Positions 1-32,291 of a stretch of 32,291 nucleotides of DNA are shown here, piece by piece (the stretch's first letter is position 1; each line of letters starts with the position of its first letter). The DNA comes from a virus. The notes below the pieces were generated by a model. It made no database searches and had not been told where the DNA came from. It saw nothing but the letters and a program-made list of their open reading frames with translations. The translations under genes were made by a program, and so were the position numbers. The stretch is from IMG/VR virus record IMGVR_UViG_3300046792_000034, positions 1 through 32,291 of that record; one strand, given 5' to 3'.

Positions 1-4
1 TACC

Positions 5-17
5 GCCACCCGGTGGC
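5..17. terminator. Short GC palindrome after the holin gene
   Basis: GCCACC and GGTGGC flank a single base 29 bases past the holin stop codon on the minus strand. It may be part of a transcription terminator or a coincidence. The window ends four bases later, so any following T run cannot be seen. Confidence 0.25.
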
Positions 18-45
18 AATGGGGCGGGCCACGCGCGTCTCTGTA

Positions 46-270
46 CTACGGAGTGGGAGGGCTGCCGTCCTGCACAGCCTGCGCCTTCGTCACTGCCTTG
101 ACGAACGAACCCAGGCCAGCGATCGCAGCCGTAGCCGCGACCACGGTCCAGTTCACCGAAAAGTGACCGGTCGCATCGACCATCACGAGCCCACTGGACG
201 CGAACAAGGCAGTCGACAGCACACGCTCGGCCGCGTCAACCCAGAACTTCCCGCTGGTGATCCAAGCCAT
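46..270 (-). CDS. Holin, r1t-type, 74 aa
   Basis: A small inner-membrane protein expected to form the lesion that releases the endolysin. The 74-residue sequence opens with a Trp/Lys-containing amphipathic stretch (KFWVDAAERVLSTALFA), then a hydrophobic segment, a short polar turn with VNW, and a second alanine-rich hydrophobic segment (about residues 41-60) before a charged tail. This order and length match the phage r1t holin family, in which the turn commonly contains DW or NW. The ATG follows a strong GGGAGGTGA site by about eight bases. It is the last gene of the lysis cluster visible here, after two other small membrane proteins. Holin assignment is by family resemblance and position. 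Confidence 0.75.
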   Translation of the reverse strand: MAWITSGKFWVDAAERVLSTALFASSGLVMVDATGHFSVNWTVVAATAAIAGLGSFVKAVTKAQAVQDGSPPTP

Positions 271-285
271 TATCTATTCACCTCC

Positions 286-537
286 CTATTTGCCGTCGCA
301 TCCGAGATCGGTCCGCAGCTTTTCGTACTCAGTAGCAACCTTCGCACCGAGCGGTGATTGCTTGACCACGGCCGGGTTGGCTCGGTAGTAATCCGACACG
401 GTCACAACGATGTCGCAGAACGAGTGCCGCGTCTGCTTGTCCACATTGTTCGTATAGACGATGCAGAATCCCACCGCAGCAAGGATGGCCACGAACACAG
501 TGAGCATGGCATAGGTCTGCTTGTTTCTTACCTTCAT
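286..537 (-). CDS. Small single-pass membrane protein of the lysis cluster
   Basis: An 83-residue protein with a short basic N-terminus (MKVRNKQ), one strong hydrophobic helix at about residues 9-28, and a soluble C-terminal part of about 50 residues with two cysteines (HSFCDIV near the middle and LGCDG at the end). The pattern suggests N-terminus inside and the soluble part outside, where the cysteines could form a disulfide. The ATG at 537 forms a TGATG overlap with the preceding gene; an in-frame TTG at 540 would also be possible. Its place between two other membrane proteins suggests a holin regulator or spanin-like accessory role, but no family was recognised. Confidence 0.65.
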   Translation of the reverse strand: MKVRNKQTYAMLTVFVAILAAVGFCIVYTNNVDKQTRHSFCDIVVTVSDYYRANPAVVKQSPLGAKVATEYEKLRTDLGCDGK

Positions 538-806
538 CAATCCTCACCCGTGCCCCGACGCGAACCCTTGGACGACCGCCCAGATGATGCCCGCGAATGC
601 GAGTCCGGCGATTCCGACTCGGTATCCGAGGACCCGCGCCGCAGCGCCCACAAGTTGACCACACCGGGAACACCGAGAAGCGTCACGTATGCCGCGACCA
701 GCTCGGGTGAAATTACGCCCGTCACCTGTGAGTAGACCAGTCCGAACGTCCCGGTCCCCATACAGAGTAGGTCGCGAAGTATGCTCACCCATCGCACTTT
801 CTCCAT
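537..806 (-). CDS. Small membrane protein, possible second holin
   Basis: An 89-residue protein with two hydrophobic stretches, about residues 7-29 and 32-54, separated by a very short turn around Ser33-Pro34. A polar, Ser/Arg/Glu-rich tail of about 35 residues follows. A two-helix hairpin with a charged cytoplasmic tail is the usual layout of small holins, and the gene directly follows the endolysin. A GGGA site lies about eight bases before the ATG. It is the first of three consecutive membrane-protein genes downstream of the endolysin, so this protein and the r1t-type one further on may act as a holin and antiholin pair. That division of labour is inference. Confidence 0.65.
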   Translation of the reverse strand: MEKVRWVSILRDLLCMGTGTFGLVYSQVTGVISPELVAAYVTLLGVPGVVNLWALRRGSSDTESESPDSHSRASSGRSSKGSRRGTGED

Positions 807-831
807 TCGTAGTTCCCATCAGCGAATCGGA

Positions 832-1884
832 CTACTTCGTAACGAAGCTTACCGACTGGGATTGGAGTGCGGCGACAACCGCAGCCTGTATCTGAGCTGC
901 CGTGACGGGCAGATCGTTGGCCAGCGCAGCCGCGAGGGCAGTGACGTCGACCGGGGCGGCCAGCGCAACGGTGTCGAGGATGCCGCCCACCTTCGGGATC
1001 CACGGGTCGCACTCGGCCTGGTTGTGCCACGTGGTCGGGTCGGCACAGATGATGAGCACATACCCAGTGCCATCGACAGGGCTGCCGGTCGGCTTGACGA
1101 CAGCACCAGAGCCGATGAGCGCATTCATGGTGGGGAGATCGATGACGGAACGGTAGCGAATGCCGTCGCTGGCATACACGGTGTCAGAGTATGGCGTCTT
1201 GAAGAGAAACATTTCTGGTTGTCCTTTCTGGACGGTGATGACCTGAGGTGGTGGCATGACGGCAATCGGAGGACTGACGGGGGGTGGTGGCGTTGCTACG
1301 GCCGGATGAAGCCACGAGTAGGTCGCGCCAATGCTGGTGTCGAGGTCCACATCGTACGTTCCGAATGGGTAGCCGTTACGAACCTGACGAAGGTGAGCGC
1401 GAGGATCCCACTGGCCACCCGACCAGGCGTATGCCTGCCAGCCGTCGTCGATCAGGCCATTGTCGAACATGTACTTGACGTACCAGTACCCGCCGTATGC
1501 ACCGATGCGCATTCCGCACTGATGAACATAGGCGCGCGCCGCCGACATGTACTGGCCGGCGACCGGCTTCTGGGCATCCGTGATATCGAAGTCACCCGAG
1601 AAGTAGATGGTGGCACCCTTGGGATAGCCGAGGTTGTATGCCTGCCGGACCGCCTCGTGCGCGTGGATCGCACCAACGTTGTACCCGCCGAGCTGATCGG
1701 TAGCGTTGAATTCCCAGTTGAGGAATATGTCGATGCCGTTGCTGATGAGGTCGTTCGCCTCGGCGGAGCCGATGACCTTCCCGTTCGGCAGCCACGAGAG
1801 GTAGCGAGAAACCGCCGTGACCCCATTCGCTTTGAGGAATGAGGCCGGCGGTTGGGACCATGCGTAGTCGAGAATGCTCATCAT
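832..1884 (-). CDS. Endolysin with DUF1906 glycoside-hydrolase-like domain
   Basis: Residues 1 to about 195 match the Rv2525c-like DUF1906 fold, a TIM-barrel domain related to glycoside hydrolase 25. Supporting features are the opening ILDYAW, the VSRYL stretch, LNWEF with its acidic residue near position 58, IYFSGDFD near 93-100, and RIGAYGGYWYV followed by AWSGGQWDP. A proline-rich linker (about 197-213) joins it to a C-terminal region of about 135 residues that may bind the cell wall but was not recognised. The likely role is cutting host peptidoglycan at lysis. The first ATG shares ATGA with the previous gene's stop; a second ATG follows directly. There is no signal peptide, so release should depend on the holins downstream. 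Confidence 0.75.
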   Translation of the reverse strand: MMSILDYAWSQPPASFLKANGVTAVSRYLSWLPNGKVIGSAEANDLISNGIDIFLNWEFNATDQLGGYNVGAIHAHEAVRQAYNLGYPKGATIYFSGDFDITDAQKPVAGQYMSAARAYVHQCGMRIGAYGGYWYVKYMFDNGLIDDGWQAYAWSGGQWDPRAHLRQVRNGYPFGTYDVDLDTSIGATYSWLHPAVATPPPPVSPPIAVMPPPQVITVQKGQPEMFLFKTPYSDTVYASDGIRYRSVIDLPTMNALIGSGAVVKPTGSPVDGTGYVLIICADPTTWHNQAECDPWIPKVGGILDTVALAAPVDVTALAAALANDLPVTAAQIQAAVVAALQSQSVSFVTK

Positions 1885-2321
1885 GGTGTCCTGTCATTCG
1901 TTACGGCTGCGGTGTAAAGGTTCTGAAGGGCGGTCCGCACCGTGGCGGCCGGTACATTGAAGGTTCGAATCAACTGCCTCGCTGCATTCTGGTAGGTCTG
2001 CTTTGCAGTTGCATCCTTCCATATTCCGGGCAGCGGGATGCTGTCGATCGCTGTCTTTGTCGTGTTGTCGAGCGCGGGGGTCATCAGGAATTCTGTCACC
2101 CCGGCGGGCGTAGTGGGGAGGATCGCCGCACGAGGATATCCGTTTACACCTAGCAATGTACCAGTGTTGTCTGGGCCGCTACCGAGAAAGGGTACGTACC
2201 CTAGCGGGATGCCGACGATTCGGCCGGCATTCGAAGCGACGGCGGAAGGGGTGTCCTGATCCGCCACCATTATGAGGTAACTCAGATCCGTCATTGCGAC
2301 GGGGACTGCGGGCTGCGTCAC
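1881..2321 (-). CDS. Unknown protein between tail fibre gene and endolysin
   Basis: A protein of about 146 residues with no recognised domain. The first 95 residues are rich in Gly, Pro, Thr and Val, suggesting a beta-structured virion part. The rest carries a predicted helical stretch with repeated Asn and Ala (KQTYQNAARQLIRTFNVPAA). It sits directly after the large receptor-binding-type tail protein, a place often taken by small tail or tail-fibre assembly proteins. GTG at 2321 gives a GTGA overlap with the upstream stop and has a GGAG about ten bases before it. An in-frame GTG at 2330 is the alternative, nine bases longer but with the same GGAG only one base away. Confidence 0.6.
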   Translation of the reverse strand: MTQPAVPVAMTDLSYLIMVADQDTPSAVASNAGRIVGIPLGYVPFLGSGPDNTGTLLGVNGYPRAAILPTTPAGVTEFLMTPALDNTTKTAIDSIPLPGIWKDATAKQTYQNAARQLIRTFNVPAATVRTALQNLYTAAVTNDRTP

Positions 2322-5300
2322 TGTGTCCACGCTCCGTAAACGCTAGTGCCATTAACACCGATCGCGTTCTGTCGATACTCATAGTTGACGCCAGACACGG
2401 CGTTGAAGTCGTCGAATGTCACACCGCCCGCTAGGCCAGTGGCGATCCGCAATCCGTTGCTGGTATCCCCCACAACGCGACGGTAGATATCCTGGTATAG
2501 CAATGCCGGCTTGACATTGAATGCCAACGTAAGTCCCCGAGATATGGCTGAGACGCCACCAGTGACAGTCCATGATGCACCGGTGATGTTGGCATGCGCC
2601 GTCTGAATGACGTAGTCCCATGTGTCCGAGGACTTGTTGCCAGCGGCAGATGCCAGCGAGCCGATGAGGCTGAAGCCGCCGGGCGTTGCAACGCTGGTCC
2701 ATTGGTCCTGTTTCCAGCCAGCGATGATGGCCAGCTGATTGTTGGTAGGAATGGTCAGCGATGGATAGGCGACGTTCTGTGCCGAGGTATTCAGAACAGT
2801 TGCGTTCGTCGCTGCGCTATAGGAGAAGCCTCGGAATGCCACCATTTGCGCGATGGTGTCATCGCCAGATGCGCCACCCGTAAACGTGACCGTTGGCGCG
2901 TCTCCAGAAAGCTGAGCGAACCGCGCAAAGATCCTGGTGTTTCCGAAGTTGACTACGTCGACCCAACCGGCCGGCAGGTTGACCGTTCCGGTACCAGAGC
3001 TTCGAATGCTCGCGAACACCAGCAACAGGTCCTCTTTTTGAATAGAGGCTGGCGTGCCAGGGCTCAGCGATACATTGTTGCCGTTGACTGCTGTGCCTGC
3101 ATTGACGAACGTGCCCGGCGCACCGGCCGAGAACGGGTTATTGGTAGTGATCCGGATGAGGCCGAGGCTAGACATAGGCGTCGCGGTGAGGTTGGGCGTT
3201 GACGGAGGAATGTAGCTGATCGAGAAATCATCTTGCTGCTCGGCCGATTGAAGTCCCTCGTTGTTCTTCGTGACCAATGCAACGGTCCACGAAGTGGCAT
3301 CGGGCAGGATCGTCGACGGCTCATAGGCCCGCGTAACAGGGTTGGTTTCGGCCTTGTATCCCGTATCAAACGTGGGGATATCGAAGGTCCATTCATCCAT
3401 AAACCAAGACGTGGATGCCGTGACGCTACAAAAAGCAATGAGGCGGCCATATGCAGCGCCCGGTGGCACGGTGGTGATGACCTGGTATAGCGTCCAGGTG
3501 CCAGCAGTCGGACTTTGCGCCTGGTCGTCATCGACACCTAGGGCATTCTGTGACGAATCGTAATAGCGGAACCGCAGAGTAATCGACGATCCATTACCAC
3601 GAATCCATGCACGGTGACGATAGAGAGTACCAGCCACACAGGGGTAGAGCGATGACTGCACCTGTGGGAAGGCTGTCACTCCATCCGGAAGCACCTTCAT
3701 TGAAGCGATGCCCTGGTGGAAGAAACCGGTATCCCGACTGACGGTGGCGCCGTTGGTTCCCGAGAAGTCGCTAACATCAGTTTCGAAATATGGGTTTAGA
3801 TTGATGTTCGCGACCGGAGTAGAAGCGAAAAGTCCCACGCGGTAAGCGCTCTGCTCGGTAGCGGTCCATGTGACTGATACCTGATTCGTGCTTAGTACCT
3901 GACTCGCTGTCGGCGCGGTGATCGCTGGGTTCACCGGGGTCGATGGAATGACGATCAGACCCGAGCCATACGGACCGGCCACACTGGACGAATCCCACAC
4001 CTTCACCTTGAACGTATAGTTCGCATCAGACGCCAGCGCCCAAGCCGATGCCAAGGTCACGATGGTGGTACCGCTCGTGTTCTGCACCTCGGCGACCTGC
4101 CACGTACTGTCTGACGCGCGCCAATAGTTCAATGCACCGGCGCCAATCTGTCGCGAGAGCGCGTAAGCCGACTGCGTGTCACCCGCGTTGGGGTCTGAGA
4201 AATTCCAGTCGAGCCTAAGCTGCTGCCCAACATCCTGAGCGTCACCATTGTTGGGCAGGACCCATACGCCACCATTCGGCGCCGAGTTGTAGAGGTGAGA
4301 TATGTGGGTCTGTAGGTTTGTCGATCCGAGGTAGATGTCGAACCGAGAGTTGCCATAGTTAGACTTCCGTACACCGAACTCGGATCCGCTTTGGAGTACG
4401 GCGGTAGCCGAGACCTGCGTCCATGCGCTGAACGTCGCGGACTGGCGCGTGTATTCGGTGTAATAGATGGTGTCGTTCGATGTGCCTACGGCGTAGACAC
4501 GGAAATCCTGTGTGGACGCATTGATCGAAAGGGTCTGCTGCCGAATCACACCCTGTGGATGCGAGGGCGTGAAGCGCTGGTTGTCGATCCATCCATTGGA
4601 TGCGTTCATCTCGTAACAGGCGACGGTCTGGGTGTTACCGGGATTGATGATCGTCTGAATGAAACGCGTGCCGTCCCAGCGGCCAGGAATGTTGTCGACA
4701 CTAGATGCTAGGCCATTGGATTGAACCATCGTATAGTTCGGGTTCCATCCATTGCCGTTCCAGATGAACTTCATGCGCCACGCCGAGGATCGGCCAAAGC
4801 TGATCCACGCATTGGGATTGGCCGACGTCTTACCGTCTGATCCCTTCAACCATTCGATGTCAATCGAAGGACTGATGTGGCCGGTACCACTTTCCGGCCA
4901 ACCATAGCCAATGGTCTGACTGGCAAGAACAGAACCGATGTTCGGGGTGTAGCCAACAGCACTCCAGATGGCAATGCCTCGGTTAACCCCGCCCTGGATA
5001 GAGCCGACCGCTATCATGATCCAGGTCGTTCCGTAGATCGGGACGTTCACAATAGTGAAGTCGATTCCCGTATATACAGCACCGGCGACGCCACCGTTGG
5101 CAGCACTAAACGCAAGCTGCTCCGGGTACCACGTCTCAGTAGCGAAGTCGTAATACCGGAAGTAGACCTTGTCAGTGCTCGATTCATTGACCCTATAGAC
5201 CCAATGGAATCCCCAGATGTCACAATTGATTCCGGCCCACTCGACAATGCCGGTCCGCGTCAGCGTGGTCTTCGCTGTCCATGAGGTGCCATTGTTGTCG

Positions 5301-5464
5301 GTCCGGTAGGGCGTGAAGTCATTGGTGTTTGTCTTCACCAAGCAATAGAGCGTCTGATGTGGCTCGCTGAACGGCCCACCCTGATTAGCGCGCGGCCGGT
5401 CAAGTCGCGAGAGGTTTGGCCATTGAAAGTTCGGAGTCTGAGTGCTGCTAGCAATCGTGGTCAC
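2318..5464 (-). CDS. Large minor tail protein, probable receptor-binding or fibre protein
   Basis: A 1048-residue, mostly beta protein rich in Ser, Thr, Asn, Trp and Tyr. The first 400 residues contain repeated short blocks such as TSWTAKT, ETWYPEQ and SAWRMKF, resembling sialidase-like beta-propeller blades. About 400-520 looks like an Ig/fibronectin-type region. About 550-690 resembles a carbohydrate-binding jelly roll (NLNPYFETDVSDFSG start, SWFMDEWTFDI end). Further beta modules follow to the C-terminus (ending near YRRVVGDTSNGLRIATG). As the last large tail gene before lysis it is the best candidate for host recognition. GTG is chosen because a GGGGTGA site lies just upstream. Domain limits are rough. 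Confidence 0.75.
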   Translation of the reverse strand: MTTIASSTQTPNFQWPNLSRLDRPRANQGGPFSEPHQTLYCLVKTNTNDFTPYRTDNNGTSWTAKTTLTRTGIVEWAGINCDIWGFHWVYRVNESSTDKVYFRYYDFATETWYPEQLAFSAANGGVAGAVYTGIDFTIVNVPIYGTTWIMIAVGSIQGGVNRGIAIWSAVGYTPNIGSVLASQTIGYGWPESGTGHISPSIDIEWLKGSDGKTSANPNAWISFGRSSAWRMKFIWNGNGWNPNYTMVQSNGLASSVDNIPGRWDGTRFIQTIINPGNTQTVACYEMNASNGWIDNQRFTPSHPQGVIRQQTLSINASTQDFRVYAVGTSNDTIYYTEYTRQSATFSAWTQVSATAVLQSGSEFGVRKSNYGNSRFDIYLGSTNLQTHISHLYNSAPNGGVWVLPNNGDAQDVGQQLRLDWNFSDPNAGDTQSAYALSRQIGAGALNYWRASDSTWQVAEVQNTSGTTIVTLASAWALASDANYTFKVKVWDSSSVAGPYGSGLIVIPSTPVNPAITAPTASQVLSTNQVSVTWTATEQSAYRVGLFASTPVANINLNPYFETDVSDFSGTNGATVSRDTGFFHQGIASMKVLPDGVTAFPQVQSSLYPCVAGTLYRHRAWIRGNGSSITLRFRYYDSSQNALGVDDDQAQSPTAGTWTLYQVITTVPPGAAYGRLIAFCSVTASTSWFMDEWTFDIPTFDTGYKAETNPVTRAYEPSTILPDATSWTVALVTKNNEGLQSAEQQDDFSISYIPPSTPNLTATPMSSLGLIRITTNNPFSAGAPGTFVNAGTAVNGNNVSLSPGTPASIQKEDLLLVFASIRSSGTGTVNLPAGWVDVVNFGNTRIFARFAQLSGDAPTVTFTGGASGDDTIAQMVAFRGFSYSAATNATVLNTSAQNVAYPSLTIPTNNQLAIIAGWKQDQWTSVATPGGFSLIGSLASAAGNKSSDTWDYVIQTAHANITGASWTVTGGVSAISRGLTLAFNVKPALLYQDIYRRVVGDTSNGLRIATGLAGGVTFDDFNAVSGVNYEYRQNAIGVNGTSVYGAWTQ

Positions 5465-5468
5465 CTGG

Positions 5469-6167
5469 TCACCCCGAGACTTCCATGCAGTGGAATGAGT
5501 TTCTGTCAGTAAGGTCCTGCTCCAGGGTTGCCACGCCCTGCATTACCGCCCACTGTAACTTACAGGTCCAAACGCCTCGGCGAGAAAGCCCAACAGAGAG
5601 GCGGTTCTCTGCCCATGACTCGTGACTCTCTGCGGTGCTATTGAACGAGCCTCCACAGTTGGTGATCTGGACTACCGTTCCATCGGTATGGGTTGCGTTA
5701 ATCTCGAACACCACTCCAGTGTTTGCAGCTCCGTGGATCCAGTACGATGTCGCCATCATGAAGAACGTATTCGACTTATCGTGCAGCTTCGTATAAGTGA
5801 TCGAGATTGGGCCTGGCATATCGCTCATCGTGGCAGACGCCGTCGATCCCACGGAAGCGCTGCCAGTGCTCCCATAGATCTTAGGGAGCGGACGGTTGCC
5901 GGTGTCAGCATCTCCATATCCGCCGAGGACTATCCAGTCCGAACCGAACTTCCCGAGGCCGACACGATCACCGGGAGCGGGCCGTACGTTCCAAAAGCAT
6001 TTGACCGGAGCGAGCGTGCTATCGCCATCGAATGAGACGTTCAGAAAGATGGATGTCGCGTCAGAATCCATGACGGTGCCCATGGCTGTGACGCCGAGCT
6101 TCTGGTTAGCCAGAGCCTTTTGTACGCGCTGGTCGATAAGCTGCGCGAGGCTGTCGTCAATCGTCAT
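5469..6167 (-). CDS. Tail spike-hub protein with OB-fold-like N-terminal region
   Basis: A protein of about 232 residues. After an N-terminal helix (MTIDDSLAQLIDQRVQKAL) comes a stretch that looks like the OB-fold of tail-tip proteins: AMGTVMDSDATSIFLNVSFD, then PAPGDRVGLGKFGSDWIVLGGY. The C-terminal 120 residues are beta-rich (PGPISITYTKL onwards) and resemble a receptor-facing jelly roll. It lies directly after the probable hub gene, the usual place for such a protein. The ATG at 6167 forms an ATGA overlap with the upstream stop and is preferred over the ATG 15 bases earlier; neither has a clear ribosome-binding site. Confidence 0.7.
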   Translation of the reverse strand: MTIDDSLAQLIDQRVQKALANQKLGVTAMGTVMDSDATSIFLNVSFDGDSTLAPVKCFWNVRPAPGDRVGLGKFGSDWIVLGGYGDADTGNRPLPKIYGSTGSASVGSTASATMSDMPGPISITYTKLHDKSNTFFMMATSYWIHGAANTGVVFEINATHTDGTVVQITNCGGSFNSTAESHESWAENRLSVGLSRRGVWTCKLQWAVMQGVATLEQDLTDRNSFHCMEVSG

Positions 6168-7300
6168 GACAGGAGTGTCCATTTGTGAGTCATGGGAGTA
6201 CCGTCCAGATTGAGCGTCCAGTCCGTTGACAGGGCTGGGACGTTGAAGCCGATCACGGGGTCGATGACGGTCAGCCTATCAAAATGCCAATGCATCGGGT
6301 TGGGCGACGTACTCAGCTCGACCTTCGTACTGAATGCCATATCAGCATCAATGGTGATCTGTGCCGCGTTGATGAGCGACGGCTGATCGGCTGCATCGAT
6401 TTGCATAACCTTGGTGATCACTCGGCCACGCGCTGCCTGACTCGTCGCGCCGGTAGCAATGTTGTTGAACGTGTAGATTCCATTGCCCTCAACCGGGGCC
6501 GCGTCGCTCGTATTGTTCTGCCGAACGAACACCCAGCGATTAGGAGTGTCAAAGAAATCTGTCTCCATCACCCGGTCTGGATAGATGATCGATGACGTGC
6601 CGGTGGTGTCGTAGGTCCATTCCGATGCTCGGTTAATCGGCGTCGTATAAGGGTGGATGTGTAGGCGGCCATCCCAGTCCGACCAGATCCCTTGGTAACC
6701 AATTGAGTTGAGCAGATCATTGATGATGGTCAGCCATTTAGTCTGGTCATCAATGGGATAAACCTTTGCTGACGGGAGCGTATTGTCCCCCGACCAGTCA
6801 GTAGTCCACTGAGTAAAGCCACGCGCGGTGAGGATTCCTTCCACCGTTGTTAGGACGCTGTTACCGGCCGGAATGGAGTATGTCTGTCCAACTAGGTCAG
6901 ACAGCGGGAGCATAATATCGAAGCCGTCCGCTTCGAAGACTCCCGGGGAAGTCTGGATCTCGCGCCGGGGAGAGGCGAGGTAGTAGGCGCCCATGTTCCA
7001 TCGTGTCAATGAAATTGTGGGTACCTTGATCTGGAAATATGGCCGCACAATCATGTTCGGCCAGTCGTGGTCAGGCTTCGTAATGTTCAGTACGCAGCTA
7101 CCGTGCAGCTCGTTGAATGCGCCGCGAGAAACCGTGCTACTGGGAGGGGATAGGTAGGTCGAGATGTCGTCAATGTAGTTGAGGTTCTTGTCGATGATCT
7201 CAAGCCCACAGTCGACGGTCATCGTCTCGCTACCTTGGATAAGGTCGATGACCTGTGCATCAGTTAGATGTCCACGAAAGTATCCATGCATGTCTTGCAT
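6164..7300 (-). CDS. Tail hub-like minor tail protein
   Basis: A 378-residue protein with features of siphovirus tail hub (Tal/gp27-like) proteins in actinophages: an early VDCGLEIID strand, RGAFNELHGSCVLNI, then RWNMGAYYLASPRRE. A middle motif (TKWLTIINDLLNSIGYQGIW) is followed by DWDGRLHIHPY, the pattern usually seen where the hub ring folds. The C-terminus ends in a beta region with PMTHKWTLLS, typical of these proteins. The hub would join the tail tube to the fibre-bearing tip. It is placed between a distal-tail-like gene and an OB-fold protein, consistent with the role. ATG follows the preceding TAA directly. Confidence 0.7.
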   Translation of the reverse strand: MQDMHGYFRGHLTDAQVIDLIQGSETMTVDCGLEIIDKNLNYIDDISTYLSPPSSTVSRGAFNELHGSCVLNITKPDHDWPNMIVRPYFQIKVPTISLTRWNMGAYYLASPRREIQTSPGVFEADGFDIMLPLSDLVGQTYSIPAGNSVLTTVEGILTARGFTQWTTDWSGDNTLPSAKVYPIDDQTKWLTIINDLLNSIGYQGIWSDWDGRLHIHPYTTPINRASEWTYDTTGTSSIIYPDRVMETDFFDTPNRWVFVRQNNTSDAAPVEGNGIYTFNNIATGATSQAARGRVITKVMQIDAADQPSLINAAQITIDADMAFSTKVELSTSPNPMHWHFDRLTVIDPVIGFNVPALSTDWTLNLDGTPMTHKWTLLS

Positions 7301-7675
7301 TTAGACACCCTCGACAAATGTCACCGTGCGAAAGGTCGAAGCAGCATCGTAAAAGCCGATGTTGTCGATGTATTCACTTATCTTCAGGTCAAAGATCACA
7401 CCAACGTAGCGCTGCCCTCGATGATCGCGCCACTCCAGCGTCGTGCCATACCATGCGCGCAACTGATCGATCTGCGGCATGGTGACCAACACCAGCGTGA
7501 ATGGGATCTCGACAACCTCGCCCACGGTGACTATCGAGCGCTGCCTACCATCGGCGAACGTCTCCACCTTGCCGGCAATCGACGTATTACGTGACCGGTC
7601 GCGCGACTGTGCTGAAACAGAGATGCCAGTAGACATCTCAGTAAGCCACAACTTCGTGAGCGTTAGCGTCGCCAT
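7301..7675 (-). CDS. Distal tail-like minor tail protein
   Basis: A 124-residue beta-rich protein located right after the tape measure gene, where siphoviruses place the distal tail protein. Visible features are a basic, Ser-rich segment (SRDRSRNTSIAGKVET) followed by FADGRQRSIVTVG and a C-terminal RDHRGQRYVGVIFDLK strand pair. These resemble the short distal-tail or baseplate proteins seen in several Streptomyces-type phages. It is much shorter than classical Dit proteins of about 250 residues, so it may be only the ring-forming half. Start ATG overlaps the tape measure stop (TAATG). Confidence 0.65.
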   Translation of the reverse strand: MATLTLTKLWLTEMSTGISVSAQSRDRSRNTSIAGKVETFADGRQRSIVTVGEVVEIPFTLVLVTMPQIDQLRAWYGTTLEWRDHRGQRYVGVIFDLKISEYIDNIGFYDAASTFRTVTFVEGV

Positions 7676-10600
7676 TAGCCACCCAGCCTCGCCGTCGTAC
7701 GAGCGTTTCGAATCGGGCTACCCATAGCCCTGGCCACGTCTGGAGCGAGGTCGCGCATGATGCGCCTGAGAGCCACAAGCTCATCGATCACGTCATCCAT
7801 CTTGTCTGCCGAGGACACATTCTCCGGTCGACCCGTCCCATTGTACACAGTGGACCAGCCGGTCGGCAGCACACCGCCGTTGTCGTAACCCTTTGGCGGC
7901 AGGTTCGGGTTGGCTTGCTGAACATTGCTGATGTCGCCATAGCGAGCCTGGATATACCGCAGGCCAGCGAGGATGTTAGACAGCGGGTCGAGGATGTCGT
8001 CATGCCCCGCCACGTGGTAGGCAGCGAACGTCTGGCCGGTGGTCTGCATCAAACCCTTCGATGGATTGCCGGCGGCAGCGTTGCTGTCAGTGTTGTTCAC
8101 GATCCGTGGATTACCGCTCGACTCGCGAGAGATGATGGTCTCTACGCCGCCGACCCAGGACTCCGGCAAGCCAAGCATTTGCAGAGCTTGCTTAATCAGC
8201 GCTTCCCACGCCTTACCGCCAGCGCCACCCTCGGCACCGCCACTGTTGCCCTTAATGCAGATCTGCGGAGGGATCAATTGGTCCATCTTCGCCTTGATCG
8301 CATCGTTGATCTTCTGCGTGCCGTTGTGCATTTCAGGGTGGAAGCCAAGCGGGCCAGCGAGTTCGTGCGCGAGCCATCCCTCGATGAGGTGACCGACTAC
8401 CTCATCGTAGATCTTGTGCAGGGCAATGCTGATCGGGTTGGGGATACAGAAACTACCGCCACCACCATGGTCGGAGTAAGCCACACCACCGCCGACCACC
8501 GCGTGGCCACGGTGCTGTAGTTGGCCTGGCGTGGTTTGAACATTCCCGATAAGGACGCGGGGAGGGGTAGCTTCGAAGTTAAGTCCGCCGATTGAACCAA
8601 CGGTATGTCCATCTCCACCCGCGCCACCTTCCCATCCAACGTTCAGGTCGTTGACCCCACCGAAGCCGCCTTGGAAGAAGCGGTCTTCGTCCACAGTGGA
8701 GAAGATACGGCCGTTCGGATCCTGACCGTTAATCATCTTCAGTGCACCACCAACCAGACCCGAGCAGTCCCATGCTCCCGGACCAGCCGCGCCCATGACG
8801 TACGGCTTGCCGGCCTGCGCTTGCAGCCATTGCTTCGTCTTCTCAATAACGGCGTCCGCGTTGGCAACACCACCGGCAGCGAAGTTCAGTGCAATGACCG
8901 GACCGCCGCCGGCATACTTCTCGTTATATCCACCGGCAGCTTCCTTCTTAACCGCGCCCGTATCGCACATACCGCCAGCGCAGTAATTGGGCAGTGCACT
9001 GTAACCCGGCGGGTAATAGGTGCCAACGAATCCGAAGTCTCCCGTCTTCGTTTCGTTGTAGTTAATGGCATTCAGCACCGGCAGGTACTTCTTCGTCTGC
9101 TTGGCATTGACGACGTACTCACCATCGGAGAGCATTGCCGGGATACTGTCGCTCGTGCTGGTACCAGGGCCATTGAGCAGACCACCGGTAGCCAGGGTCG
9201 GCATTTCCTTCAATGCTTCAAGGCCAACCTTTGAAGCGATAAAGTTCCATACCGGAACCACGCCGTGGTTGTACACGGTGCCAATGACGAAGTTAACCGG
9301 GTCCTTCGCGTAGCCCATAATCTTATCCCACGCCGCCTTGATTCCATCGGCTGCTTCATGGAAGGCAGCGACCACGAGATCCTTCACGACATGGATCAGC
9401 GTATTGAAGATGTTCTCTAGCGTGTGCCAGACGCTTGTAATGTGCGAAGAGATGTCATCCCAAACCTGGTGAATGACGTCACGGAACTTGCCGAACGTAT
9501 CAGCCATGAAGTGAACTGCATCCATGATGGCCTGAAAGACGTTGCCAATGAAGTTTGCAGCAGCATGAATGAAGTCTACGATCGCCTGCCACACAGGGTG
9601 AATGACATTGTTGTACAACCAGTCAAACACAGAGCCCAGGAATCGAATGGCGTTTACGAGCGCATTGATGATGTCGCCAACGACGCTTGCCGCTGCATGG
9701 ATGAAATCCATGATGGCTTGCCACACCGCGTGAACGATATTATTCCACAGCCATTCGAACACGGAACCCAGGAACTGAATTGCGCCTTCGATCGCGGAGA
9801 GTACGGCTCCAATAAACTGCGCCGCTCCACGGATGAAATCCATGATGGCTTGCCACACCGGGCGGACGGCGTTGTTGTAAAGCCACAGGAATACAGATCC
9901 AAGGAACTGAATGGCGCCCCAGATTGCCTGGAAGATATTGCCGATGAATTGGCCTGCCGCCTGAATCGTAGCCTGGATACCATGCCATACCGGTTCGACA
10001 ACGTTGTGCCACAACCAATTCCAGTGCGTAGCCATCAGCGCCACCGCTGTCGCTATCGGACCTAGGAGGATTCCGAGCAGCAGCGGCCAGTTGCCCTTAA
10101 TCCAGTTAAAGACATCCTGGATCACATGGAGGACTGCATTCCACGCAGTATTGAGCGCATGCCATACGTCGACTCCGACTTGCTTCAAGGTATTCCAGTG
10201 CTTGATGATTTCGAGCGCTACGCCAACTAGTGGGAGGAACACAACCACTAGCAGTGGCCAGTTCGCCTTAATCCAGGTCCAGACCTCATGGATAATATCG
10301 CGGAATGTCTTGAAATGCTTATAGCATTCGAACACCGCAACGCCGACCGCGATGATCGCGATGATGACAATACCCCACGGACTTGTGAGGAACGCCAGCT
10401 TATTCGCGTTAATGGCAGCGGTGAATCCCTTCGTCTCAGCAGTAGTCGCAGCTTCTGCCAGCTTCAATCCGGCCATAGCTACGCCGAATCCTCGCAGGAA
10501 TCCGGTGACGGTCTCGATTATAGTCATGGCTTTCATGCCAGCAACCAGCGCCGTGATTCCGACTGCCAGAGCATTGACCAGAGCAGGGTGTGCCTTCAAT

Positions 10601-12111
10601 ATATTAGCCAGCGCGTTCAGTGCAGGCAGCACGGCCGTGATTAGCCGCGCAGCGATGCCGGTAAACAATGGCAGGATCGGCGTCAACGCGATGATGAGAT
10701 TCGCCGCAAGCGGAGCAAGCTGCTGAAGGGCTGGCGATGCCTGATGCAATGCTTCGGCCACTGCCTTAAGTACGGGCAGCAGAGTCGTGCCCAGCGAACT
10801 GCCGATCGAGTTAAGGGTGTGGAATACATCGGTCAGCGCGTTCTGTCCCTGAGCGGACGCGAAGAATTCCTTAGCCTTTTGTGTCAGGTTCACCAATGTC
10901 GTGAGCGTGAGGCCACCAGCGGAATTGGCTGCCTTGAATACAGACGCCAAGATCTCGGCGAGGTTGACGAAAATATGCACAAGCTGGTCGGCCGCGCGCC
11001 ACGCATCGTTAAGCCACTTCGTAAGCTGCCCAGTCTGAGAGGCGCGCGTAATGAACTGGTCAAACTTCTGGGCTAGGTCAGTAAATAGCTGACCGAGCCT
11101 ACCGAGCGCAGGAGCGCCGGCCGAGAAGAGTAGACCGAGAGCGTGCACGAGAGCTTCCGCTCCGCCTCGTGCATTGTAGATAGCCTGAGCCGTGCCACCG
11201 AGGACGTCGTTCAGTCCACGTAGGAACGTGCCCGACGATGCCGCGTGCATGGCGCTGGCGGCGAAGTCGCCCATGGCCCGGGCAATGTTGGGAAGCTGAC
11301 CCTGCAACACCGGCAGGATGTTATGGATCAACGTACCGAGCTGTGTATTGATCGGACCCCAGAAGTTGTTACCGACCGCATTACGTAGCTCTTGAAATGC
11401 ACCACGAAGCGCAACGATCGATTGGACCGCTTGCGCTTGCTGCGCCGGCATGTCCTGAAGATCCTTAGCGAACGCTTTCCAGTTACCAGAGAGACCATCC
11501 TTGATGGCCTGGCCGGTCCCCTGCGTCGCTAGCTTAAACACCCCTAGCGCAGCAGCAGCGCCGCCCAGTAGGGCCGGTGCAGCTACCAGGCTGCCTGCCA
11601 GTGGCAGGAGAGAAGCACCGAGGCTAGCGACCGAAGGTGTCGCAGCGGCGGCAGCTATGCCGATGAGTGCCATCTTGGATGCCACGATGCCAGCGACGGT
11701 GGAGAATACCGAACTGCCCCGATCAAAACCGTTCTGAAAACCTTGGGTGGCTGCCTTGCCTCCAGCCTCACCAGCCTCGCGAGACTTCAGTTCAAGCAGG
11801 GTCTTAAATCGTTCCATCTCCGCGAGGCCGGCTTCGGCGTCGACACGGATCCGGGCGGTAGGCGCCTCGCGAGCCAACTTCTCTAGCTCGTGCTTAACAA
11901 GCTCGATCTTTGTGAGTGCTTCTTCGGGAGAAACATTCAGTGGAATGCGAGGCAGGTCAAGAGCGCGCAGCCTTTCATTCAAACGGCGCGCGGCCTGGTT
12001 GCCAGCTTCGAAGCCAGCTTCCCCGGCCTGCGCCGCAAAGTCCGCTTTGAACTGAGTGAGGTTATCGAGTTGGGGCTTGACCTTGACATAGGCGTCAGCG
12101 ATGCTACCCAC
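7675..12111 (-). CDS. Tape measure protein with NlpC/P60-like and lytic transglycosylase domains
   Basis: At 1478 residues this sets tail length and probably helps DNA cross the cell wall. The N-terminal 110 residues are helical. A hydrophobic region at about 130-190 and further Trp-rich membrane-like stretches at about 580-720 follow. Four 44-residue repeats lie at about 707-882. A Gly/Pro linker with DSIPAMLSDGEYVV is near 990. An NlpC/P60-like peptidase region starts near 1091, with Cys at about 1116 in WDCSGLVG and His at about 1169 in GDGHTVGS. A transglycosylase-type region covers about 1319-1392, with Glu near 1330 in ISRESSGNP, then SKGLMQTT. GTG is chosen because a GGAGG lies nine bases upstream; it overlaps the chaperone frame by eight bases. 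Confidence 0.92.
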   Translation of the reverse strand: MGSIADAYVKVKPQLDNLTQFKADFAAQAGEAGFEAGNQAARRLNERLRALDLPRIPLNVSPEEALTKIELVKHELEKLAREAPTARIRVDAEAGLAEMERFKTLLELKSREAGEAGGKAATQGFQNGFDRGSSVFSTVAGIVASKMALIGIAAAAATPSVASLGASLLPLAGSLVAAPALLGGAAAALGVFKLATQGTGQAIKDGLSGNWKAFAKDLQDMPAQQAQAVQSIVALRGAFQELRNAVGNNFWGPINTQLGTLIHNILPVLQGQLPNIARAMGDFAASAMHAASSGTFLRGLNDVLGGTAQAIYNARGGAEALVHALGLLFSAGAPALGRLGQLFTDLAQKFDQFITRASQTGQLTKWLNDAWRAADQLVHIFVNLAEILASVFKAANSAGGLTLTTLVNLTQKAKEFFASAQGQNALTDVFHTLNSIGSSLGTTLLPVLKAVAEALHQASPALQQLAPLAANLIIALTPILPLFTGIAARLITAVLPALNALANILKAHPALVNALAVGITALVAGMKAMTIIETVTGFLRGFGVAMAGLKLAEAATTAETKGFTAAINANKLAFLTSPWGIVIIAIIAVGVAVFECYKHFKTFRDIIHEVWTWIKANWPLLVVVFLPLVGVALEIIKHWNTLKQVGVDVWHALNTAWNAVLHVIQDVFNWIKGNWPLLLGILLGPIATAVALMATHWNWLWHNVVEPVWHGIQATIQAAGQFIGNIFQAIWGAIQFLGSVFLWLYNNAVRPVWQAIMDFIRGAAQFIGAVLSAIEGAIQFLGSVFEWLWNNIVHAVWQAIMDFIHAAASVVGDIINALVNAIRFLGSVFDWLYNNVIHPVWQAIVDFIHAAANFIGNVFQAIMDAVHFMADTFGKFRDVIHQVWDDISSHITSVWHTLENIFNTLIHVVKDLVVAAFHEAADGIKAAWDKIMGYAKDPVNFVIGTVYNHGVVPVWNFIASKVGLEALKEMPTLATGGLLNGPGTSTSDSIPAMLSDGEYVVNAKQTKKYLPVLNAINYNETKTGDFGFVGTYYPPGYSALPNYCAGGMCDTGAVKKEAAGGYNEKYAGGGPVIALNFAAGGVANADAVIEKTKQWLQAQAGKPYVMGAAGPGAWDCSGLVGGALKMINGQDPNGRIFSTVDEDRFFQGGFGGVNDLNVGWEGGAGGDGHTVGSIGGLNFEATPPRVLIGNVQTTPGQLQHRGHAVVGGGVAYSDHGGGGSFCIPNPISIALHKIYDEVVGHLIEGWLAHELAGPLGFHPEMHNGTQKINDAIKAKMDQLIPPQICIKGNSGGAEGGAGGKAWEALIKQALQMLGLPESWVGGVETIISRESSGNPRIVNNTDSNAAAGNPSKGLMQTTGQTFAAYHVAGHDDILDPLSNILAGLRYIQARYGDISNVQQANPNLPPKGYDNGGVLPTGWSTVYNGTGRPENVSSADKMDDVIDELVALRRIMRDLAPDVARAMGSPIRNARTTARLGG
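9466..9993 (-). repeat. Four tandem 44-residue (132-bp) repeats inside the tape measure gene
   Basis: Each copy starts with (P/A)VW followed by a helix such as QAIMDFIHAAA, then a second helix and FLGSVFxWLYNN, with the fourth copy diverged at its end. Copy lengths are identical (44 residues), so they fall at about residues 707-750, 751-794, 795-838 and 839-882. The spacing suits a helical rod, and gain or loss of a copy would change tail length by a fixed step. Confidence 0.85.
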
Positions 12112-12451
12112 TCTCGCTCACCTCCTCGGCCATACCCATCCCTCGCAGTGTATTGAGGTTTGTCTGCCTCTGCATCTCTCTTGGTGTCAGCCCGCGAGGG
12201 TTCTCGGGGAAGAGTGCCGCATAGACGTCGTTCTGCTCTCGCGTCTTCGGCAGCTTGGGTTCCGACATCAGCCACTCGTCCCACGCTTCGCGTTCATCAT
12301 CGAGGTTAGGTATCTCGATGTCCTCGGATCCGCTAGCAATGGCTCCGTGTACTGCGATCATTACCCGCATCCTGTTCCGCTCTTCGTTGCGATCCGCGAG
12401 TAGCGCATAGACGAATGAGCAGAGTTGGAACAGGCTTAGTTCTCCCGTTGC
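12104..12451 (-). CDS. Tail assembly chaperone C-terminal extension, made by -1 frameshift
   Basis: This frame is open from before the end of the upstream chaperone frame and has no good start of its own. The first ATG (12370) lacks a clear ribosome-binding site, and the 80 bases before it read as protein (ELSLFQLCSFVYALLADRNE). The frame lies exactly one base back (-1) from the upstream frame, the arrangement by which siphoviruses make a G and GT pair of chaperones. The fused product would carry the whole upstream protein plus about 115 more residues, rich in Glu, Asp and Arg with EAWDEWLMSEPKLP. Both forms should bind the tape measure during tail polymerisation. Ends eight bases inside the tape measure start. 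Confidence 0.85.
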   Translation of the reverse strand, partial: ATGELSLFQLCSFVYALLADRNEERNRMRVMIAVHGAIASGSEDIEIPNLDDEREAWDEWLMSEPKLPKTREQNDVYAALFPENPRGLTPREMQRQTNLNTLRGMGMAEEVSESG

Positions 12452-12990
12452 CCCGCCCCAACTAGCCCGCCTTGGGCTTCGTAGATTGCCTTCTGAAGAT
12501 CCGGCCGACCAGTGAGCTGGCCCATTGCCGAGTCGACCGTATCGATAGGCTTCGCCTGTTCGATCGCGCGACTTTTGGCCTGCCGCGAGGAGCTTGCCCT
12601 CGATTTCTTGGCGGTGGTGGGCGGCGTAGGCCCAGAGTCGGATGGCTGCGTAGTAGGGAAACCCGCCGACGCCTCCACAATGGCCTTGGAGATCTGCATG
12701 AGGTCGTTCAACTTCTGGCGCTTCTTGAGCGCGAGCTGCCAGAACATGTCCCAGTCATCCGGGTGAATCTGTCGCTGAAGGAATTCCATCGTCAGCCGAA
12801 CGCCCTCGGTCTCGTTCTCCGAGTTGACCTCCATGGCCTTGGACATGAAGTCGAGGTACGTCAGTTCGCCGGATTCGGGGTGGACCCGAATGACCTCGCC
12901 GAAGTAGCCGAAGGTCAGATCGATGAAGTCGTTGTGGTCGACGCCGAAATCGCCGATGGAGCGTGTCTCGCGTGCAGTGATCTCTTCCAT
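12436..12990 (-). CDS. Tail assembly chaperone, N-terminal form
   Basis: A protein of 184 residues, placed between the tube protein and the tape measure as in nearly all siphoviruses. It opens MEEITARETRSIGDFGVDHNDFIDLTFGY and continues with a helical half (about 70-115: EGVRLTMEFLQRQIHPDDWDMFW). A Ser/Pro/Arg-rich linker follows and the end reads QKAIYEAQGGLVGAGQREN. The reading frame is open upstream to 13248, but the ATG at 12990 has AGGAAGAGG just before it, so the longer frame is discarded; the upstream part also runs through a terminator hairpin. A -1 shift near its end gives the long form. Confidence 0.85.
   Translation of the reverse strand: MEEITARETRSIGDFGVDHNDFIDLTFGYFGEVIRVHPESGELTYLDFMSKAMEVNSENETEGVRLTMEFLQRQIHPDDWDMFWQLALKKRQKLNDLMQISKAIVEASAGFPTTQPSDSGPTPPTTAKKSRASSSRQAKSRAIEQAKPIDTVDSAMGQLTGRPDLQKAIYEAQGGLVGAGQREN
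12448..12454 (-). other. Candidate -1 ribosomal slip site
   Basis: In the zero frame the codons are GCG GGG CAA, preceded by more G. A ribosome with GGG in the P site can slip back one base and still pair with GGG, after which reading continues as GCA ACG GGA GAA in the downstream frame. The zero frame stops at 12436-12438, only ten bases later. No perfect X-XXY-YYZ heptamer is present, so the exact slip point is an inference and may lie in a neighbouring G run. Confidence 0.55.
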
Positions 12991-13027
12991 TACATCCTCT
13001 TCCTGGTAGAAGTGTCTCAAGTAGACA

Positions 13028-13057
13028 GACCCTGCCCCGGAGAAGTAGGGCAGGGTC
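13028..13057 (-). terminator. Hairpin terminator after the tail tube gene
   Basis: GACCCTGCCC and GGGCAGGGTC form a perfect 10-bp stem with a 10-base loop, starting 11 bases past the tube protein stop on the minus strand. The bases after it (TGTCTACTTG) have no strong T run. It would cut down transcription into the chaperone and tape measure genes, so the abundant tube protein is made in excess. Confidence 0.8.
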
Positions 13058-13067
13058 CGTCGACTCG

Positions 13068-13646
13068 TTACGCCCGGGTCGTACCGGCCGTGTAGAACTT
13101 GAACGGATTGCCCGCCGAGGGGACCTCGAAGTTGAACTCGCACGGGATCGTGGCGTACTTCGGGACCTTGTCGAACGACGTCTTCAGGGTGCCGCCCTGG
13201 AAAGCTTGGTAGATGATGATGCGCATGGTGGAATCGAGAGATTCCCACCCGAGCATCGCCCGAACCTCAGTGCCCGGCGCCGGTGGAATGAAGCTGTTGA
13301 GCTGAGTCGCACCGGAGCCAGAGACAACGGTCAACGTGCCACCGTTCAATGCCCGGTTCCAGTTGGTCAGCGTGTAGTTGGCGAGAGCGAAAGCGAACTT
13401 GCCCTGACGTTCCGTGGTCGCCCACTTGATCGGGTCGAAGAACTCGGCCACGGAAACCGCAGCCACCTTCGTCTCATAGGTGAAGTCCGATCCGGACTCC
13501 GTCGCACCGAGGGACAGCCAGGCACCTGGCCACGCGTCGGTGAACTTCGATCCGACTACCGTGTTCGCAGGTTCCGCTGACAGAAGCGGGGCCCAGAACA
13601 GATAGCCAGGGTCCGTCAATACGACGGGCGTGGCCGTAGTAGGCAT
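13068..13646 (-). CDS. Major tail (tube) protein
   Basis: A 192-residue beta-rich protein that probably polymerises into the tail tube. It starts MPTTATPVVLTDPGYLFWAPLL, with an insertion-like region GSDFTYETKVAAVSVAEFFDPIKW typical of tube proteins (an N-terminal strand pair followed by an acidic E-x-F-DP motif). The C-terminal half has EVRAMLGWESLDSTMRIIIYQAF and the final PFKFYTAGTTRA. Length, location just before the chaperone genes, and an isolated terminator behind the gene all fit a highly expressed tube subunit. ATG shares TAATG with the stop of the preceding gene. Confidence 0.8.
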   Translation of the reverse strand: MPTTATPVVLTDPGYLFWAPLLSAEPANTVVGSKFTDAWPGAWLSLGATESGSDFTYETKVAAVSVAEFFDPIKWATTERQGKFAFALANYTLTNWNRALNGGTLTVVSGSGATQLNSFIPPAPGTEVRAMLGWESLDSTMRIIIYQAFQGGTLKTSFDKVPKYATIPCEFNFEVPSAGNPFKFYTAGTTRA

Positions 13647-13924
13647 TACTTACCCTCCTTCGGGGCCGGAGGCGCAGATGCCGCCGGCGGCTTCGGTTCA
13701 TCGGCCGGCTTCACTCGCGTGACCAGCCCCATCTTCTCCCAGTTCTGGGCCTCCACAGTGGACTTCGGCACAGGGCTGCCGGCGGTGAAGGCCAGCGCCG
13801 AGCCGACATAGATGTCGGTCGCTGCCACGAAGTGGCTGTACTCCCACATCTGTTCCTTCATGTACCGGTCAAGCTCGTCCGGGGTGTCACCGTATCGCCG
13901 CACACCCTGGTTCTCCTGCGCCAT
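13646..13924 (-). CDS. Unknown small protein before the tube gene
   Basis: A 92-residue, largely hydrophilic protein. The first half has VRRYGDTPDELDRYMKEQMWE and SHFVAATDIYVGSALAFTAG, which looks helical. The last 30 residues are Pro, Ala and Lys rich (PADEPKPPAASAPPAPKEGK) and probably disordered. ATG at 13924 has GAGGAG seven bases upstream and is preferred over the ATG six bases earlier, which sits almost on top of that site. Its stop overlaps the tube start, so the two are probably co-translated. No family recognised; a head-tail joining role is possible from position only. Confidence 0.65.
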   Translation of the reverse strand: MAQENQGVRRYGDTPDELDRYMKEQMWEYSHFVAATDIYVGSALAFTAGSPVPKSTVEAQNWEKMGLVTRVKPADEPKPPAASAPPAPKEGK

Positions 13925-13955
13925 TTCCATTCTCCTCTGTGTCGATCAATGCGGG

Positions 13956-14339
13956 TTACGGAATGATGACAGCGTATGCCTTCTGGGCGGTGTTCGCCGA
14001 TGGCGTTCCCTTGGCGAAACCGGCGTTGCCGCCGCCCTGGTCGAACCGTCGAGTGCCGTCGTTGTCGATGAACAGGATGACGACGCCGGTCGCTGGAATG
14101 GTGACCGTCAAGTCCTGGTCGATGCCATAGTTCGATGTGACGACGGAGTCCCAGGTCACCGTTCCGCCGGTACCCGCCGAAGTCCAGATGATCAACGTTC
14201 CGGTTCCGGTGTTGATCGGGTAGAGGTCGCCAGTACCAGTGGTCGGAGTGACTCCGACCGCCGTGATGTCCTGACCGGCGGTCGTACCGGTGAAGGACGC
14301 GCCGACGTTCACCGCAGTAGTGCCCGTAACAGTAGCCAT
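13956..14339 (-). CDS. Beta-rich probable virion surface protein, 127 aa
   Basis: The 127-residue sequence is almost wholly Thr, Gly, Val and Asp and reads as a beta-sandwich: strands around VNVGASFTGTT, LIIWTSAGTGGTVTW, DLTVTIPATGVVILFIDND, and the end AFAKGTPSANTAQKAYAVI-like segment. Similar short proteins, with a xLIIxNxG pattern followed by a DHxxTVxxGxx block, occur next to structural genes in many phages and are usually called head or decoration proteins. GGAGG lies nine bases before the ATG. Identity as a virion protein is inferred from composition and neighbours. Confidence 0.6.
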   Translation of the reverse strand: MATVTGTTAVNVGASFTGTTAGQDITAVGVTPTTGTGDLYPINTGTGTLIIWTSAGTGGTVTWDSVVTSNYGIDQDLTVTIPATGVVILFIDNDGTRRFDQGGGNAGFAKGTPSANTAQKAYAVIIP

Positions 14340-14344
14340 CGAGG

Positions 14345-14740
14345 TTATCCTCCGGTTCGATCGCGCGCCACGGGATCTTCCCGTACGGCTCGGTCTATGT
14401 CCATGTGGTACTTTACCGTCTCGGCAGCGAGGATGTTGAACATGACCGCAGCAGCGTGATCCTCGTCAGTCTCTCCTGATAGCCATTGTGCCATATGTCG
14501 CTCCGCCGACGCATAGAACGTCTCCAGCTCCTCGGGACCTCTGGCCTTTTCCCAGTTCCGGTCACCGTATTTGGCAGCACCACGGCCGAGCAGCTCAGCG
14601 AGACGCGTCAACATTTGATAACGGTACGGTACGCCCTTCGGCCGGGCAAGATCGAAACGTGGCTTTCCTTCTTGGATGTCGCGGCGGAACCCCGAACTGA
14701 ACTCCCGGCGCGAGCCACCATCTTTCGTGACATAAGACAT
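14345..14740 (-). CDS. dATP/dGTP diphosphohydrolase-like protein (DUF5664-type)
   Basis: A 131-residue protein with the motifs of the family earlier named DUF5664, which includes phage dATP/dGTP diphosphohydrolase (MazZ of cyanophage S-2L): GKPRFDL at 25-31, LGRGAAKYGDRNWE at about 51-64, the pair SAERHMAQWLSGE at about 78-90, and DEDHAAAVMFNI at 92-103. Glu and His/Asp residues of the last two would bind metal in a MazG-like fold. The expected reaction is hydrolysis of a dNTP to dNMP and pyrophosphate, which could shape the phage nucleotide pool. ATG at 14740 is preferred because GGGAG lies nearby. A nucleotide gene inside a tail operon is unusual. Confidence 0.75.
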   Translation of the reverse strand: MSYVTKDGGSRREFSSGFRRDIQEGKPRFDLARPKGVPYRYQMLTRLAELLGRGAAKYGDRNWEKARGPEELETFYASAERHMAQWLSGETDEDHAAAVMFNILAAETVKYHMDIDRAVREDPVARDRTGG

Positions 14741-14816
14741 GGGTCGCTCCCGTCGTCCCGGCGGAGTTGTCTCGATCCCGAGAGCAATGCGATTAACTGG
14801 CAGCATGCCCTAGATG

Positions 14817-15137
14817 CTAGGCGAAGCCAGCTCCGATCGGAGCGTCGCCGAACGCTGGCACGAGGAACGGACGTGCATGCATATACCTGGTCCCACGCTC
14901 ATGGAAATACATGTAGTAACGCTCCCTGGTCCAACTCACGTCGACCACCCATTCACCACCATCGAGGATAGCTTCGGCGTGAATGCTTGCCGCACCGGCC
15001 CCCGTACGCTTCGGAGCAGCAGCTTGAGCCGCGCGGATATTCGGCTCGACTAGCGCCAGCAGCTCGTCTCTGAAGGTCGGGTCATGCAGCATTCCCTGGA
15101 TCTCTTCATAGTTGAATACGACCTCGACCTGTGCCAT
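14817..15137 (-). CDS. HK97 gp10-like head-tail (neck) protein
   Basis: A 106-residue protein with the usual gp10 pattern: a helical N-terminal half (LHDPTFRDELLALVEPNIRAAQAAAPKRTGAGAASIH), then a strand pair VVDVSWTRERYYMYFHERGTRYMHARPFLVPAF. The block Y-x-x-x-xExGTxxMxARPFL is characteristic of this neck family. The protein would fit between head and tail. Its ATG shares one base with the preceding stop (TGATG). The protein is somewhat shorter than typical members of about 120-150 residues. Confidence 0.75.
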   Translation of the reverse strand: MAQVEVVFNYEEIQGMLHDPTFRDELLALVEPNIRAAQAAAPKRTGAGAASIHAEAILDGGEWVVDVSWTRERYYMYFHERGTRYMHARPFLVPAFGDAPIGAGFA

Positions 15138-15628
15138 CAGAATGCCAAGTTGCTGAACATCGATCCGATCTTCATTTCGAGCGCAAGGTATGAAGTGGTT
15201 TCGTTGTCAGTGATCTGGAAGTCACCCTGACCACGGCCAATACCGCGCCACGAGTGACCCTCGCCAAGGTCCGGCTTCTGAATGAACAACGAGGTGAGCT
15301 GTGTTGCCATGGCCACAACCTGATCGTCGGTCACCCGCGCGCTGCACACCGGCCGAACCGTTGCCTTGAAGTAGACGGAGAACGATCCCTCTTCATAGAT
15401 CATCGTTCCATAGTTGTCGAGCTGGTTGGCTTGCGGCTGCGAGAATCGAAGACCCCCGCCATAGATGCACATATCCCAGGCATCCATCGGCGGCTCATCG
15501 TACGAGATGGTCGTTCCGTTCTGCCCGTTCGCATCAGTCTGGAATGCTTGCCCCGACGACTGAAGGAAGAGAAGCCGGTCAAAGAATAGCTTCTTCGCTT
15601 GATAGGCACCGATCGCTACTGCTGTCAT
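15137..15628 (-). CDS. Probable tail terminator protein
   Basis: A 163-residue protein. It starts with a helix (MTAVAIGAYQAKKLFFDRLLFLQ) followed by a beta region around FSVYFKATVR and a last helical-plus-strand half (DQVVAMATQLTSLFIQKPDL ... SYLALEMKIGSMFS). This succession resembles siphovirus tail terminator proteins. The gene comes before the gp10-like gene rather than after it, so head closure protein is an alternative. ATG at 15628 has AGGAG seven bases upstream and overlaps the previous stop (TGATG); the GTG three bases earlier is less likely. Confidence 0.55.
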   Translation of the reverse strand: MTAVAIGAYQAKKLFFDRLLFLQSSGQAFQTDANGQNGTTISYDEPPMDAWDMCIYGGGLRFSQPQANQLDNYGTMIYEEGSFSVYFKATVRPVCSARVTDDQVVAMATQLTSLFIQKPDLGEGHSWRGIGRGQGDFQITDNETTSYLALEMKIGSMFSNLAF

Positions 15629-17292
15629 CACTCAACTCCTGATGTTCTCGTGGCGCCGCCGACTCCACCTGAGCCTATCGGACCACCGCCAGCTTGCCCG
15701 GTAGTCGTCCCCATACCTTCAGCCTGCCCACTTATCGATTGCTCTCCCTCGACATTACCGAACACAACAGGCTGTATTGGAGACCCGCCAACAGTAGTCA
15801 CATCGTCAGTCAAGCCGGCCGAGTCGAGCAGTACATAGAGCTGCATTAGTGCTGTCGAGTCGGTCAGGCCAGCAAGGTCTGTTGCTGTCACAAACTTTGT
15901 GAGGAAAGTGGAGGATGTATCTGTCAGACCAGAGGAGTCAGTATATGTCTTTGCCTGTGTAATAGCGGCGGGGTCGGTCAGTCCAGTGTCATCGGTACGA
16001 ATCAGGGACTCGATGAATGCAGTGGTATCGGTCAGTCCAGTGTCATCGGTTGTCGTAACTGCCTTGATGGAAACCTCGGTAGCGTTATCCGTAAGGCCGG
16101 AGTCGTCGGTTCGCACGAGGGATACGGTCAGCGAGTCCGTATCGGTCAGGCCCGAATCGTCGGTTCGTACCAATGCTTCGGTGAATGCGGTGGCATCAGT
16201 TAGGCCGGAGTCGTCGGTCTGAGTGACCAACTTGATGACGGCCTCTGTAGCGTTATCGGTCAGGCCAGTGTCATCCGTACGGACCAGCGACACGGCAAGG
16301 GAGTCCGCATCGGTCAGGCCGATGCTGTCGGTATATACGAGGTCGCGCTCGATCGCAACGGTGTCAGTCAATCCTACGTCATCGGTCTGCGTTACTGCCT
16401 TAATGATGGCTTCGGTGACCGTGTCGGTAAGACCAGAATCATCGGTGCGCACGAGAGACTGAGTGATAGCAACGGAATCCGTCAGTCCCGAATCGTCAGT
16501 ACGAACAAGAGCCTCGGTGAATGCTGTCGTATCGGTGAGGCCAGAGTCATCGGTACGAACTAGATCCTGCTCGAATACAACGGCATCGGTTAGGCCCGAA
16601 TCGTCGGTCTGCTCTCCCGGATCCCAAATCGTTCCGGCGACAGTATCGACCCCGTACCACTGACGCTGATATGCAGCAACGACTTGGATGAGCAGCGGGA
16701 ACGGAAGCGTGGGCAGCGGGGGTGAGTCTGCAAAGCCACCGGCCGCAAAGTCATCAACCAATGTGCCCGTAGCGACTGGACTGGATGACCATATGCCAGA
16801 TTGGCCGGTGGCTGTGATCGAGGTATCGACAGTGTCCGCACCAACGATCTGGCCGTTGTAATACACGCGAAGGACATTGCCCTGCACCTCAAGTCGGCAA
16901 CGCGCGCCAGCCACATAGGTAATGGTGCGTGTCCAGATGGAGGTGAATGTGCCGGCGACAAACTTCTGTAGAGCAATATTGCTAGAAGCAGCGATGTTTA
17001 CCGCGACGCAATAGCGGGTATTGGCACCGGTTGCTATGCGGACGGACGGGCCGATGCCCGTGCCGGCGCCGGTCGTAGTGGCGCCGACCGTAATGGCGAC
17101 TTCCGCCCACGAGTCGGCTGGCATTGCGGCGGCATGATATGCAGCTGAGTCATTGGAGTCGACGGCAGCGTGACAGCTATTGCTCGCTAGCTGCAAGGCG
17201 CCTTGACCACTCACGGTGGTCCATGGGGCACCGATTGGGTTAGCGTCAGCCCGATTGAAGTCGTCGGTCGCCAGGGTGACCAGGGTCGACAT
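15628..17292 (-). CDS. Repeat-rich probable virion surface protein with lectin-like domain
   Basis: A 554-residue protein in two parts. Residues 1 to about 190 form a Gly/Thr/Ala-rich beta domain that resembles a concanavalin/LamG-type lectin (LATDDFNRADANPIGAPW start, then RCRLEVQGNVLRVYYNG). From about residue 229 the chain is made of about 15 copies of an 18-20 residue unit beginning TDDSGLTD. A Gly-rich tail of about 40 residues ends it. Such a protein would be expected on the outside of the head or tail, possibly binding sugars. It sits between connector-type genes, where fibre-like proteins are not usual. The ATG has GAGGG six bases upstream; its stop overlaps the next start (TGATG). 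Confidence 0.7.
   Translation of the reverse strand: MSTLVTLATDDFNRADANPIGAPWTTVSGQGALQLASNSCHAAVDSNDSAAYHAAAMPADSWAEVAITVGATTTGAGTGIGPSVRIATGANTRYCVAVNIAASSNIALQKFVAGTFTSIWTRTITYVAGARCRLEVQGNVLRVYYNGQIVGADTVDTSITATGQSGIWSSSPVATGTLVDDFAAGGFADSPPLPTLPFPLLIQVVAAYQRQWYGVDTVAGTIWDPGEQTDDSGLTDAVVFEQDLVRTDDSGLTDTTAFTEALVRTDDSGLTDSVAITQSLVRTDDSGLTDTVTEAIIKAVTQTDDVGLTDTVAIERDLVYTDSIGLTDADSLAVSLVRTDDTGLTDNATEAVIKLVTQTDDSGLTDATAFTEALVRTDDSGLTDTDSLTVSLVRTDDSGLTDNATEVSIKAVTTTDDTGLTDTTAFIESLIRTDDTGLTDPAAITQAKTYTDSSGLTDTSSTFLTKFVTATDLAGLTDSTALMQLYVLLDSAGLTDDVTTVGGSPIQPVVFGNVEGEQSISGQAEGMGTTTGQAGGGPIGSGGVGGATRTSGVE
15800..16608 (-). repeat. About 15 tandem TDDSGLTD repeats (54 or 60 bp each)
   Basis: Units run TDDSGLTD followed by 10 or 12 variable residues such as TTAFTEALVR or NATEAVIKAVTQ. 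Units of 18 residues alternate irregularly with units of 20 that contain the TEA-IK-V variant. The codons for TDDSGLTD vary between copies (e.g. TCG/TCC and CTG/CTA), so selection is on the protein. Aspartates at fixed places could bind metal. Confidence 0.9.
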
Positions 17293-17320
17293 TGGCCACC
17301 CTCTCAGTCATCGACGATTG

Positions 17321-17866
17321 TTAGTTCCACACCATCACGCGCAGGTGGTTGACAACGACCAGGTTCGATGCACTCGACGCACCATAGGTTGCACTGACAC
17401 CGATCGCTCGCTCGATGGTCGTGTCGATCGTAACGGTACGAAGGGCGGCCGTGACGGGGATCGGCACCTCTGCATTGAATGCAGTCAGCGATGAACCGAA
17501 CTGCTGCTGACCCTGGCCGACCAGCGTTCCGGCCGTACCCACGCCAGTGCAGACGCCTTCCCACTCCATCCACCACGGCCATGCCGCCGGGGTAGTGCCG
17601 GTAGTGAATGCGCCGCCGATGGCGATGTCGCCAGTGATGGTTCCACCTCGTGTGCCGAACCAGAACCCCAGCGTCAGCGAGGCGCCAGTCAGCGATGAGT
17701 AATGCCCACCGGCCCGTATGTAGAGCTTCGTACCGGCCCGCATCTTTCCACCGAGGATCACCGGAAGAGGCTGCGGGCTGACGTCCTTCTTCGTGGTGAA
17801 TGTATCGAACTGCGCACCGGCTGCGGTGTGGTACGGTCCGATACATTCGGCGAGGTAGATATCCAC
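17321..17866 (-). CDS. Beta-rich probable virion protein, 181 aa
   Basis: A 181-residue protein starting MDIYLAECIGPYHTAAGAQF. It has Gly and Thr rich strands, KLYIRAGGHYSSLTG, SLTLGFWFGTRGG and VTIDTTIERAIGVSATYGA, ending NLVVVNHLRVMVWN. This resembles the jelly-roll virion proteins that often cluster with decoration genes. GTG at 17866 follows the previous stop by one base and has GGGGG about eight bases before it; upstream residues in the same frame are Arg/Pro-rich noise. No family was recognised. Together with its two neighbours it forms a block of structural-type genes. Confidence 0.65.
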   Translation of the reverse strand: MDIYLAECIGPYHTAAGAQFDTFTTKKDVSPQPLPVILGGKMRAGTKLYIRAGGHYSSLTGASLTLGFWFGTRGGTITGDIAIGGAFTTGTTPAAWPWWMEWEGVCTGVGTAGTLVGQGQQQFGSSLTAFNAEVPIPVTAALRTVTIDTTIERAIGVSATYGASSASNLVVVNHLRVMVWN

Positions 17867-17867
17867 G

Positions 17868-18485
17868 TCAGACCCCCAGGAACTTAGCGTTCCACGTGAT
17901 GACCAGCGTGTCGCTCGCCGTCTTGTTGATCGCGGTGAATACGATCCGGTGCGCGGTGTTGGCCGCCGTGGACGTGGCGTTCGTACCGGCATCGTTGACG
18001 ATCACTGCCTCGGTAATGGCTGCGTTCGTCGCGGTACCGGCTGGCCACGTGGTCTTGTACTGGCCGTTGACACCGAGCCCAGCACCGAGGTTCACGGTGG
18101 CCGGGAACGATGTGTCGAATCCGAGATTCGAAGCGGACAGGTAGGTGACCAGAGCTGCACCGGCGCCAGACTTCGCGACCGCAGTAGTACCGGTCCCGAG
18201 CTTCATGCCAGACATCTTCGTAGGCTGAGCTGGCGCAGCCGGGGTAACCAGCGCGATCGCCATGCCCGCGTAGTACAAGTCACCGGCATCAGTGATGAGG
18301 TTCGTTACGTGACGCTCATCGACCAGTTCGCCATCGCGAAACAGTTCGATGTGTGCCACTCCGCGTTGACCGGCCTCGATCGCGGCCAGCTTCGCCATGG
18401 CGACGTCCTCGGGATCGCGCGGCAAAGGTGAACGGGTCTCCCGAAGGTTCCCATCCGATCCGTACAGCGCCACCATGTGTTCCAT
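17868..18485 (-). CDS. Probable virion protein with LITDAGDLYYAG motif
   Basis: A 205-residue protein. The N-terminal 60 residues are charged and helical (MVALYGSDGNLRETRSPLPR ... LAAIEAGQRG). Then HVTNLITDAGDLYYAG leads into a Gly/Thr/Ala-rich beta region (MSGMKLGTGTTAVAKSGAGA, TEAVIVNDAGTNATSTAA) and a final SDTLVITWNAKFLGV strand. A similar arrangement of NLITxAGDxYYA and MxLGTGTT is widespread in phage head-associated proteins of unknown function. ATG at 18485 has GGAGG five bases upstream; GTG at 18497 is the longer alternative. Confidence 0.65.
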   Translation of the reverse strand: MEHMVALYGSDGNLRETRSPLPRDPEDVAMAKLAAIEAGQRGVAHIELFRDGELVDERHVTNLITDAGDLYYAGMAIALVTPAAPAQPTKMSGMKLGTGTTAVAKSGAGAALVTYLSASNLGFDTSFPATVNLGAGLGVNGQYKTTWPAGTATNAAITEAVIVNDAGTNATSTAANTAHRIVFTAINKTASDTLVITWNAKFLGV

Positions 18486-18497
18486 GCTCGCCTCCAC

Positions 18498-19379
18498 TTA
18501 TGCGAATCCGTGACCGATGTCGTACCGCGCGTATGCGGCATCAACAGCCGGGATGCCGACCAGCTCTTGAGTTGGCTGGGACAGGTTGTAGGTGGTGCCG
18601 TTGTTCGTATTGACAGTCTGCGCCTTCAGTGCAATCGAGGGGTCGAACTGGGTGAGCAGATGACGGGCGTGGATGATGCACGCATCGTGAATTCCCTGCG
18701 GTACCCAGTCGAGACCATACTCGTATTCAACCGCGATGTTCTGTCGGCCCCACAGCCATACTGCACCACGCCGCGAGATCTCGCCGGCAAAGCCAAACTC
18801 GACTGCGGTCAGGCCAGCTCCGGATAGGTTCACACGGTCGTCGGTCCGCGTGCCCACGGCCACCGCCCGGATGGCTCGGATGTTTACGGACGGCAGCAGT
18901 AGAGCGAAGTCGTTATTTCCATCGAGGAATGTGCGGGCGAAACGCGGAACGAACGCGCGGCCAGTGATTCGTTCACACGCGACCTCGGCCGCTGTGCGTG
19001 CATCGATCAAGTTCTGTGTGGTGTACGTACGGCCGCTGACCTGGCCCGTGTTCAGTATTGCTCTCAGTTCATCCAAACTGAACAGGTACCCGCCGCAGAC
19101 TTCGACGTAGTCACGTACGACGACCGGACCGCCGCCTACGGTGCCAGACCAATCAACTGAGAAGATATCGAGCGCGGCGCATTGGACATCGGTGAGTGCG
19201 AACTGATAGAGCCCGGTGGTGCCGGGGTGGTTAGCCGTTCCGCTAACCACCGCCGACCCATCGAGACGCTTAACCGTATAGGTGACGTTGCCAGAAGCGT
19301 CCGACGCCGTCTCATCCACCTTGAACGTATGTGAGATGGTGGCTGCCGCGTTCTGTCGCACCCTGACAAGTCCCGCCAT
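18498..19379 (-). CDS. Head-tail adaptor with extra N-terminal beta domain
   Basis: A 293-residue protein. The C-terminal 200 residues resemble the HK97 gp6-like adaptor family: LFSLDELRAILN, then RTYTTQNLIDARTAAEVACERITGRAFVPR, RTFLDG, INIRAIRAVAVG-like strands, and IAVEYEYGLDWVPQGIHDACIIHARHLL. The adaptor would form a ring under the portal. The first 95 residues (RVRQNAAATISHTFKVDE ... VVRDYVEVCGG) look like an Ig-like beta-sandwich that most adaptors lack. ATG follows the preceding stop by three bases. The extra domain is either a surface or a neck-plugging addition. Confidence 0.75.
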   Translation of the reverse strand: MAGLVRVRQNAAATISHTFKVDETASDASGNVTYTVKRLDGSAVVSGTANHPGTTGLYQFALTDVQCAALDIFSVDWSGTVGGGPVVVRDYVEVCGGYLFSLDELRAILNTGQVSGRTYTTQNLIDARTAAEVACERITGRAFVPRFARTFLDGNNDFALLLPSVNIRAIRAVAVGTRTDDRVNLSGAGLTAVEFGFAGEISRRGAVWLWGRQNIAVEYEYGLDWVPQGIHDACIIHARHLLTQFDPSIALKAQTVNTNNGTTYNLSQPTQELVGIPAVDAAYARYDIGHGFA

Positions 19380-19382
19380 GGT

Positions 19383-19649
19383 TTACGCCTTCGAAGACGC
19401 GCCGGGCGCCTTGCGCTCGACTGGTGGGGCCACCTTCGGGTCCGGCTTGGACTCGTCCTTTGTGGACGCCTCTTCGGCTTCCTCGGCCGCGAGTCGACGA
19501 CCGACCGCCGCGCGACGCTTGGACGAGACGCCGAGTGCATCGAGCCGCTTATTGGCGAGCTTGATTCCCTCGGTCAACCCGAGCCGCGTCGCTTCCTCCA
19601 GCTCGTTGAGAGCCTGTTCGACGTCGCCACGTTCCTTCTGCTCAGACAT
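19383..19649 (-). CDS. Unknown small helical protein after the capsid module
   Basis: An 88-residue protein, strongly charged and helical: SEQKERGDVEQALNELEEATRLG, then KLANKRLDALGVSSKRRAAVGRRLAAEEAEEAS, then a Lys/Pro tail. Such composition is typical of a short coiled-coil head-associated or scaffold-like protein. GGAG lies eight bases before the ATG, and the previous stop ends one base before the start. No family recognised. Confidence 0.7.
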   Translation of the reverse strand: MSEQKERGDVEQALNELEEATRLGLTEGIKLANKRLDALGVSSKRRAAVGRRLAAEEAEEASTKDESKPDPKVAPPVERKAPGASSKA

Positions 19650-19650
19650 G

Positions 19651-20046
19651 TCAGTAGCTCCAGAGATCGTAGGTGTTCACCATGCTGCCGACCTGGTTGG
19701 ACGACGTAACCCGGAACGCTGCCCAGGGGATATCGACCGGGATGAGTAGCCAGAACGTACCAGCCGCAGCGACATGGAACAGACCGGAGTTGAGTGTCAG
19801 TGCAGCCGACGAACCCGAGATGACGTTCTGCCAGGGAAGCGGATACCAGACGCTTGCATCTCCCGATCCCTCCAGAAGATAGTCGCACGCCGTTCCCGTA
19901 GCCGCGATGATGCGGAGCAGCGATCCCTGGAATTGGCGATCGTTGCTGCGCAGGATAGCGGTGTCGGTCGATACCGCGTTGGCTGCCTGTGCCGTCGCGA
20001 GGTTGACGGGGGTCGCCCCACCTCGTTGGATCGGCTTGTTTGCCAT
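19651..20046 (-). CDS. Unknown beta-rich protein directly after the capsid gene
   Basis: A 131-residue protein with a short N-terminal basic segment (ANKPIQRGGATPVNL), then DTAILRSNDRQFQGSLLRIIA and a Ser/Gly/Thr-rich beta region (GDASVWYPLPWQNVISGSSA, FHVAAAGTFWLLIPVD, FRVTSSNQVG). It comes after the capsid terminator and has a strong GGAGGAGGAGA site. Placement behind the capsid gene fits a head decoration or capsid-fibre protein, but this is from position only. Confidence 0.65.
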   Translation of the reverse strand: MANKPIQRGGATPVNLATAQAANAVSTDTAILRSNDRQFQGSLLRIIAATGTACDYLLEGSGDASVWYPLPWQNVISGSSAALTLNSGLFHVAAAGTFWLLIPVDIPWAAFRVTSSNQVGSMVNTYDLWSY

Positions 20047-20072
20047 GTCTCCTCCTCCGTCCTATGTGGAAA

Positions 20073-20103
20073 GTGGTGCGCTGAGGATCGCCCAGCGCAC
20101 CAC
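20073..20103 (-). terminator. Hairpin terminator after the major capsid gene
   Basis: GTGGTGCGCTG and CAGCGCACCAC form a perfect 11-bp stem with a nine-base loop (20084-20092). On the minus strand it begins 14 bases after the capsid stop and is followed by TTTCC. The strength and place suggest that most transcripts from the capsid leader end here and a fraction read on to the connector genes. Confidence 0.85.
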
Positions 20104-20116
20104 CACCACGTTCGGG

Positions 20117-21571
20117 TTACGCGCCGGTACCGGAGAAGACCGGCGGAACGAGGCCAGAGCCTTCGATCTGCACGACAGAACCGGAGTAGCGCCGGAAGGA
20201 GTAGGCGAAGTAGCCGTACAGCACGAGCAGGACGCCGAGCGAAGCCGCCGCCGTCTGCTCCGCACGCAGGAACACCGGCGCCGCCGGGTCCTCCCACAGG
20301 TGGCACTCCTGCGCCGTGGTGACGTAGATCTGGTCCTGCGTACCGCCGGTCAGAGCAGTCGCCAGACAGACGGTCGACACGTTGGCATCGACGATGACCT
20401 TCAGGCCGTTCGCCAGGACGCCACGAACCGAGGTGCCGTACACCGCGTTCGCAGACTCACCGGTCGACTGGGCGATCGGACCCATCGGCTGCGCGAGCAG
20501 CGACGGGTACGTGTTGCTCACGGCCGACAGGAACGCGTACCAGCGCCGAGGGTGCATGACCACGGTGTCAGGCTGAGCGAAGCCCAGCATGTTGGTCTCC
20601 ACAGTGGAGGCCGCACCGATGATCTGGCCGTACTGCTGGGCGATGGTCGGAGTAGCCGTGGTGAACGACTGCGCCGTGCTGACCGCCGCGAGTCCGGTCG
20701 TCGCCTGCGAGAGCAGGGTCAGGTCCAGGACGGTGGCGTAGCGACGGAACAGGTCATCCATGACGACCTCTTCGACACCGGTACCACGCTCGATGGCCTG
20801 CCGAGAGAGCGTCTGCTGACCGGCCGCCGTCTGGATGTTCTCCGTCAGCAGCGTGTCATCGATGTTCGTCTCAGAGACGGCCGAGTTTTCCGACGCCTGA
20901 AGGGCAGCGGAAGTCGAAGTGGTGATCCGGGAGATGTTCACGGTCATGCCAGACTCGGGCAGATCGTGATGGTTGCAGACGTTCGCGAACGGACGCTGCG
21001 CGGCCGTGGCCGGGGCGTACATGTCGGTCAAGTACTGGGGGACGGTGAGGCCGGCGAAGGCGCCAGTGCCCGCAGCACGAGTGAGGTACTTCGATCGCTC
21101 GACGCGCTCTTCCTGCATGTGCCGGGCGAGGCGACCCTCAGCCTCGACGTCACGGAACAGGAACGAACGCGTGACGTCACGAATGAACGCGCCGCCCTTG
21201 CGGTCGTTGCCCTTGTGGTAGGTCCGCTCCTCGGCGCCGACGCGGGCGACCTCGTCGTACTTCGCGGGAAGGCGGACAGCCTTCGATCCGTCGCGGGTCT
21301 GGAGATCGGCCTCGATCTCTTCCTCGTCGGCCTTGGCCTGACGGATCTGAGCGAGCTTCTCCTCGACACCCTTGACGTCACCCTTCGCCTGCGCATAGCG
21401 CTTGCGAGCTGCCTCGATGTCCCGGTCCTCGTCCTCGGAGAGGCGCGGCCGACCCTCGGCACGGGCGGTAGCAAGGATGGTGCGCTGCTCGGCGAGCGCG
21501 CGATCCCGCTTCTTGATGGCCTGCTCAAGCTCGATCTCCGCAGAGAGTTCGAGCTCCTTGATCGTAGTCAT
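20117..21571 (-). CDS. Major capsid protein, HK97 fold with N-terminal delta domain
   Basis: A 484-residue protein. The first 95 residues are highly charged coiled coil (ELELSAEIELEQAIKKRDRA through KGVEEKLAQIRQAKADEEEIEADL), the delta or scaffold domain that is cut away by the prohead protease. From about residue 150 the HK97 body follows: GAFAGLTVPQYLTDMYAPA (N-arm to E-loop), MTVNISRITTSTSA, PDTVVMHPRRWYAFLSA (P domain) and the final FAYSFRRYSGSVVQIEGSG. The ATG at 21571 has GGAGGA seven bases upstream; an in-frame GTG at 21586 overlaps that site and is rejected. A repeat-bearing leader precedes it and a terminator follows it, consistent with very high expression. Confidence 0.93.
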   Translation of the reverse strand: MTTIKELELSAEIELEQAIKKRDRALAEQRTILATARAEGRPRLSEDEDRDIEAARKRYAQAKGDVKGVEEKLAQIRQAKADEEEIEADLQTRDGSKAVRLPAKYDEVARVGAEERTYHKGNDRKGGAFIRDVTRSFLFRDVEAEGRLARHMQEERVERSKYLTRAAGTGAFAGLTVPQYLTDMYAPATAAQRPFANVCNHHDLPESGMTVNISRITTSTSAALQASENSAVSETNIDDTLLTENIQTAAGQQTLSRQAIERGTGVEEVVMDDLFRRYATVLDLTLLSQATTGLAAVSTAQSFTTATPTIAQQYGQIIGAASTVETNMLGFAQPDTVVMHPRRWYAFLSAVSNTYPSLLAQPMGPIAQSTGESANAVYGTSVRGVLANGLKVIVDANVSTVCLATALTGGTQDQIYVTTAQECHLWEDPAAPVFLRAEQTAAASLGVLLVLYGYFAYSFRRYSGSVVQIEGSGLVPPVFSGTGA

Positions 21572-21588
21572 TGCAGATTCCTCCACTG

Positions 21589-21611
21589 GTAGAACTGTCT
21601 GGATGTTCTAC
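21589..21611 (-). promoter_or_regulatory. Stem-loop in the capsid mRNA leader
   Basis: GTAGAAC and GTTCTAC pair across nine bases, just five bases before the GGAGGA ribosome-binding site of the capsid gene. It could protect the 5' end of the transcript or adjust translation. The stem is seven base pairs and exact. Confidence 0.5.
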
Positions 21612-21636
21612 TCAGCGCGATTCACCTGTCGGCCAC

Positions 21637-21656
21637 TGACTATGACTGGTCCGCTG
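21637..21656. repeat. Capsid-leader direct repeat, copy 1
   Basis: TGACTATGACTGGTCCGCTG, identical to the copy at 21699-21718, 62 bases apart. Each copy is preceded by AGCGCGAT, at 21614-21621 and 21664-21671, so the unit may be longer. It lies between the protease stop and the capsid start, where a promoter or operator is expected. Confidence 0.8.
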
Positions 21657-21698
21657 GCCCGTTAGCGCGATGAGTCTTGCAAGTTGTGGTGCGCGCAT

Positions 21699-21718
21699 TG
21701 ACTATGACTGGTCCGCTG
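21699..21718. repeat. Capsid-leader direct repeat, copy 2
   Basis: Exact second copy of the 20-base repeat. The interval from 21572 to 21759 has no gene; it holds these repeats, a stem-loop and a small CATCG/CGATG dyad at 21747-21758. No clear -35/-10 pair was found, so promoter activity is only suggested. Confidence 0.8.
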
Positions 21719-21759
21719 CGCTACGTCGACTACTGTAACAGGTTCCATCGTTCGATGTG

Positions 21760-22695
21760 CTAGTCGACGTCCATATCCATTTCGTCGATGGCGAGCATGG
21801 CTTCAAGCGAAGCCACGGAACGACCGGACTTCTCGGTCCCCTGAACCACGTTGCGACGTTCCTGCCGAGCCGCGTCCTCCTCGCGATCGAGCAAAGCGAA
21901 TGCATCGGCGAGGCGGTCGAGCTTCTCGATGTCGGACCGGGCTTCGAGAATGGCCTGGGCCTTCCGAGCCACGACGGTAGGCAGCTTGCGAAGATCCTTG
22001 AGGATCCCCGGGGTCCGAGCCGAGATCGAGGTATAGGGATTCGCGCCGAGGTTGACCGCACTCACGTCGCCTCGGTTGATATCGAGCTTCGTGATCGTGA
22101 ACTGGGTGTAGTCGTCCGACCAGCGACCCTCTTCGAGCATGAAGGCGAACGACATCTCGTCGACATCACCATCGTCGATTGCTCGATACAGGTCGGACAC
22201 GTCGGTCCGGTTGGGGTTGCAGTAGGCATTCATGGTGAGCCCAGCATCGGTCATCGACAGGGTGAGCGAGCCGTTCTTCGTCCGGGCCATCGTCAGTCCG
22301 CGATGGTTGATCAGGAACGGAACGTCCGGGCTGTTGGCCAGCGTCTCCGTGAAAGCACTCGGCACAACGATCTCATCGTACGAACCCATGAAGTCCCACA
22401 TTTCGTACGGCTGATTGGTCACCGAGGCGACGCCGTTGAAGTGGATCCGATCCTGGCCGTTGAACTCGGCCCGCTTGGCGAGCATCGTGGCCGGTACGTC
22501 ACGGAGACGCGCGAAGTCCTGGGTCGGTACGGCAGGCTTCTGCGTCAACGCTCGCCATTCCTTGCGCTCCACAAGGGGACCGAACGCGAGTCGCGACTCA
22601 GTGGTGATCAGTTCCCCTGGCTCAATGCCGGCAGCCTCGTAGAACGCGGCGCGCTCTTCCGCCGCTTGCCGACGCTCTTCGCTGATGTCGTTCAT
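21760..22695 (-). CDS. Prohead protease, HK97 gp4 (S78) type
   Basis: A 311-residue protein. Core motifs sit at about 85-220: IHFNGVASVTNQPYEMWDFM, then YDEIVVPSAF, the catalytic histidine at 131 in FLINHRGL, and the catalytic serine at 182 in VDEMSFAF. These correspond to the His/Ser pair of the HK97 protease. About 85 residues at the N-terminus (MNDISEERRQAAEERAAFYE) and about 70 at the C-terminus are additional charged helices, perhaps a scaffold-like or self-cut part. It should mature the capsid by removing the delta domains. GGAGG lies seven bases before the ATG. The gene is followed by the capsid leader. Confidence 0.88.
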   Translation of the reverse strand: MNDISEERRQAAEERAAFYEAAGIEPGELITTESRLAFGPLVERKEWRALTQKPAVPTQDFARLRDVPATMLAKRAEFNGQDRIHFNGVASVTNQPYEMWDFMGSYDEIVVPSAFTETLANSPDVPFLINHRGLTMARTKNGSLTLSMTDAGLTMNAYCNPNRTDVSDLYRAIDDGDVDEMSFAFMLEEGRWSDDYTQFTITKLDINRGDVSAVNLGANPYTSISARTPGILKDLRKLPTVVARKAQAILEARSDIEKLDRLADAFALLDREEDAARQERRNVVQGTEKSGRSVASLEAMLAIDEMDMDVD

Positions 22696-22735
22696 TGAGA
22701 TGCCTCCACACTTGAGAGTTTCATGGCTGAGAATA

Positions 22736-23986
22736 TCAGGACTTCGTATCGTCCGAGCTGGTCACCGGAACGATCGTTGGTGGCGCTGCCGGGGGTCCAT
22801 AGATAGGTACGAACGACTCGATCTGGTCCGGAGTCAGCGGCTCGCGGTCATCGAGCGCACGCGCCTCATCATTGGTCAGCAGTCGGGCCGAAATCAAAGC
22901 ACCGATGTACTGGGCACGCTGCAACGGATCCATCCGAAGGATGCCATCCGTGTTGAGCTTGACATACCTCGGCTGTGCCGTGAGCTGAGTCAGAGCCATC
23001 TCCCGACGTATCACAATCGGGGCAAGCTTCAGGACCAGCAGCTTCAAGTGCTGCTGCGTTATATTCGCGTACTTGATATTGCTCCCGACGCCTGCCGTTG
23101 CGTCGATTAGGTCGGTGGGGACGCCAAAGAAACGTGCCACGTCCTCCAGGCTGAACCGTCGACCGTCGAGCCATTCGTTCCCCATCTTCTCGGCCTGAAT
23201 ACCATTCCACTCCCAGTCAATACCATGGACGAATATATCTCCATGATTGACTGAGGCGACGTAGCGGTCCTTGATGATGCGGGCTTCCTTAGCATCGAGC
23301 TTCTTCGATAGGTGCTTGAGTTCTGCCTTGGGCATTCCACCGTTGCCGAACCATTCGAGCGCGAAGTCTTGCATCGACAGGTATTCACCGATGGTCCACG
23401 CAGCATAGTTCACCGGAGACATGCCGACATCGAGACCAGCGACTGGGTATTGCCGTTCGTGCCAGACCTGGTCAGTGCCGTACCAGGTCGAGTCATTGCC
23501 GAACTTGTATTGGAGCTTGCCACCGTTCCGACGGACGATAGTTTTGGCGGCCTGCTGAAGCTCGATCACGGCCGGCAGATTGTTATTGGTCCGTTCAGTG
23601 ATAATTCCGAATGTGTTTCCGAACCGATCGAGGTCAACCTGAGTAGCGTGCAGCCAGTGAACCAGCGGCCACTGCGGGCCGCCGGGGTTGACCAGGATCT
23701 CAGGTGTGGTGACATGGACTCGCGCGCCGAGTACGTTGCGGTAGACATCGAGCGGGAAGGTTGAAAGCAGCTCGGCGCGCAGATTGATACAGGCCCATAC
23801 GGCAGAGTGCCGCATCATGGTGTCGCCGTTGACGTTGACCGTACCGAACCGGTTCATCGCGTTGCGGGACGGGATCTGCCCATCGAGCGCGATCGGTCCC
23901 TTGAGGTTGGCGACACGCTTCTGATACCCAGGAACAACCCGACTGAGGAACTGCGCGACCGACGCCAAGTCTCGGTAGTCGATCAC
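22736..23986 (-). CDS. Portal protein
   Basis: A 416-residue protein of the HK97 portal type, expected to form the dodecameric ring through which DNA enters. Visible signatures are SAVWACINLRAELLSTFPLDVY near 70-90, then the stem-like PLVHWLHATQVDLDRFGNTFG, DQVWHERQYPVAGLDVGMSP, and the C-terminal LLTNDEARALDDREPL motif that is typical of siphovirus portals. GTG at 23986 is the start: AAGGAGG lies seven bases upstream, and the GTGA overlap couples it to the terminase stop. The longer frame starting at 24037 lacks this support. Confidence 0.92.
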   Translation of the reverse strand: MIDYRDLASVAQFLSRVVPGYQKRVANLKGPIALDGQIPSRNAMNRFGTVNVNGDTMMRHSAVWACINLRAELLSTFPLDVYRNVLGARVHVTTPEILVNPGGPQWPLVHWLHATQVDLDRFGNTFGIITERTNNNLPAVIELQQAAKTIVRRNGGKLQYKFGNDSTWYGTDQVWHERQYPVAGLDVGMSPVNYAAWTIGEYLSMQDFALEWFGNGGMPKAELKHLSKKLDAKEARIIKDRYVASVNHGDIFVHGIDWEWNGIQAEKMGNEWLDGRRFSLEDVARFFGVPTDLIDATAGVGSNIKYANITQQHLKLLVLKLAPIVIRREMALTQLTAQPRYVKLNTDGILRMDPLQRAQYIGALISARLLTNDEARALDDREPLTPDQIESFVPIYGPPAAPPTIVPVTSSDDTKS

Positions 23987-25731
23987 GCTTGGTCCTCCTT
24001 CTTCTTCTTGTCCCGATCCGGGTACGCGATCAGGCAATCGAAGTAGTGCTGTATTGGCCCGCCTTCGTAGTCTGGGTATTTACCGCAGTCGGCGCACTCG
24101 CCATCGAGCCCTAGCACAGATTCGAGAACATCGTAGTCTTCATCCATCTCCGCCTCGTATCCATGCATAGCCAGTGTTACTGCGTACAGTGGTGCGATGC
24201 TGACCGCGCCACCGATGCGGTCCCAGGCAAACGTCCGGTTCTTGGCAGAAATCATCTTACGTGCATAAGCCACTGCCTGTGATAGTACCGGCTGCTCCAG
24301 GTGCTTCGCTTGGACTGGATTGTCCTCTCGACCGTGGATCGCATCCTCCCACCGCGCGCACGCCGCTGAAATCTCCAGGGTGTTCGGCTTAAGTACCGTG
24401 ATGCCTAGATTCTCCAACGGCAGGATGAGTGACTGAGCTGGCCCACGGGGATCGATGACTACCGAGACGACGTCGTTGCGCTCCGCCACCCCGGCCATGT
24501 ACGGAACAACCCAGTCGAGTCCCTCGATCTCGTCCGGGATGTCGTCGCCGTTCGGGGCAATGATCTCGGTGTGCCAGTGCCCGTCGCGACGTCGACCAGC
24601 AACAGCGATGTAGGCGCGAGTTCGGTCTTCGTCGACATCGATGCCCACTGCGACGCCGCGAGCTGGTTGCGAGTTGACGTCACCGAGGTCGTTCCATATG
24701 GCTTCCTTGACAAGCGTCCAAGTCGGACGGTTATCCTTCGGCCACTGACTCAGGTACTCCGCGCAGAAGTCGATGAGATCCATCGATCGGAAGTCGCTAC
24801 GGATCGCCTGCACCGTGATGGTGTGGCGCCACTTCTTCTCGGGATCACAGGAGCATGGCAGCCTCGGGTCTTCGTTAGGGCACAGCGCCGGCATAGAGCG
24901 ATGCCAGTTGACCGGGTCGGACGGGTCGGTCGCCGGACCGGTCCAGTTCAGTGGATCGGCCGGGTCATCGCCGGGCTGCCATTCCTTCATCGGCAAGCCG
25001 AAATAGAAGAATGCGACACCATGCCGGACGTCGTTCCGGCACATCGCGATGCCTTCCTTCATTTTGTCGCGAAGGAACTGGCTGTCCTGCGTCCCAGCTC
25101 GCGCCAGTCCGGGGACCATCGAGGTAATCCAGAGCTGCTTCGATGGACGGGTCAGCATGGCGGGTCGCATGCTCAGCTCGCGCCCCTTATCGGCCGCCCA
25201 CGCCTCATCGATGGAACCAAAGTCGAGCGAGTCACCGGTACCGGCGGTCTTCTTTGTGCCGGCGGCAGGAGACCACATGGAACCATTGACCCACATGATG
25301 GCTTCTTGGTTGATCCGAAGCCTAGTGGTGAACATCGACTTGAATGTGGACGCTTCTAAGCGCTTGATGTGGATGTCTTCCCACTTCTCCCGCGCCTTCG
25401 ATCCGGTCTGCGTAGTGTAAAGGATCGTCTGCGGTCCAAAGCGTTCGAAGCCGATAGCTCGATGCGTCATCACCGGCAGGAGCAGCTCAGTCTTTCCGTT
25501 CTGTCGCATGACCACGAGCACGACTGCGTCATAGAAAGGGATACCTGTGTGCTCATCGACCTCCAGCGCTACGTCGACCACGTAACGCTGCCATGGCATG
25601 AATGGCCTACCGAGACTCTCCGCAATGTCGGCAACGTTCGGTCCCAGCGTCAGACGTTCCGGGCTGCGACGTGTCCCGTACAGGGGTTGACAACCGCCGA
25701 AGTAGTGCGGCGACGGATTCGGTGTCTGCAT
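23983..25731 (-). CDS. Terminase large subunit
   Basis: A 582-residue packaging motor. ATPase motifs are VVMRQNGKT at 73-81 (Walker A variant with RQNGKT) and LDFGSIDEA at 169-177 (Walker B with the catalytic glutamate pair). The nuclease half has VGIDVDEDR at 362-370, VIDPRG at 426-431 and WDRIGGAV near 503-510, whose aspartates should coordinate metal. A region with two DPxDPxNW copies and cysteines (about 253-300) and a C-terminal CADCG...HYFDC pair are not usual. ATG at 25731 has AGGA eight bases before it; the ATG at 25776 has none. It overlaps the preceding small gene by 125 bases. Confidence 0.93.
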   Translation of the reverse strand: MQTPNPSPHYFGGCQPLYGTRRSPERLTLGPNVADIAESLGRPFMPWQRYVVDVALEVDEHTGIPFYDAVVLVVMRQNGKTELLLPVMTHRAIGFERFGPQTILYTTQTGSKAREKWEDIHIKRLEASTFKSMFTTRLRINQEAIMWVNGSMWSPAAGTKKTAGTGDSLDFGSIDEAWAADKGRELSMRPAMLTRPSKQLWITSMVPGLARAGTQDSQFLRDKMKEGIAMCRNDVRHGVAFFYFGLPMKEWQPGDDPADPLNWTGPATDPSDPVNWHRSMPALCPNEDPRLPCSCDPEKKWRHTITVQAIRSDFRSMDLIDFCAEYLSQWPKDNRPTWTLVKEAIWNDLGDVNSQPARGVAVGIDVDEDRTRAYIAVAGRRRDGHWHTEIIAPNGDDIPDEIEGLDWVVPYMAGVAERNDVVSVVIDPRGPAQSLILPLENLGITVLKPNTLEISAACARWEDAIHGREDNPVQAKHLEQPVLSQAVAYARKMISAKNRTFAWDRIGGAVSIAPLYAVTLAMHGYEAEMDEDYDVLESVLGLDGECADCGKYPDYEGGPIQHYFDCLIAYPDRDKKKKEDQA

Positions 25732-25969
25732 TCCCCACGTCCTGAAGCCGATTGATGGTCTGCCGTAGTTCTGCATTCAACTTAGCGAGTGCAGTGATGT
25801 CGTCAGTCTGGCATTGGTCGAATGCCCTCGCCAGCTTGAGCGCCATCTCTTTGAGAGAACTACGCATCCCTACATCTAATTTCCCAACTCGGGCGATATC
25901 GGCGCGAACGCTCAGCTCGACCGCGCCGGGCACCACGACAGGAACATTAGGATCCTCGTCCTCTGTCAT
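25607..25969 (-). CDS. Probable small terminase subunit
   Basis: A 120-residue, largely helical protein directly before the large terminase, the standard position. It starts MTEDEDPNVPVVVPG, then a helix RADIARVGKLDVGMRSSLKEMALKLARAF and a second helix ITALAKLNAELRQTINRLQD, ending with a CRHCGE motif. It could recognise the packaging site and guide the large subunit, but no clear helix-turn-helix was seen. GGAGG lies eight bases before the ATG. Its last 125 bases overlap the start of the terminase gene in another frame. Confidence 0.6.
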   Translation of the reverse strand: MTEDEDPNVPVVVPGAVELSVRADIARVGKLDVGMRSSLKEMALKLARAFDQCQTDDITALAKLNAELRQTINRLQDVGNADTESVAALLRRLSTPVRDTSQPGTSDAGTERCRHCGESR

Positions 25970-26106
25970 ACCGTGTGCCTCCGTCGCGTGCCGTACATCT
26001 CGCAGTATCTAGAACCATCAGTGCCTATCCAGAACCAGTATCCGCCCACCACATCGCTCGACCTATGTAGGACGATGCGGCACCAACGGCACCAGACCAG
26101 AGACAT
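25966..26106 (-). CDS. Tiny Cys-rich protein, 46 aa
   Basis: A 46-residue protein, MSLVWCRWCRIVLHRSSDVV at the N-terminus and GYWFWIGTDGSRYCEMYGTR following. The CxxC pair at 6 and 9 and a later Cys near 35 suggest a small zinc-bound or disulfide-bound fold; similar short CxxC proteins occur near early packaging genes of actinophages. The ATG directly follows the HNH stop codon, and the stop overlaps the next gene's ATG (ATGA), so it is very likely translated. Too short for common gene callers. Confidence 0.65.
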   Translation of the reverse strand: MSLVWCRWCRIVLHRSSDVVGGYWFWIGTDGSRYCEMYGTRRRHTV

Positions 26107-26445
26107 TCACCACTTCCGACTGCGATTCGGTTCCTGCACTATTTGCCTATTTGAGCCTGAGCCCTTGCGTTGGTTACAGACTAGACCACAAACCTCGCAT
26201 CGGTTGACCGCGCCGGTATTGCCCATAGAACCGTGCGCCGGCTGAAGGTTTGTCAGCTCATCGAAACCAGGGACGCGTTTACCGTCTGGTCCGCGCGGCC
26301 AGTCCACATCGGAGATTATGTGATCGGCCGTCTTTGCGCCGCCATGGTGGCAGATTCCGCAGACGTCGGAGAGCGCTAGCAGGATATCCCGGTTGCGTCG
26401 ATATTTGCGGTTGCCCATTCCTCCTCGACCGCTGGCGCCGCTCAC
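26107..26445 (-). CDS. HNH endonuclease
   Basis: A 112-residue protein with HNH features: a CxxC pair at 29/32 (VCGICHHGGAKTADHIISDV), the catalytic DH at 41-42, TNL at 65-67 with the central Asn, QPAH at 68-71, and a second CxxC (RCEVCG) near 83-86. It is the usual companion of the large terminase in phages with cohesive ends or a headful site and may nick DNA near the packaging site. GTG at 26445 overlaps the previous stop (GTGA); an ATG at 26418 next to GAGGAG is the alternative start, giving 103 residues. Confidence 0.8.
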   Translation of the reverse strand: MSGASGRGGMGNRKYRRNRDILLALSDVCGICHHGGAKTADHIISDVDWPRGPDGKRVPGFDELTNLQPAHGSMGNTGAVNRCEVCGLVCNQRKGSGSNRQIVQEPNRSRKW

Positions 26446-26531
26446 CAGCCATTCACCACATAGATGAGCGCCATGCCGGCGAGCCAGACGAATAGGACAA
26501 TGCCTAGGAAGATGCGGTCACGAGTTTCCAT
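26442..26531 (-). CDS. 29-residue single-pass membrane peptide
   Basis: Translates as METRDRIFLGIVLFVWLAGM followed by ALIYVVNGW. One hydrophobic helix (about residues 8-26) covers nearly the whole peptide, preceded by a charged start. Its stop overlaps the HNH start (GTGA), and it follows a terminator-like hairpin. Function is unknown; it would insert in the inner membrane. Confidence 0.5.
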   Translation of the reverse strand: METRDRIFLGIVLFVWLAGMALIYVVNGW

Positions 26532-26540
26532 ACACAGCAA

Positions 26541-26576
26541 GATACCCCCAGCGCCCGCACAAACGCTGAGGGTATC
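26541..26576 (-). terminator. Hairpin between the accessory block and the terminase block
   Basis: GATACCCTCAGCG and CGCTGGGGGTATC, read on the minus strand, make a 13-bp stem with a single G-U pair and a ten-base loop. In the opposite strand's RNA that pair would be a mismatch, so the structure suits leftward transcription. It lies 47 bases past the SLOG gene stop and has no long T run after it. Confidence 0.75.
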
Positions 26577-26623
26577 TCACTTAGGCTCGACGGTTGGCTG
26601 CTCAGGACCTTCCGGAGCCACAC

Positions 26624-27091
26624 TCACGAGCGGAATAGCTGGTGCTCGATGCCTTTCTCCCTGGCGTAATCGTAGCACTGAGTGGCGCCCTTGGAACGTT
26701 GATGTATGAATGCCAACAGGTACTCGGGAATGGGAGCGTCGTCACACATCAGCTCGTTGCGAACGAATCCCTGCACCGGGCAAATACTGCCCTTGGGGTC
26801 TGGTCGGCGGTGCGCTCCCAGCTCTTGCTTGTTCCATGGCGGAAACTTATCGCATCGACCAGGGACGCATGGATCGTGCCACTTCGCTTCGTACACCTTG
26901 CATGTGACGAACTTCGATCTGACCGAGGCATCCGCCCAAGCCTTTACGAACTTGTCTACGCCGCGAGCGTCGCCAACGCGGAGGTCGAGCTTCTGCTTGC
27001 GGTCGCGGGCGGAGTCAAGGCAGAGCTGCAATGCAGCGGCCACTCTACGGAGGTCGGGCCAGGTTCGTGACCCAGTGACGAGTACGAGCAT
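26624..27091 (-). CDS. SLOG-domain protein (DUF2493/YspA-like)
   Basis: A 155-residue protein with a Rossmann-like fold: LVLVTGSRTWPD at 2-13, the nucleotide-site type loop RVGDARGVDKFVKAWAD at 38-54, RNELM near 111-115, and LAFIHQRSKGATQCYDYARE near 126-145. These are the usual marks of the DUF2493 SLOG group, which is thought to bind a nucleotide-like ligand. Between them is a cysteine-rich insertion (about residues 64-104: HDPCVPGRC, SICPVQG), possibly metal-bound. ATG at 27091 shares one base with the previous stop. The frame upstream of it is noncoding. Confidence 0.75.
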   Translation of the reverse strand: MLVLVTGSRTWPDLRRVAAALQLCLDSARDRKQKLDLRVGDARGVDKFVKAWADASVRSKFVTCKVYEAKWHDPCVPGRCDKFPPWNKQELGAHRRPDPKGSICPVQGFVRNELMCDDAPIPEYLLAFIHQRSKGATQCYDYAREKGIEHQLFRS

Positions 27092-27339
27092 TACCGGTAC
27101 CCCAGTATCTTCATAACGTCCTCGATCAGGACCGTCGTCCGACCATTGTATGCCGCCGACTCGCAGAGCTGAACGATCCTGGCCGCGCGATTGGCGGCGG
27201 TCTGAAGGCGAGTCTTCAGCTCGTCCCGGTGTACGACCACGGAAGCGATGGATTGCTTCTGCGTGTACACCTGCTCGCGCAGCTCGGCCAGCTCGAACGC
27301 ATTGGTTGCCATCTGTTGCTTGATCTCGTCGGTCATCAT
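27091..27339 (-). CDS. Unknown small helical protein
   Basis: An 82-residue protein that looks wholly helical. Residues 1-60 form a likely coiled coil (EIKQQMATNAFELAELREQVYTQ and VVHRDELKTRLQTAANRAARIV). The last 20 residues read TVLIEDVMKILGYR, perhaps a short globular end. ATGATG at the start gives two possible starts, the first overlapping the upstream stop (ATGA) and the second giving TGATG. It lies between a membrane protein and the SLOG gene, all coupled. No family recognised. Confidence 0.6.
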   Translation of the reverse strand: MMTDEIKQQMATNAFELAELREQVYTQKQSIASVVVHRDELKTRLQTAANRAARIVQLCESAAYNGRTTVLIEDVMKILGYR

Positions 27340-27530
27340 GAAACACTCGCAGCGATGTATCCGATCCAGGCGATCATCGACACGTTAATTAGTGCCGATA
27401 TGTAGAACGCTCGCTTCGTCAGGATCCTGCGCGGCTTGCCAACCCAGCGGGACTCCAGCCAGGTCGAGAGGACCAGCAACGCGATGATGAAATACGCTCC
27501 AGCTTGGAACGCATCCTTCTTCACATCCAC
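27336..27530 (-). CDS. Two-helix membrane protein
   Basis: A 64-residue protein with two hydrophobic stretches: YFIIALLVLSTWLES (about 13-27) and FYISALINVSMIAWIGYIAAS (about 42-62), joined by a basic loop RWVGKPRRILTKRA. The positive loop suggests both ends are outside and the loop is in the cytoplasm. GTG at 27530 is used; GTG at 27524 would give a GTGA overlap with the upstream stop. Function is unknown. Confidence 0.6.
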   Translation of the reverse strand: MDVKKDAFQAGAYFIIALLVLSTWLESRWVGKPRRILTKRAFYISALINVSMIAWIGYIAASVS

Positions 27531-27862
27531 CGTTTTCCATCCTTCGTTTCATGTACCGGTACGGACTGGCCACCGAGGTTCGTCACGAGATGATTGCCAC
27601 CCTTGCCGAGGCGGCCGATGCACGGTTGATCCCGGGTGATGTACTGCTGGGTCCATGGCTTGTCATCCTCGCCATCGACGGGGACGTGCACACGGAGCTT
27701 GTGCATGCATCCGCCTACTGCGATGTATTCCTTGACGAGATCCTTCAGTTCGTCCAGCTTGGACAGTTCGCGGTCGCGATCCTTCTGGCGCAGCTTGGCA
27801 AAACTGGCGAGCGACCCTGCGATTGGAGCGCTCCGAACTTTGTAATCCGTACGCCCTGGCAT
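27521..27862 (-). CDS. Unknown 113-residue protein
   Basis: Starts MPGRTDYKVRSAPIAG, with a charged helix LRQKDRDRELSKLDELKDLVKEYIA and a C-terminal beta region (LRVHVPVDGEDDKPWTQQYI, LGKGGNHLVTNLGGQSVPVHET). Two cysteines (GGCMH and DQPCIG) are near the centre. ATG at 27862 overlaps the preceding stop (TAATG), with GGGGA nearby. The reading frame upstream to 27964 is likely noncoding. No domain recognised. Confidence 0.65.
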   Translation of the reverse strand: MPGRTDYKVRSAPIAGSLASFAKLRQKDRDRELSKLDELKDLVKEYIAVGGCMHKLRVHVPVDGEDDKPWTQQYITRDQPCIGRLGKGGNHLVTNLGGQSVPVHETKDGKRWM

Positions 27863-27990
27863 TACAGCATCCCCACAATCTTTTCGGGTATGAGCACTAT
27901 GGCTACACCGCAAAGGCAACAGAGCACAGCGGTGATGAGCACAACGACTTTGAATGCGCGCCACATGGCTTCGCCGATGTTCGGATCCAT
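27862..27990 (-). CDS. 42-residue single-pass membrane protein
   Basis: Translates as MDPNIGEAMWRAFKVVVLIT followed by AVLCCLCGVAIVLIPEKIVGML. One long hydrophobic helix with a CCLC cluster covers residues 13-34. Both ends share a base with neighbours: ATG with the stop of the preceding gene and stop with the next ATG (both TAATG). This coupling makes translation likely in spite of the small size. Confidence 0.6.
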   Translation of the reverse strand: MDPNIGEAMWRAFKVVVLITAVLCCLCGVAIVLIPEKIVGML

Positions 27991-28409
27991 TACATCGCCC
28001 AAATCCAGAGACCGACCTTAACGGCCATCTCCACGAGCAGGAACGTCAATGACACGAGCACGAGCAGGATGATGACTGTCCCGACACGCTCGCTCGCCTT
28101 ACGCAGTCGCGGCGAGTTTGCGAGCGAATCAGGTATAGGAGTACCTGAGGGCTGGCCCACGCCGAGGTCAGCATTGCGGCGGCGAGAATGGCCGCGTGGA
28201 TCGCCCCGTTCTGGAATGCCCGGATCGGGAAGTCTCGGACGCGGACTTTCGAGAAGCTCTCTCGGGACCTCGAAGATTCTCGATGTTTGATCGAGAATCT
28301 TTTCGGTATACGCGGCGGATTCGAGCTTTTCAAGGATGTCCGGCGGGACGTCGAAAGTGTAGGGCTGGTCATCAGACGGTGGCTGGTCGGGTGGCGTTGG
28401 CGCATTCAC
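27990..28409 (-). CDS. Membrane-anchored protein with long disordered N-terminus
   Basis: A 139-residue protein. Residues 1-20 are Pro/Asp rich, about 20-55 are helical (DVPPDILEKLESAAYTEKIL), followed by an Arg/Pro/Gly-rich linker of about 50 residues. A hydrophobic helix VGTVIILLVLVSLTFLLVEM (about 108-127) and the final KVGLWIWAM complete it. The layout suggests a cytoplasmic part tethered to the membrane. GTG is the start; it overlaps the previous gene by 38 bases. Function unknown. Confidence 0.6.
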   Translation of the reverse strand: MNAPTPPDQPPSDDQPYTFDVPPDILEKLESAAYTEKILDQTSRIFEVPRELLESPRPRLPDPGIPERGDPRGHSRRRNADLGVGQPSGTPIPDSLANSPRLRKASERVGTVIILLVLVSLTFLLVEMAVKVGLWIWAM

Positions 28410-28566
28410 GGTGTGCGAGTCCCATCAGGGGAGTAGTAAGCCAGACCGTAGGCTGGCCATCGAAAATGCCCAACTTGCAGATCTTGCAGTTGGTTAGGCG
28501 CAGGTCCCTTTTGGAGCCCCGCGATGCGGCCTTGGATGCGAAGTAGTCGGAGTCTTTCGAACGCAC
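28372..28566 (-). CDS. Small zinc-ribbon-like protein
   Basis: A 64-residue protein. The core is NCKICKLGIFDGQPTVWLT followed by TPLMGLAHRECAN: a CxxC pair and an HxxC pair about 20 residues apart, a spacing that could form one zinc site. The first 20 residues are basic (SKAASRGSKRDLRL). GTG at 28566 overlaps the previous stop (TAGTG). Could bind nucleic acid or protein; no named family. Confidence 0.6.
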   Translation of the reverse strand: MRSKDSDYFASKAASRGSKRDLRLTNCKICKLGIFDGQPTVWLTTPLMGLAHRECANATRPATV

Positions 28567-28733
28567 TAGTCTTCCAATCTCCGCATAAACTCATCGATCG
28601 ACATGAGCCTGAACCTGAACATGTCATTGACGAGTCTAGCCTGGATGACTGTCTCGCATCCGGACAGGAACACCGGGATGCTGTCGTCGCCCGGATCGCG
28701 CGGGCCGTGGACGATGCCACCCTCAGCGAACAT
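28566..28733 (-). CDS. Small protein with a tape-measure-like Gly/Pro motif
   Basis: A 55-residue protein, MFAEGGIVHGPRDPGDDSIPVF then LSGCETVIQARLVNDMF and RLMSIDEFMRRLED. The block GGxxxGPxxPxDDSIPxxLSxxExVI matches the linker inside the tape measure of this same phage (TGGLLNGPGTSTSDSIPAM, then LSDGEYVV). ATG at 28733 overlaps the preceding stop (TGATG). Residues further upstream in this frame are Arg-rich noise. Could act with the tape measure or be a remnant duplication. Confidence 0.6.
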   Translation of the reverse strand: MFAEGGIVHGPRDPGDDSIPVFLSGCETVIQARLVNDMFRFRLMSIDEFMRRLED

Positions 28734-28966
28734 CAGTTCTCCCGGATCTGCACGCCGAGAGCATTGGCTCGGGCCTGAGCGCGAACGGCAGCGGTGCCGG
28801 TGCCGCCAGCGTTGTTCCATTCGTTCAGCGCACTACAGAGCTGACTCGTCTGATGTGGAGCGAGCGTGACCCCGGTGGTCTGCGTCTTCGTCGCGCTACC
28901 CCGAGAGTCCTTATTGACGGCGCTCCATGCGCCGCCAGCGGCCGGGGATACCTGAGTAGTCGTCAT
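28733..28966 (-). CDS. Unknown 77-residue protein, Ala/Thr-rich
   Basis: Sequence opens MTTTQVSPAAGGAWSAVNKD and continues to a helical C-terminal part (QTSQLCSALNEWNNAGGTGTAAVRAQARANALG). The distribution of Ala, Thr and Gly suggests a loose or structural protein. Start ATG overlaps the previous stop (ATGA), and the stop overlaps the next ATG. No family. Confidence 0.6.
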   Translation of the reverse strand: MTTTQVSPAAGGAWSAVNKDSRGSATKTQTTGVTLAPHQTSQLCSALNEWNNAGGTGTAAVRAQARANALGVQIREN

Positions 28967-29112
28967 GGCTTCGCTCCGTAAGTCTCGGCGATGAACTTCT
29001 GGATCTCTGACAAAGAGAGGTGACTGTACCGCGCTTTAATATACCCCAGCGCCTGGATGATGTTCCGGTACGTCGGTGCGATCTGGCCGGCGAAGAACTC
29101 GTCTATCGACAT
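28963..29112 (-). CDS. 49-residue helical protein starting MSIDEF
   Basis: Sequence is MSIDEFFAGQIAPTYRNIIQ followed by ALGYIKARYSHLSLSEIQKF and IAETYGAKP. It looks wholly helical. Its first six residues repeat the last part of the neighbouring 55-residue protein (LMSIDEFMRRLED), with different codons. Stop and start overlaps on both sides (TGATG and ATGA) argue for real translation. Function unknown. Confidence 0.6.
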   Translation of the reverse strand: MSIDEFFAGQIAPTYRNIIQALGYIKARYSHLSLSEIQKFIAETYGAKP

Positions 29113-29225
29113 CAACCCTTGTGGTTCCATAACTGCATCCCGTACTTAGCGAAGGCCCTCAATGCCTCGGCGATGCCGATTAAACCAGCGCGCAAACCGG
29201 CGAGGACCATGTCCTTAGGGACCAT
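29112..29225 (-). CDS. 37-residue amphipathic peptide
   Basis: MVPKDMVLAGLRAGLIGIAE, then ALRAFAKYGMQLWNHKG. Residues 6-26 could form an amphipathic or short membrane helix, followed by basic residues. ATG at 29225 lacks a good ribosome-binding site; ATG at 29210 directly after AAGGA is the alternative. The stop overlaps the next start (TGATG). Low certainty because it is so small. Confidence 0.5.
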   Translation of the reverse strand: MVPKDMVLAGLRAGLIGIAEALRAFAKYGMQLWNHKG

Positions 29226-29258
29226 CACCGAAGAACTTGTTCAGGGTGACTGGCTTCT

Positions 29259-29393
29259 CTATTTGAGCTGGCTGATTACCCATAGCCCACCGGCAACCAT
29301 CAGGGGAATGAATACGATTACCCAGCCAACCGTGACGACTGCGAACACCTTCAGGAACAGCAGCGCCAGGAAGGCGAGCACTAGGAGCAGCAT
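29259..29393 (-). CDS. Two-helix membrane protein, 44 aa
   Basis: MLLLVLAFLALLFLKVFAVV followed by TVGWVIVFIPLMVAGGLWVIS and QLK: two hydrophobic segments around a short VxVGW turn. ATG at 29393 overlaps the end of the previous gene by 13 bases and is preferred over the frame's GTG at 29489, which would run about 110 bases inside a convincing gene. Function unknown. Confidence 0.55.
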   Translation of the reverse strand: MLLLVLAFLALLFLKVFAVVTVGWVIVFIPLMVAGGLWVISQLK

Positions 29394-29593
29394 CGATTCC
29401 GGTCTTCCCACGAGAGAATCAGGAATCGGCCAGCGTTCTTCCACCGCCATCCGATCGTCAGACCACGAGTCGCTCGCGGCGAGGACCACGGCCAGAGCAC
29501 CGGGCCAAACCTCGTTGCCACGAACTTGGTTCCCTTGCCAGGGATGTGCACCTTTTGGAGCTTCACGTATTTACGCCCATCGCTTGTAGTCAT
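29381..29593 (-). CDS. Unknown small basic protein, 70 aa
   Basis: A basic protein: KYVKLQKVHIPGKGTKFVAT then RFGPVLWPW, and RFLILSWEDRNRCC at the end. Short proteins with a HxPGxGTKFVATxFGPVLWP block followed by a basic loop and a LILSW end are common near head and accessory genes of actinophages, without known role. ATG 29593 overlaps the previous gene by 23 bases; GTG at 29566 is an alternative that starts just after the preceding stop. Confidence 0.6.
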   Translation of the reverse strand: MTTSDGRKYVKLQKVHIPGKGTKFVATRFGPVLWPWSSPRATRGLTIGWRWKNAGRFLILSWEDRNRCCS

Positions 29594-29993
29594 CGACCAG
29601 GAGATCGACCCAGAACGTCATGTTGGTATTGGCGGACGACGTCACCTTGATCCATCGCCAACCCGAGCCGACCTTGACGATCTTCTCGGCCGCGAGTCCA
29701 CTGGCGGTCAGGACGAAGGTTGTCGATACGTCAGTGGTCGGGGTAGAGACGTCGGCATACGTCGCTGCAACGAACCCAGACGAGTCCGAAGTGGGCGACA
29801 CCGAGATCTGGTACGTGCACGTCGGAGTGGCACCAGCCGATTGGGTGATGCGCACCTTCGTGCTATTGGCCTTAGCGTGCGGGCCACGGTCGCCGACATT
29901 CGTGGTGTCGACGTTGCCGGTCTGTCCGGCAAACGCGGACAGCGGGATGATGATCGGGCCTACGGCCGAGATCGTTGCATCGATGGTTGCCAT
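29571..29993 (-). CDS. Beta-rich probable virion protein, 140 aa
   Basis: Rich in Thr, Ser, Val and Gly: ATISAVGPIIIPLSAFAGQT, STKVRITQSAGATPTCTYQI, STTFVLTASGLAAEKIVKVG and WRWIKVTSSANTNMTFWVDL. This is the composition of an Ig-like or jelly-roll structural protein, such as a head decoration unit, far from the head genes. The ATG lacks a clear ribosome-binding site; a hairpin precedes it on the minus strand. Role is inference from composition. Confidence 0.6.
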   Translation of the reverse strand: MATIDATISAVGPIIIPLSAFAGQTGNVDTTNVGDRGPHAKANSTKVRITQSAGATPTCTYQISVSPTSDSSGFVAATYADVSTPTTDVSTTFVLTASGLAAEKIVKVGSGWRWIKVTSSANTNMTFWVDLLVDDYKRWA

Positions 29994-30005
29994 GCCATGA
30001 CCATA

Positions 30006-30040
30006 GTGGTAGGCCGATCCGCTTGCAACCGGCCTACCAC
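30006..30040 (-). terminator. Hairpin after the second ParB-like gene
   Basis: GTGGTAGGCCG and CGGCCTACCAC form a perfect 11-bp stem with a 13-base loop, beginning ten bases past the gene stop. It is followed by TATGG rather than a T run. It may end part of the ParB transcripts before the accessory block. Confidence 0.7.
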
Positions 30041-30049
30041 GCGGTCAGC

Positions 30050-30859
30050 TCAGACCCAGTTCGGCAGCCGGCGAGTCTTGCGACCCTTGTTGTACAACCC
30101 GAGCACGGTCTCCGCCATGGCCCGAGTAGCGGTCCATTTGAGGTTTTCCCTATTCGAGTTGACCAGGCCGATCATCTGGGCCGGGGTGCCGGACTTCGCG
30201 AGGTTGTCAACGAGGCCGGTGAACTCGATCGCGTCGCCGTACCGGGAGATGAACGCGACCAGGCCGGTGAATAGACGAGCGTCCATGACGACGCGCGAGA
30301 ATCCCCATGCCTTCGTGAGTATCTCGACCGCGCGCTCCGTGGCGATCGGGTCCTGCTTCCATCCGGCCTCGATCGCCATGACCGCACGGAATGACCCGTC
30401 CTTCTGAGAGTCCTCCACGTGCCAGCCGTACCGAGCGAGCATGTTCGATATCTCGCGAGCCGGCGACTTGTTCTCGACCACGCGGACCAGGAACGACGCG
30501 ATGTTGGTTGGCTTCGCTGTGTTGTTCAGCAGCCGGAACATCCGCGCCTCGGCCTTCCGGTCCAGTCCAACGTGGACACGGCACGGTGTAACGATGGTGT
30601 CATCGAACACCTTGCGTAGCGCGGCCACTCGGTGCGCGCCGTCAAGGATGTGGAACTTCCCTCGGGGCCGCGTCGACACATCGATGATGCCGATGGCGTC
30701 CAGGTCCAGCTCACCGGCGATCTTCTCGACCCGCTTGGGTTCGGTCGGCCGCTGAACGGAGGGATCGACGAAGAGATCCGAGAGACGGATCTCGATGACG
30801 TCGTTCTGGTTGAGGTCAGGAGGAGCGGGCTTGAATTCGATCCTATCGATGGTCGTCAC
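30050..30859 (-). CDS. ParB-fold nuclease-like protein (DUF6551-type)
   Basis: A 269-residue protein. After a start with VIEIRLSDLFVDPSVQRPT (about 21-39) comes the ParB N-terminal pattern RVEKIAGELDLDAIGIIDVS and KFHILDGAHRVAALRKV at about 69-84, the box that in ParB proteins binds CTP or metal. The rest is helical (AEARMFRLLNNTAKPTNIAS, REISNMLARYGWHVED) and ends in a basic KGRKTRRLPNWV. It may bind DNA or act as a nuclease; no helix-turn-helix is obvious. ATG overlaps the preceding stop (ATGA), so the two ParB-like proteins are made together. Confidence 0.75.
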   Translation of the reverse strand: MTTIDRIEFKPAPPDLNQNDVIEIRLSDLFVDPSVQRPTEPKRVEKIAGELDLDAIGIIDVSTRPRGKFHILDGAHRVAALRKVFDDTIVTPCRVHVGLDRKAEARMFRLLNNTAKPTNIASFLVRVVENKSPAREISNMLARYGWHVEDSQKDGSFRAVMAIEAGWKQDPIATERAVEILTKAWGFSRVVMDARLFTGLVAFISRYGDAIEFTGLVDNLAKSGTPAQMIGLVNSNRENLKWTATRAMAETVLGLYNKGRKTRRLPNWV

Positions 30860-31725
30860 TTGACGCCTTTCAGTTTGTTCATGAAGTTGGTCAATGATGC
30901 GCGGAAGGGGAAGATCTGAGCGTGTACATCAGCGGCCAGCTCTGGACTTATGAGCAATGTGTCCAGACGCTTAACAAGAAAGTCAACTCCTCTCATTGCG
31001 TCGATGAGTCCCTTGAGTGCGGTCTCCTGCTCTGCGATTTCCTTATCGCGAGTCTTTGCCGCCGACAATGGCTTGCCGCGCGACTTGATTTCTCGGACCT
31101 TTCGCTGGGCGGTGGTAACGGGGAGTTCCCCAGAATCCATTGCCTCGATAACCTGCTCGACCTCGGGGCGCTTTTCTGGCTCGACTTCCTCGACCGCCTT
31201 GACGACTTCCCGGGCGCGAGAAATCGTCTGATAGGAAACGCCGAGTGCGTCGGCTACTCTGGCGCGAGTGTCTCCCGCTGGCTTATCGTCTCCAGTGCCG
31301 TACTCCGGTGCGGGACTGGGTTCGATTCCTCGCCGAGTGCGATTGCCTTTCACGGTCGCGGCACTACGCCTCGCCTTTGCGGCAGCTTCTTCGTACGGCT
31401 TAATCAATTCAGCCGCCGCGACCAACTCGGACGGAGTCATTTGCTTGCGTTCGGTATTCTCGTCCCGCTCGATGAGCAACTCGGTTAGGACGTCGTCAAA
31501 CGTGTCGACGATCATGACCTGAATCTCGGTGCGGCCGAGATACTCATGGGCTGCGACCCGTCGCGCTCCGGAGATCAACCGACCGGTGGAGCTGACCGTG
31601 ATGGGGTTGATCAACCCGCGCGCCTCGATCGACTTAGCGAGGCTCTCGACCTCGCCGAGATTCCGGCGGAGACGACGCTCTGTGTTGATCTCGCTAATCT
31701 TCATGATCTTGCTAGTGGCTGCCAA
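30856..31725 (-). CDS. ParB/Spo0J-like DNA-binding protein
   Basis: A 289-residue protein. Residues 8-100 show the ParB N-terminal fold: ISEINTERRLRRNLGEVESLAKSIEARGLINPITV, RLISGARRVAAHEYLG at 49-64 (the GxRR box) and LIERDENTERKQMTPSE at 84-100. A helix-turn-helix is likely at about 154-176 (RARVADALGVSYQTISRAREVV). The C-terminus is coiled coil (about 220-285). The natural target would be a nearby DNA site, and the repeat array upstream is an obvious candidate. TTG at 31725 has GGGAG nine bases before it; an ATG at 31704 has poorer support. Confidence 0.82.
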   Translation of the reverse strand: MAATSKIMKISEINTERRLRRNLGEVESLAKSIEARGLINPITVSSTGRLISGARRVAAHEYLGRTEIQVMIVDTFDDVLTELLIERDENTERKQMTPSELVAAAELIKPYEEAAAKARRSAATVKGNRTRRGIEPSPAPEYGTGDDKPAGDTRARVADALGVSYQTISRAREVVKAVEEVEPEKRPEVEQVIEAMDSGELPVTTAQRKVREIKSRGKPLSAAKTRDKEIAEQETALKGLIDAMRGVDFLVKRLDTLLISPELAADVHAQIFPFRASLTNFMNKLKGVK

Positions 31726-31934
31726 TGGATCTTACTCCCGTGTGCGGTGGGCCGAGCTTCCGTGTGACCTCCGCACCCTAGCTCGCCAGAATCTCCCGGG
31801 CAACCCCCCGAACGCACAGGAACCCCGGCCGTAGCGGGCCAGCCGCCAAACGTCCGAGGTCCCCTTGCCCGGCACTTCCCCGGGCGCCGCGCGTGGTTAG
31901 CGGGTGCTCGGCCACGGTAGCATGCTCGAGAATT

Positions 31935-32246
31935 CGGACATATGTAGGCAATCGACCTACGAACGGGCACGAACCGGGCAACTGTTTCACGAGTAACACG
32001 GACAGACCTCGCAGAACTGGACAATGCGTGGCAGAAAACCCCATAAAACTCGGACATTCGCGGATAAACCAGGAGACTTCTAGGTGCGATCGCTCAAAAC
32101 GGCCGAAACCTCGCAGAAACGGACAGGAAATCCTCGCAGCGCTGCCTAAACCGGACAGACCTCGCAAACATCTCGGATCGATGCATTTGTCCTGTCCTAC
32201 TCCATGCCTCGTTGTCCGGTAATGTCCGAATCCCAAACCGGACATT
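31935..32246. repeat. Array of CGGACA and CCTCGCA motifs on both strands
   Basis: CGGACA (or TGGACA) starts at 31935, 31999, 32018, 32051, 32120, 32152 and 32239, and its complement TGTCC(G/T) at 32188, 32193, 32213 and 32223. CCTCGCA starts at 32007, 32109, 32132 and 32160. A 15-base copy CGGACAGACCTCGCA is exact at 31999 and 32152; CCTCGCAGAA plus two bases plus GGACA is shared at 32007 and 32109. Spacing is irregular. By chance fewer than one such hexamer is expected in 310 bases. Confidence 0.85.
32221..32246. promoter_or_regulatory. Inverted repeat, possible operator
   Basis: AATGTCCG and CGGACATT face each other across ten bases with perfect 8-bp arms. It is the only exact dyad in the array and stands about 43 bases before a possible rightward start. 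An overlapping ATCCCA/TGGGAT dyad at 32230-32251 shares part of it. Confidence 0.6.
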
Positions 32247-32288
32247 GGGATCTTTAGGGGATTTTTGGCCGAGGGAGTAATTTAGGCG

Positions 32289-32291
32289 ATG
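32289..32291 (+). other. Possible start codon of a rightward gene cut by the window end
   Basis: The final ATG follows GGGAG about twelve bases earlier and AGG two bases earlier. If used, it would mark the first plus-strand gene, making the preceding noncoding region a divergent control region. Only the start codon is visible. Confidence 0.3.

Follow-up and report, generated by a model that had tools for sequence, protein, structure and literature searches.

The DNA analysed here (the window) is an entire IMG/VR record, G000, of 32,291 bp that probably derives from an actinobacterial phage and, since the record is classed as linear, is probably a fragment. Near its right end, at 31931–32246, lies an array of short degenerate repeats that keep step with the DNA helix and resemble the binding sites of the Streptomyces regulator BldC. 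On the sequence evidence, we hold at roughly even confidence that this array is an operator for divergent promoters of a type that would be bound by a BldC-type nucleoprotein filament.

The recognisable genes of the window up to 31725 all lie on the minus strand and run leftward in the order ParB-like pair, small genes, terminase, portal, capsid, tail and lysin, and one of the small genes between the ParB pair and the terminase is a probable HNH gene as judged by eye. The array occupies the gap between this operon and a probable rightward gene, which would open at the ATG at 32289–32291 (plus strand) and is truncated by the contig end. The gene at the head of the leftward operon, ParB2, is preceded by the ribosome-binding site GGGAGTAA at 31732–31739 on the minus strand, and the same sequence faces rightward at 32273–32280 on the plus strand, 8 nt before the ATG; the two sites were identified as inverted repeat I11. 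The array is therefore flanked by identical ribosome-binding sites, each pointing outward. These sites support an earlier suggestion, made from the sequence alone, that the repeats form an operator set for divergent promoters, as does synteny: in four of four annotated relatives (phiGD20-1, EW, Ramsey and RayTheFireFly) the ParB-type genes come after a small HTH/cro-like gene, which in turn diverges from a repressor. The ParB2–DUF6551 pair (30050–31725) heads the late operon in the window; the corresponding genes of phiGD20-1, Ramsey and Staphylococcus phage EW head the early operon beside the repressor. The leader of the ParB operon (31726–31930, minus strand; 205 bp, 71% GC) contains no repeat units, and its RNA structure was not unusual in a folding check. 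Searches for an Rfam match, a sigma-70-like promoter and a terminator found none, and no DNA relative of 29500–32291 was found among named phages.

The pentamer GGACA occurs eleven times within 31931–32246, seven times on the plus strand (31936, 32000, 32019, 32052, 32121, 32153 and 32240) and four times on the minus strand (32188, 32193, 32213 and 32223). The sequence-only reading had counted at least eleven CGGACA/TGGACA-type hexamers on both strands, which is true only of the looser GGACA type, because the remaining two sites are AGGACA; the strict count of CGGACA or TGGACA is nine, with six plus one on the plus strand and two on the minus strand. Its four copies of CCTCGCA were recovered, every one on the plus strand (32007, 32109, 32132 and 32160), as was the composite 15-mer present twice exactly (CGGACAGACCTCGCA, at 31999 and 32152). 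In 2000 dinucleotide-preserving shuffles, YGGACA (nine observed) had a mean of 0.46 and a maximum of 5, and CCTCGCA (four observed) a mean of 0.05 and a maximum of 2. The CGGACA cluster of the array is the top hexamer cluster of the entire window (log10 P −9.7; runner-up −6.8). Scans of IMG/VR with the exact 15-mer and 17-mer composites returned only scattered single matches, without arrays.

The consensus of the eleven GGACA sites is asymmetric, roughly RAANYCGGACA. Within the main arm of the array (31931–32180, plus strand), the AA dinucleotide exhibits a period of 10.3 bp with a power of 14.1, compared with a mean of 3.4 and a maximum of 10.6 in 500 shuffles, and this power exceeds that of all 630 other 250-bp windows sampled. 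Cutting the arm every 10.35 bp aligns AATTCGGACA, AACGGGCACG, AACCGGGCAAC, GAACTGGACA, AAAACTCGGA, AACCTCGCAG, AAACGGACAGG, AAACCGGACAG and others. CGGACA and CTCGCA fall into one common phase (joint phase test p 0.026), with no significant phase for the GGACA sites alone (p 0.46). The all-base fold score of the arm is the maximum of the window (5.4 SD) and stands at a z of only 3.4 against shuffles of the arm itself, at least one of 300 being higher; these values apply to an arm, a period range and a motif that were all picked after inspection of the sequence. CTCGCA looks like a variant of the CGGACA unit because both share this phase, and the AA period together with the co-phased motifs would correspond to about 24 copies of one unit. 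What had been described as a mixed two-motif pattern makes better sense as a single degenerate, helically phased unit that is AANYCGGACA-like, with CTCGCA and CGGGCA variants. The array is probably composed of one asymmetric unit of about 10.3 bp, present in about 24 degenerate copies over 250 bp. Next comes a short arm on the opposite strand (32187–32229) with four GGACA sites, among which GATTCGGACA-TTACCGGACA form a tandem pair at 10-bp spacing, and then a final plus-strand site, AAACCGGACAT, at 32235–32245.

A literature search with decamers of the array surfaced a paper on BldC amid mostly irrelevant primer matches. BldC is a 68-residue MerR-like winged-helix protein that forms head-to-tail oligomers on direct repeats, with a published optimum of CAATTCGGACAATTCGGACA and a consensus of AATTXXXX(C) (PMC5859096). 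A looser consensus, AATT(N3-4)(C/G), has also been given; the number of repeats varies, minor-groove shape allows degenerate copies to be accepted, and its authors caution that BldC sites are not reliably predictable from sequence (PMC6428758). At smeA-sffA, one DNA turn separates the bound BldC molecules (PMC11963761), and the spacing in the oligonucleotide as printed is about 10 bp. The array likewise consists of direct repeats that fit AATT(N3-4)(C/G), at least in degenerate form, spaced by about one helical turn according to its AA period and the joint phase and fold values given above. As in the Streptomyces operators whiI and smeA-sffA, the repeats are asymmetric, with four A/T-rich bases and a C/G a few bases on; the copies are degenerate, and AATTCGGACA is found identically at 31931 (PMC5859096, PMC6428758). 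The unit spacing of about one per helical turn is that of smeA-sffA, whereas whiI, the best-studied BldC repeat, has 9 bp in place of 10.3 bp. Allowing up to two mismatches from AATTCGGACA, the array contains six sites, where 0.19 would be expected at the rate of the rest of the window, and composition-matched scrambled motifs score a mean of 0.26 and a maximum of 4. The array differs from the Streptomyces operators in its about 24 units plus a reverse arm versus 2–4 units and in its place in a phage intergenic region. Since the copies in the array resemble the BldC site, a filament of a BldC-type protein may serve the phage as a genetic switch.

IMG/VR was scanned for two copies of AAWYCGGACA within about 50 bp, and the candidate records were then read. 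At least four other phages contain dense clusters: G022 (72 kb; 27 AANYCGGACA, mostly at 37.2–41.7 kb), G441 (92 kb; 35 AANYCGGACA), G442 (57 kb; clusters at 25.9–26.3 and 27.1–27.5 kb, which lie on opposite strands) and G443 (29 kb). In each of these phages, the highest-scoring period-folded windows fall near 9.6–9.9 bp. The folded unit profiles of G442, G022 and G441 correlate with that of the window at 0.68, 0.65 and 0.61, respectively (p 0.002 or below; 99% of the null at 0.53), and for G443 the correlation does not reach significance (0.41, p 0.11). Sites that differ from AATTCGGACA at no more than two positions number 6–9 per 320 bp in the five array phages including the window versus 1–3 in 14 other phage genomes, a count that is partly circular because the phages were found by motif search; the period and profile comparisons are less so. 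The phages that share the array unit have no relationship in their other genes.

Two of these phages contain multi-kb regions among small genes that are saturated with AAWYCGGACA-type words at 9.6–9.9-bp spacing (L177–L180 in G022, 37.2–41.7 kb; L357 in G441, 1–13.6 kb). Some copies lie immediately upstream of ribosome-binding sites, a position similar to that of start-associated sequences in cluster K phages. G022 also encodes 13 predicted tRNA genes in L177 and L178, all on the minus strand. Beside the facing arrays of G442, two paralogous small HTH proteins are encoded (L356:5339-5647 and 6736-7080; 51% identical over 77 aa), which are candidate array binders; no clear solved relative was found for them, and the proteins themselves were not found in the sequence of the other array phages examined. 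Matches upstream of the terminase in G004 and G006 were rejected as arrays and are instead a long inverted repeat, placed before the terminase region, which runs leftward (L192:10760-10840 in G004, L195:14803-14877 in G006). The arms of the two repeats differ by matching changes (CCGG TTTG / CCGC TTTG), and the sequences suggest a conserved hairpin or palindromic site.

The BldC query used for protein searches was confirmed by its full-length match to PDB 6ama/6amk. Homologues were identified in G022 (39%, E 1e-7) and G441 (39%, E 2e-5); both keep Arg30, Trp31 and the GGH wing, and in G022 the BldC-like gene is preceded, at a distance of about 60 bp, by AAATCGGACA. No BldC-like gene was found in the 32-kb window and no clear homologue in the array phages G442 and G443, and no array was found in G021 and four named phages that encode a BldC-like gene. 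Zaheer, UmaThurman and Schnabeltier each carry a repressor-type gene, and the first gene running divergently from it is the BldC-like one.

The array could also serve as an operator for some other regulator without a BldC-type filament; an immunity repressor or a Cro-like protein, with its gene just to the right of the contig end, would be an example. The divergent repressor and cro-like gene adjoining the ParB-type genes of the four annotated relatives favour this, as does L125, where CGTTCCC/GGGAACG sites form an array upstream of the ParB pair (L125:3940-4200), in what looks like a divergent region of repressor/cro type. The operators of L125 are palindromic, whereas the units of the window are asymmetric and degenerate, keep their phase for 24 turns, and recur in phages whose other genes are unrelated; we regard this explanation as somewhat unlikely.

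The sequence-only reading also proposed a centromere or silencer bound by the ParB-like protein encoded next to the array. Its description of the first gene of the leftward operon as ParB-like agrees with our predictions for ParB2 (30856–31725, minus strand), which is composed of a ParB-type NTP-binding N domain followed by an HTH and a helical C domain. The N domain carries G-x-R-R and E-N-x-x-R motifs, which are invariant columns in the alignment. ParB2 exhibits a match to Pfam ParB_N below the cut-off plus PHROG matches, and a single-sequence scan with it returned no matches. The AlphaFold model (pLDDT 82.5) matches Noc, ParB and KorB in Foldseek and the sequence profile agrees, so that ParB2 is predicted to have the ParB/Noc/KorB fold. 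The next gene, ParB1 (30050–30859, minus strand), overlaps ParB2 by 4 bp and encodes a ParB-like DUF6551 protein (Pfam PF20188, E 1.6e-11), a family in which some members are reported to bind CTP or ATP (PMC12704722). Relatives of one or both proteins were found in Mycobacterium, Gordonia and Staphylococcus phages.

Binding by these proteins would fit the adjoining array, the NTP-binding fold with its HTH, and G022, where the ParB pair and the motif occur together. A further parallel is mycobacteriophage RedRock, whose ParB is described as binding eight direct 8-bp repeats, parS-L and parS-R being, by that description, short asymmetric direct repeats near parB in an actinophage (PMC7157519). 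The window differs from RedRock in that no parA was recognised in it, its contig ending at the array, and in that the distribution of its motif does not follow that of the ParB family. Among 31 further records that contain ParB1 or the pair, only one (G022) has motif arrays; the ParB2 homologues whose upstream regions were examined, including those in five actinobacterial chromosomes, lack such an array there, a ParB2 match is absent from the three other array phages, and the ParB2 recognition helix does not set G022 apart from its relatives. Sites of ParB, Noc and KorB are palindromic, in contrast to the asymmetric repeat of the window with its one unit per turn. Judged on these comparisons, binding of the array by ParB is poorly supported, and a centromere or silencer is unlikely.

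Two further functions appear very improbable. The first is an attachment site, in which the repeats would be arm-type sites for a BldC-like excisionase and the right-hand gene an integrase. Excisionases of the Xis family are closely related to BldC and form similar filaments (PMC6428758, PMC11963761), and the BldC-like gene of UmaThurman is annotated 'excise'. The sites of lambda Xis and ICE RdfS are comparable to BldC operators in that their winged-helix proteins belong to BldC's fold class and polymerise on them head to tail with relaxed sequence preference (PMC11963761). They differ from the window, which has far more units, about 24 being many for an excisionase site, and in which no integrase, tRNA or att core was found up to its end at 32291. 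A comparison with 396 actinobacterial genomes gave only chance-level short matches and none that was core-like.

The second is a replication origin with iterons, also raised from the sequence alone, for which no positive evidence emerged in the window. Replication origins can contain phased A-tracts and iterons. In other phages, CGGACA iterons such as TGTCCGGAAACCGGACA, present seven times in L305, lie inside HTH-protein genes that resemble replication initiators (L302, L305 and L311; by count also L298, L275, L260, L239 and L238), and these are possible in-gene origins. Among the matches listed, the other CGGACA arrays from the IMG/VR scan are regular, mostly palindromic iterons within such genes. 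The iterons of L302, L305 and L311 have CGGACA half-sites in common with the window, and AAACCGGACA is identical. They are regular, palindromic and within a coding gene, whereas the units of the window are single, asymmetric and degenerate. The array holds no DnaA box at up to one mismatch, and no initiator gene was seen in the window, which ends before the right-hand gene.

Under the favoured reading of a BldC-type filament operator, which covers most of what was observed, a small MerR/Xis-like winged helix-turn-helix protein, either host BldC or a phage homologue, would assemble on the array head to tail with one protomer per helical turn, each protomer being positioned by the narrow minor groove of the A-rich tract and the C/G a few bases downstream. 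The filament would bend and cover the gap that separates the leftward ParB-pair/late operon from the divergent rightward gene, and would therefore repress or co-ordinate the two promoters. It is proposed more tentatively that in phages, probably of actinobacteria, long phased degenerate arrays (250 bp to several kb) nucleate extended filaments of host BldC or a phage homologue, a class not described so far. The array would be a natural substrate for filament assembly that is directly testable, and the 10-bp phase plus AANYCGGACA provides a sequence signature for finding further arrays. If the favoured reading is correct, the phage uses the BldC/Xis filament architecture over about 24 turns, compared with the 2–4 protomers of characterised sites, and phage gene control may be tied to the regulator that times development in Streptomyces.
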